Below are positions 1 through 64,000 of a stretch of DNA of 64,000 bases, piece after piece; positions within the stretch are counted from its first letter, which is position 1, and each line of letters opens with the position of its first letter. A program made the translations under genes and the position numbers. The notes under the pieces are model-generated. The model made no database searches, was not told the DNA's origin, and saw nothing but the letters and a program-made list of their open reading frames with translations. Origin of the DNA: Streptomyces sp. NBC_01750 (GTDB lineage Bacteria; Actinomycetota; Actinomycetes; Streptomycetales; Streptomycetaceae); contig NZ_CP109137.1 in NCBI RefSeq assembly GCF_035918095.1, forward strand, positions 7,194,001-7,258,000. The letters run 5' to 3'.

Positions 1-255
1 GCCCTCCTCCCACTCGGGGTTGTCGACCAGTACGCAGCCGGAGAGGTCGGCCTCCTTCCGTACCCGGTCGGCGGCCGCCCCGAGCACCACATGCACCGGA
101 CCGCAGCCGCCCTCGCGCAGCACGCGTACCGCATGCTCGACCAGCGGCCTGCCGCGGTGCTCGAGCAGTGCCTTCGGGCGTCCGCCCAGCCGCCGCCCGC
201 CGCCCGCCGCGAGCAGCAATCCGGCGACGGCCGGTTCCTTCGGTGGTTGTGCCAT
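1..255 (-). CDS. MocA-like nucleotidyltransferase, C-terminus beyond window
   Basis: Reading leftward from the ATG at 253-255, the product begins MAQPPKEPAVAGLLLAAGGG and continues RRLGGRPKALLEHRGRPLVEHAV before leaving the window. The LLAAGGGRRLGG-PKALL pattern is the nucleotide-binding loop of the MobA/MocA (molybdenum cofactor nucleotidyltransferase) fold, and the GRPLVEHAVRVLREGG continuation fits. An AAGGAG ribosome site sits 5 nt before the ATG. Known members transfer CMP or GMP to molybdopterin for enzymes such as xanthine dehydrogenase; with allantoin genes 4 kb away, a xanthine dehydrogenase link is plausible but is inference, because the gene to the left is not visible. Only about 85 residues of a protein usually near 200 residues are present. 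Confidence 0.8.
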   Translation of the reverse strand, partial: MAQPPKEPAVAGLLLAAGGGRRLGGRPKALLEHRGRPLVEHAVRVLREGGCGPVHVVLGAAADRVRKEADLSGCVLVDNPEWEEG

Positions 256-350
256 AAGGACTCCTTACCTCATTTGCGGGCGAAGCGCCGCGCGGTCCCC
301 GGGTCCGCGCACGGGTCAGGAACCGCCCGTACCGCTCGGGTCGTCTGACG

Positions 351-380
351 TTGGGAGCGCGGGGTGACCTTGGATAAGGT
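351..380 (+). promoter_or_regulatory. Possible promoter of the kinase gene
   Basis: TTGGGA (351-356) and TAAGGT (375-380) are separated by 18 nt and lie about 40 nt before the kinase start. The match to the vegetative consensus is moderate and rests on sequence alone. Confidence 0.35.
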
Positions 381-421
381 GCACCTCCGACACCGAAATT
401 CGCCATGGGGGACGAGAGTTG

Positions 422-2299
422 ATGAGTGGGCGCGCACACGGAAGAACGGTCTTCCAGCCGTTGGGCGAAGAGGACCCGCACAACGTCGCCGGGTACAGGA
501 TCGCCGCTCGCCTCGGCGCAGGCGGCATGGGCAAGGTCTACCTCTCGTACACGCCGGGCGGCCGCCCCATCGCCATCAAGGTGATCAGGCCGGATTTCGG
601 TCAGGACCCCGAATTCCGCCGCCGCTTCGCTCAGGAGGTGCAGGCCGCGCAGCGCGTGCAGGGGCTGTACACCGCGCCGGTCATCGACGCCGACGCCGAC
701 GCCAAGCAGCCCTGGCTCGCCACGGCCTACGTCCCAGGACCCTCTCTCGCCGACGCGGTCAGCGAGCACGGCAAGCTGCCGGTGGAGACCGTGCTGCTGC
801 TGGTCGCCGGGATCGCCGAGGCGCTGCACATCATCCACGGCGCGGGCATCGTCCATCGCGACCTCAAGCCGGCGAACGTCCTGCTCGCCTCGGACGGGCC
901 GCGCGTCATCGACTTCGGCATCGCCCGGGCCGCCGACGCGACCTCGCTCACCAGCAGCGGCGTCACCATCGGCACTCCGTCCTTCATGGCCCCGGAGCAG
1001 GCGGCCGGCAGCCATGTCACCCCGGCCACCGACATCTTCGCGCTCGGCCAGGTCGCGGCGTACGCGGCGACGGGCAGCCCGGCCTTCGGCGAGGGCACCT
1101 CGCACGGCGTGCTCTACCGGATCGTGCACGAGGAGCCGGACCTCTCCGAACTGCCCGATCAACTGCGCGAGTTGGTGACCCGCTGCCTCGCCAAGGACCC
1201 GGAGGCACGTCCGTCGGTCGCCGACCTCCTCGCCATCTGCCAGACCGCCAACGCGGAAACGGTGCTGCGCCGTCCGGAGGAGTGGCTGCCGGGTGCGGTC
1301 GCCGCCGAGATCACCACGCGCAAGGCGGCCCCCGCGCCGCCCGCGACCCCGCCGCCCGCGACCCCGTCGGCCGGACAGCCGCAGGCCGCCGCTCCGCCCG
1401 CCGCCGCTCCGGTTGCGGGCCAGGCAGCCGCACCGATGCACGCGCCGGCCCCCGGCGCCGCACCGGTGACCCCGCCGCCGGTCCCCACGCCCACCGAGGC
1501 CTCCGCCCCGGCCACTCCGCCGCCCGGCTTCGGCCCTCCGCCGCAGACGCCGATGTACGGCTACCCGCACGCGCAGGCTGCCCCTCCGCAAACCCAGTCG
1601 GCGCCTCCGCAGTACCACCACCAGCCGGTGCAGCCGTACGGGACCGTCGCCGCGCCCGCCGCGCCCAAGAAGAAGACCGCCCGCAATCTGGCCATCGCCG
1701 TCGTCGCCACGCTGGTTCTCGGCGCGCTGGCAGGCGGCGGTGTGTACTTGGCCCTGTCCAAGGACAAGGGCAAGGACAATCAGTCGCAGGGCCAGGACAA
1801 GGGCCAGGCCTCGCCGGACGCGACCCCGCAGGCGGACGCCACATCGTCAGAGGCGCCGGGGCAGGATCGGTCCACGCCGCCCGCGGAGCCGGTGGCCGAC
1901 CCGACGCCGAAGACCTACACGGGCCTCAACGTGGTGGACGACTACCACATCACGCTCGGCGACGAGCCGGTCAAGCCGGTCGGGGAGGACTCCTCCAACG
2001 CCGATCTCTCGTACAACTGGGACCTCGGCTGGATGGACGTCGAGAACGCGAAGCTGATTCTGCTGCGCACCGGTCAGAGCGCCGATCTGAACACCTGCCG
2101 GACCGAGACCCGGTACGCGGCCCGGCTCGAGCTCCAGAACCTTTCCAAGGGCGCAAAGTTCTGCGTACTGACCAACTCCGGGAACGTGGGCCTGGTGACC
2201 TACCAGGGGCAGTCGCCCGCATCGGATCCCAGCAGGTTCGTCACCCTCGACGTGACCGTCTGGCGCGGCGCCCTCTACCCCGTACAGCCGTCGTCCTGA
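422..2299 (+). CDS. Transmembrane Ser/Thr protein kinase (PknB-like)
   Basis: A 625-residue eukaryotic-type kinase. The catalytic domain spans about residues 25-290, with the glycine loop GAGGMG (32-37), the ATP-anchoring lysine K53 in IAIK, the catalytic HRDLKPAN (H145, D147), DFG (D164) and APEQ. A Pro/Ala/Gln-rich disordered linker follows (about 300-415), then one membrane helix (about 421-445) and a Ser/Asp-rich outer segment leading to a folded domain near residues 500-625 that has no PASTA repeats. The kinase faces the cytoplasm and the C-terminus is outside. The ATG at 422 is preferred over the overlapping TTG at 419, with a GGGGA-type site upstream. Its ligand and substrates cannot be told from the sequence. 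It stands alone, followed by a terminator. Confidence 0.92.
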   Translation: MSGRAHGRTVFQPLGEEDPHNVAGYRIAARLGAGGMGKVYLSYTPGGRPIAIKVIRPDFGQDPEFRRRFAQEVQAAQRVQGLYTAPVIDADADAKQPWLATAYVPGPSLADAVSEHGKLPVETVLLLVAGIAEALHIIHGAGIVHRDLKPANVLLASDGPRVIDFGIARAADATSLTSSGVTIGTPSFMAPEQAAGSHVTPATDIFALGQVAAYAATGSPAFGEGTSHGVLYRIVHEEPDLSELPDQLRELVTRCLAKDPEARPSVADLLAICQTANAETVLRRPEEWLPGAVAAEITTRKAAPAPPATPPPATPSAGQPQAAAPPAAAPVAGQAAAPMHAPAPGAAPVTPPPVPTPTEASAPATPPPGFGPPPQTPMYGYPHAQAAPPQTQSAPPQYHHQPVQPYGTVAAPAAPKKKTARNLAIAVVATLVLGALAGGGVYLALSKDKGKDNQSQGQDKGQASPDATPQADATSSEAPGQDRSTPPAEPVADPTPKTYTGLNVVDDYHITLGDEPVKPVGEDSSNADLSYNWDLGWMDVENAKLILLRTGQSADLNTCRTETRYAARLELQNLSKGAKFCVLTNSGNVGLVTYQGQSPASDPSRFVTLDVTVWRGALYPVQPSS

Positions 2300-2351
2300 A
2301 TTACGTCCGCGGAGTGGCGCGCACCGCATCGCATGGCGTTAACTGGCCCGC

Positions 2352-2383
2352 GACCCAGGGTGGCTGACCGACGCCCCTGGGTC
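2352..2383 (+). terminator. Hairpin after the kinase gene
   Basis: GACCCAGGG (2352-2360) and CCCTGGGTC (2375-2383) are perfect inverted arms around a 14-nt loop, 53 nt after the kinase stop. No U-tract follows, as is usual in Streptomyces. Confidence 0.6.
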
Positions 2384-2417
2384 ACCGGTGGCACAACGAC
2401 GTGTGAGGGGGAAGACT

Positions 2418-2741
2418 TTGTTGCGGAGCGTGGGGCAGACGCGGGTGACCGGGAGCGGCGAGGACCCGAGGGCGACGGAGTTGCGTCTTGCGGTCTCCCG
2501 GCTCCGCCGTGAACTCGCCGGTCATCCCGCGGAGTTCCCCGACCGGGGCATCGCCGAGGACGAACTGGCCGTGCTGGCAGCGATGGTGGCCGGCGGCGCC
2601 CCGGAAATCCCGCGTATGCGCCGCTCGCTTCTGCTGATCGCGGGCGCGATCGGCTCGGTCAGCGCGCTGGCGCCGGCGCTGATGGAGGTACGGAACGCGG
2701 TCGACCTCTTCGGCGAGGTACCGCCGCGGTGGCGCGCCTGA
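2418..2741 (+). CDS. Small conserved Streptomyces protein (DUF5955-like)
   Basis: A 107-residue product. It starts with a charged helix (about 15-35, rich in Arg/Glu), contains DRGIAEDELAVLAAM and ends in a hydrophobic helix LLLIAGAIGSVSALAPAL that could be a membrane or buried helix, then a Pro-Arg-Trp tail. The TTG at 2418 is chosen because AGGGGG (2406-2411) lies 6 nt before it; GTG codons at 2388 and 2403 would extend the protein but lack such a site. The pattern recalls the uncharacterised DUF5955 family of Streptomyces; I have no functional assignment. Codon use is typical of the window. Confidence 0.65.
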   Translation: MLRSVGQTRVTGSGEDPRATELRLAVSRLRRELAGHPAEFPDRGIAEDELAVLAAMVAGGAPEIPRMRRSLLLIAGAIGSVSALAPALMEVRNAVDLFGEVPPRWRA

Positions 2742-2774
2742 GGGCAGGGTCCGTCCGGCGGCCGTTCGTCCGCG

Positions 2775-3017
2775 ATGCCCCCTGAGCCCGACCCTCAGAG
2801 CGCGGCCCGCGATCACATCGACGCGCTGCGGCGGTATCTGGCGGAGCTGGTGGCCGCCGCGGGCCGCCCCGCCTGGTTGTCGGAGCCCCTTCTGCTGCTC
2901 GTGGAGGGTGCGATCACGACAGCCGCGATCTCCGGAGGCGGCGCGACGGCAGGTCGGGCCCGGGAGGCGGCGCGCCTTCTGCTGGATGCGGATCGCTCGC
3001 AGGTCCCGGCACCGTGA
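2775..3017 (+). pseudogene. Remnant of a TetR-family regulator (C-terminal part)
   Basis: An 80-residue frame whose sequence (ALRRYLAELVAAAGRPAWLS, then EPLLLLVEGAITTAA and an Ala-rich REAARLLLDA end) matches the last two or three helices of the ligand-binding domain of TetR-type repressors. No helix-turn-helix part exists upstream in any frame: the preceding 30 nt follow directly on the stop of the small gene at 2741. A complete TetR protein is near 190-200 residues, so this is best read as a decayed gene that has lost its N-terminal 60 percent. It could still be translated from the ATG at 2775, which has no clear ribosome site. Confidence 0.55.
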
Positions 3018-3019
3018 AG

Positions 3020-3058
3020 GCGACTGCGCCGGTGACTCGTGGTCGCCGGCGCAGTCGC
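3020..3058. terminator. Bidirectional terminator between TetR remnant and IclR gene
   Basis: A perfect 13-bp inverted repeat (GCGACTGCGCCGG at 3020-3032, complement at 3046-3058), extended inward by four more pairs to leave a 5-nt loop. It lies between two convergent reading frames and can serve both. Confidence 0.8.
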
Positions 3059-3085
3059 GTTCTTCTGTGTGGGTCGTCGAGGGTC

Positions 3086-3886
3086 CTAGCCCTGTGCCGC
3101 CGTGCTCGCGAGCGCCGCCGAGAGATCCTGGGCGACCTCCTGAAGGATCGGGACGATCTTCTCCGTGGCCGCCTCGGTGACCCTGCCCGCCGGGCCCGAG
3201 ATCGAGACCGCCGCCGCCGTCGGAGAGTTGGGCACCGGGACGGCGAGGCAGCGGACCCCGATCTCCTGCTCGTTGTCGTCCACCGCGTAGCCCGTGCGCC
3301 GTACCTGCTCGAGCGCGTCGAGGAAGGCGTCGGGCGTCGTGATCGTCTTCTCGGTGGCGGCCGGCATGCCGGTCCGGGCGAGCAGGGCCCGTACCTCCTC
3401 CGGCGGGGTGTGCGCGAGCAGCGCCTTGCCCACGCCCGTCGAGTGCGGCAGAACGCGGCGGCCGACCTCGGTGAACATGCGCATGGAGTGCTTGGACGGC
3501 ACCTGTGCGACATACACGATCTCGTCGCCGTCGAGCAGTGCCATGTTCGCCGTCTCGCCGGTCTCCTCGACCAGACGGGCGAGGTAGGGGCGGGCCCAGG
3601 TGCCGAGCAGCCGGGAGGCGGACTCGCCCAGGCGGATCAGCCGGGGGCCGAGCGCGTAGCGGCGATTGGGCTGCTGGCGTACATAACCGCAGTCCACCAG
3701 TGTCCGCATGAGACGGTGGATCGTGGGCAGCGGCAGGCCGCTGCTGGCGGAGAGCTCGCTCAGCCCGACCTCGCCGCCGGCGTCGGCCATTCTCTCGAGC
3801 AGGTCGAAGGCGCGCTCCAGGGACTGCACGCCACCGCTGGAAGCGGTCTTGGCGGCGTCGGTGGTGCTGGCGCTGGACGTCGGCAC
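3086..3886 (-). CDS. allR: IclR-family regulator of allantoin genes (AllR-like)
   Basis: A 266-residue IclR protein. The winged helix-turn-helix lies at about residues 20-80 (VQSLERAFDLLERMA, LSELSASSGLPLPTIHRLMR) and the IclR effector domain at about 95-260 (ALLDGDEIVYVAQVPS, STGVGKALLA, GVRCLAVPVPN). It is transcribed away from the allantoinase gene, separated by a 325-nt control region with two inverted repeats. In Streptomyces coelicolor an IclR protein beside allantoinase and allantoicase genes represses allantoin use, and the arrangement here is the same, so the role as AllR is inferred from position. Start ATG at 3884-3886. A strong hairpin closes the gene. Confidence 0.88.
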   Translation of the reverse strand: MPTSSASTTDAAKTASSGGVQSLERAFDLLERMADAGGEVGLSELSASSGLPLPTIHRLMRTLVDCGYVRQQPNRRYALGPRLIRLGESASRLLGTWARPYLARLVEETGETANMALLDGDEIVYVAQVPSKHSMRMFTEVGRRVLPHSTGVGKALLAHTPPEEVRALLARTGMPAATEKTITTPDAFLDALEQVRRTGYAVDDNEQEIGVRCLAVPVPNSPTAAAVSISGPAGRVTEAATEKIVPILQEVAQDLSAALASTAAQG

Positions 3887-4057
3887 GTCAACGGTCCTTT
3901 CGGGCAGGCGGGCAAGTCAGCAGCCTACCGGGCGCCTCTGCCCGGCACATCGCTCTCGTCAAGGCGTCTTCGCCGGTCAGGGCCGGTTTGTCCCTGCGTC
4001 GGCGGTCACCTCCGGAGGTCTTCCGCCGGTCTCTTCCGTCAAATCTACCTTCTGCTT

Positions 4058-4077
4058 CGCGAAATCCCGGTTTCGCG
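4058..4077. promoter_or_regulatory. Inverted repeat in the allR-allB control region
   Basis: CGCGAAA (4058-4064) and TTTCGCG (4071-4077) are perfect 7-nt arms around a 6-nt spacer. It sits midway between the divergent genes and is a candidate regulator site, perhaps for autoregulation. Confidence 0.4.
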
Positions 4078-4118
4078 TTGTGGAAACTGTCAAGTCCCCG
4101 GCGCGGACCGGGTGGGTC

Positions 4119-4147
4119 TTGACGGACCGGGCTCCGGAGTGAAGACT
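4119..4147 (+). promoter_or_regulatory. Probable allantoinase promoter
   Basis: TTGACG (4119-4124), 17-nt spacer, AAGACT (4142-4147). This predicts a transcript start near 4154, inside the inverted repeat described next. Confidence 0.5.
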
Positions 4148-4149
4148 TC

Positions 4150-4166
4150 TTCAACAGTTCGTTGAA
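4150..4166. promoter_or_regulatory. Candidate AllR operator
   Basis: TTCAAC-AGTTC-GTTGAA: perfect 6-nt arms with a 5-nt spacer, immediately downstream of the -10 hexamer and overlapping the predicted transcript start. This is where a repressor such as the adjacent IclR protein would block allantoinase transcription. Inferred from symmetry and position only. Confidence 0.5.
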
Positions 4167-4211
4167 TTTCACGGTGTGGATTCGCTGTACGGAAGGGACG
4201 TGAGGGTACGG

Positions 4212-5555
4212 GTGTCCGACAGGGACGTGAACCTGGTACTGCGCTCGACGCGCGTCATCACCCCGGAGGGGACCCGGGCCGCATCGGTCACCGTCGCCGC
4301 CGGAAAGATCGCGGCGGTACTGCCGTACGACGCCGAGGTGCCGTACGGGGCCCGGCTGGAGGACTTCGGGGACGATGTCGTGCTCCCCGGCCTCGTCGAC
4401 ACCCATGTCCATGTGAACGACCCCGGCCGCACCGAGTGGGAGGGCTTCTGGACCGCCACCCGCGCGGCAGCGGCCGGCGGTATCACCACCCTGCTGGACA
4501 TGCCCCTGAACTCCCTCCCGCCGACCACCACGGTCGAGAACCTCGCCGCCAAGCGGGAGGTGGCCCGCAGCAAGGCGCATATCGACGTCGGCTTCTGGGG
4601 CGGCGCGATCCCGTCCAATGTGAAGGACCTGCGGCCGCTGCACGACGCCGGAGTCTTCGGCTTCAAGAGCTTTCTGTCGCCGTCGGGCGTGGAGGAGTTC
4701 CCCGAGCTCGACCAGGAGCAGCTCGCCCGTTCCATGGCCGAGATCGCCGGCTTCGGCGGCCTGCTGATCGTGCATGCCGAGGACCCGCACCACCTCGCCG
4801 CCGCGCCGCAGGAGTCCGGGCCGAAGTACGCCGACTTCCTCGCCTCCCGGCCGCGCGACGCCGAGAACACCGCGATCGAAGGCCTGATCGCGCAGGCCGA
4901 GCGGCGGGGCGCCCAGGTGCATGTACTGCACCTGTCCTCCTCCGACGCGCTGCCGATGATCGCGGCCGCCAAACGGCGGGGCGTGAGGATCTCGGTCGAG
5001 TCCTGCCCGCACTTCCTCACCCTCACGGCGGAGGAAGTCCCGGACGGGGCAACGGAGTTCAAATGCTGTCCGCCCATCCGCGAGGCGGCGAACCAGGACG
5101 CGCTGTGGGAGGGCCTGGCGGACGGGACGATCGACTGCATCGTCTCCGACCACTCGCCCTGCACCACCGATCTGAAGACCCAGGACTTCGCGTCCGCCTG
5201 GGGCGGCATCTCCTCGCTCCAGCTGGGCCTCCCGGCGATCTGGACCGAGGCCCGCAAACGCGGCCGCACGCTCGAGGACGTCGTCCGCTGGATGTCGGCG
5301 GCTCCGGCAGAGCTCGCAGGCCTGAGCCGGAAGGGCGCCATCGAGGCGGGCCGTGACGCGGACTTCGCGGTCCTCGCGCCCGACGAGACCTTCACCGTCG
5401 ACCCGGCCGAGCTCCACCACCGCAATCAGGTCACGGCGTACGCCGGCAAGACCCTGCAAGGAGTCGTCAGGTCGACGTGGCTGCGCGGCGAACGCATCGT
5501 GGAGAACGGCACCCTGGCCGAGCCGACCGGCCGGCTGCTCGAAAGGAATATCTGA
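4212..5555 (+). CDS. allB: Allantoinase
   Basis: A 447-residue cyclic amidohydrolase that opens the hydantoin ring of allantoin to allantoate. Visible metal-site features are HVH (H65, H67) in [17 protein letters not shown], the lysine that is carbamylated in this family (K152 in [11 protein letters not shown]), and the HAEDP, HLSSSDA and SDHSPC histidine/aspartate segments. The GTG at 4212 gives [20 protein letters not shown], the expected family N-terminus, with GAGGG upstream; GTG codons at 4176 and 4200 are alternatives. It precedes allantoicase by 2 nt, so the two form an operon that carries the pathway from allantoin to ureidoglycolate. The promoter and operator region lies directly upstream. 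Confidence 0.93.
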
Positions 5556-5557
5556 TC

Positions 5558-6670
5558 GTGTCCATTCCTTCTTTCACCGGTGACGCCGACCCGTTCGCAG
5601 GCGGCGACCCGTACGCCGACTACCGCACGGCCGACTTTCCCTTCGCGCACCACGCCGACCTCGCCGACCGGCGGCTCGGCGCGGGCGTCATCGCCGCCAA
5701 TGACGAGTTCTTCGCCGAGCGCGAGAACATGCTGAAGCCCGGGGCCGCGGAGTTCGACCCGGAGCACTTCGGCCACAAGGGCAAGATCATGGACGGCTGG
5801 GAGACCCGCCGTCGCCGCGGTGTGAGCGCCGCGCAGCCGCACCCGACCGACGAGGATCACGACTGGGCGCTGGTACGGCTCGGTGCGCCAGGCGTCGTAC
5901 GCGGCATCGTCATCGACACCGCCCACTTCCGCGGCAACTACCCGCAGGCGGTGTCGGTCGAGGCCGTGGCTGTCTCCGGTTCGCTCTCGCCCGAGGACCT
6001 CCTGGCCGACGACGTGAAGTGGACGGTGCTCGTCCCCCGTACCGCCGTCGGCGGCCACGCGGCGAACGGGTTCGCGGTCGACGTGGAGCAACGCTTCACA
6101 CACCTGCGAGTCAACCAGCACCCCGACGGCGGCATCGCCCGTCTGCGGGTCTACGGCGAGGTCGCGCCCGACCCGGCGTGGCTCGGCGTGCTGGGCACCT
6201 TCGACCTCGTGGCGCTGGAGAACGGCGGCCGCGTCGAGGACGCCTCCGACCGCTTCTACTCCCCGGCCACCAACACCATCCAGCCGGGCCGCTCCCGCAA
6301 GATGGACGACGGCTGGGAGACCCGCCGCCGCCGGGACAAGGGCAACGACTGGATCCGCTACCAGCTGGTGGCGCAGGCCGAGATCCGCGCGGTGGAGATC
6401 GACACGGCGTATCTGAAGGGCAACAGCGCAGGGTGGGCGGCGGTTTCGCTCCGCGACGGCGATGCGGGGGAGTGGGCGGAGATCCTCCCGCGTACGCGTC
6501 TCCAGCCGGACACGAATCACCGCTTTGTCTTGGGTGCGCCTGCGGTGGGCACCCACGTCCGGGTGGACATCTACCCCGACGGCGGCATATCGCGCCTGCG
6601 TCTCTTCGGTTCGCTCACCGAGACGGGCGCCACCAGCCTGGCGGCGCGCCACCAGGAACTGGGCGGCTGA
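5558..6670 (+). CDS. alc: Allantoicase
   Basis: A 370-residue enzyme that hydrolyses allantoate to urea and ureidoglycolate. The two internal allantoicase repeats are easy to see: each contains a K-x-M-D-G/D-G-W-E-T-R-R-R-R stretch (about residues 76-90 and 248-262), followed by W-x-x-x-x-L/Q-V and a V-x-I-D-T-A-x-x-x-G-N segment, and each ends with an H-x-R-V/L-x-x-x-P-D-G-G-I-x-R-L-R-x-x-G motif. GTG at 5558 has AAAGGAA 8 nt upstream and follows the allantoinase stop by 2 nt. No ureidoglycolate lyase, urease or malate synthase gene is in the window, so later steps are encoded elsewhere. Confidence 0.93.
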   Translation: MSIPSFTGDADPFAGGDPYADYRTADFPFAHHADLADRRLGAGVIAANDEFFAERENMLKPGAAEFDPEHFGHKGKIMDGWETRRRRGVSAAQPHPTDEDHDWALVRLGAPGVVRGIVIDTAHFRGNYPQAVSVEAVAVSGSLSPEDLLADDVKWTVLVPRTAVGGHAANGFAVDVEQRFTHLRVNQHPDGGIARLRVYGEVAPDPAWLGVLGTFDLVALENGGRVEDASDRFYSPATNTIQPGRSRKMDDGWETRRRRDKGNDWIRYQLVAQAEIRAVEIDTAYLKGNSAGWAAVSLRDGDAGEWAEILPRTRLQPDTNHRFVLGAPAVGTHVRVDIYPDGGISRLRLFGSLTETGATSLAARHQELGG

Positions 6671-6703
6671 GCCGGGTCCTTCCCTGAGCCGGGGCTCTGC
6701 CCC

Positions 6704-7039
6704 GGAGCCCGCGCCTCAATCGCCGGCGGGGCTTGATTTCCGCCCCGCAGCCCGCGCCTCAATCGCCGGCGGGGCTTGATTTCCGCCCCGGAGCCCGAGC
6801 CTCGTATCCGGCGGGGCTTGATTTCCGCCCCGGAGCCCGAGCCTCGTATCCGGCGGGGCTCGATTTCTGCCCCGGAGCCCGAGCCTCGTATCCGGCGGGG
6901 CTTGATTTCCGCCCCGGAGCCCGAGCCTCGTATCCGGCGGGGCTCGATTTCTGCCCCGGAGCCCGAGCCTCGTATCCGGCGAGGCTTGATTTCCGCCCGG
7001 AGCCCGAGCCTCGTATCCGGCGGGGCTTGATTTCCGCCC
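6704..7039. repeat. Eight tandem copies of a 41-43 bp repeat
   Basis: Head-to-tail units begin at 6704, 6747, 6790, 6832, 6874, 6916, 6958 and 6999. The core reads GGAGCCCGAGCCTCGTATCC followed by GGCGGGGCTTGATTTCCGCCCC. Units 1-2 carry GCGCCTCAATCGCC in place of GAGCCTCGTATCC; units 4 and 6 share CTCGATTTCT in place of CTTGATTTCC; units 7-8 lack one C. Each unit can fold (GGGGC-N9-GCCCC). It lies between convergent genes (alc and the SDR gene). There are no unique spacers, so it is not a CRISPR array. It looks like local amplification of a common Streptomyces intergenic element. Confidence 0.9.
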
Positions 7040-7083
7040 GGGTGAGCTTGAAGTTCCGGCCGGACGGGCGGGAGAGTCAGCCC

Positions 7084-7100
7084 GTCCGGCGATCGAGGAC
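7084..7100. repeat. Copy 1 of a dispersed 17-nt intergenic element
   Basis: GTCCGGCGATCGAGGAC. Close variants occur at 20396-20412, 49198-49214 and 63346-63362, always just downstream of a gene. The reverse complement resembles the CCTCAATCGCCGG core of the tandem repeat at 6704-7039, so the two can pair into a long stem. Confidence 0.6.
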
Positions 7101-7140
7101 ACACCCGCAGGGCCTACGCGGGCCTGGGGCCGAGCCCCCG

Positions 7141-7869
7141 TCACGCCGCGTGGCCGCCGTCCACCGACAGTTCCGTGCCCGTGATGTACGCCGCCTCGTC
7201 GCTCGCCAAGTACGCAACCAGGGACGCCACTTCCTCCGCGCTGCCGAAACGGCCCAGCGCCGTGTCCGCCTTCTGCGGCTCGGCGTACGGGCCGTCGGCC
7301 GGGTTCATGTCCGTGTCGATCGGGCCCGGGTGGACCAGGTTCGCCGTGATGCCGCGCCCGCCCAGCTCCCGGGCCAGCGCCTTGGTCAGGCCGGTCAGCG
7401 CGGACTTGCTCATCGCGTAGAGCGTGCCGCCGGGACCCGGCACGTGCTGTGCCATGCAACTGCCGATGGAGACGATCCGCCCGCCGCGTTCCATCCGGGC
7501 AGCCGCCGCCTGCGCGGCGAGGAACACCGCTCGTACGTTCACATCGAGCACCTGGTCCACATCGCCTGCGGACAGTTGCCCGATGGGGCCGAGTACGCCG
7601 ACGCCCGCGTTGTTGACCAGGATGTCGAGCCGCCCGAGCCGGTCCGCGGCCCGGGCGACGGCCGCGCCGGGTGCCTCGGCGTCCGCCGCGTCCGCCCGCA
7701 GCGCGAGACCCCGCTGCCCCGTCGCCTCGATCTTGCGGACCACCGCCTGGGCGGCGTCCTCGCCGCGCACGTACGTGATTGCCACATCGACTCCCTCCCG
7801 CGCGAGCCGCAGGGCGATCGCCGCCCCCATGCCGCGACTGCCACCGGTCACCAGAGCCGTCCTGGACAT
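7141..7869 (-). CDS. SDR-family oxidoreductase (3-oxoacyl-ACP reductase-like)
   Basis: A 242-residue classical short-chain dehydrogenase. The NAD(P)-binding motif is TGGSRGMG near the N-terminus, NNAG lies near residue 90, the catalytic serine is in SIGSCMA and the YxxxK pair is YAMSK. The end SVDGGHAA is typical of FabG-like members. The substrate is unknown. It is convergent with the allantoicase gene and divergent from the RibD-like reductase gene. Start ATG at 7867-7869. Confidence 0.88.
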   Translation of the reverse strand: MSRTALVTGGSRGMGAAIALRLAREGVDVAITYVRGEDAAQAVVRKIEATGQRGLALRADAADAEAPGAAVARAADRLGRLDILVNNAGVGVLGPIGQLSAGDVDQVLDVNVRAVFLAAQAAAARMERGGRIVSIGSCMAQHVPGPGGTLYAMSKSALTGLTKALARELGGRGITANLVHPGPIDTDMNPADGPYAEPQKADTALGRFGSAEEVASLVAYLASDEAAYITGTELSVDGGHAA

Positions 7870-8195
7870 CCCGTACCCCTTTTGTCAGTGGTGGTTACGA
7901 CCTCAAGGAAAGCGGCCCTGCTTCCTCGGTGCTGGCGGCAAACGGACGTTGAATCCCGGTGTGACCCTTCAGAAGAGACCGTCGGCTCCGGGCAGATGGC
8001 TGTCGTCTCCCTCGAGGGCCTTGTCACCGACCTGAAGAAGGCCCAGGGCGGTGACAAGCAGGGCCCGACCGGCGGGCTCTTCTCCACCAACGCCGGTTGG
8101 GCTCCCCGGCCCCGCCGGCCGACCGATGAATTCCCGGCGCGGGCAGGGTCTGAGCCTATGAACGGAACACCGCACACAGGAAGCAGGCACTTGCC
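7870..8195. other. 326-nt intergenic region, possible coding remnant
   Basis: Holds the divergent promoters of the flanking genes; no convincing -35/-10 pair was found. On the + strand, 7996 to about 8100 has coding-like codon use (nearly all third positions G or C; MAVVSLEGLVTDLKKAQGGD and onward), but it has no clear ribosome site and runs open into the next gene, so it may be a short decayed fragment. Confidence 0.3.
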
Positions 8196-8813
8196 ATGGG
8201 ACAGCTCTCCATCACCACCTTTGTCACCCTCGACGGCGTCATGCAGGCCCCCGGCGGACCGAACGAGGACCCCAGCGGCGGCTTCGAGCTCGGCGGCTGG
8301 TCCGTGCCGTACGGCGACGACGACTTCGGCCGGTTCGTGACGGAGGTCTTCGAACGGGCGGGCGCCTTCCTGCTCGGCCGCCGTACGTACGAGATCTTCG
8401 CGAGCTACTGGCCCAAGGTGACCGACCCCGGCAACCCGATCGCATCGCGGCTCAACTCCCTGCCGAAGTACGTCGCCTCGCGCACCCTCGAAAAGGCCGA
8501 CTGGGCCGGCTCCACCGTCATCGACGGTGACCTCGCCAAGGAGGTCGCGGCGCTCAAGGAGCGCACGGACGGTGAGCTTCAGGTCCACGGCAGCGGCAGC
8601 CTTGCCCACTTCCTCATGGCACACGACCTGATCGACACATTTCATCTGCTCCTCTTCCCCGTCGTCCTGGGCACTGGCCGCCGTCTGTTCGCCAACGGCG
8701 CGGTACCGACCGCGTTCCGGCACGTCGGGGCGCGTGTCACGGGCACGGGTGTGGCCATCCACACGTACGAGCTGGCGGGCCGCCCCGAGTACGGCACATA
8801 CGAGGACGAATAA
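8196..8813 (+). CDS. Dihydrofolate reductase family protein (RibD C-terminal fold)
   Basis: A 205-residue protein with the RibD C-terminal/DHFR-like fold. The start [20 protein letters not shown] and the later [29 protein letters not shown] and [15 protein letters not shown] are hallmarks of the YyaP/YwjB type. Such proteins are NADPH-dependent reductases of unknown natural substrate and are not the housekeeping DHFR. Start ATG 8196, with only a weak AGGAAG-like site 13 nt upstream. It appears monocistronic; the next gene starts about 90 nt later. Confidence 0.88.
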
Positions 8814-8907
8814 AGCGTGTAGCACTCACGGGTCCACCCGGGTACGGTGATCGCTCCGCGTGCGAGCCGCCGAAGTCTCCACCCTGTCGGAACCGCTGGA
8901 GACCCAG

Positions 8908-9834
8908 GTGTCGTCGATCGCCGTACCCGCTGCCGCCCTCGCGCCCCGACGCGCCTGGCTCACCGACCTGCCCGTGCTGCTTGTGGCCGTGGTGTGGGGC
9001 GCCAGCTATCTCGCGGCGAAAGGCATCACCACCACACACACGGTCGTCGCCGTGCTGGTGCTCCGCTTCGCGCTCGTCCTGCCGGCGCTGGCCGTGGCAG
9101 GCCACCGCAAGCTGCGGGCGCTGACCGGCGCGCAGTGGCGCGGCGCCGCTCTCCTCGGGCTCGTACTGAGCGGGATCTTCCTGCTCGAGACGTACGGAGT
9201 CGTGCACACCTCCGCCACCAACGCCGGGCTCATCATCAGCCTCACCATGATTTTCACGCCGCTCGCCGAGGCCGCGGTGAGCAGGACCCGGCCGCCTCGG
9301 GCCTTTGTGGCCGCGGCCGGCCTCTCCGTCGTCGGCGTGGTGCTGCTGACCCAGGGCGGCGGCCTCACCACACCTTCGCCCGGCGATCTGCTGATGCTGC
9401 TGGCCGCGCTCGCCCGTACCGTCCATGTGCTGGCGATGGCGAGGATAAAGGCGGTGCGGGGCGCGGACTCGCTCTCGCTGACGACGGTCCAACTGGGCAG
9501 CGCGGTCGCCGTGTTCGCGCTACTGGCCGCCGTCCCCGGTACCGGCGCCTCGCCCTGGTCGGTGGCTGCCGGCTTCGGACCGCGCGAATGGGCCGGGCTG
9601 CTGTTTCTCTCCCTCTTCTGCACGCTGTTCGCCTTCTTCGTGCAGATGTGGGCGGTACGCCGTACGTCGCCGTCCCGCGTCAGCCTGCTGCTCGGTACCG
9701 AGCCGCTGTGGGCGGCCGCCGCCGGTACAGCGATCGCGGGCGAACACCTCGGCGCGCTCGGACTGGTGGGCGCCGGCCTGGTCCTGGCGGGCACCACCTG
9801 GGGCAGGCGCGCGGCCGACCGTGCGGATTGCTAA
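8908..9834 (+). CDS. EamA-family (DMT) transporter
   Basis: A 308-residue inner-membrane protein with ten predicted helices in two EamA halves. Visible helix starts include LPVLLVAVVWGASYLAAKGI, VAVLVLRFALVLPALAVAG, AALLGLVLSGIFLLETYGV and, in the second half, WAGLLFLSLFCTLFAFFVQM. The WGASYLAAKG and P-x-R-V-S-LLLGTEPLWAA segments are typical of drug/metabolite exporters of the RhaT/YdcZ group. The GTG at 8908 has GGAG 6 nt before it; GTG 8860 would add 16 residues. The substrate cannot be inferred. Confidence 0.85.
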   Translation: MSSIAVPAAALAPRRAWLTDLPVLLVAVVWGASYLAAKGITTTHTVVAVLVLRFALVLPALAVAGHRKLRALTGAQWRGAALLGLVLSGIFLLETYGVVHTSATNAGLIISLTMIFTPLAEAAVSRTRPPRAFVAAAGLSVVGVVLLTQGGGLTTPSPGDLLMLLAALARTVHVLAMARIKAVRGADSLSLTTVQLGSAVAVFALLAAVPGTGASPWSVAAGFGPREWAGLLFLSLFCTLFAFFVQMWAVRRTSPSRVSLLLGTEPLWAAAAGTAIAGEHLGALGLVGAGLVLAGTTWGRRAADRADC

Positions 9835-9845
9835 GTTCTGGCGCC

Positions 9846-10229
9846 ATGCGATCACTTGTGTACGACATAGAGTTCCGGGCGCGTGCCAAGCGAGTCCAGG
9901 CCTGGGGCTTCGGGCTGCTCTCCGCTGCGGCACTGCTGTGGGTGTGGTTCGGCGTCCTGCTGCTCACGCCGTACGACGTCGATGGCAGGTACGGCTCGTC
10001 GGACTGTGAGTCGCGGTTCTTCACGGAGCGTTCCACCGCCAACGAAGGGGCGGCGAACGGCACCAGGTGTGCGGCCGAGCGCGACTGGCCCGAACTTCTC
10101 GGCGTCCTCGGCCTGTCCGTCCCGCTGTCCCTCGTCGGCGCCGTGCTCCACACCAGCGGCAGCGTCAGCAACCGCATGAGCGAGCACCTCGCCGAAGTGA
10201 CCCGACTGAACGAAGCCGCTGCCGCCTAA
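9846..10229 (+). CDS. Small two-helix membrane protein, unknown function
   Basis: A 127-residue protein. Helix 1 (about 18-42, AWGFGLLSAAALLWVWFGVL) and helix 2 (about 88-108, LLGVLGLSVPLSLVGAVL) flank an outer loop with two cysteines (in DCESRFF and TRCAAE) that could form a disulfide. The C-terminal tail is charged and helical. A -10-like TAAGTT lies 8 nt before the ATG, so the message may be leaderless. Its stop codon overlaps the stop codon of the convergent small gene. I do not recognise the family. Confidence 0.7.
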   Translation: MRSLVYDIEFRARAKRVQAWGFGLLSAAALLWVWFGVLLLTPYDVDGRYGSSDCESRFFTERSTANEGAANGTRCAAERDWPELLGVLGLSVPLSLVGAVLHTSGSVSNRMSEHLAEVTRLNEAAAA

Positions 10230-10459
10230 GCCTTCCGGCGCTGGTCCGCGATCATCAGCACCGCGAAGCCGACCACGGCGATCACAACGTTCGCGAAGAT
10301 CTCCCGGCCGTGCAGAAAGCCGAAGTACTCGGTGACGAAACGCGTGAACCCGAGGAAGCGGAACCAGCCCGTCAGCTCGCGGAGCACTCCACAGACACCC
10401 ACGACCAGCAGCACCGTGCCGACGCCTTCGAGAATCCTCTGGGCGCGGGCGGCGCGCAC
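10226..10459 (-). CDS. Small membrane protein, unknown function
   Basis: A 77-residue protein with two hydrophobic helices (ILEGVGTVLLVVGVCGVLREL and IFANVVIAVVGFAVLMI) separated by an aromatic stretch (WFRFLGFTRFVTEYFGFLHG), ending in the basic ADQRRKA. The GTG at 10457-10459 is the only plausible start, with GGGAG close upstream. It shares four nucleotides (CTAA, 10226-10229) with the convergent gene: each uses part of the other's stop. Only 15 nt separate its start from the divergent response-regulator start, leaving almost no room for two promoters. Confidence 0.6.
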   Translation of the reverse strand: MRAARAQRILEGVGTVLLVVGVCGVLRELTGWFRFLGFTRFVTEYFGFLHGREIFANVVIAVVGFAVLMIADQRRKA

Positions 10460-10474
10460 CGCTCCCGTGGCCTC

Positions 10475-11146
10475 ATGACAACTCGGTTGATCGTCGTGGA
10501 TGACGACCCGCTCGTACGGGCAGGACTGGCCTTCATGCTCGGGGGTGCGGACGACCTCGAGATCGTGGGGGAGGGGGCCGACGGCTCCGAGGTCGGGGCG
10601 CTCGTCGACCGGCTCTCGCCCGATGTGGTGCTGATGGACATTCGGATGCCGGTCGTGGACGGCCTCACCGCCACCGAGACGCTCCGCCGCCGCCCCGAGG
10701 CGCCCGAGATCATCGTCCTGACCACCTTCCACGCCGATGAACAGGTGCTGCGCGCGCTGCGGGCGGGCGCGGCCGGATTCGTACTGAAGGACACTCCGCC
10801 CACCGAGATCGTCGCGGCGGTACGACGGGTGGCCGCCGGCGATCCGGTCCTCTCCCCGGCCGTCACCCGCCAGTTGGTGACGCACGTGGCGGGGCGCACG
10901 CACGAGACCCGCAGAGCCGCGGCGACCGAGCGGCTCACCTCGCTGGCGGAACGCGAACGGGAGGTGGCGGTCGCCGTCGGCCGCGGCCGGTCCAACGCCG
11001 AGATCGCGGCGACGCTCTTTATGAGCGTGCCGACGGTCAAGACGCATGTCTCCCGCATCCTGGCCAAACTGGGCCTCAACAACCGTGTCCAGATCGCTCT
11101 GTTGGCCCACGATGCCGGTCTGCTCGACGAGGAGGAGCCGACGTAG
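10475..11146 (+). CDS. Orphan NarL/FixJ-family response regulator
   Basis: A 223-residue two-component regulator. The receiver domain (about 1-120) has the acidic triad VVDDD near residue 8, phospho-acceptor D55 in VVLMDIRMP, the conserved threonine in VLTTFHAD and lysine in GFVLKDTPP. A LuxR-type helix-turn-helix follows (about 155-215, LTSLAEREREVAVAVGRGRS, then PTVKTHVSRILAKLGL). No sensor kinase is next to it, which is unusual because NarL-type regulators in Streptomyces normally follow their kinase. The P450 gene begins 9 nt after its stop, so it may control or be co-transcribed with the oxidative genes. Confidence 0.9.
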   Translation: MTTRLIVVDDDPLVRAGLAFMLGGADDLEIVGEGADGSEVGALVDRLSPDVVLMDIRMPVVDGLTATETLRRRPEAPEIIVLTTFHADEQVLRALRAGAAGFVLKDTPPTEIVAAVRRVAAGDPVLSPAVTRQLVTHVAGRTHETRRAAATERLTSLAEREREVAVAVGRGRSNAEIAATLFMSVPTVKTHVSRILAKLGLNNRVQIALLAHDAGLLDEEEPT

Positions 11147-11155
11147 GCTGACGCG

Positions 11156-12334
11156 ATGACAATCGTCGATCTCGGCGAGCACGGATCGGACTTCATCGCG
11201 AATCCGTATCCGTACTACGCCCGACTGCGCGAGTCCGGACCCGTCCATGAGGTGCGTCTGCCGAACGGTGAGGAGATCTGGCTGATCGTCGGCCATGAGG
11301 AGACGCGGACAGCGCTCGCCGATCCGCGGCTGTCCAAGTCGCCCGCCACGATTGGCGCGACGATGCTCGATGAACGCGTCATCGGCCCGCATCTGCTGGT
11401 CCTCGATCCGCCGGACCACACCAGGCTGCGCAAGCTCGTCGTCCGCGAATTCACCGCGCGCCGGGTGGAGAGCCTGCGCCCCCGCATTCAGCAGATCACC
11501 GACGGGCTGCTCGACGCGATGCTGCCGGCCGGGCAAGGGGATCTGGTCGACGCGCTGGCCTTCCCTCTCCCCATCATCGTCATCTGCGAGCTGCTGGGCG
11601 TCCCGGCCGCCGATCGCGACGTGTTCCGGAAGTGGTCCAACGAGGTCGTGGCCCCGACAGGTCCCGCCGCCGAACAGGACGCCATCCATGAACTGGCCGC
11701 CTACCTCGACGAACTCATCGAGGACAAACGCTGCGGCCGCCCCACCGACGATCTGCTGTCCGCACTCATCCGCACCCGCGCCGAGGACGACGACCGGTTC
11801 TCAGTCGCCGAACTGCGCGCTCTTGCCTATCTCTTGCTGATCGCCGGCCATGAGACGACCGTCAATCTGATCTCCAACGGCGTACGGGCTCTGCTCGACC
11901 ACCCCCGTCAGCTGGCCGCTCTGCGCGCCGACTTCGCGCTCCTGGACGGAGCGGTCGAGGAGATGCTGCGCTATGACGGCCCGGTGGAGACCGGCACACT
12001 TCGCTTCACCGCCGTCCCGGTCCCGATCGGCGACACCGTGATCCCGGCCGGCGAGGCGGTGCTCGTCGGCATCGCCGCAGGCGACCACGACCCCGCCCGC
12101 TATCCCTCTCCCGACCGCTTCGACATCCGCCGCGACACCCGCGGACATCTCGCTTTCGGCCACGGCATCCATTACTGCCTGGGCGCGCCGCTGGCCCGTA
12201 TGGAGGGCAGGATCGCCGTCCGTACTCTGCTGGAACGCTGCCCGGACCTGGCCCTCGACCCTGCTGCCGGTCCGCTCGACTGGGTGCCCGGCATGCTGAT
12301 GCGCGGGGTGCGCAGGCTCCCGGTGCGGTGGTAG
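11156..12334 (+). CDS. Cytochrome P450 (CYP105/107-like)
   Basis: A 392-residue soluble bacterial P450. Visible features are the I-helix oxygen-activation motif AGHET, the K-helix EEMLR (ExxR), and the haem loop FGHGIHYCLGAPLAR with the ligand C341. The N-terminus FIANPYPYYARLRESGPVH is typical of Streptomyces class I enzymes that need a ferredoxin and reductase, neither of which is nearby. A TAGGCT hexamer overlapping the previous stop lies 6 nt before the ATG, suggesting a leaderless message in addition to read-through. It is closely related to the P450 at 12826; the two look like a tandem duplication now separated by a thioesterase gene. Confidence 0.93.
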   Translation: MTIVDLGEHGSDFIANPYPYYARLRESGPVHEVRLPNGEEIWLIVGHEETRTALADPRLSKSPATIGATMLDERVIGPHLLVLDPPDHTRLRKLVVREFTARRVESLRPRIQQITDGLLDAMLPAGQGDLVDALAFPLPIIVICELLGVPAADRDVFRKWSNEVVAPTGPAAEQDAIHELAAYLDELIEDKRCGRPTDDLLSALIRTRAEDDDRFSVAELRALAYLLLIAGHETTVNLISNGVRALLDHPRQLAALRADFALLDGAVEEMLRYDGPVETGTLRFTAVPVPIGDTVIPAGEAVLVGIAAGDHDPARYPSPDRFDIRRDTRGHLAFGHGIHYCLGAPLARMEGRIAVRTLLERCPDLALDPAAGPLDWVPGMLMRGVRRLPVRW

Positions 12335-12395
12335 CGCACGATGGGCGAGTGAGCGCTTGACCGGACTCATCCGTCCCGACCTCCCAAGGAGCACG

Positions 12396-12815
12396 ATGCC
12401 CGGACTTGACCTCGAAGCGGCCCGGAAGGTTCTCGAAAGCCAGCCGTTCAGCCGGCTGCTCCAGGCACGGATCACCGCTTTCGGCGGCGGCGAGGCCGTG
12501 CTCGAGGTGGACATCCGCGAAGAGCTGCACCAGCAGAACGGCTATCTGCACGGAGGAGTGCTCGCGTACGCCGCCGACAACTCCATCAGCTTTGCCGCCG
12601 GTACGACCCTCGGGCCCGCGGTGCTGACCGGCGGCTTCTCCGTCCAGTACATCCGCCCGGCGACCGGGCGCACCCTGGTGGCCCGCGCCGCCGTCGTGCA
12701 TACCGGCCGCCGTCAGGCCGTCGTCCGCTGCGATCTGTCCGCGGTGAACGCGGACGGCGAAGAGACGCTCTGCGCCGTCGCGCAGGGCACCGTACTGTCC
12801 GCGCAGCAGTCCTGA
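12396..12815 (+). CDS. PaaI-family hotdog thioesterase
   Basis: A 139-residue single hotdog-fold protein. LHQQNGYLHGGVLAYAADNS contains the HGG helix start expected of the family, followed by GGFSVQYIRPATG and ARAAVVHTGRRQAVVRCDL. Family members hydrolyse acyl-CoA or aryl-CoA thioesters. Start ATG 12396 with AAGGA 5 nt upstream. It lies between two P450 genes (61 nt after the first, 10 nt before the second), suggesting one transcription unit acting on an acyl substrate; the substrate is unknown. Confidence 0.88.
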   Translation: MPGLDLEAARKVLESQPFSRLLQARITAFGGGEAVLEVDIREELHQQNGYLHGGVLAYAADNSISFAAGTTLGPAVLTGGFSVQYIRPATGRTLVARAAVVHTGRRQAVVRCDLSAVNADGEETLCAVAQGTVLSAQQS

Positions 12816-12825
12816 GGGGGAAACC

Positions 12826-14019
12826 ATGACCACCGAAGCCGCCGTCGTCGATCTTGCCGCGCTGGGCGAGGACTTCACCCGCGACCCCTATCCCGTCTAC
12901 GCCGGGTTACGGGCCCGGGGCCCGGTCCACCGGATACAGATGCCCGAGGGCTACGCGGCCTGGCTCATCGTCGGACACGAAGCGGGGCGTTCCGCGCTCG
13001 CCGATCCGCGGCTGTCCAAGGAGTGGCGCAATGTCTCGCCGGAGCTCGGAATCCGCCAGATCTCCTCGGGTCTCACCATGCTCAGCTCCGACGCGCCGCT
13101 GCACACCCGGCTGCGCAAGCTGGTCGTGCGCGAGTTCACGACGCGGCGGGTGGAGCAACTCGCCCCACGCGTCCAGGAGATCACCGACCGGCTGCTGGAC
13201 GAGATGGTGCCCACCGGGCGCGCCGACCTGGTGGAAGCGCTCTCCTTCCCGCTGCCCATGGCCGTCATCTGCGAGCTGCTCGGCGTGCCGTTCCTGGACC
13301 GGGACACCTTCCGGTCCTGGTCCAACACGGTGCTCTCCGCGGCTGACCGCGACGCGCGGAGGGATGCGTCCGCGAAGATGACGCAGTACCTGACGCAGCT
13401 GCTCGCCGACAAGCGCGGGCAGCGCGGCGACGACCTGATGAGCGCGCTGATCCATACGGCGGACGAGGACGGCGACCGGCTCGGCGGAGAGGAACTGCTG
13501 GGCATGGCCTGGCTGCTGCTCGTCGCCGGGCACGAGACCACCGTCAACCTCATCTCCAACGGGGTGCTCGCCCTGCTCTCCCACCCTGACCAACTGGCCG
13601 CTCTGCGTGCCGACTTCTCGCTGCTCGACGGCGCGGTCGAGGAGATGCTGCGCTACGAAGGACCGCTGGAGACGCCGACGTACCGCTTCACCACCGAGCC
13701 CCTGGAGATCGGCGGCACGACGATCCCGGGCGGTGGCGAACTGGTGCTGATCGCCCTGGCGGACGCCGATCGTGACCCGGCACGCTTCCCCGACCCGGAC
13801 CGCTTCGACATCCGGCGCGACAGCCGCGGCCACCTCGCCTTCGGGCACGGGATCCACTACTGCCTGGGCGCCCCGCTGGCCAGGCTGGAGGCGCGGATCG
13901 CGATCCGTTCGCTGCTGGAGCGCTGCCCCGGCCTGGTGCTGGACGCGCATCCGGCGGCCCTGACCTGGCGGACCGGCATGCTGATCCGCGGGCCGGAGAG
14001 CCTGCCGGTCAGCTGGTAG
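12826..14019 (+). CDS. Cytochrome P450, paralogue of the upstream P450, with a TTA codon
   Basis: A 397-residue P450 with AGHET, EEMLR and the haem loop FGHGIHYCLGAPLAR (C346). It shares long identical blocks with the P450 at 11156 (ADPRLSK, LRKLVVREFT-RRVE, GHETTVNLISNGV, DPDRFDIRRD-RGHLAFGHG). Leucine 28 is encoded by TTA (12907-12909), which in Streptomyces needs the bldA tRNA and ties expression to development. Start ATG with GAGGGGG 5 nt upstream. Substrate unknown; a desaturating or hydroxylating partner of the first enzyme is possible. Confidence 0.93.
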   Translation: MTTEAAVVDLAALGEDFTRDPYPVYAGLRARGPVHRIQMPEGYAAWLIVGHEAGRSALADPRLSKEWRNVSPELGIRQISSGLTMLSSDAPLHTRLRKLVVREFTTRRVEQLAPRVQEITDRLLDEMVPTGRADLVEALSFPLPMAVICELLGVPFLDRDTFRSWSNTVLSAADRDARRDASAKMTQYLTQLLADKRGQRGDDLMSALIHTADEDGDRLGGEELLGMAWLLLVAGHETTVNLISNGVLALLSHPDQLAALRADFSLLDGAVEEMLRYEGPLETPTYRFTTEPLEIGGTTIPGGGELVLIALADADRDPARFPDPDRFDIRRDSRGHLAFGHGIHYCLGAPLARLEARIAIRSLLERCPGLVLDAHPAALTWRTGMLIRGPESLPVSW

Positions 14020-14063
14020 CGACGTGTAGTCAGTTGCGGCCGGTCGGTCGGTAAGCCGGTGGG

Positions 14064-14121
14064 CCGGTCGGTCGGCCGACTTGGTCCGTCAGCCGGTCGG
14101 TCGGCCGACTCGGTCCGTCAG
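14064..14121. repeat. Tandem duplication of 29 bp
   Basis: Two adjacent 29-nt copies (14064-14092 and 14093-14121) differ at one base (T at 14081 against C at 14110 in the GACT/CGGTCC part). The surrounding 14040-14150 is built from short GGTCGG/CCGGT runs. It lies between the convergent P450 and dehydrogenase genes. Confidence 0.8.
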
Positions 14122-14136
14122 CCGGTGGGCCGGTCG

Positions 14137-15141
14137 TCAGCCGGAGGGGATCTCCTCGAGCCGCACCGGACGGCGCTCCCGGCGCGACAGCTCGCACGCT
14201 TCCGCGATCCGCAGCGCCGTCAGCGCCTCCCACCCGTCGCACGGGTTCTCCGCCTCGCCCTGAACCATCCGTACGAACGCGTCCAGCTCCGCCTCGTACG
14301 CCGGGGCGAACCGCTCCAGGAAGCCGGGCCACGGCTTGTCCGCCGCGGGCGGGCCCTTGGGCTCGGTCGAGCTGATCGGCGTTCGGTCGTCCAGTCCGAC
14401 CGCGACCGTGTCGAGCTCGCCGGCCAGCTCCATCCGTACGTCGTAGCCCGCGCCGTTGCAGCGGGTGGCCGTGGCGGTGGCCAGCGTCCCGTCGTCCAGA
14501 GTGAGCACCGCCGCCGCCGTGTCGACGTCGCCTGCCTCGCGGAACATCGCGGGCCCGGCGTCCGAACCGGTCGCGTACACCTCCACGACCTCGTGACCCG
14601 TCACCCAGCGCAGGATGTCGAAGTCATGGACCAGACAGTCGCGGAACAGGCCGCCGGAGAGCGGCAGATACGCGGCGGGCGGCGGCGTGGGGTCGGAGGT
14701 GATGGCCCGTACGGTGTGCAGCCTGCCGAGCGCACCCGACCGTACGACTTCGCGTGCCTTCGTGTAGCCCGCGTCGAACCGTCGCATGAAGCCCAGCTGA
14801 AGCAGGGTGCCGGCCTGCTCGACCTCCTGGAGCGCGCTGAGCGTGCCAGGCAGGTCCAGCGCGATCGGCTTCTCGCAGAAGGTGGGGAGACCGGCGCGGG
14901 CGGCGCGGGCGATGAGTTCGGCGTGGGCGGCGGTCGCCGAAGCGATCACCACGGCGTCCACGCCCCAGGTGAAGATCTCGTCGGCACTCGGCGCTGCGGT
15001 GGACCCGGTGCGCTCGGCGACCTCGGCCGCCCGTGCCGCGTCGGCATCAGCGACGACCAGTGAACCGACCTCTCGATGGCGGCTGAGCACGCTGGCGTGG
15101 AAGGAGCCGATACGTCCCGTACCGATAAGTCCGATGCGCAT
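14137..15141 (-). CDS. Gfo/Idh/MocA-family dehydrogenase (inositol 2-dehydrogenase-like)
   Basis: A 334-residue NAD(P)-dependent sugar or polyol dehydrogenase. The Rossmann motif is GLIGTGRIGSFHA, the catalytic lysine sits in CEKPIALD, and the C-terminal active-site segment is SGGLFRDCLVHDFDILRWV. This combination is typical of IolG-like enzymes, but the precise sugar is not determined. Start ATG at 15139-15141. It diverges from a GntR regulator, and a GGACAAAGTCTTGAC motif repeated before the transporter lies just upstream. The group (dehydrogenase, GntR, lipoprotein, permease, ATPase, ROK kinase) resembles a conserved Streptomyces sugar-uptake locus. Confidence 0.88.
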   Translation of the reverse strand: MRIGLIGTGRIGSFHASVLSRHREVGSLVVADADAARAAEVAERTGSTAAPSADEIFTWGVDAVVIASATAAHAELIARAARAGLPTFCEKPIALDLPGTLSALQEVEQAGTLLQLGFMRRFDAGYTKAREVVRSGALGRLHTVRAITSDPTPPPAAYLPLSGGLFRDCLVHDFDILRWVTGHEVVEVYATGSDAGPAMFREAGDVDTAAAVLTLDDGTLATATATRCNGAGYDVRMELAGELDTVAVGLDDRTPISSTEPKGPPAADKPWPGFLERFAPAYEAELDAFVRMVQGEAENPCDGWEALTALRIAEACELSRRERRPVRLEEIPSG

Positions 15142-15172
15142 GGCCTAAAGGTGCTGCCCGGCCGACCGCCAT

Positions 15173-15187
15173 GTCAAGACTTTGTCC
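15173..15187 (-). promoter_or_regulatory. Shared regulatory motif, copy before the dehydrogenase
   Basis: On the minus strand this reads GGACAAAGTCTTGAC, pointing at the dehydrogenase start about 30 nt away. The same 15-mer lies at 16137-16151, pointing at the sugar-binding lipoprotein. The GTCTTGAC core resembles the near-palindromic GTCTAGAC core bound by HutC-type GntR proteins such as DasR. Confidence 0.6.
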
Positions 15188-15230
15188 TGACAACCGAACC
15201 TCACGACTTCCCGTCAACATTTACTGCGAC

Positions 15231-15242
15231 TACGCTCGCTCC
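15231..15242 (+). promoter_or_regulatory. -10 element of a probable leaderless gntR message
   Basis: TACGCT (15231-15236) lies 6 nt before the GTG at 15243, so transcription would begin at or next to the start codon. There is no ribosome site. Confidence 0.45.
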
Positions 15243-16016
15243 GTGCCCAAGCAGCCCAGACACGTGACGGACCCGTCCCTGTCTCTCCAGCTGAGCGTGG
15301 ACCGCACCAGTCCGGTCCCGCTCTACTTCCAGCTGTCGCAGCAGCTGGAAGCAGCCATCGAGAGAGGGACCCTCACCCCTGGCAGCCTGCTCGGCAACGA
15401 GATTGAGCTCGCCAACCGGCTCGGGCTGTCCCGCCCGACCGTCCGCCAGGCCATCCAGTCCCTCGTCGACAAGGGCCTGCTGGTGCGCCGCAGGGGCGTC
15501 GGCACCCAGGTCGTGCACAGCCAGGTCAAGCGCCCGCTGGAGCTCAGCAGCCTCTACGACGACCTCGAGGCGGCCGGTCAGCGCCCGGCCACCATCGTTC
15601 TGCGCAATGCCTTCGAGCCCGCGAGTGCCGAGGTCGCGGCCGCCCTCGGGGTGCCGGAGGGCAGCGACGTCCAGCTGATCGAGCGACTGCGCTTCGCCCA
15701 CGGCGAGCCCATGGCCCGGCTGCGCAACCATCTGCCGGCCGGCCTCTTCGAATGCGACACGGAGCGGCTCGAGGCAACCGGCCTGTACCGGATGATGCGG
15801 ACCGCGGGGATCACCCTGCACAGCGCCCGGCAGTCGGTCGGGGCGCGGGCCGCCACCGAACTGGAGGCTGAGCTGTTGACCGAGGAGACCGGCGCTCCGC
15901 TGCTGACCATGGAACGGACGACCTTCGACGACACCGGCCGCGCGGTCGAGTTCGGCTCGCACATCTACCGCGCCTCGCGCTACGCCTTCGAGTTCCAGCT
16001 GCTCGTCCGGCCGTGA
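15243..16016 (+). CDS. GntR-family regulator (HutC/UTRA type)
   Basis: A 257-residue repressor. The N-terminal winged helix (about 20-85: VPLYFQLSQQLEAAIERG, ELANRLGLSRPTVRQAIQSL, RRRGVGTQV) is followed by a UTRA sugar-sensing domain (about 100-255) ending RASRYAFEFQLLV. HutC-type regulators are normally released from DNA by a sugar phosphate. GTG 15243 is chosen because of the -10 element 6 nt before it; an internal GTG at 15264 is an alternative. It lies between the dehydrogenase and the transporter and is the obvious candidate to bind the 15-nt motif in front of both. Confidence 0.88.
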   Translation: MPKQPRHVTDPSLSLQLSVDRTSPVPLYFQLSQQLEAAIERGTLTPGSLLGNEIELANRLGLSRPTVRQAIQSLVDKGLLVRRRGVGTQVVHSQVKRPLELSSLYDDLEAAGQRPATIVLRNAFEPASAEVAAALGVPEGSDVQLIERLRFAHGEPMARLRNHLPAGLFECDTERLEATGLYRMMRTAGITLHSARQSVGARAATELEAELLTEETGAPLLTMERTTFDDTGRAVEFGSHIYRASRYAFEFQLLVRP

Positions 16017-16106
16017 CCCGGTCCCTGCCGTGACCCCGCCGACGGCGACTCCGCCGACCGGTTTCCGTGCCCGGCGGTGACCCGGCCCACCCGCACTATT
16101 CGGTCA

Positions 16107-16134
16107 CGTAAGAATGTCATTCCCGTAAGAATGT
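16107..16134. repeat. Direct repeat upstream of the transporter promoter
   Basis: CGTAAGAATGT occurs at 16107-16117 and again at 16124-16134, 17 nt apart, just before the shared regulatory motif. It could be an activator site; this is untested inference. Confidence 0.45.
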
Positions 16135-16136
16135 TC

Positions 16137-16151
16137 GGACAAAGTCTTGAC
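16137..16151 (+). promoter_or_regulatory. Shared regulatory motif, copy before the transporter
   Basis: GGACAAAGTCTTGAC, identical to the reversed copy at 15173-15187. It overlaps the -35 hexamer TTGACG (16147-16152), a position suited to repression. Confidence 0.65.
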
Positions 16152-16175
16152 GGGGTCGCGGGACCGCCGTAAAAA
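16147..16175 (+). promoter_or_regulatory. Probable promoter of the sugar transporter operon
   Basis: TTGACG (16147-16152), 17-nt spacer, TAAAAA (16170-16175). It lies 46 nt before the lipoprotein start. Confidence 0.55.
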
Positions 16176-16221
16176 CTCACCCAGCCGCAACCGGGCGGCC
16201 GGGAGATAAGGCGGACCCACC

Positions 16222-17220
16222 ATGCGTACCACCCGCACGGCAGCAGCCCTGCTCGCCACGTGTGCCCTGGTCGTCGTCGCAGGATGCAGCAGCTCCGGCG
16301 GCAAAGAGGCGAAGGACAGCCCCTCCAAGGGCGGCGGAGGCGGCGAGCCCGCCACCACCGGCCGGCTCAAGATCGCCATGGTGACCCACTCCGGCGAGGG
16401 CGACACCTTCTGGGACATCGTCCAGAGCGGCGCCAAGGTCGCGGCCCGCAAGGACAACGTCGAGTTCCTCTACGCCGCCAACAAGGAGGGCAAGGAGCAG
16501 GCCCAGCTCGTCCAGACCTACATCGACCAGAAGGTCGACGGCATCGTCGTCACCCTCGCCAAGCCGGAGGCGGTCAAGGAGGTCGTCAAGAAGGCCGTCG
16601 CGGCAGGCATACCCGTCGTCACGATCAACTCCGGCGCCGAGTTCTCCAAGGAGATCGGCGCGCTCAGCCACATCGGCCAGGACGAGTCCGTGGCCGGCGA
16701 GGCCGTCGGCGAGGAGCTCAACAAGCGCGGCAAGAAGAAGGCGATCTGCGTCATCCACGAGCAGGGAAATGTCTCGCTCGAGGCCCGCTGCGCAGGAGTG
16801 AAGAAGACCTTCAAGGGCACCGTCGAGAACCTCAACGTCGAAGGCACCAATATGCCCGCCTCCACCTCCTCCATCGAGGCGAAGCTGCAGAGTGCCAAGG
16901 GCATCGACGCGGTCGTCACGCTCGGCGCTCCGTTCGCCGCCGCATCCGTGAAGGCCAAGGAGGGCGCGGGCTCCAGCGCCGAGGTCAACACCTTTGACCT
17001 CAACGCCGAAGTGGTCAAGCAGCTCAAGGCCAAGCAGATCGGCTTCGCCGTCGACCAGCAGCCCTACCTCCAGGGCTACCTCGCCATCGACGAACTGTGG
17101 CTCAACAAGACCAACGGCAATGTGATCGGCGGCGGCAAGCCGATCCTCACCGGTCCCGCCCTCGTCACCGAGAAGGACGTGCCGGCCCTGGAGAAGCTGA
17201 CCGCCGACGGCACCCGATGA
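16222..17220 (+). CDS. Sugar-binding lipoprotein of an ABC importer (first paralogue)
   Basis: A 332-residue substrate-binding protein of the ribose/xylose-type periplasmic-binding family. A lipoprotein signal ends in VVVAGC with Cys near residue 22, followed by a Gly/Ser/Lys linker. Core motifs include IAMVTHSGEGDTFWDIVQSG, QKVDGIVVTLAKPEAV, GIPVVTINSGAE and FAVDQQPYLQGYLAID. It should be anchored to the outer face of the membrane and deliver a sugar to the permease encoded downstream. A near-twin follows at 17349. The ligand is unknown. Confidence 0.92.
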   Translation: MRTTRTAAALLATCALVVVAGCSSSGGKEAKDSPSKGGGGGEPATTGRLKIAMVTHSGEGDTFWDIVQSGAKVAARKDNVEFLYAANKEGKEQAQLVQTYIDQKVDGIVVTLAKPEAVKEVVKKAVAAGIPVVTINSGAEFSKEIGALSHIGQDESVAGEAVGEELNKRGKKKAICVIHEQGNVSLEARCAGVKKTFKGTVENLNVEGTNMPASTSSIEAKLQSAKGIDAVVTLGAPFAAASVKAKEGAGSSAEVNTFDLNAEVVKQLKAKQIGFAVDQQPYLQGYLAIDELWLNKTNGNVIGGGKPILTGPALVTEKDVPALEKLTADGTR

Positions 17221-17274
17221 CCTACCCGGCATACCCGATGCCCACCCTCCGACCTGCTGTGACACATACTTGGG

Positions 17275-17306
17275 CGGCCGGGGCGCGTCATCACGCCGCC
17301 CGGCCG
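17275..17306 (+). terminator. Intergenic hairpin between the two binding-protein genes
   Basis: CGGCCGGG (17275-17282) pairs with CCCGGCCG (17299-17306), with an inner GCG/CGC extension and a small bulge. It may partly terminate or stabilise the first message, raising the amount of the first binding protein over the rest of the operon. Confidence 0.5.
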
Positions 17307-17348
17307 CACCGAGAATCACAGCGAGTACGGCAAGAAGGGCACGGCGTC

Positions 17349-18362
17349 GTGGCTAGGGCAAGGACAGGGGTACGCGCGCTCGGCGCGGTGCTGGCGGCGG
17401 TACTCGGAGCCTCCCTCGCGGGATGCAGCAGCACCGGCGGCAAGCGTGCGGAGGACGCCCGCAAGGCACAGGCCGCCGCCGGCAAGTCCGCGGTGACCAC
17501 CCCTCGCTGGACCTTCGCCATGGTGACCCACTCCGGTGACGGCGACACCTTCTGGGACATCGTCCAGAACGGCGCCGAGCAGGCCGCCGTCAAGGACAAC
17601 ATCAACTTCCTCTACTCGCACAACGACGAGGGCCAGCAGCAGGCCCAGCTCGTCCAGGCGGCCATCGACAAGAAGGTCGACGGCCTGATCGTCTCGCTCG
17701 CCAAGCCCGACGCGATGAAGGACGTCATCGTCAAGGCCGAGAAGGCCGGCATCCCGGTGATCACCGTCAACTCGGGCTCCGAACAGTCCAAGGCGTACGG
17801 CGCACTCACCCATATCGGCCAGGACGAGACGATCGCCGGCGAGGCCGTCGGCGACGAGCTCGACAAGCGCGGCAAGAAGAAGGCCCTGTGCGTGCTGCAC
17901 GAACAGGGCAATGTCGGCCATGAGCAGCGCTGCGCCGGAGCGAAGAAGGCCTTCGGCGGCCGGCTCCAGAACCTGTACGTCGACGGCACCAACATGCCCG
18001 ACGTCCAGGCGTCCATCGAGGCGAAGCTCCAGGCGGACCCCTCCATCGACTCCGTCGTCACCCTCGGCGCGCCGTTCGCGGATGCCGCCGTCCAGGCCAG
18101 GAAGACCGCGGAGAGCAAGGCCGAGGTCGACACCTTCGACCTCAACGCCAAGGTCGCCACCGCTCTGACGGCCGGCACGCTCGGCTTCGCCGTCGACCAG
18201 CAGCCGTACCTCCAGGGGTACGAGGCCGTGGATCTGCTGTGGCTCTACAAGTACAACGCCGATGTCCTGGGGGGCGGGCGGCCCGTCCTCACCGGACCGC
18301 AGATCATCACCAAGAACGACGCCGCCGAGCTTCAGGAATACACGGAGCGGGGGACCCGATGA
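17349..18362 (+). CDS. Sugar-binding lipoprotein of an ABC importer (second paralogue)
   Basis: A 337-residue paralogue of the preceding protein. The signal ends in GASLAGC. It shares MVTHSG-GDTFWDIVQ-GA, THIGQDE-IAGEAVG-EL-KRGKKKA, LHEQGNV, GTNMP, SIEAKLQ and FAVDQQPYLQGY with its neighbour, while the binding-pocket surroundings differ (FLYSHNDEGQQQ against FLYAANKEGKEQ). GTG 17349 is taken as the start; the ribosome site AAGAAGGG is about 11 nt away. Its stop overlaps the permease start (ATGA). Two binding proteins serving one permease suggest two related ligands or a split between affinity classes. Confidence 0.92.
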   Translation: MARARTGVRALGAVLAAVLGASLAGCSSTGGKRAEDARKAQAAAGKSAVTTPRWTFAMVTHSGDGDTFWDIVQNGAEQAAVKDNINFLYSHNDEGQQQAQLVQAAIDKKVDGLIVSLAKPDAMKDVIVKAEKAGIPVITVNSGSEQSKAYGALTHIGQDETIAGEAVGDELDKRGKKKALCVLHEQGNVGHEQRCAGAKKAFGGRLQNLYVDGTNMPDVQASIEAKLQADPSIDSVVTLGAPFADAAVQARKTAESKAEVDTFDLNAKVATALTAGTLGFAVDQQPYLQGYEAVDLLWLYKYNADVLGGGRPVLTGPQIITKNDAAELQEYTERGTR

Positions 18363-19423
18363 GCGCTACCGCACCAACTGCCACACCGGACAGGACACCG
18401 GACAAGACCGACGAGCGGCTGCTGCGCACCTCGCCGCTGCGCAAGCTGCTGGGCCGGCCCGAGCTGGGCTCGGTCGTCGGCGCCGTGGCGGTCTTCATCT
18501 TCTTCTCGTTCGTCGCCGACTCGTTCCTGCGGGCGTCCAGCCTCTCCACCGTGCTGTACGCGGCCTCGACCCTCGGCATCATGGCCGTACCGGTCGCGCT
18601 GCTGATGATCGGCGGCGAGTTCGATCTCTCGGCCGGCGTCCTGGTGACCAGCTCCGCGCTGGTCTCCTCGATGTTCAGCTACCAGATGACGGCGAACGTC
18701 TGGGTCGGCGTATTCGTCTCACTGCTCGTCACGCTCGCCGTCGGGGTCTTCAACGGCTTCATGCTGACCCGTACGAAACTGCCCAGCTTCATCATCACGC
18801 TCGGTACGTTCCTGATGCTGACCGGCCTCAACCTCGGCTTCACCAAGCTGATCAGCGGCACGGTCTCGACGAAGTCCATCGCCGACATGGAGGGCTTCGA
18901 GTCGGCCAAGAAGCTCTTCGCCTCACAGCTCACCCTCGGTGACGTCACGCTGAAGGTGACCATCCTGTGGTGGTTCGTGCTGGTGGCGCTGGCCACCTGG
19001 ATCCTGCTGCGTACCCGCTTCGGCAACTGGGTCTTCGCGGTCGGCGGCGGTGCCGACGCGGCCCGCGCGGTCGGTGTCCCGGTCAACCGGACCAAGATCG
19101 GCCTCTATATGGGCGTCGCCTTCGCCGCCTGGGTCTCCGGCCAGCATCTCCTCTTCTCGTTCGATGTGGTGCAGTCCGGCGAGGGCGTCGGCAATGAGCT
19201 GACGTACATCATTGCGGCCGTCATCGGAGGCTGTCTGATCACCGGCGGCTACGGCTCGGCGATCGGCTCCGCGGTCGGCGCGTTCATCTTCGGCATGACC
19301 AGCAAGGGCATCGTGTACGCGGAGTGGAACCCGGACTGGTTCAAGTTCTTCCTCGGAGCGATGCTCCTTCTGGCCACCCTGCTCAACGCATGGGTCCGCA
19401 AGCGTGCGGAGGCAAGCAAATGA
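18359..19423 (+). CDS. Sugar ABC transporter permease (RbsC/XylH-like)
   Basis: A 354-residue permease with about eight to ten membrane helices. The family markers are [20 protein letters not shown] after the second helix, the helix pair around [20 protein letters not shown], and the cytoplasmic ATPase-contact loop [20 protein letters not shown]. An Asp-rich 25-residue tail precedes the first helix. The start overlaps the stop of the second lipoprotein gene and its own stop overlaps the ATPase start (both ATGA), so the three are translationally coupled. It forms the channel, probably as a homodimer. Confidence 0.92.
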
Positions 19424-20247
19424 CGGCCCTCGTCGAGCTCGACAACGTCAGTAAGTACTACGGCAATATCCGTGCGCTGGAAGGCGTCTCGCTCGAGGTC
19501 CACGCCGGGGAGATCTCCTGTGTGCTCGGCGACAACGGCGCCGGCAAGTCCACCCTGATCAAGATCATCGCGGGTCTGCACCGGCACGACGCGGGCACCT
19601 TCCTGATCGAGGGGGAGCAGGCGAGCCTGGCCAGCCCGCGCGAAGCCCTCGACCGTGGCATCGCCACGGTCTACCAGGACCTCGCCGTCGTACCGCTGAT
19701 GCCGGTCTGGCGGAACTTCTTCCTCGGCTCCGAGCCGACCAAGGGCGCGGGCCCCTTCAAGCGTCTCGACGTCGAGCTGATGCGTGAGACGACCCGCTCC
19801 GAGCTGCTGCGCATGGGCATCGACCTGCGCGATGTCGACCAGCCCATCGGGACGCTCTCCGGCGGTGAGCGCCAGTGCGTGGCGATCGCCCGGGCTGTCT
19901 ACTTCGGCGCGAAGGTCCTGGTCCTGGACGAGCCGACCGCCGCGCTCGGCGTCAAGCAGTCCGGCGTCGTACTGAAGTATGTGGCGGCGGCACGCGACGC
20001 CGGTCTGGGCGTCGTGCTGATCACCCACAACCCGCACCATGCCTATCTGGTCGGCGACCGCTTCGTACTGCTCAAGCGCGGCACCATGTCCGCAGCCCAC
20101 ACCAAGGACTCGGTCACCCTCGACGAGCTCACCCGGCAGATGGCGGGCGGCAGCGAGCTCGAGGACCTCCGCCATGAGCTGGAGCGGGCGCCGACACCCA
20201 CCCACCTCGGCGGCCATCCGGTGAAGGACGAGCCCCCCACCGCGTAG
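19420..20247 (+). CDS. Sugar ABC transporter ATPase (single-domain, FrcA-like)
   Basis: A 275-residue ATPase. Walker A is GDNGAGKST, the Q-loop is in [10 protein letters not shown], the signature is [12 protein letters not shown], Walker B is [12 protein letters not shown] and the switch histidine is in [17 protein letters not shown]. Ribose-type importers usually carry a double ATPase (about 500 residues); this one has a single cassette, as in fructose importers of the FrcA type, and must work as a homodimer. It ends the coupled transporter genes. A 358-nt repeat-rich gap follows before the ROK kinase. Confidence 0.92.
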
Positions 20248-20605
20248 TGCCCGCGGCAGGCCCGCTCCCCATCTCACCCCTGTCCGTGGGGCGCGGCCCG
20301 CGAGTCCCGCGCCTCGAACGCCGGCGAGGCTGGTTTTCGGGGCTCCGTCCCGGGCCCCGCTCCTCGATCGCCGGGGGTCTCGAGAAATCGACCCTGACCG
20401 GCGATTGAGGACACGCTGGAAGGATGTATCCGGAGGTCCGCGGGCTTGTCCCCGGTTCGGGAAGGGGCGGGTAGCGGGACTCGCCCCGCTCCGCGGCCAC
20501 CTAACCGGAGCCGCACCCCGACCCGCCGGATGGCAGAATCGGGCCCGGTGGGCGCCGCCCACCCCGGGCCGTGACACCACCCGGCCCCCGACACTCCGCA
20601 GGGAC
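20248..20605. other. 358-nt intergenic region with repeat elements and a strong hairpin
   Basis: Contains two degenerate copies of the CGCCTCAATCGCCGGCGGGG-type element (20309-20331 and about 20360-20378), one copy of the dispersed 17-nt element (20396-20412), and a long GC hairpin at about 20540-20571 (arms around GGTGGGC-GCC-GCCCACC). These can end transporter transcription; a separate promoter for the ROK gene was not identified. Confidence 0.55.
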
Positions 20606-21766
20606 ATGAGCACGTACCGCGACTTCGCCCACCGAGGCTCCGCCCGCGCCACCGTCCTGAAGACCGTCGGCACCCGCGAGCGGCGCTCTCATCTCACCGC
20701 GCCCCGCGTTCCCACGGTCGGCATCGACATCGGCGGTACGAAGGTGATGGCGGGTGTCGTCGACGCCGACGGGGTCATCCTGGAGAAGATCCGCACCGAG
20801 ACGCCGGACAAGTCCAAGAGCCCCAAGGTTGTCGAGGACACCATCTGCGAGCTGGTACTCGATCTCTCCGACCGTCACGATGTGCACGCCGTGGGTATCG
20901 GCGCGGCCGGCTGGGTCGACGCCGACCGCTCCAAAGTCCTATTCGCGCCCCATCTGGCCTGGCGCAACGAGCCCCTGCGTGACGCCGTCGCGGCCCGGCT
21001 CGCCGTGCCCGTACTGGTCGACAACGACGCCAACACCGCCGCCTGGGCGGAGTGGCGCTTCGGCGCGGGCCGTGGCGAGGACCATCTGGTGATGATCACC
21101 CTCGGTACCGGCATCGGCGGCGCGATCCTCGAGGACGGCCAGGTCAAGCGCGGCAAGTACGGAGTCGCGGGTGAGTTCGGTCATATGCAGGTCGTGCCCG
21201 GCGGACACCGCTGCCCCTGCGGCAACCGCGGCTGCTGGGAGCAGTACAGCTCCGGCAACGCGCTGGTGAGGGAGGCCCGCGAGCTGGCCGCCGCCGACTC
21301 CCCGGTCGCGCACAGTCTCATCGAGCGCGTCGGCGGCAACATTCACGAGATCACAGGCCCGCTCATCACCGAACTCGCCCGCGAGGGCGATGCCATGTGC
21401 ATCGAGCTCTTCCAGGACATCGGGCAGTGGCTCGGCGTCGGCATCGCCAATCTCGCCGCCGCACTCGACCCCTCCTGCTTCGTCATCGGAGGCGGTGTCA
21501 GCGCCGCCGACGACCTGCTCATCGGGCCCGCCCGCGACGCCTTCCGCCGGAATCTCACCGGCCGCGGCTACCGCCCGGAGGCCCGAATCGCCAAAGCCCA
21601 GCTCGGCCCCGAGGCGGGTATGGTCGGCGCGGCCGACCTCGCGCGGCTCGTGGCGCGCCGCTTCCGCCGGGCCAACCGGCGCCGTGTGGAGCGCCATGAG
21701 CGGTACGAGCGCTATGCGCAGGCCATCCGTAACTCCAGCACCACCCGCCCCACCCAGGAACCGTAG
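20606..21766 (+). CDS. ROK-family sugar kinase
   Basis: A 386-residue kinase of the repressor/ORF/kinase family without a DNA-binding domain, so an enzyme. The phosphate loop is GIDIGGTKVMAGVVD (about 43-57), the catalytic aspartate is in VDNDANTAAWAE, and the zinc site is the GH-x-CPCGNRGCWEQYSSG segment. A LGTGIGGAI motif and GGGVS complete the fold. Start ATG 20606 has GGGA close before it, and a 40-residue basic N-terminal extension precedes the kinase core. It likely phosphorylates the sugar brought in by the transporter; glucokinase-like activity is the default for the family, but the sugar is not shown. Confidence 0.9.
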   Translation: MSTYRDFAHRGSARATVLKTVGTRERRSHLTAPRVPTVGIDIGGTKVMAGVVDADGVILEKIRTETPDKSKSPKVVEDTICELVLDLSDRHDVHAVGIGAAGWVDADRSKVLFAPHLAWRNEPLRDAVAARLAVPVLVDNDANTAAWAEWRFGAGRGEDHLVMITLGTGIGGAILEDGQVKRGKYGVAGEFGHMQVVPGGHRCPCGNRGCWEQYSSGNALVREARELAAADSPVAHSLIERVGGNIHEITGPLITELAREGDAMCIELFQDIGQWLGVGIANLAAALDPSCFVIGGGVSAADDLLIGPARDAFRRNLTGRGYRPEARIAKAQLGPEAGMVGAADLARLVARRFRRANRRRVERHERYERYAQAIRNSSTTRPTQEP

Positions 21767-21768
21767 CC

Positions 21769-22347
21769 ATGACCGTGCCCCGACAGTCCACGTCTCCGGA
21801 CGAGAACGCCCACCCTCCCGAGGACCGGCGCCACAGGCTCCGTCGCCGCTGGCTGACGGCGATCATCATCGTGCTGCTCGTCGGCGTCCCGGCCGGCTAT
21901 CTGGTGATCTCCGCCGAGCAGAGCCGCGACAGCGGCCGGGACAAGGAGGCCGAGTCCTCGGCCACCAGCCTGCGGGAGACCTGGCCCTCCCAGACGAAGC
22001 GCCGCGTCTTCGAGGTGCCGATCCCGCCGAAGTCCACGGACGTGGCCTACTACGAGACGAGCAACTGGAAGACCAGCCGGCTGTTCGCGCAGTTCCGCAC
22101 CACCTCCGCCGGGCTCGACCTGTTCCTGGAGGGCGTCGGGACGAGCCGCGCCAAGCTCCACGCGGGCGCGGTCACCATCAGCGCGCGCGACGCCGAGACG
22201 GCCGGTTGGGACTTCAGCGCCGGGCACGCCGACTGGGTGGGCACCAGCCACCCGCAGAAGGACCCGCGGCCCACCCAGGACATCACCGTCGACCTGACCG
22301 ATACGGCCCGCCCCAAGGTGTACGTCGTATCGACAGCGACCCCCTGA
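21769..22347 (+). CDS. Membrane-anchored extracytoplasmic protein, unknown function
   Basis: A 192-residue protein that starts 2 nt after the ROK kinase stop, so it is co-transcribed. A basic cytoplasmic tail (residues 1-28) leads into one helix (LTAIIIVLLVGVPAGYLVI, about 30-48) and an outer domain of about 140 residues containing YYETSNWKTSRLFAQFRTT and a C-terminal HPQKDPRPTQDITVDLTD. I do not recognise a family. Its place beside the sugar kinase suggests a cell-surface role in the same pathway, but nothing in the sequence proves it. Confidence 0.75.
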   Translation: MTVPRQSTSPDENAHPPEDRRHRLRRRWLTAIIIVLLVGVPAGYLVISAEQSRDSGRDKEAESSATSLRETWPSQTKRRVFEVPIPPKSTDVAYYETSNWKTSRLFAQFRTTSAGLDLFLEGVGTSRAKLHAGAVTISARDAETAGWDFSAGHADWVGTSHPQKDPRPTQDITVDLTDTARPKVYVVSTATP

Positions 22348-22370
22348 CCGCACGACGAACCATTACTGGA

Positions 22371-22383
22371 TAGCGTGGAGAGG
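22371..22383 (+). promoter_or_regulatory. -10 element of a probable leaderless pcaL message
   Basis: TAGCGT (22371-22376) lies 7 nt before the GTG at 22384. It supports this start over the GTG at 22375. Confidence 0.4.
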
Positions 22384-23670
22384 GTGAGTGAGACGCAGAC
22401 GCCCCCGAAGACCCTGCAGTACCGGATCGACGGTCCCGACGACGCCCCCGTGCTCATCCTCGGCCCCTCTCTGGGCACCACCTGGCACATGTGGGACCGG
22501 CAGATAGCCGACCTCTCCAGCCGGTGGCGGGTGTTCCGCTTCGATCTGCCCGGCCACGGCGGCGCGCCCGCCCATCCCGCCACCTCCGTCGCCGAGCTCG
22601 CCGACCGGCTGCTCGCGACGCTCGACGAGCTGGGCATCCAGCGCTTCGGTTACGCGGGCTGCTCCGTCGGTGGCGCGATCGGCATCGAACTGGCACTGCG
22701 CCACCCGCATCGGGTGGCATCCCTCGCGCTGGTCGCCGCGTCGCCCCGGTTCGGCACCGCCGACGAGTTCCGCCAGCGTGGCGTGATCGTCCGCACCAAC
22801 GGCCTCGACCCGGTGGCGCGCACCGCGCCCGAGCGCTGGTTCACCCAGGGCTTCGCCTCCGCCCAGCCCGCGATCGTCGAGTGGGCCGTGCAGATGGTCC
22901 GCACCACCGACCCCGGCTGCTATATCGCCGCCTGCGAGGCGCTCGCGGCCTTCGACGTCCGCGGCGAACTCGGTCTGGTCGGAGTCCCCACGCTGGTCCT
23001 GGTCGGCTCCGAGGACCAGGTCACCGGGCCCGCCGAGGCCCGCACGCTGGTCGCCGGGATTCCGGACGCCCGGCTCGCGCTGGTCCCGGGAGCCTCCCAC
23101 CTCGCCCCCGTCGAGCAGCCCGCCGCGGTCACCGATCTGCTCGAACGCCACTTCTCCACGGCGTGGCAGGACACGCTGTCGGCCATTCCGGTGCCGCCGG
23201 TCGTGCCCGCGGTCTCCGCACCCGTGGCACCCGTCGCCGAGATCGCCGCGGCCTCGCCCGAGCAGCCCCAGGCCGTGCGGACGGGGCGCCCCGATCCGTA
23301 CATCGCCGGGATGAAGGTGCGCCGCGAGGTTCTCGGCGACGCGCATGTGGACCGGGCGACGGCCGCGGCCGACGACTTCACCGGCGACTTCCAGGAGCTG
23401 ATCACCCGCTATGCCTGGGGCGAGGTCTGGACCCGCGAAGGCCTGGACAGACGCACCCGCAGCGTGGTGACGCTGACCGCACTGGTCGCGGGCGGACACC
23501 TGGACGAGCTGGCCTTCCACACCCGCGCCGCGCTGCGCAACGGACTGACCCCGGCCGAGATCCGGGAAGTCCTGATCCACGCGGCCGTGTACTGCGGCGT
23601 CCCCGCGGCGAATTCCGCCTTCAAGGTGGCGCAGGCCGTCATCCAGGAGGAGACCACCCCCAAGGCGTAG
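22384..23670 (+). CDS. pcaL: Fused 3-oxoadipate enol-lactonase / 4-carboxymuconolactone decarboxylase
   Basis: A 428-residue two-domain enzyme. Residues about 15-265 form an alpha/beta hydrolase (PcaD) with nucleophile S94 in GCSVGG, the acid in GSEDQV and His in ASHLAPVEQ. A Pro/Ala linker (about 270-295) leads to a carboxymuconolactone decarboxylase domain (PcaC, about 305-420: GMKVRREVLGDAHV, RSVVTLTALVAGGHLDELAF, EIREVLIHAAVYCGVPAAN). Such PcaL fusions are known in actinobacteria and catalyse two consecutive steps of the protocatechuate branch of the beta-ketoadipate pathway. No other pca gene is nearby, so either the pathway is split or the protein works on another lactone. Confidence 0.9.
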   Translation: MSETQTPPKTLQYRIDGPDDAPVLILGPSLGTTWHMWDRQIADLSSRWRVFRFDLPGHGGAPAHPATSVAELADRLLATLDELGIQRFGYAGCSVGGAIGIELALRHPHRVASLALVAASPRFGTADEFRQRGVIVRTNGLDPVARTAPERWFTQGFASAQPAIVEWAVQMVRTTDPGCYIAACEALAAFDVRGELGLVGVPTLVLVGSEDQVTGPAEARTLVAGIPDARLALVPGASHLAPVEQPAAVTDLLERHFSTAWQDTLSAIPVPPVVPAVSAPVAPVAEIAAASPEQPQAVRTGRPDPYIAGMKVRREVLGDAHVDRATAAADDFTGDFQELITRYAWGEVWTREGLDRRTRSVVTLTALVAGGHLDELAFHTRAALRNGLTPAEIREVLIHAAVYCGVPAANSAFKVAQAVIQEETTPKA

Positions 23671-23682
23671 CAGGATGGGTGC

Positions 23683-24315
23683 ATGAGGCTCACGAAGAAG
23701 ACGCATGCCTGCATCCGGCTCGAGAAGGACGGGCAGACGCTCGTCATCGATCCGGGCACCTTCAGCGAACAGGACGCGGCCGTCGGCGCGGACGTCATCC
23801 TGGTCACCCACGAGCACCTCGACCACTTCAACGAGGACCGGCTGCGCGCCGCCCTCGAGGCGAACCCGGCAGCCGGGATCTGGACCTTGCGGAGCGTCGC
23901 CGAGAAGATCTCGGCGGCCTTCCCGGGCCGCGTCCACACGGTCGGCCACGGCGACACCTTCAGCGCGGCCGGCTTCGACGTACAGGTCCACGGCGAGCTG
24001 CACGCCGTGATCCACCCCGACATTCCGAGGATCACCAATGTCGGCTATCTGGTCGACGGTTCGGTCTTCCACCCCGGTGACGCCCTCACCGTCCCGGACC
24101 ATCCGGTCGAGACACTGATGATCCCGGTGCAGGCCCCGTGGAACAAGATCTCCGAGGTCATCGACTACGTACGTGAGGTGAAGCCGCGACGCGCCATCGA
24201 CATCCACGACGCCCTGCTCACCGATCTGGCGCGGCCCATCTACGACAGTCAGATCGGCTCCCTGGGCGGCGCGGAACACGGCCGGCTGACCCCGGGCGAG
24301 GCGACCGATCTGTGA
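23683..24315 (+). CDS. Metallo-beta-lactamase-fold hydrolase (UPF0173/YtkL-like)
   Basis: A 210-residue metal-dependent hydrolase. The metal motif THEHLDHF (HxHxDH) lies near residue 45, a GHGD turn and a GYLVDGSVFHPGDAL strand-loop supply further ligands, and HDALLTDLARPIYDSQIG closes the protein. The short form is typical of YtkL/UlaG-type proteins whose substrates are unknown. Start ATG 12 nt after the pcaL stop, so it is probably in the same transcript. Confidence 0.85.
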   Translation: MRLTKKTHACIRLEKDGQTLVIDPGTFSEQDAAVGADVILVTHEHLDHFNEDRLRAALEANPAAGIWTLRSVAEKISAAFPGRVHTVGHGDTFSAAGFDVQVHGELHAVIHPDIPRITNVGYLVDGSVFHPGDALTVPDHPVETLMIPVQAPWNKISEVIDYVREVKPRRAIDIHDALLTDLARPIYDSQIGSLGGAEHGRLTPGEATDL

Positions 24316-24389
24316 GGGCCGCACCCCTGACTGCAACCCCCTGACTGTCACCCCTGAACGCCGCGCCGCCGGCTGTCATACCCCCCGGA

Positions 24390-24402
24390 TAGGCTGTCGG
24401 AC
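24390..24402 (+). promoter_or_regulatory. -10 element of a probable leaderless xthA message
   Basis: TAGGCT (24390-24395) is followed by 7 nt and the ATG at 24403. There is no ribosome site between. Confidence 0.5.
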
Positions 24403-25182
24403 ATGCGCATCGCCACCTGGAACGTCAACTCGATCACCGCTCGGCTGCCCCGGCTGCTGGCCTGGCTGGAGAGCAGCGGCACGGACGTGCTGTGCATCCA
24501 GGAGACCAAGTGCACCGAGGCGCAGTTCCCCGTCGAGGAGCTGCGAGAGCTCGGCTACGAGTCCGCGGTCAACGCCAACGGCAGGTGGAACGGCGTGGCG
24601 GTGGTCTCCCGGGCCGGCCTGGACGAGGTCGTCAGGGGCCTGCCCGGCGGACCGGACTACGAGGGCGTGCAGGAGCCGCGGGCGATCTCCGCGACCTGCG
24701 ACGGAGTCCGCGTCCAGTCGGTCTATGTGCCCAACGGCCGCGAGGTCGCCCACGATCACTACGCGTACAAGCTGCGCTGGCTGGAGGCGCTGAAGGCCTC
24801 GGTCGCCGAGGACGCGGCGGGCGGGCGCCCGTTCGCCGTCCTCGGCGACTTCAATATCGCACCGACCGACGAGGACGTCTGGGATCCGGCGCTCTTCGAG
24901 GGCGCCACGCATGTCACCCCGGCCGAGCGTGCGGCGCTCACCGGGCTGCGCGAGGCGGGGCTGTCCGATGTGATGCCCCGCCCGCTGAAGTACGACCGCC
25001 CCTACACCTACTGGGACTACCGCCAGCTGTGCTTCCCCAAGAACAAGGGCATGCGCATCGACCTGGTCTACGGCAACGAAGCCTTCACCAAAGCGGTCAA
25101 GGACAGCTATGTCGACCGCGAGGAGCGCAAGGGCAAGGGCGCCTCGGATCACGCACCTGTTGTTGTCGATCTGGACATCTGA
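24403..25182 (+). CDS. xthA: Exodeoxyribonuclease III
   Basis: A 259-residue Mg-dependent AP endonuclease / 3'-5' exonuclease for base-excision repair. It has the full set of EEP-family motifs: TWNVNSITAR at the start, CIQETKC with the metal-binding glutamate, YVPNGREV with the catalytic Tyr/Asn region, LGDFNIAPTDEDVW, KGMRIDLVYGN and the closing SDHAPVVVDLDI with the catalytic Asp-His. Length is normal for the family. Confidence 0.95.
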   Translation: MRIATWNVNSITARLPRLLAWLESSGTDVLCIQETKCTEAQFPVEELRELGYESAVNANGRWNGVAVVSRAGLDEVVRGLPGGPDYEGVQEPRAISATCDGVRVQSVYVPNGREVAHDHYAYKLRWLEALKASVAEDAAGGRPFAVLGDFNIAPTDEDVWDPALFEGATHVTPAERAALTGLREAGLSDVMPRPLKYDRPYTYWDYRQLCFPKNKGMRIDLVYGNEAFTKAVKDSYVDREERKGKGASDHAPVVVDLDI

Positions 25183-25240
25183 CGGAGGTTGACGCGCGCC
25201 CTGTGGTGCGTACGGCGGCGGGGATGCGAGGCTGAGTGGT

Positions 25241-25693
25241 ATGAACATCCCTTTCTTGGACAACTGGCTCAAGCGGCACGGCGGTGACCTGGAGGAGAAG
25301 GCGCTCACCGCCGGAGCCGAGAACGACCCGGAGAGAGCGGCGGCCATCGCCGAGCTGCTCTCCGAGTGTGAGCTGCTGCGTGTCCGAGCAGGGCAGGCCG
25401 GGCTCGAACTGGACGACTCCCCGGCCTCGTTGACCGCCCTCGACCAGTTGCCGCCACGCTGGCGCGACGACCCGGAGGAACTGCCCTGGCTGGGTAACGA
25501 CGCGGGTCTCTACCTCGGCACCGTGATCGTCCGTACGGTCCCCGGCGCGACGTGGCACATCTGGCCGGCCGGCCATCCAGTGGTGCGGCTCGTCTCCGGC
25601 CGTGAGATCGGCGTGGTGGAAGCGGGTCTTGACTGGGCGGTCAACGGAGCGCCCGAGCTCTCCCAGGTCTACGCCGAAGCGGCCGAAGCCTGA
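25241..25693 (+). CDS. Conserved hypothetical protein (DUF6278-like)
   Basis: A 150-residue acidic soluble protein. It begins MNIPFLDNWLKRHGGDLEEK, has a helical first half (ERAAAIAELLSECELLRVRAG) and a C-terminal sheet region around TWHIWPAGHPVVRLVSGREI and VEAGLDWAVNG. The sequence recalls the Streptomyces DUF6278 family, for which no function is known. GAGGCT lies 7 nt before the ATG, resembling the leaderless pattern seen elsewhere in the window. Confidence 0.7.
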   Translation: MNIPFLDNWLKRHGGDLEEKALTAGAENDPERAAAIAELLSECELLRVRAGQAGLELDDSPASLTALDQLPPRWRDDPEELPWLGNDAGLYLGTVIVRTVPGATWHIWPAGHPVVRLVSGREIGVVEAGLDWAVNGAPELSQVYAEAAEA

Positions 25694-25734
25694 CGTCGCG
25701 CGGGGCTCGCCGATCCGGCGACGATCATGCGCAG

Positions 25735-25810
25735 CCGTGATTAATACGGCTTATGCCCTATTTATGCGTGTCGAGTGCGAAGTCTCTTATCGGGCTGGAT
25801 AGTTTGCGCT
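25735..25810 (+). promoter_or_regulatory. AT-rich control region of the glu operon
   Basis: An unusually A/T-rich stretch for this genome (GATTAATACGGCTTATGCCC, then TATTTATGCG and CTTATCGGGCTGGATAG). It lies 36-110 nt before the ATPase start and is the most likely promoter; I could not fix one -35/-10 pair. Confidence 0.45.
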
Positions 25811-25845
25811 GACCTCGACACAGCTGAGAGTGGGTGGGGCTGCGT

Positions 25846-26589
<744 letters not shown>

Positions 26590-26606
26590 CCGGGGGTGCA
26601 GGACTC

Positions 26607-27530
26607 ATGACGCGTAACGGACGTATGAGACGTGCTCTCGTGGCGACGGCACTCGTACTGGCCGTCGCCGCCACCGCGGCCTGCGGAAAGGAGGGCAGCC
26701 CGCCCGCCAAGGGCCCGCGGACCGACCGGCTGCCGCAGTACACCGTCGCCACCGGCTTCAAGCTGCCCGGCTCGCCGACCTGGAACAAGGCCAAGAAGCG
26801 CGGCCATCTCGTTGTGGGCGCCAAGGAGGACCAGCCCTACCTGGGTGAGAAGGACCCGGCGAGCGGGCGCTACACCGGGTTCGACATCGAGATCGCCAAA
26901 ATGGTCGCCGCCTCGATCGGTTTCGATCCGAACGCCATCGTGTTCAAGACGATCGCCTCGGCGAACCGCGAAACCGCGCTGCAGAACGGGCAGATCGACT
27001 ACTACGTCGGCACCTACACCATCAACGACAACCGCAAGAAGCTCGTCGGCTTCGCAGGCCCCTACTACCTGGCCGGCCAGTCGCTCCTCGTACGGTCCGA
27101 CGAGAACGACATCAAAGGCCCCCAGGACCTGGCCGGCAAGCGCGTCTGCTCGGCCGCCGGATCGACGCCGTACCAGCGGATCGAGGCCGACTACCCGAAG
27201 GCCGACCTCGTCGCCTACGACGCCTACTCCGTCTGCGTGGACAATCTGCTGACCTACCAGGTCGACGCCGTCACCACCGACGACGCCATCCTCACCGGCT
27301 ACGCGGCCAAGGTGCCCGACGAGCTCAAGGTGGTCGGCAAGCCCTTCTCGGAGGAGCCGTACGGAATCGGCGTTCCGCGCAGCGACAACGCCCTGCGCTT
27401 CGCCATCGACGACGCCCTCGAGGCCAACGAGAAGAACGGGAACTGGAAGAAGGCCTACGACGCGACACTCGGCCTCTCCGGGGTGCCGGCCCCACAGCCG
27501 CCACCGATCGACCGCTACCCGGCGAGCTGA
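26607..27530 (+). CDS. gluB: Glutamate-binding lipoprotein
   Basis: A 307-residue extracellular solute-binding protein of family 3. The lipoprotein signal ends in AATAAC with Cys near residue 30. Family motifs are GHLVVGAKEDQPYLGEKDP, GRYTGFDIEIAKMVAASIGF, ALQNGQIDYYVGTYTINDNR, SLLVRSD and GPQDLAGKRVCSAAGSTPYQ. Two cysteines (RVCSAAG and YSVCVDNLL) could form a disulfide. It lies 17 nt after the ATPase gene and delivers the amino acid to GluCD. Confidence 0.92.
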   Translation: MTRNGRMRRALVATALVLAVAATAACGKEGSPPAKGPRTDRLPQYTVATGFKLPGSPTWNKAKKRGHLVVGAKEDQPYLGEKDPASGRYTGFDIEIAKMVAASIGFDPNAIVFKTIASANRETALQNGQIDYYVGTYTINDNRKKLVGFAGPYYLAGQSLLVRSDENDIKGPQDLAGKRVCSAAGSTPYQRIEADYPKADLVAYDAYSVCVDNLLTYQVDAVTTDDAILTGYAAKVPDELKVVGKPFSEEPYGIGVPRSDNALRFAIDDALEANEKNGNWKKAYDATLGLSGVPAPQPPPIDRYPAS

Positions 27531-27537
27531 GGACATC

Positions 27538-28182
27538 GTGTACGTACTGATCGACAACTTCTCCCTGTACGCCGAGGGCTTCTTCGGCACCGTCCAGCTC
27601 ACGATCTACGCCTCGCTGCTCGCCCTGGTCCTCGGCTTCGTCATGGCCTCCTTCCGGGTGGCCCCCGTGCGCTCCCTGCGGGTGCTGGGCACGGTGTGGG
27701 TGACCGTGCTGCGCAACACCCCGCTGACACTGCTCTTCTTCGCCGTCCTGCTCGGCCTGCCGCGCTTCGGACTTGTCCTGCCCTTCCAGCTCTTCGCGGT
27801 GATCGCGCTGGGCTGTTACACCTCCGCGTTCATCTGCGAGGCGCTGCGCGCCGGGATCAACACCGTGCACAAAGGGCAGGGCGAGGCGGCGCGCAGCCTC
27901 GGTATGAACTTCGGCCAGACCCTCAACAACGTTGTCCTGCCACAGGCATTCCGGAGCGTCATCCCGCCGATCGGCTCCACACTCATCGCGCTGGCCAAGA
28001 ATTCCGCGATCGCCGGCGCGTTCAGCGTCACCGAACTGCTGGGCACCTACAAACCCCTCAGCGAGCTCGGCTACAACATCATCTGGACCTTCGTCTGGAT
28101 CGCCGTCGGCTACCTGATCATCACCTTGACCATCAGTGCGCTGTTCCACGTGCTGGAGAAGCGCTATGGAGTCGCCCGATGA
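27538..28182 (+). CDS. gluC: Glutamate ABC transporter permease
   Basis: A 214-residue permease of the HisMQ type with five helices. The N-terminal helix contains LYAEGFFGTVQLTIYASLLA and the ATPase-coupling EAA loop is EALRAGINTVHKGQGEAARS-LG. LRNTPLTLLFFAVLLGLP is the typical R-N/G-T-P motif. The GTG at 27538 follows the gluB stop by 7 nt. It should pair with GluD. Confidence 0.92.
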   Translation: MYVLIDNFSLYAEGFFGTVQLTIYASLLALVLGFVMASFRVAPVRSLRVLGTVWVTVLRNTPLTLLFFAVLLGLPRFGLVLPFQLFAVIALGCYTSAFICEALRAGINTVHKGQGEAARSLGMNFGQTLNNVVLPQAFRSVIPPIGSTLIALAKNSAIAGAFSVTELLGTYKPLSELGYNIIWTFVWIAVGYLIITLTISALFHVLEKRYGVAR

Positions 28183-29036
28183 CCGATTCCACCGCCCTCT
28201 ATGACATCCCGGGTCCCAACACCCGTAAGCGACACCTCACTTACGGCATCATCTCGACCGCCGTGATCATGGCCCTGTTCGGCTGGATCCTCTATCTGCT
28301 GTTCGACACGGGACAGTTCACCGCCACCAAGTGGACTCCGTTCGAGTACAAGGGCATTCAGGAGCTGCTGCTGCGGGGCCTCGGCAACACCCTCAAAGCC
28401 TTCGCCTATGCCGCGGTGTTCTCGCTCGCCCTGGGCGGGCTCCTCGCCGCCGGCCGGCTCTCCGACCACCGGCCGGTGCGCTGGGTCGCCACTGTGGTGG
28501 TGGAGTTCTTCCGCGCCATGCCCGTACTGGTGATGATCTTCTTCATCTTCGTGGCGCTGAAGGTGCAGCCGCTGCCCGCGCTGGTGGCCGGACTGACGCT
28601 CTACAACGGCTCGGTGCTCGCCGAGGTGTTCCGGGCGGGCGTCAACTCGGTCGAGCGCGGACAGCGGGAGGCCGCTTACACCCTCGGCATGCGCAAGTCC
28701 CAGGTCATGTCATACGTCCTGGTGCCCCAGGCGGTTCGCGCGATGCTGCCGACGATCATCAGTCAACTGGTGGTAGCACTGAAGGACACCTCGCTCGGCT
28801 ATTTGATCACCTATGAGGAGTTCCTTCACGCGGGCAAGCTCATCGCCTCGAATCTCGACTACGATTTGCCGTTCATCCCTGTGGTGATGGTGATCTCGCC
28901 TATCTACATCGGGATGTGCATGCTGCTCTCCTGGTTCGCCAACTGGATGGCCGGGTGGCAGCGGCGCAATCCGAAGACGGAGGCCGCGGATGTCGCCTCG
29001 GCCGAACCAGGGACGCTGCTGCCGGGAGTGCAGTAG
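28179..29036 (+). CDS. gluD: Glutamate ABC transporter permease
   Basis: A 285-residue permease, longer than GluC because of an N-terminal helix and outer loop (about 20-65) before the HisMQ core. Visible motifs are RGLGNTLKAFAYAAVFSLAL, FFRAMPVLVMIFFIF and the EAA loop EVFRAGVNSVERGQREAAYT-LG. Its ATG overlaps the gluC stop (ATGA). The C-terminus is hydrophilic. It is convergent with the S15 hydrolase gene with a 36-nt gap. Confidence 0.92.
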   Translation: MTDSTALYDIPGPNTRKRHLTYGIISTAVIMALFGWILYLLFDTGQFTATKWTPFEYKGIQELLLRGLGNTLKAFAYAAVFSLALGGLLAAGRLSDHRPVRWVATVVVEFFRAMPVLVMIFFIFVALKVQPLPALVAGLTLYNGSVLAEVFRAGVNSVERGQREAAYTLGMRKSQVMSYVLVPQAVRAMLPTIISQLVVALKDTSLGYLITYEEFLHAGKLIASNLDYDLPFIPVVMVISPIYIGMCMLLSWFANWMAGWQRRNPKTEAADVASAEPGTLLPGVQ

Positions 29037-29072
29037 CTCAGGGGCAATGGCCCGCCCGGCAGCAGCCGGTGA

Positions 29073-30674
29073 TCACTTCTCGTGCAGCGGGACCGACAGA
29101 TATGACGGGTCGGCTGCGGACGAGGAGAAGGTCAGCTGCGCGCCGGACGGGTTGTGCTCGATGTAGAGCGGGTCGACGGTGTCGACGACCACGGCGAGAC
29201 GATGGCCGGCCGGTACGTCGTAGGCGGTGGAGAACAACTCCAGGTCGACGGTGAACGGCTTTCCGGGTGTCTCGCCGTGGAAGGTGTACGGCGCGTTGCT
29301 GACCAGCTTGCCGAGGCCGAGCGGGCCCACGTCGTAGAGATACGCGACGAGGGTGCCGCTCTCCTTGGTACTGGTGACCGTGGTGTGCAGCTTCGTTGTG
29401 CCGCGCACCTGCTGCTCGGAGCCGTACCGCTCCGACTGCCAGACGGCGGCGAAGGCGCGCGGCAGCAGCGGGATCCACGCCATCGGGGGCAACTTGGCGA
29501 ACTGGTCCAGGATGCTGGAGAGGAAGATGACCCCGCCGTCGGCGCCCGAGTCGATGTTGGCGAAGATCTTCTTGGTGCCGTCCAGGTTGATCTTCCGCTC
29601 CGTCGCCGCCACCGACTTCCAGTCCGGATAGCTCTCGTACGCGCCGGTGGAACGGGACTTGAGGCGGACCGGCTGCTCGCGCTCCACGCCGTTGTCGACG
29701 CCCTTGAGGTAGTGGTCCATCCACCGGTGGGCGCTGGTCCAGGTGTCGTTGGGCAGCCCGAACAGTCCGGTTCCCTCGGCCGTGGCGTGGTCGCCGGGGC
29801 GGAACTCAAGGCGCTTGGGGCCGGTGAGCTTCTCGTAGAAGTCCGCGTACTGGTTGGGCGGGAAGATCGTGTCGCCCCAGGCGTTGCCGAGCATGATGGC
29901 GGCGCCATTGGCGTTGATCCGGTCCACGTAGGTGCTGGGGGATCGCTTCTTCCCCCAGGCGATCAACCCCTGCTCCTTGGTGAGATCGGAGGAGAAGAAG
30001 TCCGCCGTGATCCGCCGGAACTCCTCGCTCGGCCGGCCGGTGACATACCCCGCCCCGGCGAGCAGCGCCGTGGCCTGCTGATGCTGGGTGCGGCTGCTGT
30101 AGATGGACTCGACGAGGTCGGCCCAGCCGCTGAGCGCCGCGACCGCCTTGATCCGCTTGTCGTGGCCGGCGGCCAGCAGACAGATGCCCGCGCCGTACGA
30201 GACGCCGGCCATGCCGATCCTGCCGGGGTCGGCGGGGGTGTTCGCGAGCGCCCAGTCGATCACCTTGGAGGCGTCGGCGATGTCGGACGGCCCCGCCACC
30301 TCGATCGTGCCGCCGGACTGCCAGAAGCCGCGGACGTTGTACGTCACCACGACATAGCCCGAGTCGGCGAGCTGCCTGGCCTGGGCGAGGTATTCGATCT
30401 GGGGCAGGCCCCAGCTCGTGGGCAGCACGATCACGGGGTACTCCCGTGTGCCGTCCGCGCCGGCGGGCGTAACAACATTGGCCTTGAGCGTGGTGCCGCC
30501 ATCCCCCGCGATGTCGACGAACCGTACGTCCGGGCCGGCGGATCGGGCCTGGACACCGGCCGTCCGGGCGGCGGGTGCCACTCCGGCGGCCGCACCTACG
30601 GCCGGTCCGGCGAGAAGCGCCACGGAGACCGTACCGATCGCGGTCGTGCGCAGAGCCTTGCGCGACTGTCCCAC
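29073..30674 (-). CDS. Secreted S15/CocE-family alpha/beta hydrolase
   Basis: A 533-residue exported hydrolase. A signal peptide (residues 1-35, basic start then AIGTVSVALLAGPAVGAAAG) precedes an X-Pro dipeptidyl-peptidase-type alpha/beta hydrolase domain with nucleophile Ser in GVSYGAG, the acid in LGNAWGDTIFPP and the histidine in RPGDHATAEG. A C-terminal beta-rich domain (about 400-530, ending DPSYLSVPLHEK) matches the non-catalytic domain of CocE/NonD proteins. It probably cleaves acyl esters or peptides outside the cell. GTG start at 30672-30674 with AGGAG. Its upstream region carries TTAC/GTAA inverted repeats. Confidence 0.88.
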   Translation of the reverse strand: MGQSRKALRTTAIGTVSVALLAGPAVGAAAGVAPAARTAGVQARSAGPDVRFVDIAGDGGTTLKANVVTPAGADGTREYPVIVLPTSWGLPQIEYLAQARQLADSGYVVVTYNVRGFWQSGGTIEVAGPSDIADASKVIDWALANTPADPGRIGMAGVSYGAGICLLAAGHDKRIKAVAALSGWADLVESIYSSRTQHQQATALLAGAGYVTGRPSEEFRRITADFFSSDLTKEQGLIAWGKKRSPSTYVDRINANGAAIMLGNAWGDTIFPPNQYADFYEKLTGPKRLEFRPGDHATAEGTGLFGLPNDTWTSAHRWMDHYLKGVDNGVEREQPVRLKSRSTGAYESYPDWKSVAATERKINLDGTKKIFANIDSGADGGVIFLSSILDQFAKLPPMAWIPLLPRAFAAVWQSERYGSEQQVRGTTKLHTTVTSTKESGTLVAYLYDVGPLGLGKLVSNAPYTFHGETPGKPFTVDLELFSTAYDVPAGHRLAVVVDTVDPLYIEHNPSGAQLTFSSSAADPSYLSVPLHEK

Positions 30675-31034
30675 GGGTCACTCCTCACTCGTGTCAATGC
30701 AAAGTGACCCGACGGTAACCGTGGAGGCTTACTTGAGGTAACTGCTCGGTAAGTTACGCATGAGTAACGATTGTTGACGTCCCGTCAGTGGGAGTGGGTC
30801 CGGCCGCGGCGGAACGCGCCCCTCCCGTCGCCGTGGGCCGTTGTCGAGCGCCCGCGTGCCCTCGGCGTGGTCGCCGGCGATCTCGACAGGCCGACCTGGA
30901 CCCGGGGTACCTTCCTGACTCGACCCCGGTGATCGTCCTCTCGGGCTGCCGCGCCGGCCGCCCGGCAGCGGCGGCCAGGACCGGAATGCAGCCGACCTCT
31001 GGTGTTCCCGTGGCGGACGTCCCAAGCTCTCCGT
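30675..31034. other. 360-nt intergenic region between divergent genes
   Basis: The left part (30690-30780) is AT-rich and carries the inverted repeats described separately. The right part (30785-31030) is GC-rich with no convincing gene on either strand. Confidence 0.5.
30729..30768. promoter_or_regulatory. TTAC/GTAA inverted repeats before the S15 hydrolase gene
   Basis: TTAC-TTGAG-GTAA (30729-30741) and GTTACGCATGAGTAAC (30753-30768, 14 of 16 positions symmetric). This type of palindrome is commonly bound by TetR- or MarR-family regulators of lipid-related genes; the regulator is unknown. Confidence 0.45.
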
Positions 31035-31592
31035 GTGGAGAATCCAGAGGGCGGCACTCCGCCGCCGGTGCTGATGACCCTCCGGCTGCGACGGCAGGTC
31101 GAGTGGGTGCCCGTCGCGGCGCTCGTGCTCGCAGTCGTCTGGGGCATCGCCGCCGGGGCCATCGTCGACGGCCCCAATGGCACAGCAGGCGGCGTCGCCA
31201 TGGCGGTGATCGGAGTGCCGATCGCCGTCCTCGCGGTCAGCTGCGTGGGCCATCTGGTGCGGCCGCTGCGGGTCAGTGCCGACGCGGCCGGGCTGACCGT
31301 GCGGCTGCCGGTCTGGCCGGCCAGAACCGTGCCCTGGTCCGGTATTTCGCGGGTGACCGCACTGCCGCAGTACGTCATCGTCGGCTGTCGCGCACCGGTC
31401 GGGAAACTGCCGCGGACCTGTCGGCTGCGGGCCGCGTACCGCAGGCTCGCTCCCGCCCCGGACAGTGCGGCGAGCGGCCAGGGGCTCTGCTTCGAGACAC
31501 AGGTATTCGAGCTGGATCCGGCCGAACTGCTCGACGCCATCAGGCGGTATGCGCCGGTGGGGCTCAGGGTGACGGACGATTCGCGCCGGTAG
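31035..31592 (+). CDS. Membrane protein with bacterial PH-like domain
   Basis: A 185-residue protein with two helices (WVPVAALVLAVVWGIAAGAI and AMAVIGVPIAVLAVSCVGHL) and a cytoplasmic domain whose start (LRVSADAAGLTVRLPVWPAR-TVPWSGISRV) matches the bPH/YdbS-like family, ending in an L-D-P-AELLDAIRRY helix. The function of such proteins is unknown. The start is uncertain: GTG 31035 or ATG 31074; neither has a good ribosome site. Confidence 0.65.
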   Translation: MENPEGGTPPPVLMTLRLRRQVEWVPVAALVLAVVWGIAAGAIVDGPNGTAGGVAMAVIGVPIAVLAVSCVGHLVRPLRVSADAAGLTVRLPVWPARTVPWSGISRVTALPQYVIVGCRAPVGKLPRTCRLRAAYRRLAPAPDSAASGQGLCFETQVFELDPAELLDAIRRYAPVGLRVTDDSRR

Positions 31593-31760
31593 ATTTCCAC
31601 AAGCCCCTCTCTGCCCTTGCCCGGCCCTGCAGTTGACACCGACCGTGGTGGTGCGGGCCTCTTCCGGTGCGATCGAGAGAAGCCGTGGTCCCATTTCATC
31701 CGTACCGCAGAGACTTCCTTCGGGCGGACGGCCGCGTACGGGGCGTATGACAATGCCTGC

Positions 31761-33026
31761 ATGACAAGGCCCGATCAGAGCGTGCCGGATGTCTTCGATC
31801 CGCGGATCTACGCCACCGGACTGCCCCACGACGCCTTCCGCGAGCTGCGCGACCACCACCCCGTGGCCCGGCAGGAGGAGTACGAAGTCCTCGGCTGGCC
31901 CGCGGGATCCGGCTTCTGGGCGGTCACCCGCCACGCGGACGTCGTGCGGGTCCTCAAAGACGCAGGGACCTTCTCGTCCCACCTCGGCGCCACCCAGATC
32001 CGTGACCCCGACCCGGCCGATCTGCCGTTCATCCGACGCATGATGCTCAACCAGGACCCTTCGCCCCGCTTCGCGGGGGAGACCCCGTCGGACCACGGGA
32101 GGCTGCGGCGACTGGTGAGCCGCGCCTTCACCCCGGGACGCATCGACCGCTTCACCACGGCGGCCAGGGCTCGCGCGCGCCAACTGCTGGCCGCGGCACG
32201 GGACATGGGGCCGGTCTTCGACCTGGTCAGTGCCGTCACCGACGACTACGCCCTGCTCAACCTCTCCGATCTGCTGGGCGTCCCGGAGAGCGACCGGGGG
32301 CTGCTGCTGAAGTGGACCGAGCGCGTCATCGCCTACCAGGACCCGGACGAGCCGCCGGTGCTCGGACCCGACGGCAGGCCCGTCAATCCGCGCTCACCCG
32401 CCATGCTCCAGGAGATGTTCGCCTACGCGCAGCAACTCGCCGCCTACAAAAGACGCAGGCCCGCCGACGACGTCATGACCTCGCTCGCGCAGTCGGAACT
32501 CTCCGGCGCCGAGCTGGAGATGTTCTTCTTCCTGCTCACGATCGCGGGCAACGACACCGTTCGCAGTGCCGCTCCCGGTGGCTTCCTGACGCTGGCCGAG
32601 CACCCGGACGAGCAGCGCAGGCTGCGGGCCGGAGAGGTGGCTCCGGACAGCGCCGTTGAGGAACTGCTGCGCCGCCACCCGCCGGTCCTCAGCTTCCGCC
32701 GCACCGCCGACCGGGACACCCGGCTCGCCGGGCAGCGGATTCGCAAGGGCGACAAGGTGGTCGTCTTCCACGCCTCCGCCAACTACGACGAGCGTGTCTT
32801 CGAGGCCCCGCACGGCCTCGATCTCTCCCGCTCGCCTAATCCTCACGTGTCTTTCGGCGACGGCCCGCACATCTGTCTCGGCGCCCACTTCGCCCGGCTC
32901 CAGCTGCGCGTCCTGCACGAGGAGGCACTGGATGTGCTGCCGCCGCTGACGACCGCGAGCCCGCCGCGCCGGCTGGTGTCCAACTTCATCAATGGCATCA
33001 AGTCGCTGCCGCTGACCGAGGCCTGA
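31761..33026 (+). CDS. Cytochrome P450 (CYP124/125/142-like)
   Basis: A 421-residue P450. The I-helix motif is AGNDTVRSA, the K-helix EELLR, and the haem loop FGDGPHICLGAHFARLQ with C372. The AGNDT-R form, the FNxDPSPRF-like entry segment (LNQDPSPRFAGETPSDHGRL-RRLVSRAFTP) and the ASANYDERVF segment resemble CYP124, CYP125 and CYP142, which hydroxylate terminal methyl groups of branched lipids and steroids. A lipid substrate is thus inferred. ATG 31761 gives the expected start (MTRPDQSVPDVFDPRIYATG); longer in-frame options have no family support. Confidence 0.9.
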   Translation: MTRPDQSVPDVFDPRIYATGLPHDAFRELRDHHPVARQEEYEVLGWPAGSGFWAVTRHADVVRVLKDAGTFSSHLGATQIRDPDPADLPFIRRMMLNQDPSPRFAGETPSDHGRLRRLVSRAFTPGRIDRFTTAARARARQLLAAARDMGPVFDLVSAVTDDYALLNLSDLLGVPESDRGLLLKWTERVIAYQDPDEPPVLGPDGRPVNPRSPAMLQEMFAYAQQLAAYKRRRPADDVMTSLAQSELSGAELEMFFFLLTIAGNDTVRSAAPGGFLTLAEHPDEQRRLRAGEVAPDSAVEELLRRHPPVLSFRRTADRDTRLAGQRIRKGDKVVVFHASANYDERVFEAPHGLDLSRSPNPHVSFGDGPHICLGAHFARLQLRVLHEEALDVLPPLTTASPPRRLVSNFINGIKSLPLTEA

Positions 33027-33133
33027 GCGCGCGACTTCGAGGCCGGCAGGTCAGGCGCCGTCGCCCGGTTGAAGAGGTGGAAGATCCTTGGGGACTGCCG
33101 CCTCGAGGGCGACGGAGTGCCTGGGTGTTACTC

Positions 33134-33877
33134 CTAGCTCGCGGCACGGTGGGAGCTGCGCGTGGCCGGAGCGGGCGCCTGAGCCATCCGGGTCACATCG
33201 GCGACCAGCTCCACCACATCGGGGCCGTACGCCTGCGAGTTGACGACCTTGAGCAGGAGGCAGAAGGAGTTGCCGCCGTGCTTGCGGGCGAGTTTCTCGT
33301 GGTTGCGGGCCAGATAGCGGGTGGCCGCCTGGTTGGTGATGGCGCGCTGGCCGCAGAAGAGAAAGACCGGCCGCGCGTCCTGCCCCGCCGTGAGGCGCGC
33401 CAGCATGACGTACTCGGCGACGCCCGGCTCCATGCGGTAGCGCTCCGAACCGATCTGGAAGGCGCCCTGGTCGGGGCCCGGCTCAGGGTCCGTGTTGATC
33501 TTCACGCCGGGGAGCAGCGACTGCAGATGCGCGGCCATCCGGCGATTGGAGAACGGGCCGCCCACACAGAATTCCGTACGCTCGCCGAAGCCCTGCTGGG
33601 CTGTGTCGTGCCAGACGATCTGGGCGTGTGAACCGCAGTCCTTGATCAGCGCGGAGAGCTCGAGCAGCGCGAAGACGTCGAAGCGGTGCACGGAGCCGTC
33701 GCGGCCGGCCTCGCGGTTGACGACGAGAAGGGATTCGGAGTTCCCCGGCAGCCCGAAGAAGGACTGCTTGCGGTGGAGTCTTCGCCGCCAGAGGTACGTG
33801 CGGGCGAGCCAGCCGAGTGTGGCGCTGACCCCGGCGGCCACCACGCCCAGCACGATGTTGCGTACGTCGTCATTCAT
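33134..33877 (-). CDS. Membrane-anchored protein of unknown function
   Basis: A 247-residue protein. One N-terminal helix (IVLGVVAAGVSATLGWLART) is followed by a basic stretch (WRRRLHRKQ) and a cytoplasmic alpha/beta domain beginning GLPGNSESLLVVNREAGRDG. Conserved-looking segments include GERTEFCVGGPFSNRRMAAH, GVAEYVMLARLTAGQDARPV-FLFCGQRAITNQAATRYLARN and SFCLLLKVVNSQAYGPDVVEL. The GGPxSN turn and the FLFCGQRA strand suggest a nucleotide- or ligand-binding Rossmann-like domain, but I cannot name the family. The ATG start is at 33875-33877. The gene is convergent with the P450. Confidence 0.65.
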   Translation of the reverse strand: MNDDVRNIVLGVVAAGVSATLGWLARTYLWRRRLHRKQSFFGLPGNSESLLVVNREAGRDGSVHRFDVFALLELSALIKDCGSHAQIVWHDTAQQGFGERTEFCVGGPFSNRRMAAHLQSLLPGVKINTDPEPGPDQGAFQIGSERYRMEPGVAEYVMLARLTAGQDARPVFLFCGQRAITNQAATRYLARNHEKLARKHGGNSFCLLLKVVNSQAYGPDVVELVADVTRMAQAPAPATRSSHRAAS

Positions 33878-33981
33878 GGGCGGGCATGTTAGCGGTCTTG
33901 CGGACCAATGTTCGAGGCGGGCCTGACGGGGCGGTCACGGTGAAGTTACGCTGCGCGGAGTTGCATTGACTGGAGGTACGG

Positions 33982-35799
33982 ATGCGTCGCTCTGCCGCAC
34001 GGAATGTGTCGATTCTCGCCGTTGCCGCGGCCGTGGTCTCGATCGGTGCCGCGGCACCGCCGAGCCACTCCCCGCCGGTCACGCCACCGGTCAAGACACC
34101 CGTGGCGGCCGGCTACGGCGGGGCCGTCGCGAGCGTCGACGCGGACGCCTCGGCCGCCGGCATAGAGGTGCTGCGGCGCGGCGGCAACGCCGTGGACGCC
34201 GCAGTGGCCACCGCGGCCGCCCTCGGCGTCACGGAGCCGTACTCCGCGGGCATCGGGGGAGGCGGATTCTTCGTCTACTACGACGCCAAAACCCGTACGG
34301 TCCACACTGTCGACGGCCGCGAGACCGCGCCCCGGTCCGCGGATGCCTCTCTCTTCCTCGAGAACGGCAAGCCGATCCCGTTCGAGGAGGGCATGACGAG
34401 CGGTCGCGGCGTCGGCACGCCGGGCACCCCGGCGACCTGGGACACCGCGCTGGACGCCTGGGGCAGCAGGCCGCTGCGGCAACTGCTGCGGCCCGCCGAG
34501 CGGCTGGCGAAGGACGGCTTCACCGTCGACGCCACCTTCCGCTCGCAGACCGAGGCCAACCAGGCGCGCTTCGCGGACTTCCCGGACACGGCGAAGCTCT
34601 TCCTGCCGGGCGGGCAACTGCCGGTGGTCGGCTCGGTCTTCAAGAACCCGGATCTTGCGCGTACGTACGAGGAGCTGGGGCGCAAGGGCGTCAGTACGCT
34701 CTACCGCGGTGAGCTGGCCAAGGACATCGTCCGTACGGTGCGCAAGCCTCCGGTGGCCGCGGGCGCGGCGCGGGTCGTGCGGTCCGGCGATCTGACGACG
34801 GAGGACCTGCGGTCGTACGAGACGGAGCGGCGGACCCCGACCAAGGTCGGCTACCGGGGTCTTGATGTGTACGGCATGGCGCCGGCCTCGTCGGGCGGTA
34901 CGAGCGTCGGCGAGGCGCTCAACATCCTGGAGCGGACCGACCTTTCGAAGGCCACGCAGGCGCAGTATCTGCACCGCTTCATCGAGGCGAGCCGGATCGC
35001 GTTCGCGGATCGCGGGCGATGGGTCGGCGACCCGGCCTTCGAGGACGTGCCGACGAAGGAGCTGCTGTCGCAGCGTTTCGCGGACTCGCGCGGATGCCTG
35101 ATCAAGGACAACGCGGTGCTCACCAGTCCGCTGGCTCCCGGTGACCCCCGCAGGCCCGCGGCGTGCGGGACGTCGGGGACGGCAGCCCCCACCACGTACG
35201 AGGGCGAGAACACCACCCATCTGACCGCCGCCGACAAGTGGGGCAATGTCGTCGCGTACACCCTGACGATCGAGTCGACCGGTGGCAGCGGAATCACCGT
35301 GCCCGGGCGCGGCTTCCTGCTCAACAACGAGCTCACCGACTTCTCCTTCGCTCCTGCCGATCCGGCCGTCCACGACCCGAATCTGCCAGGCCCGGGCAAG
35401 CGTCCGCGGTCGTCCATCTCCCCGACGATCGTGCTCGACCACGGCCGTCCGGTGCTTGCGGTGGGCTCGCCGGGCGGCGCGACGATCATCACCACGGTGC
35501 TGCAGACGCTCACGGGCCGTCTGGACCGGGGGCTGCCGCTGGTCGACGCGATCGCGGCGCCACGCGCCAGCCAGCGCAACCAGGCGACCACGGAGCTCGA
35601 ACCGGCGTTGTGGAACAGCCCGCTCCGCGCCGAGCTGGAGGCGATCGGCCATGCCTTCCGGCAGAACCCGGAGATCGGCGCGGCGACGGGCATCGAGCGG
35701 CTGCCCGACGGGCGGTGGCTCGCGGCTGCCGAGAAGGTGCGGCGGGGCGGTGGCTCCGCGATGGTCGTCCACCCGAGCGGTACTCAGTCCGGCGGCTGA
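33982..35799 (+). CDS. ggt: Gamma-glutamyltransferase, secreted
   Basis: A 605-residue Ntn-hydrolase precursor. A signal sequence (about 1-30) precedes the large subunit, with GGNAVDAAVATAAALGVTEP, GIGGGGFFVYYD and the glutamate-binding DGRETAP. The predicted autocleavage site is just before the nucleophile Thr in ENTTHLTAADKWGN, and the small subunit has the oxyanion segment VGSPGGATI. It hydrolyses or transfers gamma-glutamyl groups, for example from glutathione. ATG 33982 has GGAGG 7 nt upstream. A terminator follows. Glutamate released outside could be taken up by the GluABCD system encoded nearby. Confidence 0.94.
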   Translation: MRRSAARNVSILAVAAAVVSIGAAAPPSHSPPVTPPVKTPVAAGYGGAVASVDADASAAGIEVLRRGGNAVDAAVATAAALGVTEPYSAGIGGGGFFVYYDAKTRTVHTVDGRETAPRSADASLFLENGKPIPFEEGMTSGRGVGTPGTPATWDTALDAWGSRPLRQLLRPAERLAKDGFTVDATFRSQTEANQARFADFPDTAKLFLPGGQLPVVGSVFKNPDLARTYEELGRKGVSTLYRGELAKDIVRTVRKPPVAAGAARVVRSGDLTTEDLRSYETERRTPTKVGYRGLDVYGMAPASSGGTSVGEALNILERTDLSKATQAQYLHRFIEASRIAFADRGRWVGDPAFEDVPTKELLSQRFADSRGCLIKDNAVLTSPLAPGDPRRPAACGTSGTAAPTTYEGENTTHLTAADKWGNVVAYTLTIESTGGSGITVPGRGFLLNNELTDFSFAPADPAVHDPNLPGPGKRPRSSISPTIVLDHGRPVLAVGSPGGATIITTVLQTLTGRLDRGLPLVDAIAAPRASQRNQATTELEPALWNSPLRAELEAIGHAFRQNPEIGAATGIERLPDGRWLAAAEKVRRGGGSAMVVHPSGTQSGG

Positions 35800-35821
35800 C
35801 TGAACGGCTGACCGAAAGGCG

Positions 35822-35868
35822 AACGCCCGCGACCCCCGGACTCAACAGCCGGTCGGGTCGCGGGCGTT
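35822..35868 (+). terminator. Strong intrinsic terminator after ggt
   Basis: AACGCCCGCGACCC (35822-35835) pairs perfectly over 14 bp with 35855-35868; the loop has an inner CCGG/CCGG stem. A T-containing run (GTGCTGTTTGTT) follows. Confidence 0.85.
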
Positions 35869-35941
35869 GTGCTGTTTGTTCGGCGAGGCGCCCCAGGGGT
35901 TGACGCGGTCATGCAAAGGGATCACATTTGGTCGCGAACAG

Positions 35942-35960
35942 GTAAGGAAACTTTCCTAAC
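35942..35960. promoter_or_regulatory. Palindromic chitosanase operator (CsnR-box-like)
   Basis: GTAAGGAAACTTTCCTAAC: 19 bp, symmetric except one outer pair. It lies 17 nt before the chitosanase ATG. A very similar GGAAA-TTTCC palindrome upstream of Streptomyces chitosanase genes is bound by the ROK-family repressor CsnR, so this site is assigned by similarity and position. Confidence 0.7.
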
Positions 35961-35976
35961 AGAAAGGCCACCCCCC

Positions 35977-36687
35977 ATGCGCACACGTACTCTCGCGCTG
36001 GCCGCTGTCTCCGGCGTAGCCCTGCTCGCGAGCGCGACGCTGCCTGCCACGGCCGACCCGGCGCACCATGCCGCCGCTCCGAAGGCTGCCGGCGTCAAGG
36101 AAGGTTCGGTCAGCGCGGCCGACCTGCTGGCCAAGGTGAAGGACTGTTCGCAGATCTCCAACGGCAAGTACCGGTCGGACAGCGAGACTTCGGCGAGCAT
36201 TCCGGTCTGCGGGAAGAACGGAGCCGTCTTCTGGAAGGCCGACATGGACGTCGACTGCGACGGCCAGGTCACCAGCAAGTGCAATGCCGACACCGACCCC
36301 TGGTTCCAGGACGACACGGCCTTCCATCAGTCCGACGGCAAACCGCTGAACGCCGAGAAGCTGCCGTATGTCGTCGTGCCGAGCAGCAGCGGCATCTGGA
36401 ACTACTCGAGCGCCGGGATCAAGGGCGGCGGCGTCGTCGCCGTCATCTACGGCAACAAAGTGGAGTACGCCGTCGTCGGGGACACCGGCCCCAACAAGAT
36501 AATCGGCGAGGCCTCCTACGCCACCGCGAAGGCGCTGGGCATCGACCCGGACCCGGAGACGGGCGGCGCCGAGTCCGGTGTCACGTACATCCTGTTCAAG
36601 AACTCCAAGGTCTCTCCGATCGAGAGTCACGGTGCCGCGGTGAGCCTCGGTGACTCGCTCGCCAAGAAGTTCCTGCAGGACAACTAG
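35977..36687 (+). CDS. Secreted chitosanase, glycoside hydrolase family 75
   Basis: A 236-residue exported protein. The signal peptide (MRTRTLALAAVSGVALLASA, cleavage near TADPAHH) precedes a GH75 domain. Typical segments are IPVCGKNGAVFWKADMDVDC, DGQVTSKCNADTDPWFQDD, LPYVVVP-SSGIWNYSS, GGVVAVIYGNKVEYAVVGDT and a GEASYATAKALGI helix. The DMDVDCDG aspartates and later acidic residues are the expected catalytic and metal-side residues. Family members cut chitosan internally. ATG 35977 has AAAGG 8 nt upstream. The palindrome before it predicts induction by chitosan oligomers. Confidence 0.88.
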   Translation: MRTRTLALAAVSGVALLASATLPATADPAHHAAAPKAAGVKEGSVSAADLLAKVKDCSQISNGKYRSDSETSASIPVCGKNGAVFWKADMDVDCDGQVTSKCNADTDPWFQDDTAFHQSDGKPLNAEKLPYVVVPSSSGIWNYSSAGIKGGGVVAVIYGNKVEYAVVGDTGPNKIIGEASYATAKALGIDPDPETGGAESGVTYILFKNSKVSPIESHGAAVSLGDSLAKKFLQDN

Positions 36688-36821
36688 GCGCTGCGTTTCC
36701 CGTACCGCTCCTTGTGGAAGCCGGTGGCCGTCCGCCGCGTGATCCTCGCGCGGACGGGCGGTGCGACAGCGCTCGATGAGCCGGTGGCGACCTTCGGGGG
36801 TGAGCGGGGCGTTGCGGTGAG

Positions 36822-38069
36822 TCATGCGACCCGGACGTCTTCGGCCGGCGCGGCGGGCTCAGGGGCGGACAGATGTATCCGTTTGGGCAGCAAGAGCGGG
36901 GTGGCGAGCAGGAGAGCGCCGGACATGGTGATCGCGGCGAGCGGGCTGGTGAGTGTGGCGAGAATGCCCCAGATCACCATCAGGGCAGCTTGTAGGAGTT
37001 TGCTGATGGCACTCCATGTACTGAGGATTTGGGCGGTGTGATCCGCGGGAGTCCGTTGCAGGCGTTCTGTTGCGCAGATCGGATTGAAGATGCCCATGCA
37101 GGTGATCAGCAGGCCCTCGACGATGATCACGGTGAGGAGTCCGGGGATGCCAGGATGGACGAACGTGAGACCGACTGGGAAGAGCGATCGCAGCCGGCCG
37201 GAGACGATCATGACGCGGTGCCGGCCGTAGCGGGTCACGAGGCGCGCGGAGAGGCGGGCGCCCACGAAGCCGCCGAGTGCCGGGATGCCGAAGGCAAGAC
37301 CGTATTGCCAGGCCGGGAAGTGGTACTGGCCCAGCAGGAGGACGGACAGGAGCGGGACGGTGGCCATGATGAGGCCGCCGACCAGGATTGAGTTGAGGAA
37401 CAGGCGCCTTAGTGCGCGGTCGCGGAGGATGAACCGCCAACCGCCGAGAAGGCCGGCTCCGCGCAACCTGGTGGCCCGGTCGCGGGGTGCCGCGACGTCG
37501 CCTCCGCGGATGCGGAGGACCCCGAACGCGGACAGCAGGTAGCTGAGGGCGTCGGCCATGACAGTGATGACCGGGCCGAGCAACCCTATGAGTGCACCAC
37601 CGAGGGGCGGGCCCGCCGCGGTCGCCACCCAGCTCGTGCCCTCGAATCTCCCGTTCGCCACAAGGAGGTGATCGCTACGGACGAGATACTTCAGATACGC
37701 GCCGGATGCGGCAGTGAAGGCGATGCTCGCGGTCCCGGAGATGACCGAGACGACCAGCAGTTGGCCGTATGAAAGCAAGCCGAGGACGTACGCGAGCGGG
37801 ACACTTGCCATCGCGACGAACCGGATCAGATCCATCGCGATCATCACCGGACGCTTGGCCCGGTGCTCAACCCACGGCCCGAGCGAGAAGGCAACAATCG
37901 CCGCGACGGCAAGCCCGGCCGCCTCCAGGAGCGACACGGCGAATGCCGACGAGTGCAGCACTCGAACCGCGATCAGCGGGAACGCGCCGAAGGCAATCCA
38001 CGTACCGTATGTACTGACGGCGCAGGCCGACCACAGCCAGCCGAAACTGCGCCCCAACTGCACGCGCAT
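36822..38069 (-). CDS. MFS transporter (enterobactin-exporter-like)
   Basis: A 415-residue membrane protein with about twelve helices, of the EntS/macrolide-efflux branch: LGRSFGWLWSACAVSTYGTW, FSLGPWVEHRAKRPVMIAMD (the loop after helix 2), YLVRSDHLLVANGRFEGTSW and GPPLGGALIGLLGP are typical. ATG at 38067-38069 has GAGGGAG 5 nt upstream. It diverges from a LysR regulator with 123 nt between, the usual layout of an inducible efflux pair. The substrate is unknown. Codon use is slightly less G/C-biased than in neighbours. Confidence 0.88.
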   Translation of the reverse strand: MRVQLGRSFGWLWSACAVSTYGTWIAFGAFPLIAVRVLHSSAFAVSLLEAAGLAVAAIVAFSLGPWVEHRAKRPVMIAMDLIRFVAMASVPLAYVLGLLSYGQLLVVSVISGTASIAFTAASGAYLKYLVRSDHLLVANGRFEGTSWVATAAGPPLGGALIGLLGPVITVMADALSYLLSAFGVLRIRGGDVAAPRDRATRLRGAGLLGGWRFILRDRALRRLFLNSILVGGLIMATVPLLSVLLLGQYHFPAWQYGLAFGIPALGGFVGARLSARLVTRYGRHRVMIVSGRLRSLFPVGLTFVHPGIPGLLTVIIVEGLLITCMGIFNPICATERLQRTPADHTAQILSTWSAISKLLQAALMVIWGILATLTSPLAAITMSGALLLATPLLLPKRIHLSAPEPAAPAEDVRVA

Positions 38070-38159
38070 GCGACTCCCTCGCGACAACCGATGTTCGGGT
38101 CTCTGAATCACACCGGCCGCACCGTCGCGGGATCAAACAACCGACTCCCGGGCGAGCCA

Positions 38160-38186
38160 CAACCATCAGTTGGGCACACGTAAGCT
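38160..38186 (+). promoter_or_regulatory. lysR promoter with inverted repeat
   Basis: CAAC-CATCA-GTTG (38160-38172) lies just before TAAGCT (38181-38186), which is 6 nt before the ATG at 38193. This fits a leaderless, possibly self-controlled lysR message and may also serve the divergent exporter. Confidence 0.45.
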
Positions 38187-38192
38187 GGATCA

Positions 38193-39161
38193 ATGGATAC
38201 CGAGGCGGTGCGATCGTTCGTTCGCGCGGCCGAGCTCGGACAGCTGCAACACGCGGCCGACGAGCTCGGCGTAACGCAACAGGCCGTGTCGAAGCGGATC
38301 GCAACCCTCGAGCGCGCACTCGACGTCCGGTTGTTCACCCGCACCGCCCGAGGGGTCGAGCTGACACTCGACGGCCAGGCTTTCCTCCCGCACGCCCGGA
38401 ACATCATCACGGGTGTCGATCGCGCCATCACCGCGATCAGACCGGGCTCACGGGCCCTTCGGATCGACGTTCTCGGCCTGCGCTCCGCGCAGGCCGTCGT
38501 CCTGCACGACTACTGGCGGTCGCATCCCGAAACCGACCTCGACGTGGTGACCCTCAGGGTCAACGACCCGCGCGTGGCGGTCACCGCCGTCCAAGCAGGC
38601 GATATCGACGCCTCGTTCCGCTCGGTCACCGACCCGGCCACACTGCCGCGCGACGTGCAGATGATCCACGCGTTCGACTCCCCGCTGGAACTCCTCGTCG
38701 GCCCGAGGCACCCGCTCGCCTCCGCACGAACACTGACACCGTCCCAGCTGCGCCGGCACCGGATCTGGGTGCCGGGTATCGCGCCGCGAAGCGAATGGGC
38801 AGAGTTCTACGATCAGCTCGCCACCGACTTCGACCTCCGCATTGACGCCGCGGGCCCGAACTTCGGCAACGAGGTACTCCTCGACATCCTCGCGGACTCC
38901 GCAGACGTGGCAACCCTCGTAGGCTCGCGCGACCGGTACATCTGGCCGACGAACCACGACCTACGCCGCATCCCGATCGTGAATCCGACGCTCGCGTACC
39001 CGCTCTCGCTCATCTTCCCCCGAGCGAATCCACACCCAGGACTCCGGGCAGTCATCAACCACTTCGGAAGCCTGGCACCGCTCCCCGAGACAGCCTGGCT
39101 CCCATCCTGGGCAGCGACACCACGCCGCAGCGACGGAAACACCGAACACACCCGACGCTGA
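38193..39161 (+). CDS. LysR-family transcriptional regulator
   Basis: A 322-residue regulator. The N-terminal helix-turn-helix (SFVRAAELGQLQHAADELGV, TQQAVSKRIATLERAL, LFTRTARGVELT) is followed by a substrate-binding domain (about 90-290) with LRIDVLGLRSAQAVVLHDYW and LELLVGPRHPLASA. It most likely controls the divergent MFS exporter. More A-ending codons (ACA, CGA, GCA) than most genes here hint at acquisition from another actinobacterium, with its partner. Confidence 0.88.
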   Translation: MDTEAVRSFVRAAELGQLQHAADELGVTQQAVSKRIATLERALDVRLFTRTARGVELTLDGQAFLPHARNIITGVDRAITAIRPGSRALRIDVLGLRSAQAVVLHDYWRSHPETDLDVVTLRVNDPRVAVTAVQAGDIDASFRSVTDPATLPRDVQMIHAFDSPLELLVGPRHPLASARTLTPSQLRRHRIWVPGIAPRSEWAEFYDQLATDFDLRIDAAGPNFGNEVLLDILADSADVATLVGSRDRYIWPTNHDLRRIPIVNPTLAYPLSLIFPRANPHPGLRAVINHFGSLAPLPETAWLPSWAATPRRSDGNTEHTRR

Positions 39162-39260
39162 CGGTCGCTGCCAGCACACACTGTCGACACGACCAGCCGA
39201 ACGCACCCGTAGCCCAGGTGACTCGACCGGCCGCTGCCGACAACGTCATGGGCAATACAG

Positions 39261-40028
39261 CTAGAGGGCGGTCAGGATGCGCGGGCCGTCGTCCGTGATC
39301 GCCACCGTGTGCTCCGCGTGGGAGGCGCGGCTGCCGTCGGCGGTACGCACCGTCCAGCCGTCGTGTGCCGTGTAGTGGTCGTCGGTGCCGCCGCCGATCA
39401 CCATCGGTTCGATCGCCAGCACCATGCCGTGCCGCAGGGGCATTCCCCGGCCCGGGCGCCCCTCGTTGGGGACGCCAGGGTCCTCGTGCATATGGCGGCC
39501 CACACCGTGGCCGCCGAAGCCGTCCGGGATTCCGTATCCCGCCTTCCGGCATACCCGGCCGACGGCATGGGCGATGTCGCCGATGCGGTTGCCTACGACG
39601 GCCGCCGCAATGCCCGCCTTCAGCGCCTTCTCGGCGGTACGGATCAGTTTGGTGTCCTCGGCGCGGGCGCGGCCGACGGTGAAGCTGACGGCCGCGTCGC
39701 CCACCCATCCGCCCCGGATCGCCCCGCAGTCGATGCTCACCAGGTCGCCGTCGCGCAGCCGGTAGTCGTCGGGGATGCCGTGCACGATCGCGTCGTTGAC
39801 GGAGGCGCAGATGACGGCGGGGAAGGGCGTGGGTGCCCACTCCGGGCGGTAGTCGAGGAAGGGCGATCCTGCGCCGGTCTCGCTGAGGACCGCACGGGCG
39901 GCCCGGTCGAGGTCGCGGAGGCTGACGCCGACCCCCGCCGCCTCCCGGACCGCCGTGAGTGCCTGCGCCACGATGCGGCCCGCCTCGCGCATCGCTTCGA
40001 TCGAAGTATCGGTTTTGATCTCCACCAT
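39261..40028 (-). CDS. map: Type I methionine aminopeptidase
   Basis: A 255-residue pita-bread-fold metalloprotease that removes the initiator methionine. Metal ligands are visible: D in SIDCGAI, D in GDAAVSF, H in GHGVGRHMHE, E in AIEPMV and E in HAEHTVAI. Length is that of the bare catalytic domain. Its -10 (TATAGT, minus strand, 40036-40041) is 7 nt before the ATG, so the message seems leaderless. Streptomyces normally have another map gene in the secY region; this would be an accessory copy paired with the divergent XRE regulator. Confidence 0.93.
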   Translation of the reverse strand: MVEIKTDTSIEAMREAGRIVAQALTAVREAAGVGVSLRDLDRAARAVLSETGAGSPFLDYRPEWAPTPFPAVICASVNDAIVHGIPDDYRLRDGDLVSIDCGAIRGGWVGDAAVSFTVGRARAEDTKLIRTAEKALKAGIAAAVVGNRIGDIAHAVGRVCRKAGYGIPDGFGGHGVGRHMHEDPGVPNEGRPGRGMPLRHGMVLAIEPMVIGGGTDDHYTAHDGWTVRTADGSRASHAEHTVAITDDGPRILTAL

Positions 40029-40050
40029 ACCAATTACTATACCGGCCCTT

Positions 40051-40068
40051 CCGGTATTTTAATACCGG
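40051..40068. promoter_or_regulatory. Palindromic operator between map and the XRE gene
   Basis: CCGGTATTTTAATACCGG: perfect 8-nt arms around TT. A third half-site ATACCGG lies at 40039-40045, itself forming ATACCGG-N5-CCGGTAT with the left arm. The palindrome sits immediately before the XRE -10 (TAGAAT, 40072-40077) and beside the map -10. Confidence 0.7.
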
Positions 40069-40071
40069 CAT

Positions 40072-40083
40072 TAGAATAACGGC
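40072..40083 (+). promoter_or_regulatory. -10 element of a leaderless XRE message
   Basis: TAGAAT (40072-40077), one mismatch from the consensus, is 6 nt before the ATG at 40084. Confidence 0.55.
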
Positions 40084-40338
40084 ATGGTGCGCACTCCTCT
40101 CACTCCCGAAGAGCGTGAACGCGGCGAACGCCTCGGCCGGTTGCTGCGCACGGCGCGCGGTGACCGCAGCATGGTGGAAGTGGCCGCGGCCGCCAGGCTC
40201 TCCGCCGAGACTCTGCGCAAGATCGAGACGGGCCGCGCCCCGACCCCCGCCTTCTTCACCGTTGCCGCGCTCGCCGCGGTTCTCGGCCTGTCCATGGACG
40301 AGCTGGTCGTGAGCTGCGCGCCGGCGCCCGCCGCCTGA
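40084..40338 (+). CDS. XRE-family (Cro/CI) regulator
   Basis: An 84-residue single-domain DNA-binding protein. The helix-turn-helix is at about 25-75 (MVEVAAAARLSAETLRKIET, GRAPTPAFFTVAALAAVLGL). It has no effector domain, so control must come from its amount or a partner. It diverges from a methionine aminopeptidase across 55 nt containing a perfect-armed palindrome that overlaps both promoters; auto- and co-regulation is a simple inference. Its N-terminus MVRTPLTPEERERGERLGRL is a charged helix. Confidence 0.88.
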   Translation: MVRTPLTPEERERGERLGRLLRTARGDRSMVEVAAAARLSAETLRKIETGRAPTPAFFTVAALAAVLGLSMDELVVSCAPAPAA

Positions 40339-40613
40339 AACTCTCGATGCCGCTCAAGTCGCCGCCCGAGCCGGTCCTGCGGGCCGTCGGCGGCAAAGTG
40401 GCCCGCATCCGCTCGCGCCTGCCGCCGGGTCGCCCACCCCACGCCGGACAATTGCCCTGGTCGAGACGGACGGACGTGTCCGAGCGGCGCTGAGGGGGAA
40501 CGGCCCGATGGGCGGAGCGGACGAGACGGACGGGCGTTGTTCGTCCGGCCGGGACCGGTGATCTCCCCGAGGCCTCCGGCTACTCCGACCCACGCCTCGG
40601 ACCCGGCACGGCG

Positions 40614-40625
40614 TAGTCTCGCGCT
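40614..40625 (+). promoter_or_regulatory. -10 element of a leaderless PPOX gene
   Basis: TAGTCT (40614-40619) is 6 nt before the GTG at 40626; no ribosome site is present. Confidence 0.45.
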
Positions 40626-41006
40626 GTGACTCCTGAGGACTTCGCCGACGCCAAGTACATCAGTGTGACCACGTTCCGCAAGGACGGGACGGGCGTCGCC
40701 ACGCCCGTGTGGTTCGCGGTGGACGGCGGTGAGATCTTTTTCTGGACCCGCTCCGACTCCTGGAAGGTCAAGCGCCTGCGCAACAACAGTCGCGTCGTCG
40801 TCACGGTCTGCGACGTACGCGGCCGGATCGTGGACGGCGCACCCGGCGCGGAAGGCACGGCGCGGCTGTTGGACGAGGTCGGGATGGGTGCAGTCCGCAA
40901 ACTCCTCGCCCGCAAGTACACCTGGCAGTTCTGGCTGGTCGACTGGCCCGCGACGATCGTGCGACGAGGGAAGCGGCCGCACACCGGCATCGCTGTAACT
41001 ATCTGA
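40626..41006 (+). CDS. PPOX-class F420-dependent oxidoreductase-like protein
   Basis: A 126-residue split-barrel protein of the pyridoxamine-phosphate-oxidase-like superfamily (Rv2061c type). MTPEDFADAKYISVTTFRKD, GVATPVWFAVDGGEIFFWTR and SWKVKRLRNNSRVVVTVCDV are the usual cofactor-binding strands. Actinobacterial members commonly bind F420 or flavin. Its substrate is unknown. It is preceded by 287 nt with no recognisable gene. Confidence 0.85.
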   Translation: MTPEDFADAKYISVTTFRKDGTGVATPVWFAVDGGEIFFWTRSDSWKVKRLRNNSRVVVTVCDVRGRIVDGAPGAEGTARLLDEVGMGAVRKLLARKYTWQFWLVDWPATIVRRGKRPHTGIAVTI

Positions 41007-41090
41007 AAACTGTCCGTAGCAGCCCCGTAACACGCCTGCGGTCGAATGCCTCCGGACCGGATGTTTCCGGGCGGTGGCGCAGGGGCGGCG

Positions 41091-42836
41091 ATGACGGTGC
41101 ATCAACTTCCGGTAGCGGCCGGGATGTTCGCGCGGTATTTGAGAGATCTGACCGCGCTGCTCGACCCGGGTGACGGCTGGTACGGGATTTTCTGCCAGCG
41201 TGATCCGGATGGGATGCGAGCCTGCCTGGACGGCAGCGAGATCCCGCCCTGGGACGTGGTGGAGTCGCTGCTCCAGGACCTCGCGACGGGACGCGGGGCG
41301 CAGTTCGCCGAGGCCGAATCCGTACGTGCGAGACGGCTCCATACGGCCTCGGCGGCGGCGCACGACCGGCTGCCGGGCGGGCGCGAGGCGTTGGAGGAAC
41401 GGCTGGACCTGATGCGCCGCGAGCAGGTGTACGCGACCGGCCGGGCGGATGAGCTGCTGAGCCGTCTGGCCGGGGAACCGGAGGGCACACCGGCGTCGGA
41501 GCAACTCGCCAACGAGCTGGCCTGGACACGTGACGACCATGCGAGGGCGACCGCCCGGTTGAGCGAGCTGCGGGGCCGGCTCGCGGTGGTACCCGACGGG
41601 CCCGGTGCGGACGGGGCAGGACCTCCCGCGCCGGAGGGGTACGCGCACACCGCATCCGCGGACGGCCCGCCCCGGTGGGGCTCCGAGGCCGCCGAGGGTC
41701 CCGGATCCTCCTCGGTGTTCGGTGGACACGCGCGCCCGGCGGACGGACCGAGCGGGCCGTACGGTCAGGGCGACAGACCGGAGCACGGCCGGGAGGCGGA
41801 CGACTGGTCCGGCTTCACCCAGCGGTACGAGCCCACTGCGGGCCAGGCGCAGGCAGCCGTCGCCGACGGCTGGGACGCCCTCCGGGAACGGCCGGGCGCG
41901 GAACCGGCGTACGACGCGTACCCCCGTCCGGACAGCGACGCCACTCGCCGCCCGCCGGGCAGACCGTCGCTGCCCGGTCCCACCGCGGACTGGTTCCGGC
42001 CGGAACCCGCTGCGGCCGGGCCCGGACACCCGGCGGAGCCCGGTCCCACCGCCTCCGGCGGCACCGGCCCCGCCCGCCCCGTGGCACAGCCCGTCCCGCC
42101 GGTCGCCCCACCCGCCCGCTCCGAGGCCCGTGCCGCCAAAAAGCGGCGGCCCCGTGGCGGCGCCCGGTTCGCCGGCGTCGAAGGCAGCGGGGAGGAGATC
42201 GCCGCCGTGCCCGTGCTGCCCGCGACCGGCGACGTCCCGCGCGGTGCCAGATACGGCGGCGCCGCACCCGGTCAGGAAACGCCCGCCGCCCCCGCCGCCC
42301 CGGAGGGCGCGAGCAGGGCCGCGCGGGAGACCGTCGCCGCGCTCGGCCGGCTCCGGGCGGAGGGGCGCAGCGGTGAGGCGCACGTCATGATCTGCGAGGC
42401 TGCCGCCCGGCCCGCCCCCTGGCTGCCCTCTCTCGCGGCCGAACTGCACCGCGCCGGCCTCGACGCCGACTGGGCCACCCTGCTGTGGGAGGTCGCCTCG
42501 CAGCCCGCCCTGCGGCTCGCCTCCGCAGCCGGAGCGCTCGCCGCCGCCGGCCGGACCGAGGACAGCCGGCAACTGCTGCGCCAGGGCGTGGCCCGCCCCG
42601 CGGACGACATAGCAGCCGCCGTACTCGCCCTCGAGGAGGAGAGCCGGAATCCGGAGGCGAGGGCTTTACTGACCGCCTACGTACAGGTGCACACCGCCGA
42701 GGACACGGCCAGAATCGCCGAACGGGATCCGCGCCGTCTTGTGCCGCGGCTGCTCGACGTCGCACGTGCCCAGTCCGCGGCGCACGAGCGCGATCTCGTC
42801 CACGCGCTGCGCGTAGCGGGGCATCTCGGCGGCTGA
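41091..42836 (+). CDS. Long Pro/Ala-rich protein with folded ends, TTA codon, unknown function
   Basis: A 581-residue protein. Residues 1-65 (MTVHQLPVAAGMFARYLRDL, DGWYGIFCQRDPDGMRACLDGSEIPPWDVVESLLQDLA) form a small helical domain like those before signalling helices in Streptomyces helix-turn-helix proteins. A coiled-coil-like stretch (about 85-165) leads to a long Pro/Gly/Ala-rich disordered region (about 165-420), then Ala-rich helical repeats of tetratricopeptide type (about 425-580: AALGRLRAEGRSGEAHVMIC, WATLLWEVASQPALRLASAA). Codon 526 is TTA (42666-42668), so late translation may need the bldA tRNA. Function unknown. Confidence 0.75.
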   Translation: MTVHQLPVAAGMFARYLRDLTALLDPGDGWYGIFCQRDPDGMRACLDGSEIPPWDVVESLLQDLATGRGAQFAEAESVRARRLHTASAAAHDRLPGGREALEERLDLMRREQVYATGRADELLSRLAGEPEGTPASEQLANELAWTRDDHARATARLSELRGRLAVVPDGPGADGAGPPAPEGYAHTASADGPPRWGSEAAEGPGSSSVFGGHARPADGPSGPYGQGDRPEHGREADDWSGFTQRYEPTAGQAQAAVADGWDALRERPGAEPAYDAYPRPDSDATRRPPGRPSLPGPTADWFRPEPAAAGPGHPAEPGPTASGGTGPARPVAQPVPPVAPPARSEARAAKKRRPRGGARFAGVEGSGEEIAAVPVLPATGDVPRGARYGGAAPGQETPAAPAAPEGASRAARETVAALGRLRAEGRSGEAHVMICEAAARPAPWLPSLAAELHRAGLDADWATLLWEVASQPALRLASAAGALAAAGRTEDSRQLLRQGVARPADDIAAAVLALEEESRNPEARALLTAYVQVHTAEDTARIAERDPRRLVPRLLDVARAQSAAHERDLVHALRVAGHLGG

Positions 42837-42857
42837 AGCGGTTCGGTGTGGACCGCT
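42837..42857 (+). terminator. Hairpin after the Pro/Ala-rich gene
   Basis: AGCGGTTC (42837-42844) pairs with GGACCGCT (42850-42857) around a 5-nt loop, one nucleotide after the stop codon. Confidence 0.55.
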
Positions 42858-42936
42858 CGGGTGTGAAACAAGATCGACTCTGCGGGTTAACGACGATGGT
42901 CTTGCCCCGCCGTGTGACGGGGCTTACGTTCTCCTC

Positions 42937-42961
42937 CTACGCACCGCATCTACGTGCGTAG
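42937..42961. promoter_or_regulatory. Inverted repeat before the pyrimidine-catabolism operon
   Basis: CTACGCAC (42937-42944) and GTGCGTAG (42954-42961) are perfect arms around a 9-nt spacer, ending 33 nt before the first start codon. It is a good candidate operator for a dimeric repressor that is not encoded nearby. Confidence 0.6.
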
Positions 42962-42994
42962 AAGCTCTCTGACGCGCCGTCGAAGGAGCAACTC

Positions 42995-43837
42995 ATGGCC
43001 AATGTCGTACGCGCCGCACTGGTCCAGGCGACCTGGACCGGCGACACCGAATCCATGATTGCGAAACATGAGGAACACGCCCGCGAGGCGGCCCGCCGGG
43101 GCGCCAAGGTCATCGGTTTCCAAGAGGTGTTCAACGCGCCGTACTTCTGTCAGGTCCAGGAGCCGGAGCACTACCGGTGGGCCGAGCCCGTCCCGGACGG
43201 CCCGACCGTCCGCCGGATGCAGGAACTCGCCCGCGAGACCGGCATGGTGATCGTGGTCCCGGTCTTCGAGATCGAGGGCGCCGGCTTCTACTACAACACC
43301 GCCGCCGTGATCGACGCCGACGGCTCCTACCTCGGCAAGTACCGCAAGCACCACATTCCGCAGGTCAAGGGCTTCTGGGAGAAGTACTACTTCAAGCCGG
43401 GGAATCTGGGCTGGCCGGTCTTCGACACGGCGGTCGGCAGGGTCGGGGTGTACATCTGCTACGACCGGCACTTCCCGGAGGGCTGGCGTCAACTGGGGCT
43501 GAACGGCGCCCAGTTGGTCTACAACCCATCCGCCACCTCACGCGGGCTCTCCGCATACCTCTGGCAGCTGGAGCAACCCGCGTCCGCCGTCGCCAACGAG
43601 TACTACATCGCCGCCATCAACCGCGTCGGCCAGGAAGAGTACGGCGACAACGACTTCTACGGCACCAGCTACTTCGTCGACCCGCGCGGCCAGTTCGTCG
43701 GTGAGGCCGCCAGCGACAAGGAGGAGGAGCTGCTCGTCCGGGACCTCGACTTCGACCTGATCGACGTCGTACGACAGCAGTGGGCGTTCTACCGGGACCG
43801 CCGCCCCGACGCGTACGAAGGACTGGTGCAGCCGTGA
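42995..43837 (+). CDS. Beta-ureidopropionase (N-carbamoyl-beta-alanine amidohydrolase)
   Basis: A 280-residue nitrilase-superfamily enzyme with the Glu-Lys-Cys triad E44 (GFQEVF), K118 (YRKHHIP) and C155 (YICYDRHFPEGWRQ). The KGFWEKYYFKPGN loop is typical of beta-ureidopropionases and related N-carbamoyl amidases. It converts N-carbamoyl-beta-alanine to beta-alanine, CO2 and ammonia, the third step of reductive pyrimidine breakdown. ATG 42995 has AAGGAG 8 nt upstream. It is the first gene of a five-gene unit, and its stop overlaps the aminotransferase start (GTGA). Confidence 0.88.
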   Translation: MANVVRAALVQATWTGDTESMIAKHEEHAREAARRGAKVIGFQEVFNAPYFCQVQEPEHYRWAEPVPDGPTVRRMQELARETGMVIVVPVFEIEGAGFYYNTAAVIDADGSYLGKYRKHHIPQVKGFWEKYYFKPGNLGWPVFDTAVGRVGVYICYDRHFPEGWRQLGLNGAQLVYNPSATSRGLSAYLWQLEQPASAVANEYYIAAINRVGQEEYGDNDFYGTSYFVDPRGQFVGEAASDKEEELLVRDLDFDLIDVVRQQWAFYRDRRPDAYEGLVQP

Positions 43838-45114
43838 CCAGCCTGCACGACCGCCACAAGGCCGTCATCCCCGACTGGGTCGCTCTCTACTACCAGCAGC
43901 CGATCGAGATCTCGCACGGCGAGGGCCGCCATGTCTGGGACGCGAACGGCAAGCGCTACCTCGACTTCTTCGGCGGCATCCTCACCACCATGACCGCGCA
44001 CGCTCTCCCCGAGGTCACCAAGGCGGTGAGCGAGCAGGCCGGGCGGATCATCCACTCCTCCACGCTCTACCTCAACCGTCCGATGGTCGAGCTCGCCGAG
44101 CGGGTCGCGACCCTCTCCGGCATCCCCGACGCGCGGGTCTTCTTCACCACCTCGGGCACCGAGGCCAATGACACAGCCCTGTTGCTCGCGACCGGATACC
44201 GCCGCTCCAACCAGATTCTGGCCATGCGCAACAGCTACCACGGCCGGTCCTTCTCCGCGGTCTCCATCACCGGCAACCGCAGCTGGTCGCCCACCAGCCT
44301 CTCCCCGCTGCAGACGCTGTACGTGCACGGCGGCGTCCGCACCCGCGGCCCCTACGCCAGGTTGTCCGACGCGCAGTTCATCGAGGAATGCGTCGCCGAC
44401 CTCGAGGATCTGCTCGGGCAAACCCGCGATGTCGCCGCGCTGATCGCCGAGCCCATCCAGGGCGTCGGCGGTTTCACCTCGCCGCCCGACGGTCTCTACG
44501 CGGCTTTCCGCGAGGTCCTCGACCGGCACGGCATCCTGTGGATCTCCGACGAGGTGCAGACCGGCTGGGGTCGCACGGGCGAACACTTCTGGGGCTGGCA
44601 GGCGCACGCCGAGAACGGCCCGCCCGACATGCTCACTTTCGCCAAGGGCATCGGGAACGGCATGTCCATCGGCGGTGTCGTAGCCCGCGCCGAGATCATG
44701 AACTCCGTGGACGCCAACTCGATTTCGACCTTCGGCGGCTCCCCGATCACCATGGCGGCGGGCGCCGCCAACCTCTCGTATCTGCTGGAGCACGATCTCC
44801 AGGGCAACGCCCGCCGTGTCGGCGGTCTGCTGATCGAGCGGCTGCGGGCCATCGGAGCGAGTGCTCCGGCCGTACGGGAAGTGCGCGGCCGCGGCCTGAT
44901 GATCGGCATCGAGCTGGTCAAGCCCGGCACGGACGAGGCGAACCCCGAGGCGGCTTCGGCCGTCCTGGAGGCCGCCCGCGAGGGCGGGCTGCTGATCGGC
45001 AAGGGCGGCGGCCACAACACCAGCGTCCTGCGGATCGCCCCACCGCTGTCGCTGACCGTCGCGGAGGCGGAAGAGGGCGCCTCGATCCTTGAACGGGCCC
45101 TGCACAGCGTCTAG
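43834..45114 (+). CDS. Class III aminotransferase (beta-alanine transaminase-like)
   Basis: A 426-residue PLP enzyme. Visible motifs are FFTTSGTEANDTALLLATGY (phosphate binding), NSYHGRSFSAVSITG, the cofactor aspartate in LWISDEVQTGWGRTG and the PLP-binding lysine in MLTFAKGIGNGMSIGG. It resembles AGXT2-type aminotransferases, which move the amino group of beta-alanine or 3-aminoisobutyrate to pyruvate or glyoxylate. In this context it would turn beta-alanine into malonate semialdehyde. GTG 43834 overlaps the preceding stop, so the two genes are translationally coupled. Confidence 0.88.
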   Translation: MTSLHDRHKAVIPDWVALYYQQPIEISHGEGRHVWDANGKRYLDFFGGILTTMTAHALPEVTKAVSEQAGRIIHSSTLYLNRPMVELAERVATLSGIPDARVFFTTSGTEANDTALLLATGYRRSNQILAMRNSYHGRSFSAVSITGNRSWSPTSLSPLQTLYVHGGVRTRGPYARLSDAQFIEECVADLEDLLGQTRDVAALIAEPIQGVGGFTSPPDGLYAAFREVLDRHGILWISDEVQTGWGRTGEHFWGWQAHAENGPPDMLTFAKGIGNGMSIGGVVARAEIMNSVDANSISTFGGSPITMAAGAANLSYLLEHDLQGNARRVGGLLIERLRAIGASAPAVREVRGRGLMIGIELVKPGTDEANPEAASAVLEAAREGGLLIGKGGGHNTSVLRIAPPLSLTVAEAEEGASILERALHSV

Positions 45115-45176
45115 TTCTGCCCACCTCGGCCTTCACTTCAGCCTCCAGTTCAGCGTACGAGAGGGAGCGCACCAGC

Positions 45177-46583
45177 ATGAGCAGCACCCGCACCCTGATC
45201 CGCGGCGGTCTGGTCATCACCGCAGCGGACGAGATCCATGCGGACGTACTGATCGACGACGGCCGAATCGCGGCGCTTGCCGCCCACGGCTCAGCGGTGT
45301 CCGAGGCATGGACCGCCGATCGCACCATCGACGCGACGAACAAGTACGTCATCCCGGGCGGCGTCGACGCCCACACCCATATGGAACTGCCCTTCGGCGG
45401 GACCTTCGCCTCCGACTCCTTCGAGACCGGGACGCGGGCCGCCGCCTGGGGTGGCACCACCACCATCATCGACTTCGCCGTCCAGTCGGTCGGGCACGCC
45501 CTCCGCGAAGGCCTGGACGCCTGGTACGCCAAGGCCGACGGCAAGTGCGCCGTCGACTACGGCTTCCACATGATCCTCTCCGACGTCAATGAGTCGTCGC
45601 TGAAGGAGATGGACAAGCTGGTGGAGGAGGGCATCACCTCCTTCAAGCTCTTCATGGCCTACCCCGGCGTCTTCTACAGCGACGACGGCCAGATCCTGCG
45701 CGCCATGCAGCGCTCCGCCACCAACGGCGGGCTGATCATGATGCACGCCGAGAACGGCATCGCCATCGACGTCCTGGTGGAGCAGGCGCTGGCCGAGGGC
45801 CGCACCGATCCGCGCTACCACGGCGAGGTGCGCAAGGCCCTGCTGGAGGCCGAGGCCACGCACCGCGCCATCCAGCTGGCGCGGGTCGCCGGAGCTCCGC
45901 TGTACGTCGTCCACGTGTCGGCCGAGGAAGCCGTCGCCGAGCTGGTGGCCGCCCGCGACAAGGGACTCAACGTCTTCGGCGAGACCTGTCCGCAGTACCT
46001 CTTCCTGTCCACGGACAACCTTGCCGAGCCCGACTTCGAGGGCGCGAAGTACGTCTGCTCCACGCCGCTGCGGCCGCGCGAGCACCAGGCCGCGCTCTGG
46101 CGCGGGCTGCGGACCAATGACCTCCAGGTCGTCTCCACCGACCACTGCCCCTTCTGCTTCGTGGGCCAGAAGGAACTGGGCCGCGGCGATTTCTCCAAGA
46201 TTCCCAACGGGCTGCCCGGCGTGGAGAACCGGATGGATCTGCTCCACCAGGCGGTCGTCGACGGACACCTCACCCGTCGCCGCTGGATCGAGATCGCCTG
46301 CGCGACGCCGGCCCGGATGTTCGGCATCTATCCGAAGAAGGGCACCATCGCCCCCGGTGCCGACGCCGACGTCGTCATCTACGACCCGCACGCCGAACAG
46401 ACCCTCTCGGCCGAGACCCACCACATGAACGTCGACTACTCCGCGTACGAGGGCAAGCGGATCACCGGCCAGGTGGAGACCGTGCTGTCGCGCGGCGAAG
46501 TGGTCATCGACGGGCGGGAGTTCACCGGACGGGCGGGACACGGCCAGTACACCCCGCGCGGCACCTGCCAGTACCTCATGTAG
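45177..46583 (+). CDS. hydA: Dihydropyrimidinase (D-hydantoinase)
   Basis: A 468-residue cyclic amidohydrolase with a binuclear metal site: H66/H68 in VDAHTHMELPFGG, the carbamylated K157 in SFKLFMAYPG, histidines in MHAENG and VVHVSAEEA, and the aspartate in STDHCPFCF. It opens dihydrouracil or dihydrothymine to the carbamoyl amino acid, the second step of the reductive pyrimidine route; family members also accept 5-substituted hydantoins. ATG 45177 has GAGAGGGAG upstream. It lies 62 nt after the aminotransferase gene in the same direction. Confidence 0.93.
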   Translation: MSSTRTLIRGGLVITAADEIHADVLIDDGRIAALAAHGSAVSEAWTADRTIDATNKYVIPGGVDAHTHMELPFGGTFASDSFETGTRAAAWGGTTTIIDFAVQSVGHALREGLDAWYAKADGKCAVDYGFHMILSDVNESSLKEMDKLVEEGITSFKLFMAYPGVFYSDDGQILRAMQRSATNGGLIMMHAENGIAIDVLVEQALAEGRTDPRYHGEVRKALLEAEATHRAIQLARVAGAPLYVVHVSAEEAVAELVAARDKGLNVFGETCPQYLFLSTDNLAEPDFEGAKYVCSTPLRPREHQAALWRGLRTNDLQVVSTDHCPFCFVGQKELGRGDFSKIPNGLPGVENRMDLLHQAVVDGHLTRRRWIEIACATPARMFGIYPKKGTIAPGADADVVIYDPHAEQTLSAETHHMNVDYSAYEGKRITGQVETVLSRGEVVIDGREFTGRAGHGQYTPRGTCQYLM

Positions 46584-46646
46584 CCACCTCACTCACCCAG
46601 GCACCCAGGCACCTTGTCCAGGAACTCATCTAGGAGCGGCCAGGCC

Positions 46647-47648
46647 ATGGACTTCGGACTTGTCCTGCAGACCGACCCGCCGGCCTCGGCCGTCGTCGGA
46701 CTGATGCGACGCGCGGAACGCAACGGATTCCGCTACGGCTGGACCTTCGACTCGGCGGTGCTCTGGCAGGAGCCCTTCGTCATCTACAGCCAGATTCTCG
46801 AACACACGGAGACGCTCACCGTAGGACCGATGGTGACCAATCCGGGCACCAGGACCTGGGAGGTCACCGCCTCCACGTTCGCGACGCTGAACGACATGTA
46901 CGGCAACCGCACCGTGTGCGGTATCGGACGCGGCGACTCCGCGATGCGTGTCGCAGGACGCAAACCCAACACCCTGGCCAGGCTCGGCGAGGCGATCGGC
47001 GTCATCCGCGACCTGGCCGAGGGCCGGGAAGCCGTCGTCGAGGGCCAGCCACTGCAGCTGCCATGGGTGCGGGACGGAAAGCTGCCGGTGTGGATGGCGG
47101 CGTACGGCCCCAAGGCGCTGGCCCTCGCGGGCCAGCAGGCCGACGGGTTCATCCTCCAGCTCGCCGACCCGTATCTGACCGCGTCGATGGTCACGGCCGT
47201 ACGCACCGCCGCCTCCGACGCCGGACGTGACCCCGACTCCATCACCATCTGCGTCGCCGCGCCCGCGTACGTCGGCGACGACCTCGCGCACGCCCGTGAA
47301 CAGTGCCGCTGGTTCGGCGGAATGGTCGGCAACCACGTCGCCGACCTGGTCTCCCGCTACGGCGAGCACTCCGACCTGGTGCCCGAGGCTCTCACCGCGT
47401 ACATCAAGGCACGCGAGGGGTACGACTACAGCCACCACGGGCGCGCCGGGAACCCGTCCACGGACTTCGTCCCGGACGAGATCGTCGACCGCTTCTGTCT
47501 GCTGGGACCCGCAGAGGCGCATATCGAGAAGCTGAAGGCGCTGCGCGAGCTGGGCGTCGACCAGTTCGCGGTCTACAACATGCACGACGCGAAGGAAGCG
47601 ACCATCGACGCGTACGGCTCCGAGATCATCCCGGCACTCAACCGCTGA
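46647..47648 (+). CDS. LLM-class (F420-type) oxidoreductase in a pyrimidine-catabolism operon
   Basis: A 333-residue luciferase-like TIM-barrel protein, closely similar in layout to methylenetetrahydromethanopterin-reductase-like enzymes. The start MDFGLVLQTDPPASAVVGLM, GRGDSAMRVAGRKPNTLARL, LPVWMAAYGPKALALAGQQA-DGFILQLADP and a C-terminal LLGPAEAHIEKLKALRELG-VDQFAVYN fit the TIGR03842 family, whose reaction is unknown. ATG 46647 has AGGAGCGG 7 nt upstream. It lies between dihydropyrimidinase and the permease. As the operon lacks a dihydropyrimidine dehydrogenase, this protein is a candidate for uracil reduction, or for an oxidative step on the same compounds. Confidence 0.9.
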   Translation: MDFGLVLQTDPPASAVVGLMRRAERNGFRYGWTFDSAVLWQEPFVIYSQILEHTETLTVGPMVTNPGTRTWEVTASTFATLNDMYGNRTVCGIGRGDSAMRVAGRKPNTLARLGEAIGVIRDLAEGREAVVEGQPLQLPWVRDGKLPVWMAAYGPKALALAGQQADGFILQLADPYLTASMVTAVRTAASDAGRDPDSITICVAAPAYVGDDLAHAREQCRWFGGMVGNHVADLVSRYGEHSDLVPEALTAYIKAREGYDYSHHGRAGNPSTDFVPDEIVDRFCLLGPAEAHIEKLKALRELGVDQFAVYNMHDAKEATIDAYGSEIIPALNR

Positions 47649-47662
47649 AAGGTCCAGCAGCC

Positions 47663-49210
47663 ATGACCGCGACCGTCCCGCCCTCCCCGTCCGGGGAATC
47701 GATACAGGACATGTCGGGACGCGTCGAACTCGCGCCCGGCGAGGTCCCCGCCGACAATCGCTTCGTCAACGACGATCTGCTGCCCGTCCCGGTCGCGAAG
47801 CGCCGCTGGACGACGTACAACTTCGCCGCGCTGTGGGTCGGCATGGCCCACAACATCCCGTCCTGGCTGCTTGCTTCGGGCCTGGTCACACTGGGGATGG
47901 ACTGGAAGCAGGCGGTGTTCACCATCAGCCTCGCCAATCTGATCGTGCTGGGGCCGATGCTGCTCACCGGGCACGCGGGACCCAAGTACGGCATTCCCTT
48001 TCCCGTGCTCGCGCGGGCGTCCTTCGGACTGCGCGGCGCGAATCTGCCGGCGCTGATCCGGGCCGGGGTGGCCTGCGCCTGGTTCGGCATCCAGACCTGG
48101 ATCGGCGGGCAGGGCATCTTCATTCTGCTCGGCAAGATCTTCGGCGGCTGGGCCAAGGCCTCGGAAGTCGGCGGGCAGCCGTGGACGCTCTGGGTCTGCT
48201 TCCTGCTCTTCTGGGTGCTCGAACTCGCCATCATCTACCGGGGGATGGAGACGCTGCGACGGTTCGAGAACTGGGCCGCGCCCTTCGTCATCGTCGGCGC
48301 GCTGGCGCTGCTGGTGTGGATCACCCTGAAGGCGGGCGGCCTCGGGCCGCTGCTCGACCAGCCCTCCAAGCTCGGCTGGGGCGCGGACTTCTGGCCGGTC
48401 TTCTTCCCGTCGCTGATGGGGATGATCGCCTTCTGGTCGACGCTGTCGCTGAACATCCCCGACTTCACCCGCTTCGGAGCCGGCCAACGCGCCCAGATCT
48501 GGGGGCAGTCGCTGGGTCTGCCGACGACGATGACGCTCTTCGCCCTGCTGTCGGTCTTCGTCACCTCCGGCTCCCAGGCGGTGTACGGGGTGGCGATCTG
48601 GGATCCGGTCGAACTCGCAGCCAAGACGGACAATGTCTTCGGACTGCTCTTCGCGCTCGTGACGGTGCTGATCGCGACGATCTCGGTGAACATCGCGGCG
48701 AATGTCGTGTCGCCCGCCTACGACCTGGCGAATCTGGCGCCGAAGCTGATCAACTTCCGCAGGGGAGCGCTGATCACGGGCGTTGTCGGCGTACTGATCA
48801 TGCCATGGAAGCTGACCGAGACTCCCGAGCTCTATATCTTCACCTGGCTCGGCCTGGTGGGCGGACTGCTCGGCACGGTCGCGGGCATCCTCATCGCCGA
48901 CTACTGGCTGATCCGCCGCACCGTCCTCGACCTTGCCGGCCTCTACACCCCGGGAAGCCGCTACTGGTACACCTCCGGCTGGAATCCGCGCGCAGTCGCG
49001 GCGTTCGTGGTCGGCGGGCTGCTGGCGGTGGGCGGTTCACACTCGGAGCAGGGCAAGGGGCCGTTTCCCGAGGACGGGCTGATCCCCTTCCTGAAGCCGC
49101 TCGCGAACTACGGCTGGGCGGTGGGGCTGGCGGCGTCGCTGGTGCTCTATGTGGCGCTGATGCTGCCGGAGCGGGGCCGCGCGGCGAATTCGGGCGTGTC
49201 TGGCGTTTGA
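47663..49210 (+). CDS. NCS1-family nucleobase/hydantoin permease
   Basis: A 515-residue transporter with twelve helices, of the nucleobase:cation symporter-1 family (Mhp1, PucI, uracil/allantoin permeases). Signature segments are RWTTYNFAALWVGMAHNIPS, GHAGPKYGIPFPVLARASFG, ACAWFGIQTWIGGQGIF, LSLNIPDFTRFG and the ISVNIAANVVSPAYDLANL helix. ATG 47663 begins 14 nt after the LLM stop. It should import the substrate of the preceding enzymes, so uracil, thymine, dihydro forms or hydantoins are candidates; allantoin cannot be excluded. Confidence 0.9.
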   Translation: MTATVPPSPSGESIQDMSGRVELAPGEVPADNRFVNDDLLPVPVAKRRWTTYNFAALWVGMAHNIPSWLLASGLVTLGMDWKQAVFTISLANLIVLGPMLLTGHAGPKYGIPFPVLARASFGLRGANLPALIRAGVACAWFGIQTWIGGQGIFILLGKIFGGWAKASEVGGQPWTLWVCFLLFWVLELAIIYRGMETLRRFENWAAPFVIVGALALLVWITLKAGGLGPLLDQPSKLGWGADFWPVFFPSLMGMIAFWSTLSLNIPDFTRFGAGQRAQIWGQSLGLPTTMTLFALLSVFVTSGSQAVYGVAIWDPVELAAKTDNVFGLLFALVTVLIATISVNIAANVVSPAYDLANLAPKLINFRRGALITGVVGVLIMPWKLTETPELYIFTWLGLVGGLLGTVAGILIADYWLIRRTVLDLAGLYTPGSRYWYTSGWNPRAVAAFVVGGLLAVGGSHSEQGKGPFPEDGLIPFLKPLANYGWAVGLAASLVLYVALMLPERGRAANSGVSGV

Positions 49211-49283
49211 GGACGAACCCGGCGGCCGGGCGGCCTTGTCGGGGCTCCGCCCCGAGCCCCGCGCCTCAATCGCCGGCGGGGCT
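49198..49283. terminator. Repeat-pair hairpin between convergent genes
   Basis: The dispersed element GTCTGGCGTTTGAGGAC (49198-49214, overlapping the permease stop) faces GCGCCTCAATCGCCGGCGGG (49261-49280). The TGGCGTTTGAGG and CCTCAATCGCCG parts can pair over about 10 of 12 positions; inside is GGGGCTCCGCCCC. It separates the permease and SDR genes and likely ends transcription both ways. Confidence 0.6.
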
Positions 49284-49298
49284 GATTCTCGCTTCCCC

Positions 49299-50093
49299 TC
49301 AGCGGCTGCCGCGCTGCGCCGCAACGATGTCCCGGACCGTGCGGTCCGCGCCGCTCGCGCGGCGTTGGACGCGCTCGGAGAAGCCAGGGAACTGACCGCC
49401 GATCGCGGTGAGCACCTTCATCTCGACCGGGGCGACGTTCACTTCGGCCCGGTCCTGTTCGATGGCGCGGAAGACGCCCGCCACGACCTGCCGGGGTGAG
49501 ACCGTGCGCAGGCCCGCAGGGGCCTCCGCGCCGGTCGCCGCGAACATGCCCGCGTCCCTCACGAACCCGGGCTGGACGATCGATACGCCGACCCCATGGT
49601 CGTGCAGATCCTGGCGCAGCGAGAGTGCGAAGCCGCGCAGGCCGAACTTGGTGGCGTCGTACAGCGCGGAGTACTTCGTCGCCGTCTTGCCCGACATCGA
49701 GCCGACGAACGCCAGATGTCCCCGTCGCGCCTCGACCATGGCGGGGGCGAGCAGCCGGGCCAGCATCGCGGGGGCGCGGAGGTTCACCGCCAGGGCACGG
49801 TCGATCTGCTCGGGTGTGTAGTCCAGCAGGTCGCCGCTGGAGGGGAGCGCGGCGTTGGCGATCAGGATGTCCGTACCGGCGGCCTCGGCGGCGAGCCGTT
49901 CCACATCCGCCGGGTCCGCGAGGTCGGCGACGATCGTGCGGGCCCCGTACCGGTCAGCGAGCGGTTCGAGCGCGTCGGGCCGGCGCCCGGTCAGCACCAA
50001 CTTCGCACCCTTTTCAGCGAGTTCGGCGGCGAGTGCGCCGCCGATACCGCCGGTGACCCCGGTCAGCAGAACGGTTGCTCCGGTGATGCGCAT
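49299..50093 (-). CDS. SDR-family oxidoreductase (DltE/YciK-like)
   Basis: A 264-residue short-chain dehydrogenase. NAD(P) binding is by TGVTGGIGGALAAELAEKGA, NAALPSSG replaces the usual NNAG, the catalytic serine is in VGSMSGKTATKY and the pair is YDATKFG. Members of this branch reduce small aldehydes or ketones; the substrate is not known. ATG at 50091-50093 with GGAGG 8 nt upstream. It diverges from an amidase gene across an 18-bp perfect palindrome, so both are probably under the TetR protein encoded at 51576. Confidence 0.88.
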   Translation of the reverse strand: MRITGATVLLTGVTGGIGGALAAELAEKGAKLVLTGRRPDALEPLADRYGARTIVADLADPADVERLAAEAAGTDILIANAALPSSGDLLDYTPEQIDRALAVNLRAPAMLARLLAPAMVEARRGHLAFVGSMSGKTATKYSALYDATKFGLRGFALSLRQDLHDHGVGVSIVQPGFVRDAGMFAATGAEAPAGLRTVSPRQVVAGVFRAIEQDRAEVNVAPVEMKVLTAIGGQFPGFSERVQRRASGADRTVRDIVAAQRGSR

Positions 50094-50111
50094 CTGGTTA
50101 CCCTCCAGTTC

Positions 50112-50129
50112 TGTTCGTTCGAACGAACA
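50112..50129. promoter_or_regulatory. 18-bp perfect palindrome, TetR-type operator
   Basis: TGTTCGTTCGAACGAACA reads identically on both strands. It lies 19 nt from each divergent start (SDR at 50093, amidase at 50149), and a TetR gene ends the amidase transcript. Binding by that protein is inferred. Confidence 0.8.
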
Positions 50130-50148
50130 ATAGGGAGGCGGGGCGGTC

Positions 50149-51579
50149 GTGTCCACAGATGAATTCGCCGGACTGGCAGAACACGTACGGATGTTGAGGG
50201 ACGGTCGGACCACGTCCGAAGAGCTGGTGACCAGCGCGATCGAGCGCATCCAGGCCAGCCAGAGCACCATCAACGCCTTCCGCTGGGTGCGCGGAGAACA
50301 GGCGCTCGCCGAAGCCCGTGACGCCGACCGGCGGCTGGCGGCGGGGGAGCGGCTGCCGCTCCTCGGCGTGCCGCTCGCCGTCAAGGACGACACCGACGTG
50401 GCCGGATTGCCGACGCTCTTCGGCTGCGACGGTGAACTCGCCCCGGCCGCCACGGACGGTGAAGCGGTACGGCGCCTCCGCGCGGCCGGCGCCGTGATCG
50501 TCGGCAAGACCAACTCCTGCGAACTCGGCCAGTGGCCGTTCACCGAGGGCCCCGCCTTCGGAGCGACCCGGAACCCCTGGTCGACCGACCACACCCCGGG
50601 CGGCTCCTCCGGCGGTTCCGCGGCCGCCGTCGCCGCAGGGCTCGTGCCCGCGGCGCTCGGCTCGGACGGCGCCGGATCGGTCCGCATCCCCGCGGCCTGG
50701 TCCCATCTCGTCGGCATCAAGCCACAGCGCGGTCGCGTCTCCCTGTACCCCTACGCCGACGCCTTCCAGGGCCTCGCGGTGAACGGCCCGCTCGCCCGCA
50801 CCGTCACCGACGCCGCCCTGCTCCTCGATGTGGTGCAGGGCCCGCACCCCGAGGATCTCCACCGGCCGGACGCGATCGACGCCTCCGCCGCCGCCCGCCG
50901 CGATCCGGGCCGGCTGCGCATCGCGCTCGCCTGGCGCCCACCGCTGACCCTCACCCGCGCCATGCCCCACCCCGAAGTGCGCCGCGCCGTCACCGCACTC
51001 GCCGAGGCCCTCGCCCGCCTCGGCCACGAGGTGGAGGAGGCCAGGCCGCGCTACGGGCTGATCGGCCTCGCCTTCGTGCCGCGCGCCACCGCCGGGATCG
51101 CCGAAGTCGCGGCCCTGCACCCCGATCCCGCTCTCCTCGACCCGCGCACGCGCAGCGCCATGCGCAACGGCCGGCGGCTCGGCGGCCGTGTGGTGCGGGC
51201 CGCCCGCGCCCGTGAGGCCCGTCAGCACCAGAGGATCGGCGCGATCTTCGACACCTACGACGTCGTGATCACCCCGACCACCGCGGCGCCACCGCCGCGC
51301 ATCGGCACCTTCGACCACATGGGCGCCTGGCGCACCGACTCGACGATGGCGGCCGCGTGTCCGTACGCCTGGCCATGGAACGTACTGGGCTGGCCCGGCG
51401 TCAATGTGCCGGCCGGCCTCACCGCAGACGGGCTGCCCGTCGGCGCCCAGTTGCTCGGGCCGGCCGACAGCGAGGAGCGACTGATCTCGCTCGCCGCCCA
51501 ACTCGAGGCGGACCAGCGGTGGCACGAGAAGCGGCCGCCCGCCCCGGTGACCAGGGGGAGCGTGCCGGTGGAACAATGA
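50149..51579 (+). CDS. Amidase-signature hydrolase
   Basis: A 476-residue amidase with the Ser-cisSer-Lys triad: K79 in LAVKDDTD, S153/S154 in TPGGSSGGSAAA and the nucleophile S177 in GSDGAGSVRIPAAW. The C-terminal PGVNVPAGLTADGLPVGAQL is typical. It hydrolyses an unknown carboxamide. GTG 50149 has GGGAGG about 10 nt upstream. It overlaps the downstream TetR gene (ATGA) and is divergent from an SDR gene, suggesting a small TetR-controlled detoxification or nitrogen-scavenging unit. Confidence 0.92.
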   Translation: MSTDEFAGLAEHVRMLRDGRTTSEELVTSAIERIQASQSTINAFRWVRGEQALAEARDADRRLAAGERLPLLGVPLAVKDDTDVAGLPTLFGCDGELAPAATDGEAVRRLRAAGAVIVGKTNSCELGQWPFTEGPAFGATRNPWSTDHTPGGSSGGSAAAVAAGLVPAALGSDGAGSVRIPAAWSHLVGIKPQRGRVSLYPYADAFQGLAVNGPLARTVTDAALLLDVVQGPHPEDLHRPDAIDASAAARRDPGRLRIALAWRPPLTLTRAMPHPEVRRAVTALAEALARLGHEVEEARPRYGLIGLAFVPRATAGIAEVAALHPDPALLDPRTRSAMRNGRRLGGRVVRAARAREARQHQRIGAIFDTYDVVITPTTAAPPPRIGTFDHMGAWRTDSTMAAACPYAWPWNVLGWPGVNVPAGLTADGLPVGAQLLGPADSEERLISLAAQLEADQRWHEKRPPAPVTRGSVPVEQ

Positions 51580-52172
51580 CCGTCATGTCCAACCCCGCCC
51601 GCTCCGCCCCGACCCGGCAGCGCATCATCACCGCCGTCCTGCACATCATCGGCAAGGACGGCGTCGCGGCGGTCACCAACCGGCGGATCGCCAAGGAGGC
51701 GGGCGTCTCGCTCGGCTCGGTCACGTACCACTTCGAGACCCAGCACGAGCTGTTGCGCGAGAGCCTGCTGCACTTCGTGCGCGAGGAGACCCGCCGCTTC
51801 ACCGAGCTCGCCGACCAGTGCCAGAGCGACGGCGTCGATATCGAGGGTGCCGCCGCCCTGGCCGGGCAGGTGGCGGGCGGCACGTCCTTCGACAGCGAGC
51901 ACATCGCGCCCTTCGAGCTGTACGTCGAGGCCGGCCGGGACGAGCGGCTGCGGGAAGCGGCCGCCGAGGCGTTCGCGGCCTACGACCGGCTGGCGGCGCA
52001 GATTCTCACCGGCCTCGGGGTCCCGGACGCCGAGCGTCTCGCCGCGACCACGGTGGCGCTGGTGATGGGCCTGCAACTGCGCAGACTGGCGACGGGCGGG
52101 CCGGCCGAGGACCTCGTCGACGCGCTGCTGCTGCTCGCGCGGGGCGCGGTCAGCCACGACGTCGGGCGGTGA
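51576..52172 (+). CDS. TetR-family transcriptional regulator
   Basis: A 198-residue repressor. The helix-turn-helix is at about 14-60 (RQRIITAVLHIIGKDGVAAV, TNRRIAKEAGVSLGSVTYHF) followed by a TetR ligand domain with ELYVEAGRDERLREAAAEAF and a closing LVDALLLLARG. Its start overlaps the amidase stop, so the two are made together, and it most likely binds the palindrome at 50112-50129 to control both divergent genes and itself. Confidence 0.9.
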   Translation: MTVMSNPARSAPTRQRIITAVLHIIGKDGVAAVTNRRIAKEAGVSLGSVTYHFETQHELLRESLLHFVREETRRFTELADQCQSDGVDIEGAAALAGQVAGGTSFDSEHIAPFELYVEAGRDERLREAAAEAFAAYDRLAAQILTGLGVPDAERLAATTVALVMGLQLRRLATGGPAEDLVDALLLLARGAVSHDVGR

Positions 52173-52395
52173 CCGGCCGCATCCCGGCGCGCGGCACGAC
52201 CCTGCGGCCGGCCTCTGCGCGAACTCCTCGAGCGGGCCCACACGGGGGCATTGCGGTCGCCGCGACGGCTGACGGCGACGATCGCCCGCTGCCCCGGACA
52301 TGGACCGTGGCCCGCATCACCAGGACCTCCCGGCCGCCGGGGGTTCGAACGGGCCCTACCGCGCCGGAAGTTGATCGGTCCCCGGACCCGACCGG

Positions 52396-53187
52396 TCAGT
52401 CGCGGTTGAGCACGAGATCCACGACCGGGCGGTACGCGTCCTCCTCCGCGCCGCCGAGTGTCGCGTGGGCGGCGATACGGAAGATCAGGGCGCGAACGAG
52501 CAGTTGACGCCAGTCGGGCAGATGCGCCCACCGGTCGAGCAGCCCGGGCCCGGCCTCGTACCAGCACAGCGCGTCGACGGCGACGACCGCCGAAGCCCAG
52601 GCCGCGGGCCGCCAGTAGGGCGGCCAGTCGATGATCGCGGGCGGCAGGCCGGGCTCGAAGACCACATTGCCCAGCAGATCACCGTGGATGATCTGGGCAG
52701 GAGCCGAGACGGGGCGCAGCGCGGCGAGCAGTGGTTCGAGCAGCGGGAAGTCCGGGGCCTGTCGGGTCTCCTGCCAGGCCAGCCGGTCGGCGTGCGACCA
52801 GGGGTTGTCGCGTACGCCGAGGAACCGCGGCCGGGGCAGGTCCGCCAGTGCCGCGTGGAATGCCTCGCCCGTCCGGATGACGTCGTCCGCGCGGTGTGGA
52901 TCGCTGGATCCGCCGATCAGCCGCCAGGCCTCCCAGCCGTGCGCCGCCCAGGACCCGTCGGCCGCCGGGACCGGCCGGGCCACCCGGAAGCCGGGGGTCT
53001 CCGGCAGATGGTGCAGCACACCCGCGCGCCACGCGGTCTCCGGCGCCGTCGCAACAGGCTTGAGCACCAGCGTGCCGGAGCGCCAGGCCGAACCCTGGCC
53101 GCCGGGGAGAAGGGCAGGCGCTTCGGCTGCGCCGAACGCCGTGAGCACAACGGAAGGCGGGGCAGGCGAGGCGGGGGATCGGCTCAT
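52396..53187 (-). CDS. Aminoglycoside-phosphotransferase-like kinase (TIGR02569 family)
   Basis: A 263-residue protein with the APH/choline-kinase fold. Motifs: SVVLTAFGAAEAPALLPGGQ-GSAWRSGTLVLKPV (nucleotide-loop and lysine region), the catalytic loop IIHGDLLGNVVFE and the metal site AIIDWPPYWRP. A C-terminal helical lobe follows. TIGR02569 proteins have no known substrate, and no resistance role is implied. ATG at 53185-53187; an in-frame start ten codons upstream is possible. Confidence 0.82.
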   Translation of the reverse strand: MSRSPASPAPPSVVLTAFGAAEAPALLPGGQGSAWRSGTLVLKPVATAPETAWRAGVLHHLPETPGFRVARPVPAADGSWAAHGWEAWRLIGGSSDPHRADDVIRTGEAFHAALADLPRPRFLGVRDNPWSHADRLAWQETRQAPDFPLLEPLLAALRPVSAPAQIIHGDLLGNVVFEPGLPPAIIDWPPYWRPAAWASAVVAVDALCWYEAGPGLLDRWAHLPDWRQLLVRALIFRIAAHATLGGAEEDAYRPVVDLVLNRD

Positions 53188-53219
53188 GGACGGGGAGCGT
53201 AGGCGGGCAGCCTGCACAG

Positions 53220-53463
53220 ATGCCGAACACTCGCCTCGTGCCCGATGAATTCGTGGTGGCGCGCGAACTCGACTGCGGGCCGTGCCGTCTCGAACCGCTG
53301 CGGCCCGAGCGCAACGAGGCCGGCCTTGCCGCGTGGACGTCGAGTATCGAGCAGTACGTTCGTGGGTACGGGCCGACCGTGGGAGTCTCGACCAGCCGCT
53401 CCACGAGGCGTCAGCGCCTGGCTCACCGCCGACTGGCCGTTCGCCGGGATCCGCTACCGCTGA
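53220..53463 (+). pseudogene. Decayed GNAT-family acetyltransferase gene
   Basis: The N-terminus MPNTRLVPDEFVVARELDCG, then PCRLEPLRPERNEAGLAAWTSSIE, matches a common Streptomyces acetyltransferase family. After about residue 43 the frame is lost. In the second frame AVRSWVRADRGSLDQPLHEA (about 53357-53416) and in the third VSAWLTADWPFAGIRYR with its stop (53410-53463) match the C-terminal end of the same family. The middle, including the acetyl-CoA site, about 100 residues, is missing, and at least two frame changes are needed, so the gene is a deletion remnant. Confidence 0.75.
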
Positions 53464-53479
53464 GGTTCGGTGCCGCGGT

Positions 53480-54046
53480 TCAGTACGGGTGCCGGTCGGG
53501 CTTCGAGCTCCACGCCTCGTACGCCGCCGCGCCCAACTCGGGGTGGATCTGCTCGATTTGGATCCTGCGCTCGTCGAGGGGCTTCATGAAGTCCTCGTAC
53601 TGGAAGGCGTCGTCGAATCCGATCTCGCGCGTGGCCTTCAAGTCGCAGCTGAAATAGACGTTGTCGATCCGCGACCAGTAGATGGCGCTCATGCACATCG
53701 GGCACGGGGCGCCGCTGATGTAGATCGAGCACCCTTTGAGCATCCGGGCCCGCTCCGGTATCGGGTCGGGGGATCCCTCCGGGCGGTCCACGTATTCCAG
53801 CGTGCTCTCGTTCTGGTGCTCCGGGGCTATGGAGGGTGCCTCGGGGTTGAGCCGCTGAACCGCTTTGCGAATGGTCTCCACTTCGGCGTGCGCGGTGGGG
53901 TCACCGGTGAGGAGTACGCGATTCTGCCCGCGGGCCAGGATCTCGCCGTCACGGGTGATGACCGCACCAAAGGGGCCGCCCCATCCCTCTTCCACGGATT
54001 CGGTGGCCAGTCGTACCGCCTCGGTCAGAAACTCCTTGTGCCCCAT
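53480..54046 (-). CDS. Nucleoside deaminase family protein (guanine-deaminase-like)
   Basis: A 188-residue zinc deaminase. HAEVETIRK (H53, E55) and PCPMCMSAIYW (C115, C118) supply the zinc ligands and catalytic glutamate. About 60 residues separate HAE from PCxxC, more than in typical guanine deaminases (near 28-35), because of an insert rich in Pro/Glu (about 64-103). The end FMKPLDERRIQIEQIHPELG resembles guanine deaminases. ATG 54046 has GGAGG 6 nt upstream. Guanine to xanthine conversion would feed the purine route that ends in allantoin here, but the exact substrate is uncertain. Confidence 0.82.
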   Translation of the reverse strand: MGHKEFLTEAVRLATESVEEGWGGPFGAVITRDGEILARGQNRVLLTGDPTAHAEVETIRKAVQRLNPEAPSIAPEHQNESTLEYVDRPEGSPDPIPERARMLKGCSIYISGAPCPMCMSAIYWSRIDNVYFSCDLKATREIGFDDAFQYEDFMKPLDERRIQIEQIHPELGAAAYEAWSSKPDRHPY

Positions 54047-54089
54047 GGCAAACCTCCGCTTCATCGCTCACTGAGGTGGAATCCCCCAA

Positions 54090-54119
54090 TTGTCCGATAA
54101 CTCCCCTACGTAGTAGGCT
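54090..54119 (+). promoter_or_regulatory. Leaderless promoter with inverted repeat
   Basis: TTGTCC (54090-54095), 18-nt spacer, TAGGCT (54114-54119), then 7 nt to the ATG at 54127. CCTAC-GTA-GTAGG (54105-54117) is a perfect inverted repeat overlapping the -10, suited to repressor binding. Confidence 0.6.
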
Positions 54120-54126
54120 ACTCCGT

Positions 54127-55104
54127 ATGGGTGTTACTGCAAGCCGTGTCCCGGGCGGCAACGGGGCGACCGTGGTGACCTCCCAGAAAATCCGGGAGGG
54201 CCGGGTTGACGCCTATAAGCGCTGGCAGGAGAAGACCAACCACGTAGCCGAGGGCTTTGACGGCTTTGAGGGCGCGGAACTGTATCCACCGGACTCCGCC
54301 GAGGAGAACGAGTGGGTGGTGGTCTTCCGGTTCGCCCATGTCGAGCAGCTGACCGCATGGCTGGACTCCGGTGCGCGCCGCGACCTCCTGGACGAGGCGC
54401 GCCTGCTGTTCGAGGGTGCCCCGACGCAAGAAGTACTGGCCGGCGGAGCGCCCGCCCCTCAGGAGCAGGAAGTTGTCACGGCGGTCATCTCCCATTCCGT
54501 GCTGCCGGGAAAAGAACGCGACTTCGTGCGGTGGCAGGACAAAGTCCTGAAGGTGCAGGAAAAGCATCCCGGTTTCAGGGGGACCGAGTTGTTCGAGCCG
54601 GTGGAGGGTATCCAGGACAAGTGGGTGGTTGCTTTTCGTTTCGACACCCGCGACCACCTCGACGACTGGCTCGCATCCGCCGACCGCGAAAGGCTGCTGG
54701 AAGAGGGGAACCAGTACTTCTCCGCGTACCACGTACGCAAGATCGGGTCGGCGTTCAGCGGCTGGTTCCGCTTCGGGGAGGGCGACGAGGCAGGGATTCC
54801 GTCCAACTGGAAACAGGCCATGTCCGTCGTCCTGGCGCTCTATCCGACCGTGATGGTCCTGAATCTGACGGTGGGAAAGGTATTCGACGACTGGGGCATT
54901 CCCGGATATCTGAGCCTGTTCATCTCCAATGTGCTGAGCGTCTCCATCCTGACCTGGGTGCTGATGCCGCTTGTCAACAGCGCCCTCGCGTTCTGGCTGC
55001 TGCCCGACCGGGCACGTTCCGCGCGTACGCATGTGGCGGGCGCCCTGGTCGTGATGCTGTGCTGGGCTGTCTTCCTCTTGATTTTCGGCCTGACCACGGC
55101 CTGA
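54127..55104 (+). CDS. Double ABM-domain protein fused to a membrane domain
   Basis: A 325-residue protein. Two antibiotic-biosynthesis-monooxygenase-type ferredoxin-like domains (about 15-95: VVTSQKIREGRVDAYKRWQE, EWVVVFRFAHVEQLTAWLDS; about 115-200: TAVISHSVLPGKERDFVRWQ, KWVVAFRFDTRDHLDDWLAS) are followed by a linker and three membrane helices (about 238-320), with WKQAMSVVLALYPTVMVLN starting the first. Such ABM-ABM-membrane proteins exist in bacteria but have no assigned function. The cytoplasmic pair of domains could form one internal dimer. The promoter places the transcript start at the ATG. Confidence 0.82.
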   Translation: MGVTASRVPGGNGATVVTSQKIREGRVDAYKRWQEKTNHVAEGFDGFEGAELYPPDSAEENEWVVVFRFAHVEQLTAWLDSGARRDLLDEARLLFEGAPTQEVLAGGAPAPQEQEVVTAVISHSVLPGKERDFVRWQDKVLKVQEKHPGFRGTELFEPVEGIQDKWVVAFRFDTRDHLDDWLASADRERLLEEGNQYFSAYHVRKIGSAFSGWFRFGEGDEAGIPSNWKQAMSVVLALYPTVMVLNLTVGKVFDDWGIPGYLSLFISNVLSVSILTWVLMPLVNSALAFWLLPDRARSARTHVAGALVVMLCWAVFLLIFGLTTA

Positions 55105-55150
55105 CACGGCCTGACCACGGACTGACGACTAGTCGACCAATGGGGTCATC

Positions 55151-56548
55151 ATGGGCGGACGGACGCCGGCGCGGGCTATCGAGGGAGACATCGTCCGGCG
55201 GGGCGATCCCGGATACGAGAGCGCCTGGCAGGGCATCCTGTGGAACGGGATCAAGCCCCCGCGCTTCCCGGATGTGATCGTCCGGGTCGCCTCGGAACGC
55301 GATGTCCCGGAAGCCGTCGCACTGGCCCGCTCCGAGGGTCTGCGCATCGCCGTACGGTCGGGCGGGCACAGCTGGTGCGGCTCGCCACTGCGCGACGGCG
55401 GCATGCTCATCGACCTCTCCGCGCTCGGCCGGACCCATATCGACCCGGACTCCGCGACAGCGACCGTCCAGCCCGCCGCCACCGGCGGCACACTCGCAGC
55501 CGAACTCTCCCGGTACGGCCTGGCCTTCCCCACCGGGCACTGCGGATCCGTCGCCGTCGGTGGATATCTCCTCAGCGGCGGGCTCGGCTGGAATTCCGGC
55601 GCGCTGGGACCGGCGTGCGCGAGGGTGCGGCAGATCGAGGCCGTGACCGCTGCCGGCGAGGTCGTCACCTGCGACGCGAACGAGAACTCCGACCTGTTCT
55701 GGGCGGCGCGCGGAGCCGGCCCCGGCCTGTTCGCGATTGTCACCGGCTTCCGCCTCGCCCTGTACCCACGCCCGGCGGCCATCGTCACGACCACGTACGC
55801 CTTTCCACTGGCGGACGTCGTACCCGTGACCCGATGGGTCACCGCGGCCGCCACCGAACTTCCGCCGACCGTCGAGCTGTCCTTCGTGCTCGGCACCGCC
55901 GACCCGGCCATGTCGGCGGCCACACCGAGGCCCAAGGTGATCGTCGTCGCGGCCACCTCCTTCGCGGACAGCCAGGACGAGGCGACCCGCTCCCTCGGGC
56001 CGCTGCGGGTCTGCCCGCTCGCCGACCGTGCCATCTTCAGCCAGGCCGACGAACCGACCACCTTCGAGGCCCTCTACGACACCTCCGGGTCTCTGTGGCC
56101 GACGGGTCACCGCTGCAGCGCCGACACCCTGTGGTCGGGCGCGGACTACGAGATCCTGCTGTCCAGGCTCGCCCCTGTGGTCGCCACGGCCCCTTCGGAG
56201 AAGTCCCTGGTACTCGCCCCCGTGTCACCGGTCTCACAGGAGAAGACCCTTCAGCAGGAGATGGCCTTCTCGGTGCTCGGCGACAGCTATGTCGTTCCGT
56301 ACGCGATCTGGGACTCCCCGGTGCACGACGAGGCCAACATCGAGTGGCTGCGCCATGCCATGCGAACCGTCGAACCCCTCGGTACGGGCCACTACATCGC
56401 GGAAGCCGACCTCACGGCCGACCCCTCCCGGGCCCGCCGTTCCTTCAGCCCGTCCGACTGGGACCGCCTGGGCCGGCTGAAGGCGCGCTACGACCCCGAG
56501 GACCTCTTCTTCTCCTACCTCGGGCGATCGATAACCTGGGCCGCTTGA
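55151..56548 (+). CDS. Bicovalent FAD-linked oxidase (berberine-bridge-enzyme-like)
   Basis: A 465-residue FAD-dependent oxidase. The PCMH FAD domain (about 35-205) has RSGGHSWCG with H73 and FPTGHCGSVAVGGYLLSGGL with C131, the two residues that attach FAD covalently in BBE-like enzymes, and GLGWNSGALGPAC. The substrate domain ends with RYDPEDLFFSYLGRSI where BBE proteins have a KYDPxNLF-like motif. No signal peptide is present. It oxidises an unknown alcohol or amine using O2. It begins 46 nt after the ABM fusion gene and 27 nt before the GGT-like gene. Confidence 0.88.
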   Translation: MGGRTPARAIEGDIVRRGDPGYESAWQGILWNGIKPPRFPDVIVRVASERDVPEAVALARSEGLRIAVRSGGHSWCGSPLRDGGMLIDLSALGRTHIDPDSATATVQPAATGGTLAAELSRYGLAFPTGHCGSVAVGGYLLSGGLGWNSGALGPACARVRQIEAVTAAGEVVTCDANENSDLFWAARGAGPGLFAIVTGFRLALYPRPAAIVTTTYAFPLADVVPVTRWVTAAATELPPTVELSFVLGTADPAMSAATPRPKVIVVAATSFADSQDEATRSLGPLRVCPLADRAIFSQADEPTTFEALYDTSGSLWPTGHRCSADTLWSGADYEILLSRLAPVVATAPSEKSLVLAPVSPVSQEKTLQQEMAFSVLGDSYVVPYAIWDSPVHDEANIEWLRHAMRTVEPLGTGHYIAEADLTADPSRARRSFSPSDWDRLGRLKARYDPEDLFFSYLGRSITWAA

Positions 56549-56575
56549 CAGCTCCAAGCGGCGAGGTGACGCGCG

Positions 56576-58357
56576 TTGTTCACGACCCGGCCCACCCTCC
56601 AGGGCACTTTCGGCATGGTGTCCTCCACCCACTGGCTCGCCTCGCAGTGCGCCATGGCTGTCCTCGAGGACGGCGGCAACGCCTACGACGCCGCCGTCGC
56701 CGCGGGATTCGTCCTGCATGTCGTCGAGCCGCATCTGTGCGGCCCCGCCGGCGAGGTGCCGATCATCCTCGCGCCGGCTGACGGCGAGGTGCGCGTGCTC
56801 TGCGGGCAGGGGCCCGCACCCGCCGGAGCGACCGTCGGCCACTACCGCTCCCTGGGCCTCGAACTCGTGCCCGGCACAGGGCCGCTGGCCGCCGCCGTGC
56901 CCGGGGCGTTCGACGCATGGATGGTCCTGCTGCGCGACCACGGCACCAAGTCCCTCTCCGACGTGCTGCGTTACGCGATCGGATACGCGGAGGACGGGCA
57001 CGCGCCCGTCGAGCGGGTCGGCGAGACCGTGGAGAGTGTCCGCGAGCTCTTCGAGACGGAGTGGCCCTCGTCCGCCGAGGTGTACCTGCCGGGCGGCAGG
57101 GCCCCTGCCCCCGGTGAGCTGTTGCGCAATCCGGCGCTTGCCGCGACCTGGCGGCGGCTGATCGCCGAGACGTCCGGCGGCGGGCGCGTCGCCGGGATCG
57201 AGGCCGCGCGGAAGGTGTGGAGCGAGGGGTTCATCGCCGAGGCGCTGGTACGCCAGTCCGCCCGCCCCACCCTGGACACCAGCGGCCAACGCCACGCGGG
57301 CACGCTGACGGCGGCCGACCTGGCCGGCTGGTCCGCATCCTACGAAGCCCCGGCGACGTACGACTGGAACGGCTGGACCCTGTGCAAGGCGGGTGGCTGG
57401 AGCCAAGGTCCCGCATTCCTGCAGCAGTTGGCGCTGCTTCCGGAAGAACTGCCGGAGTACGGCTCGGCCGCCTACGTCCATCTGCTCGTCGAGGGCTGCA
57501 AGCTGGCCATGGCGGACCGGGAGGCCTGGTACGGGGACGCGGCCGAAGTGCCCCTCGAGGCGCTCCTGTCGGAGCCGTACAACGCGGGTCGCCGCGCGCT
57601 CATCGGTTACAAGGCCTCGTACGAACTGCGGCCCGGCAGCCCCGGCGGCCGCACACCCGTACTGAGCGCGCACGCCGGGGACGCGGCCGGCGGCGAGCCC
57701 GGATTCAGCCCCATGGGAGTCGGTGAGCCCACCGTCGCCAAGGACGGCGGGACCCGCGGAGACACCTGTCACCTCGACATCGTCGACCGCTGGGGCAACA
57801 TGATCGCCGCCACACCGAGCGGCGGCTGGCTGCAGTCCAACCCCGTCGTCCCCGAGCTGGGCTTCCCGCTCGGCACGCGCCTCCAGATGGCCTGGCTCGA
57901 CCCCGGCCTGCCCAACACCCTCACCCCGGGCCGCCGGCCCCGCACCACCCTCACGCCCTCGCTCGCGCTGCGCGACGGCGTGCCGGTGATGGCCTTCGGA
58001 ACGCCCGGCGGCGACCAGCAGGACCAGTGGCAGCTGCACTTCTTCCTGGCTGTGGCGCTCCGTCCGCCGGTACGCGGCGGGCTCGACCTGCAGGGCGCGA
58101 TCGACGCGCCGGGCTGGCACAACGACAGTTTCCCCAGCTCCTTCTACCCACGTGGTACGCGGCCGGGCAGCGTGACCGTCGAATCCCGGACGGACCCGGA
58201 TGTGATCACGGAGCTGCGGCTCCGTGGTCACGACGTGACGGTCGGTGACGACTGGTCGGAGGGCAGGCTGTGCGCGGTCGCCCGGGACCCGCGTACGGGC
58301 GTGCTGTCGGCCGCGGCGAACCCGAGGGGAATGCAGGGTTACGCGGTGGGGCGCTGA
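56576..58357 (+). CDS. Gamma-glutamyltransferase-like Ntn hydrolase, cytoplasmic type
   Basis: A 593-residue GGT homologue without a signal peptide. DGGNAYDAAVAAGFVLHVVE matches the large subunit; the expected cleavage and nucleophile Thr is in RGDTCHLDIVDRWGN; FGTPGGDQQDQWQLHFF replaces the GSPGG loop and is typical of YwrD-like proteins. The TTG at 56576 has GAGGTGA 6 nt upstream and gives the family start (MFTTRPTLQGTFGMVSSTHW). The glutamate-binding Arg region (CGQGPAPAGATV) differs from true GGT, so it may act on other amides. It is a distant paralogue of the enzyme at 33982. Confidence 0.87.
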   Translation: MFTTRPTLQGTFGMVSSTHWLASQCAMAVLEDGGNAYDAAVAAGFVLHVVEPHLCGPAGEVPIILAPADGEVRVLCGQGPAPAGATVGHYRSLGLELVPGTGPLAAAVPGAFDAWMVLLRDHGTKSLSDVLRYAIGYAEDGHAPVERVGETVESVRELFETEWPSSAEVYLPGGRAPAPGELLRNPALAATWRRLIAETSGGGRVAGIEAARKVWSEGFIAEALVRQSARPTLDTSGQRHAGTLTAADLAGWSASYEAPATYDWNGWTLCKAGGWSQGPAFLQQLALLPEELPEYGSAAYVHLLVEGCKLAMADREAWYGDAAEVPLEALLSEPYNAGRRALIGYKASYELRPGSPGGRTPVLSAHAGDAAGGEPGFSPMGVGEPTVAKDGGTRGDTCHLDIVDRWGNMIAATPSGGWLQSNPVVPELGFPLGTRLQMAWLDPGLPNTLTPGRRPRTTLTPSLALRDGVPVMAFGTPGGDQQDQWQLHFFLAVALRPPVRGGLDLQGAIDAPGWHNDSFPSSFYPRGTRPGSVTVESRTDPDVITELRLRGHDVTVGDDWSEGRLCAVARDPRTGVLSAAANPRGMQGYAVGR

Positions 58358-58386
58358 GCGGACAGCGCGATGTCAGCGGGCCGTGC

Positions 58387-58398
58387 TTAGCTGGAAAC
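58387..58398 (+). promoter_or_regulatory. -10 element of a probable leaderless message
   Basis: TTAGCT (58387-58392) is 6 nt before the ATG at 58399. Confidence 0.35.
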
Positions 58399-59220
58399 AT
58401 GATCGATGACTTTTTGAACGGTGATCTGTCCGACGTCGAGGAGGCGGTCCGCAAGGCGGCCGCCACCGAGATCACGCCGCGATTCCGGCAGCTTGCCGCG
58501 CACGAGATCGTCGAGAAGAGCGGTCCGCACGACCTGGTGACGACCGCAGACCGGCTCGCCGAGGAGCACCTCGCCGCGTCACTGACCGCGCTGCTCCCCG
58601 GCTCCGTGGTGGTCGGCGAGGAAGCGGTGCACGCGGATCCTTCCGTGTACGAGGCGCTGCGCGGTGACGCGCCCGTGTGGATCGTCGACCCGGTCGACGG
58701 CACCCGGCAGTTCGTCCGCGGCGAGGCGGGTTTCTGCACGCTGGTCGCCCTCGCCCAGCACGGCGAGGTGCTCGCCTCCTGGACATATGCCCCGGTGCTG
58801 GAGGAGATGGCGATCGCCCTGCGGGGCGGCGGCGCCCGGCTCAACGGCGCGCCCATACGCTCGGGCTCGCCCGCCCCGGGAGCGGTGATCGAGGTGGCCA
58901 TGTCCCACCCGGACTACACGAGCCCGGACCAGAAGAGCGCACTTCTGGGCCTGGACGTGCCCGGAGTGCACGGTCGTCCCTGCGGTTCGGCGGGCCTGGA
59001 GTATCTGGCTGTTGCCCGGGGCGAGCTGGACGCTGTGGCCTTCTCCTGGGAGAACGCATGGGACCACGCGGCGGGGCTCCTTCTGGTGACGGAGGCGGGC
59101 GGAGCGCAGACGACGGTGGCGGGCGACCCCTTCCGCATCGTGGGCGGCAATGCGCTCCCGTTCACGGCGGCGCGGGACGCGGACACGGCACGCCGGGTAC
59201 GGAGCCTGCTGCTGGGGTGA
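58399..59220 (+). CDS. Inositol monophosphatase family protein
   Basis: A 273-residue Mg-dependent phosphatase. Metal-binding motifs are VVGEEAV, WIVDPVDGTRQFVRG and the C-terminal ENAWDHAAGLLLVTEAGG. The fold also includes histidinol-phosphate and 3'-phosphoadenosine phosphatases, so the substrate is open. The TTAGCT element before the ATG suggests its own promoter. Confidence 0.9.
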   Translation: MIDDFLNGDLSDVEEAVRKAAATEITPRFRQLAAHEIVEKSGPHDLVTTADRLAEEHLAASLTALLPGSVVVGEEAVHADPSVYEALRGDAPVWIVDPVDGTRQFVRGEAGFCTLVALAQHGEVLASWTYAPVLEEMAIALRGGGARLNGAPIRSGSPAPGAVIEVAMSHPDYTSPDQKSALLGLDVPGVHGRPCGSAGLEYLAVARGELDAVAFSWENAWDHAAGLLLVTEAGGAQTTVAGDPFRIVGGNALPFTAARDADTARRVRSLLLG

Positions 59221-59329
59221 GGGGGCGGTCGACCTTGAGCCGACGCCCGTATGGCTACCGCCGCCCCCACTGTCGGTGCCCGGGAATATCCTGGGGACCT
59301 TGGCCATCGGCTGACAAAGGAGTCCGAAG

Positions 59330-60748
59330 GTGCCGTCGATGCTCGATGCCGTCGTCGTGGGGGCGGGACCCAACGGACTGACCGCCGCCGTGGAACTGGC
59401 CCGCCGGGGCTTCTCCGTGGCGGTGTACGAGACCATGGAGACGGTCGGCGGGGGCGCGAGGACCGAAGAGCTCACTCTCCCCGGCTTCCGCCACGACCCG
59501 TGCTCAGCCGTCCACCCGCTCGGCGCAGGCTCGCCCGCCTTCGCCGCCATGCCCCTGGCGCGGCACGGCCTCGAGTGGTTGCATCCCGAACTGCCTTTGG
59601 CCCACCCCTTCCCCGACGGCACGGCCGCCGTGCTGAGCCGCTCGGTCGGGGAGACCGCCATGTCCTTCGGTGCCGGCGACGCCGGAGCGTACCGACGCCT
59701 CGTCGCCCCCTACGTCGGCCACTGGGAAACCCTCGCCGCCGACCTGCTGCGCACGCCCTGGGATGGGCTGCCCCGGGATCCGTACCGCTTCGCCCGTTTC
59801 GGGCTGACCGCGCTGCAGCCCGCCAGTTGGCTGTCGCGCCGCTTCGAGGGCGAGCGGGCTCGCGGCCTGTTCGCCGGGCTCGCCGCCCACGCCATCGCCC
59901 CGACCAGCGGGCTCGCCACCGGCGGCGTCGCCCTGATGTTCGCGCTCGCCGCCCATGAGGTGGGGTGGCCGGTGCCGCGTGGCGGTTCGCAGGCGATCTC
60001 CGACGCGCTCGCCTCGTATCTGCGCGAACAGGGCGGCGTGATCCACACCGGCACGGAGGTGAAGCGGCTGGACGAGCTGCCTCCGGCCCGCGCGTACGTC
60101 TTCGACACCTCGCCGACCGCGCTCGCCCGGATCGCCGACCTCGGCCAGGCGTACAACCACTACCGGTACGGCCCCTCGGCTTTCAAGATCGACTATGCGC
60201 TGTCGGGGCCGGTGCCCTGGACCGCAGAGGAGGCCCGCGCGGCGGGCACCGTCCACCTCGGCCCCACGGCCGGTGAGATCGAGGCGGCCCTGGCCGCCGC
60301 CGTCGGCGGCCGCGACCCCGAGGTCCCCTTCCTGATCACCGCCCAGCCGAGCATGATCGACCCGTCCAGGGCCCCGGCCGGCAAGCATGTCCTGTGGGCG
60401 TACGGCCATGTGCCGGCCGGGTGGGAAGGCGACGCCACCGAGGTCATCGAGCGGCAGCTGGAGCGCTTCGCGCCCGGTTTCCGCGATCTCGTGCTGGCCC
60501 GCGCCATCGCCGGCCCGCCCCGGATCGCCCGGCGCAACGCCAATTACGTCGGCGGCGACATCGCCTGCGGTGCCTATGCCGGACTCCAGACGCTGATCCG
60601 GCCCAAGCTCGCCCGTGTCCCGTACGCCACCACTCACCCCGCCGTATTCCTCTGCTCCTCCGCGACCCCGCCGGGGCCAGGTGTGCACGGCATGTCCGGC
60701 CACCACGCGGCGAAGGCGGTGTGGCGCCGCCTCCGCGCAGCCCGCTGA
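59330..60748 (+). CDS. Phytoene-desaturase-like FAD-dependent oxidoreductase
   Basis: A 472-residue flavoprotein. The N-terminal dinucleotide fold is [20 protein letters not shown] with the acidic E of [17 protein letters not shown], and the C-terminal FAD segment is [20 protein letters not shown]. Members resemble carotenoid desaturases and retinol saturases (NAD(P)/FAD oxidoreductase of the CrtI/PDS group), but no carotenoid genes are near. GTG 59330 has AAAGGAG 8 nt upstream; an ATG three codons later is an alternative. Confidence 0.87.
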
Positions 60749-60767
60749 ACCGGCGCATCATGGCCGT

Positions 60768-61301
60768 ATGACACAGCACCACCCGGCCATCACCCTTGTA
60801 CGCGGCGACATCACCCAGCAGCGGGTCGACGCCATCGTCAACGCCGCCAATTCCTCGCTGCTCGGCGGCGGTGGCGTCGACGGGGCGATCCACCGGCGCG
60901 GCGGCCCGGAGATCCTGGCCGAGTGCCGCGCCCTGCGCGCCTCGCTTTACGGCAAGGGGCTGCCCACCGGCCAGGCCGTCGCCACCACCGCGGGCAACCT
61001 CGACGCCGGCCATGTGATCCATACGGTGGGCCCCGTCTGGTCCCGCGAGGAGGACCGGTCCGCCCTCCTCACCTCCTGCTACCGCGAATCGTTGCGCGTG
61101 GCGGCCGAGTTGGGAGCCGAGACCGTCGCCTTCCCCGCCATCTCGACCGGCATCTACGGCTGGCCGATGGACGACGGGGCGCGAATCGCCATCCGCACTG
61201 TCCGCGCGGCGGCCCCGACGACGATCACCGAGGTGCGGTTCGTGCTCTTCGACGAACATGCGTACAAGGAGTTCGCGACGGCCCTGACAGCGCAAGGATG
61301 A
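60768..61301 (+). CDS. Macrodomain protein (O-acetyl-ADP-ribose deacetylase-like)
   Basis: A 177-residue stand-alone macrodomain of the YmdB/TTHA type. ADP-ribose contacts are in LVRGDITQQRVDAIVNAANS, SLLGGGGVDGAIHRRGG (the GGGGVDGAIH signature), GHVIHTVGP and AFPAISTGIYGWP. It removes acetyl from O-acetyl-ADP-ribose or ADP-ribose from acidic side chains. A Sir2 deacetylase, which makes O-acetyl-ADP-ribose, is encoded 2.1 kb away at the end of the window, with two alkylation-repair genes between. Confidence 0.92.
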   Translation: MTQHHPAITLVRGDITQQRVDAIVNAANSSLLGGGGVDGAIHRRGGPEILAECRALRASLYGKGLPTGQAVATTAGNLDAGHVIHTVGPVWSREEDRSALLTSCYRESLRVAAELGAETVAFPAISTGIYGWPMDDGARIAIRTVRAAAPTTITEVRFVLFDEHAYKEFATALTAQG

Positions 61302-61351
61302 TGTCGTTTTCTCGCTAGCTCCAGCCGTTCGGCATCCCCGATGCTTGACCC

Positions 61352-62827
61352 ATGCACACCGACACCGAGCGCTGCGTACGCGCCGTCCAGTCGAAGGACG
61401 CCCGATTCGACGGCTGGTTCTTCACGGCCGTACTGACGACCCGGATCTACTGCCGCCCCAGCTGCCCGGTGGTGCCGCCGAAGGTCGAGAACATGACCTT
61501 CTACCCGAGCGCCGCCGCCTGCCAGCAGGCCGGATTCCGGGCCTGCAAGCGCTGCCGCCCGGACACCAGCCCGGGCTCGCCGGAGTGGAACGCCCGCGCC
61601 GACGCCGTCGCCCGCGCCATGCGGCTCATCGGTGACGGCGTCGTCGACCGCGAAGGCGTACCTGGCCTCGCCGCCCGCCTCGGCTACTCCACCCGGCAGA
61701 TCGAGCGCCAGCTCCTCGCCGAGCTGGGCGCGGGCCCGCTCGCCCTGGCCCGCGCACAGCGCGCCCAGACCGCCCGCCTCCTCATCGAGACCACCGGCCT
61801 CCCCATGGCCCAGGTCGCCTTCGCGGCCGGTTTCTCCTCCATCCGCACTTTCAACGACACCGTTCGCGAGGTGTTCGCGCTGGCCCCGAGCGAACTGCGT
61901 ACCCGCGCCGCGCGCAGCAGGTCCGCTCCACCGCGGACTCCCGGCGTGATCGCACTGCGCCTGCCGTACCGCGCGCCGCTCAACCCGAGCAACCTCTTCG
62001 GGCATCTCGCCGCGACCGGTGTCCCCGGCGTCGAGGAGTGGCGCGACGGTGCGTACCGCCGCACCCTGACCCTCCCGTACGGCCACGGCATCGTCGCCCT
62101 CACCCCGCAGCCCGACCACATCGCCTGCCGGCTCTCCCTCACCGATCTGCGCGACCTCACCATCGCGATCAGCCGCTGCCGCTGGATGCTCGACCTCGAT
62201 GCCGACCCGGTCGCCGTCGACGAGCAGCTTCGTACGGACGGGCTGCTCGCCCCGCTGGTCGACAAGGCGCCCGGCCGGCGGGTGCCGCGGACCGTGGACG
62301 CCGCGGAGTTCGCGGTACGGGCGGTGCTCGGCCAGCAGGTCTCGACGGCCGCCGCCCGCACACACGCCGGCCGGCTGGTCACCGCGCACGGCCGGGCGGT
62401 CGACGACCCCGAGGGCGGCCTCACCCATCTCTTCCCGTCCTCCGAGGCACTGGCTGCGCTGGACCCGGAAACCCTGGCGCTGCCGCGCAGCCGCCGCACC
62501 ACGCTGACGACCCTGGTCGGGGCGCTCGCCGGCGGCTCGCTGCGGCTCGGCCCGGACAGCGACTGGGAGCAGGCGCGCGCCCAGCTGACCGAGCTGCCCG
62601 GATTCGGCCCCTGGACGGTCGAGGTGATCGCGATGCGCGCCCTCGGCGACCCCGACGCCTTCCTGCCCGGTGACCTCGGGATGCGGCGCGCGGCGGCCGA
62701 ACTCGGTCTTCCCTCGACCCCGGCCGCGCTCACCGAGCGCGCCGCGGCCTGGCGGCCCTGGCGGGCGTACGCCGTCCAGTACCTCTGGGCCACCGACGGC
62801 CATGCCATCAACCACCTCCCCGCGTAA
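61352..62827 (+). CDS. AdaA-AlkA fusion: methyl-sensing regulator and 3-methyladenine DNA glycosylase
   Basis: A 491-residue protein. The Ada zinc domain holds C34 (the methyl acceptor) and C38 in YCRPSCP with C68 and C71 in ACKRC. An AraC-type helix-turn-helix follows (about 85-190, LAARLGYSTRQIERQLLAEL, QVAFAAGFSSIRTFNDTVRE). The last part (about 205-490) is an AlkA glycosylase, with AVLGQQVSTAAARTHAGRLV, the helix-hairpin-helix LTELPGFGPWTVEVIAMRAL and catalytic Asp in PGDLGMRRA. It senses methyl phosphotriesters and removes 3-methyladenine. Fusion of these three parts is known in actinobacteria. It precedes ogt by 12 nt. Confidence 0.94.
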   Translation: MHTDTERCVRAVQSKDARFDGWFFTAVLTTRIYCRPSCPVVPPKVENMTFYPSAAACQQAGFRACKRCRPDTSPGSPEWNARADAVARAMRLIGDGVVDREGVPGLAARLGYSTRQIERQLLAELGAGPLALARAQRAQTARLLIETTGLPMAQVAFAAGFSSIRTFNDTVREVFALAPSELRTRAARSRSAPPRTPGVIALRLPYRAPLNPSNLFGHLAATGVPGVEEWRDGAYRRTLTLPYGHGIVALTPQPDHIACRLSLTDLRDLTIAISRCRWMLDLDADPVAVDEQLRTDGLLAPLVDKAPGRRVPRTVDAAEFAVRAVLGQQVSTAAARTHAGRLVTAHGRAVDDPEGGLTHLFPSSEALAALDPETLALPRSRRTTLTTLVGALAGGSLRLGPDSDWEQARAQLTELPGFGPWTVEVIAMRALGDPDAFLPGDLGMRRAAAELGLPSTPAALTERAAAWRPWRAYAVQYLWATDGHAINHLPA

Positions 62828-62839
62828 GGAAGTTCACCC

Positions 62840-63334
62840 ATGACCAAGCAGCACACGGTCGTCGACAGCCCTTACGGTCCGCTGACCCTCGTGGCCACCG
62901 ACGGGGTGCTGAGCGGCCTCTATATGGTCCAGCAGCGCCACCGCCCGGACGAGGAGACCTTCGGCGAACCCGATCCCGCGCCGTTCACCGGGACGATCTC
63001 GCAGCTCGATGCGTACTTCGCCCGCGAGCTGACGGAGTTCGACCTGCCGATGCGGCTGGCCGGTACGCCCTTCCAGCGAGCGGTCTGGGAGCAGTTGCGG
63101 CAGATCCCGTACGGCGAGACACGGACGTACGGCGAGCTGGCGGAGGCGCTCGGCAGCCCCGGCGCCTCCCGTGCGGTGGGACTGGCCAATGGCAAGAACC
63201 CGATCGGGATCATCGTGCCGTGCCACCGGGTCATCGGTTCGACGGGCAGCCTGGTCGGCTACGGCGGCGGACTCGACCGCAAGCAGCGGCTGCTGGCGCT
63301 CGAGTCCGGCACGCCGGACGACGTGCTGTTCTGA
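62840..63334 (+). CDS. ogt: Methylated-DNA-protein-cysteine methyltransferase
   Basis: A 164-residue suicidal O6-methylguanine methyltransferase. The acceptor is C128 in IIVPCHRVIGS, and the winged-helix recognition part is FQRAVWEQLRQIPYGETRTY, ASRAVGLANGKNPIG. It works directly on DNA and is used once. ATG 62840 has AAGGAAG 8 nt upstream. It is co-transcribed with the AdaA-AlkA gene and should be induced by that sensor on methylation damage. Confidence 0.95.
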   Translation: MTKQHTVVDSPYGPLTLVATDGVLSGLYMVQQRHRPDEETFGEPDPAPFTGTISQLDAYFARELTEFDLPMRLAGTPFQRAVWEQLRQIPYGETRTYGELAEALGSPGASRAVGLANGKNPIGIIVPCHRVIGSTGSLVGYGGGLDRKQRLLALESGTPDDVLF

Positions 63335-63345
63335 TGTCCAAGCGC

Positions 63346-63362
63346 GTCCGGCGATTGAGGAC
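63346..63362. repeat. Dispersed 17-nt element, copy between ogt and the Sir2 gene
   Basis: GTCCGGCGATTGAGGAC, 11 nt after the ogt stop; CGTCCGG and CCGGACG in the same gap can pair to form a terminator between convergent genes. Confidence 0.55.
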
Positions 63363-63413
63363 GACCGGCTGCCGGGCGGGCCCGCTGATCAACGAGAATC
63401 CGGACGGGCCGGA

Positions 63414-64000
63414 CTACGCAAGCCGATTCAGCAGCGCCGGCAGGCTCGTGCCGATCGGCTCGCGCACGAGCTCGTCCGCCAGTTCGTCGTACGGCGTCGG
63501 CTCCGCGTTCACGATGGCGAGCCGCGCCCCGTGCTCCGCCGCGATGCCCGCCAGCGAGGCGGCCGGCTGGACCTGCAGGCTCGTACCGACCGCGATGAAG
63601 ACCTCGCACGCCTTCGCGATCCCCATCGCCTCGGCCAGCACCTCCGGGTCGAGCCGCTGCCCGAACATCACCGTCGCGGACTTCAGGATCCCACCGCACG
63701 CCAGGCACGGCGGGTCCTCCTCGCCCGCCTCGACCCGTGCCAGCGCCTCCTTCATCGAGGAGCGGACCTGGCAGCGCGTGCAGACCACCGTCCGCGCCGT
63801 GCCGTGCAGTTCGAGCACCTTGCGGGCGGGCATGCCCGCCAGCTGGTGCAGTCCGTCGACGTTCTGGGTGATCACCCGGACGGCGAACCCGGACTGCCGG
63901 TCCAGCTCGGCGACAGCACGGTGTGCGGGGTTCGGCTCGGCGCGCCAGGTCGTGCTTTCGCGCCGCATCACCCAGGAGCGGCGGCGGATCTCCGGATCGG
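63414..64000 (-). CDS. Sir2-family NAD-dependent protein deacylase, N-terminus beyond window
   Basis: The C-terminal 195 or so residues of a sirtuin; the reading frame runs on past position 64000. Visible features are VITQNVDGLHQLAGM, the catalytic histidine in LELHGTA, the zinc cysteines CTRC and CLACGG, VMFGQRLDP and the NAD-binding VGTSLQVQPAASL and NAEPTPYD. It removes acyl groups from lysine using NAD, releasing nicotinamide and O-acetyl-ADP-ribose. It is convergent with ogt. Confidence 0.93.
   Translation of the reverse strand, partial: DPEIRRRSWVMRRESTTWRAEPNPAHRAVAELDRQSGFAVRVITQNVDGLHQLAGMPARKVLELHGTARTVVCTRCQVRSSMKEALARVEAGEEDPPCLACGGILKSATVMFGQRLDPEVLAEAMGIAKACEVFIAVGTSLQVQPAASLAGIAAEHGARLAIVNAEPTPYDELADELVREPIGTSLPALLNRLA

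Follow-up and report, generated by a model that had tools for sequence, protein, structure and literature searches.

Five genes lie in a row on one strand of the window, the 64,000-nucleotide stretch of Streptomyces sp. NBC_01750 DNA that we analyzed (Table 1). Their positions, order and shared orientation are those of the preliminary description, and profile matches confirmed the families. The GTG start codon of the aminotransferase gene (43834) overlaps the stop codon of the CN_hydrolase gene by 4 bp, and the successive intergenic gaps of −4, 62, 63 and 14 bp fit the expectation for an operon. We take Streptomyces SCO6414-6417 to be the match to this operon; in the accessible literature those genes appear just in a table of expression data and in a list of genes.

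Table 1. Genes of the operon and the profile matches that identify them
Product	Coordinates	Strand	Evidence
CN_hydrolase, proposed beta-ureidopropionase	42995..43837	+	PF00795, 239 bits; step inferred
Class-III aminotransferase, proposed beta-alanine (or beta-aminoisobutyrate) transaminase	43834..45114	+	PF00202, 294 bits; substrate inferred
Dihydropyrimidinase (HydA/PydB)	45177..46583	+	TIGR02033, 562 bits (cut-off 393)
TIGR03842 (F420_CPS_4043) LLM-class F420-dependent oxidoreductase, proposed F420H2-dependent uracil/thymine reductase	46647..47648	+	594 bits (cut-off 295)
NCS1-family nucleobase permease	47663..49210	+	TIGR00800, 445 bits (cut-off 353); PF02133, 469 bits

The first gene had been called a beta-ureidopropionase. 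Its CN_hydrolase family stands, but the specific label is putative: in the NCBIfam profile search it reached no curated cut-off, and its best match, N-carbamoylputrescine amidase, scored 264 bits against a cut-off of 410. Its nearest relatives in the PDB are carbamoylputrescine amidohydrolase (204 bits) and beta-ureidopropionase (181 to 172 bits), with D-carbamoylase well below them at 105 bits. The best PDB match of the dihydropyrimidinase is a D-hydantoinase (525 bits), and the TIGR02033 model, named D-hydantoinase/dihydropyrimidinase, does not separate the hydantoinases.

The fourth protein matches the whole TIGR03842 model above its curated score. PF00296 is its sole Pfam match, and it has no DHO_dh domain with iron-sulfur clusters. 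Among the fold families in the VIA list, the 15 best structural matches of its predicted fold are all F420 LLM enzymes, which places it closest to the F420-type LLM TIM barrels. Mer, the F420-dependent methylene-H4MPT reductase, is both the closest solved fold and the closest sequence relative in the PDB, but the two share only 26 to 29% identity in the structural alignment and the TIGR03842 family has invariant segments of its own, WFxxMVGNHVAD and RxGYDYxxH.

Distribution of dihydropyrimidine dehydrogenase

Dihydropyrimidine dehydrogenase had been reported missing from the window, and its absence extends to the entire 8.98-Mb genome. A search of that genome with PF01180 at an E value of 0.001 gave a single match, the quinone-dependent PyrD, and NF006183 (PreA) gave none at 1e-60, so these profiles found no pydA or preTA gene elsewhere. 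PreA was likewise found in 0 of 62 Actinomycetota genomes carrying TIGR03842, but since it is rare in that phylum anyway (2 of 296 genomes), this count says little by itself.

We also collected 80 loci from other groups, chosen as those that best matched a Leisingera sequence and so not a random sample; many of the genomes are metagenome-assembled genomes (MAGs) of unstated completeness. PreA was tested in the genomes of 57 of the loci. It was missing above the cut-off in 49 of these 57 named genomes and present with TIGR03842 in 8, while a ninth named genome (G476) had a match under the cut-off. We had expected strict mutual exclusion, and the 8 genomes with both show that this is false. The proposed survey of whether genomes with the LLM gene next to hydA lack pydA/preTA thus came out as predicted for the Streptomyces genome itself, for the Actinomycetota and for most of the named genomes, but not for those 8. 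In the order of Paracoccus denitrificans, PreA exceeded the cut-off in 134 of 149 genomes (141 at E 1e-60), and TIGR03842 occurred in 2, one with PreA (G445) and one, P. denitrificans itself, without it, which is too few for any statistical claim about exclusion.

Pyrimidine and F420 genes around TIGR03842

HydA was present in 59 of the 62 Actinomycetota genomes with TIGR03842 and in 28 of the 234 others; the Fisher value of 1.4e-36 for this survey takes no account of species relatedness and should not be read as the probability of a function. Within the phylum, 47 of 65 TIGR03842 genes lay within 10 kb of HydA. The family also occurs in Pseudomonadota, Chloroflexota and one Acidobacteria MAG, and the linkage is conserved across several phyla. 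Among the 80 loci, 59 had a dihydropyrimidinase-, carbamoylase-, NCS1- or RutR-like gene in the flanks examined, and neither preA nor preT was seen in the flanks of any. The hydA count was 40, of which 8 were weak or cut matches (118 to 298 bits); at loci L054, L056 and L057 the hydA-like gene may encode a different amidohydrolase. Where the locus lacked pyrimidine neighbors, HydA was found elsewhere in 18 of 21 genomes.

RutR was the best model for all 11 of the TetR neighbors scanned (10 of the 31 RutR-like genes in the 80 loci and one from a Leisingera caerulea plasmid), with scores under the curated cut-offs (165 to 233 bits versus 368, and 143 to 203 versus 230). In the 8 genomes that also have preT-preA pairs, those pairs had a RutR-like neighbor in 7, and an HMM confirmed one of these regulators; in 5, a carbamoylase from the same family lay within the 4.3 kb examined. 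The preTA and TIGR03842 genes therefore keep the same company, which suggests that the two modules perform the same step.

At least one of cofG, cofH, cofD and cofC lay beside TIGR03842 in 44 of the 80 loci, the complete cofG/H/D/C/E set with npdG in 33, and both pyrimidine-type and F420-type neighbors in 37. On L. caerulea plasmids, cofG-H-D-C-E-npdG-TIGR03842 and a RutR-like gene diverge from pntA-pntB-aminotransferase-carbamoylase-hydA-NCS1. In a near-identity search, the Leisingera gene matched none of the E. coli genomes. Because enzymes that reduce F420 adjoin the gene (npdG at 46 of the 80 loci, FGD at over 150 bits at 9), the arrangement suggests that TIGR03842 consumes F420H2. In many marine and soil bacteria it travels with genes for making, or perhaps importing, F420, a rare cofactor.

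Two F420-related proteins, CofD and Fno, were searched for in the Streptomyces genome, and both are present, at 427 and 253 bits respectively. Among 23 TIGR03842 genomes tested for Fno, 10 had a match over the cut-off, 5 one below it and 8 none, so the source of F420H2 is not always Fno. CofD was found in 0 of 8 members of the Devosia group, which implies either that their F420 comes from outside or that this ortholog uses another cofactor. CofD was present on 39 plasmid records, 11 of which (10 Leisingera and 1 Paracoccus) carry TIGR03842; a twelfth plasmid record with TIGR03842 is from Streptomyces. We rejected the idea that F420 is made only for the TIGR03842 enzyme, given the F420 gene sets without it on other plasmids. 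A Paracoccus alcaliphilus plasmid has F420 genes and TIGR03842 with no pyrimidine gene within 10 kb. The word uracil does not occur in the accessible part of a review of F420.

A candidate F420-dependent route and its alternatives

PreA absence, HydA linkage and F420 genes lend genomic support, short of proof, to the earlier proposal of an LLM/F420-type first enzyme. We put the probability at about 0.82 that the operon encodes reductive pyrimidine degradation with the TIGR03842 protein as its candidate first enzyme. NCS1 would import uracil or thymine. TIGR03842 would reduce the C5=C6 double bond of the imported pyrimidine by direct hydride transfer from F420H2, probably to C6, and so yield dihydrouracil or dihydrothymine with neither flavin nor iron-sulfur clusters involved. 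Dihydropyrimidinase would then open the ring, the amidohydrolase would convert carbamoyl-beta-alanine to beta-alanine, CO2 and NH3, and the aminotransferase would take the amino group off beta-alanine. Substrate, reaction, direction and later steps are all inferred. F420 is the likely electron donor, rather than FMN or NADPH, because orthologs are linked to F420 biosynthesis, to F420-reducing enzymes or to an apparent F420 uptake set.

Four other readings were weighed, and all ranked low. It is improbable that the place of TIGR03842 is at the pathway's end, as an F420-linked malonate (or methylmalonate) semialdehyde reductase or dehydrogenase, with an unrecognized enzyme reducing uracil. Its relatives Adf and FGD, whose folds match well, act on alcohols and sugar phosphates in the source passages available, and the operon includes an aminotransferase whose product would be the semialdehyde. 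However, an aminotransferase was detected in just 27 of the 80 loci (flanks were often cut), the RutR-like and carbamoylase neighbors are shared with preT-preA pairs, and no other linked candidate first enzyme was seen. Column 36, a histidine with a catalytic role in FGD, is an invariant serine in the TIGR03842 family; this argues only weakly, as Mer, which is no alcohol dehydrogenase, also has the histidine.

Slightly less probable still is degradation of hydantoins or another cyclic amide, with TIGR03842 reducing or oxidizing that ring, an option that the preliminary description had raised. The hydantoinase matches of the third protein favor it, and the NCS1 family includes carriers of allantoin and hydantoin. 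Also in its favor, a published F420 proposal in Chloroflexota, as far as the accessible text goes, concerns another ring, the purine product yanthine (PMC12507026). It is disfavored by the RutR-like (pyrimidine) regulators and by the preTA pairs with the same kinds of neighbors, and the amidohydrolase is nearer to beta-ureidopropionase than to D-carbamoylase. Hydantoin hydrolysis requires no redox step.

We consider it very unlikely that TIGR03842 is an FMN/O2-dependent uracil monooxygenase like RutA, which has the same LLM fold and acts on uracil but belongs to the Rut pathway, which is not known to include a dihydropyrimidinase. Reverse operation, with dihydropyrimidine oxidation supplying F420H2, is the least credible: FGD and Adf do reduce F420 (PMC8498797, in the part available), but dedicated F420-reducing enzymes are already nearby and the downstream hydrolytic steps would pull uracil reduction forward.

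If TIGR03842 does reduce uracil, the gap at the first step of uracil breakdown in actinomycetes of this kind would be filled by a named enzyme, and an uncharacterized F420 family spanning several phyla would gain a function. This would also explain the F420 biosynthesis genes of some marine and soil Proteobacteria and give F420, there predicted to be made for pyrimidine use, a concrete role in species such as P. denitrificans. The Devosia gene sets point to a testable candidate for an F420 uptake system; we know of no F420 uptake system that has been described. On balance, though with little to spare, we favor a broader proposal: a second, non-homologous means of reducing uracil, by a flavin-free and iron-sulfur-free F420H2-dependent reductase, with the genes for F420 biosynthesis carried as an accessory to pyrimidine catabolism in Proteobacteria such as P. 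denitrificans, and with Devosia relatives scavenging F420 through a BtuFCD-like importer, lengthening of its tail by CofE and reduction by FGD.

Comparison with known systems

The operon shares with the reductive pyrimidine route (PydA or PreT-PreA, dihydropyrimidinase, beta-ureidopropionase and beta-alanine transaminase) the families of steps 2 to 4 and the type of transporter and, in Proteobacteria, the RutR-like regulator. They differ in the first step, which is taken there by the iron-sulfur flavoenzyme PydA/PreTA and would be taken here by an unrelated LLM/F420 protein. The ferredoxin-dependent PydA of Clostridium, as described in the accessible part of its report (PMC7332683), is likewise a first-step variant with a different electron donor, but it retains PydA without the NADH/FAD domains, whereas here the entire protein would be replaced. 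For the Chloroflexota urate clusters (PMC12507026), it has likewise been suggested that a luciferase-family F420 enzyme, a putative F420-dependent yanthine reductase, takes over from an iron-sulfur reductase where the ring is opened reductively. That enzyme is predicted only, is proposed for urate/yanthine and is linked to SsnA, and the accessible part of the paper makes no proposal for uracil and does not mention F420 biosynthesis operons.

The operon and its host genome

The five genes form a compact plus-strand operon with gaps of −4, 62, 63 and 14 bp; the window (G000:C1:7194001-7258000) belongs to a genome of 8.98 Mb. Their order, amidohydrolase-aminotransferase-dihydropyrimidinase-LLM-NCS1, is as the preliminary description had it, and the TIGR03842, TIGR02033 and TIGR00800 scores all exceed their cut-offs. 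We infer the substrates of the amidohydrolase and the aminotransferase; the former resembles beta-ureidopropionase and carbamoylputrescine amidase more closely than it does D-carbamoylase. A Streptomyces plasmid carries relatives of four of the five operon proteins (79 to 90% identity). Separately, a PPOX-class F420-dependent oxidoreductase lies about 2 kb upstream of the operon. On its downstream side come an amidase and then a TetR regulator; RutR was absent from the NCBIfam matches of this regulator.

Features of the window operon and its surroundings
Feature	Position	Strand	Family match (cut-off)
PPOX-class F420-dependent oxidoreductase	40626-41006	+	TIGR03666, 143 bits (85)
CN_hydrolase (amidohydrolase), first operon gene	42995-43837	+	
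Class-III aminotransferase	43834-45114	+	
Dihydropyrimidinase	45177-46583	+	TIGR02033, 562 bits (393)
TIGR03842 LLM protein	46647-47648	+	594 bits (295)
NCS1 permease	47663-49210	+	TIGR00800, 445 bits (353)
Amidase, then TetR regulator	50149-52172	+	Amidase: NF004717, 771 bits (498)

The only PF01180 (DHO_dh) match in the genome is a quinone-dependent dihydroorotate dehydrogenase (TIGR01036, 412 bits), and the PreA model NF006183, which recognized E. coli PreA at 688 bits, had no match. The absence of dihydropyrimidine dehydrogenase, claimed for the window, thus extends to the whole genome. The genome also encodes CofD (427 bits) and Fno (253 bits).

TIGR03842 and HydA in Actinomycetota

One set of 296 Actinomycetota genomes was used in three profile searches, which found TIGR03842 in 62 (E 1e-60), HydA in 87 (E 1e-100) and PreA in 2 (E 1e-60). 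HydA was present in 59 of the 62 genomes with TIGR03842 versus 28 of the 234 without it, and 47 of the 65 TIGR03842 genes lay within 10 kb of HydA on the same contig. The spacing varied from 39 bp to 6.2 kb, with two pairs on opposite strands; the linkage has therefore been kept through rearrangement. Three TIGR03842 genomes had no HydA, and at the two loci examined (L013 and L036) an NCS1 or amidohydrolase gene adjoins the LLM gene. The survey proposed earlier, of whether genomes in which this LLM gene adjoins hydA lack pydA/preTA, gave PreA in 0 of the 62 TIGR03842 genomes, which adds little alone because PreA is rare in this phylum. A PreA-like frame with one internal TAG was seen in another actinomycetotal genome (L044, G191:C37:2341-3522), in which neither HydA (E 1e-100) nor TIGR03842 (E 1e-60) was found.

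Clusters in other phyla

Searching plasmids recovered the TIGR03842 family from Leisingera and Paracoccus, in each case immediately after cofG-cofH-cofD-cofC-cofE-npdG. The gene that comes after TIGR03842 in Leisingera caerulea is RutR-like, and a divergent operon reads pntA-pntB-aminotransferase-carbamoylase-hydA-NCS1, with no preTA. This cluster is predicted to encode a complete uracil pathway together with its own F420 supply. The P. alcaliphilus plasmid had no pyrimidine gene within 10 kb. Other plasmids (H24-H51; Sinorhizobium, Paraburkholderia, Agrobacterium, Croceicoccus and others) carry CofD, presumably for F420 biosynthesis, without a TIGR03842 match.

Scanning named genomes with alignment A1 gave 594 confirmed stretches, of which we used the top 80; these come from Alpha- and Gammaproteobacteria, Chloroflexota and a small number of other groups. 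Neighbors were called by blastp against reference proteins, and many loci run into contig ends. A hydA-like gene scored at least 90 bits in 40 of the 80 loci (at least 300 bits in 32, the remainder being incomplete or weak), a carbamoylase or amidohydrolase was present in 44 (40 at 300 bits), and one or the other in 49 (45 at 300 bits). NCS1 was found in 16 loci, class-III aminotransferase in 27 and RutR-like genes in 31; any of hydA, carbamoylase, NCS1 or RutR occurred in 59. RutR was the top model in all 10 of the 31 RutR-like neighbors scanned, at TIGR03613 scores of 165 to 233 bits, below the cut-off of 368. At least one of cofG/H/D/C was present in 44 loci, npdG in 46 and the full six-gene set (cofG/H/D/C/E plus npdG) in 33; pyrimidine-type and F420-type neighbors occurred together in 37. 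Neither preA nor preT was detected by blastp in the flanks of any of the 80, many of which end at contig ends. For the 21 loci without a pyrimidine neighbor, HydA was over the cut-off elsewhere in 18 genomes, below it in 1 and not found in 2.

Several loci deserve separate mention. Transhydrogenase genes pntA-pntB lie within pyrimidine/F420 clusters of Leisingera (L045:2492-5518) and Halomonas (L077:12422-15249), where they possibly supply NADPH to Fno. A record titled Pleurocapsa minor MAG, cyanobacterial (L119), holds TIGR03842 and hydA resembling those of Chloroflexota, and its contig is possibly a contaminant. One titled Nocardioides marinus DP1N28-1 (L046) has a Leisingera-type F420/TIGR03842 cluster with a 98% identical LLM protein; its genome (G445) groups in the order of P. 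denitrificans, and the record looks mislabeled.

Of the 80 genomes, 57 were tested for PreA. The expectation that TIGR03842 genomes lack it stood for 49, including one (G476) with a 219-bit match below the cut-off, but failed for 8 with PreA over the cut-off (2 of 7 and 6 of 50): three Leisingera, Limimaricola, L046, Aquamicrobium, Devosia psychrophila and a Geminicoccaceae MAG. Within the 4.3 kb examined, their preT-preA pair adjoins a RutR-like gene in seven of eight, plus a same-family carbamoylase in five; the one regulator scanned was RutR-like (212 bits). The TIGR03842 and preTA modules therefore have the same kinds of neighbors. In the order of P. denitrificans, PreA was over the cut-off in 134 of 149 genomes; P. 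denitrificans is among the 15 without, and its F420/TIGR03842 cluster (G296, L050) contains hydA, carbamoylase, NCS1 and RutR-like genes.

F420 supply and the proposed reaction

Nine loci from Devosia, Pelagibacterium and a Hyphomicrobiales MAG (L091-L096, L100, L104 and L120; e.g., L092:10001-15868) had none of cofG/H/D/C near TIGR03842. CofD was absent from all eight of these genomes tested and present in the other 24 of the 32 searched together (23 over the cut-off). HydA was found in nine of the nine genomes. Beside TIGR03842, all nine loci encode CofE and a BtuFCD-like transporter (Peripla_BP_2 protein, FecCD permease and ABC ATPase), and eight encode FGD; families were scanned in L091 and L092 and assigned by similarity elsewhere. 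We infer a candidate route of uptake of F420 (or F420-0), tail extension and reduction that would feed TIGR03842. If so, an apparent counterexample becomes support for F420 dependence. In a Mesorhizobium locus (L101), cofG/H/D/E occur together with FGD, and npdG gave no match.

The linkage of F420-reducing enzymes (Fno and FGD) to TIGR03842 points to F420H2 consumption by this protein. Among 23 TIGR03842 genomes searched, Fno was over the cut-off in 10, below it in 5 and not found in 8, so the source of F420H2 varies. By direct hydride transfer, TIGR03842 would convert uracil and F420H2 to dihydrouracil and F420, and the hydrolytic steps shared with the known pathway would then act on dihydrouracil. 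The finding is real and conserved and our reading of it is probably right; we put the probability that TIGR03842 is an F420H2-dependent uracil/thymine reductase at about 0.8. With this first step, we call the route a new version of the reductive pyrimidine pathway.

Among the papers listed from the open-access literature, bioRxiv aside, none dealt with an F420-dependent uracil reductase; subscription journals could hold one. In the available portion of an F420 review (PMC8498797), the words uracil, dihydropyrimidine and hydantoin do not occur, and F420 is reported in P. denitrificans in trace quantities only. The accessible parts of PMC8097209, PMC8764529 and PMC10143877 hold nothing bearing on F420-dependent uracil reduction. 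A ferredoxin-dependent PydA is known (PMC7332683, in excerpt). For Chloroflexota urate clusters, an F420-dependent luciferase-family yanthine reductase has been proposed (PMC12507026, in excerpt), and this is the printed idea closest to an F420 uracil reductase.
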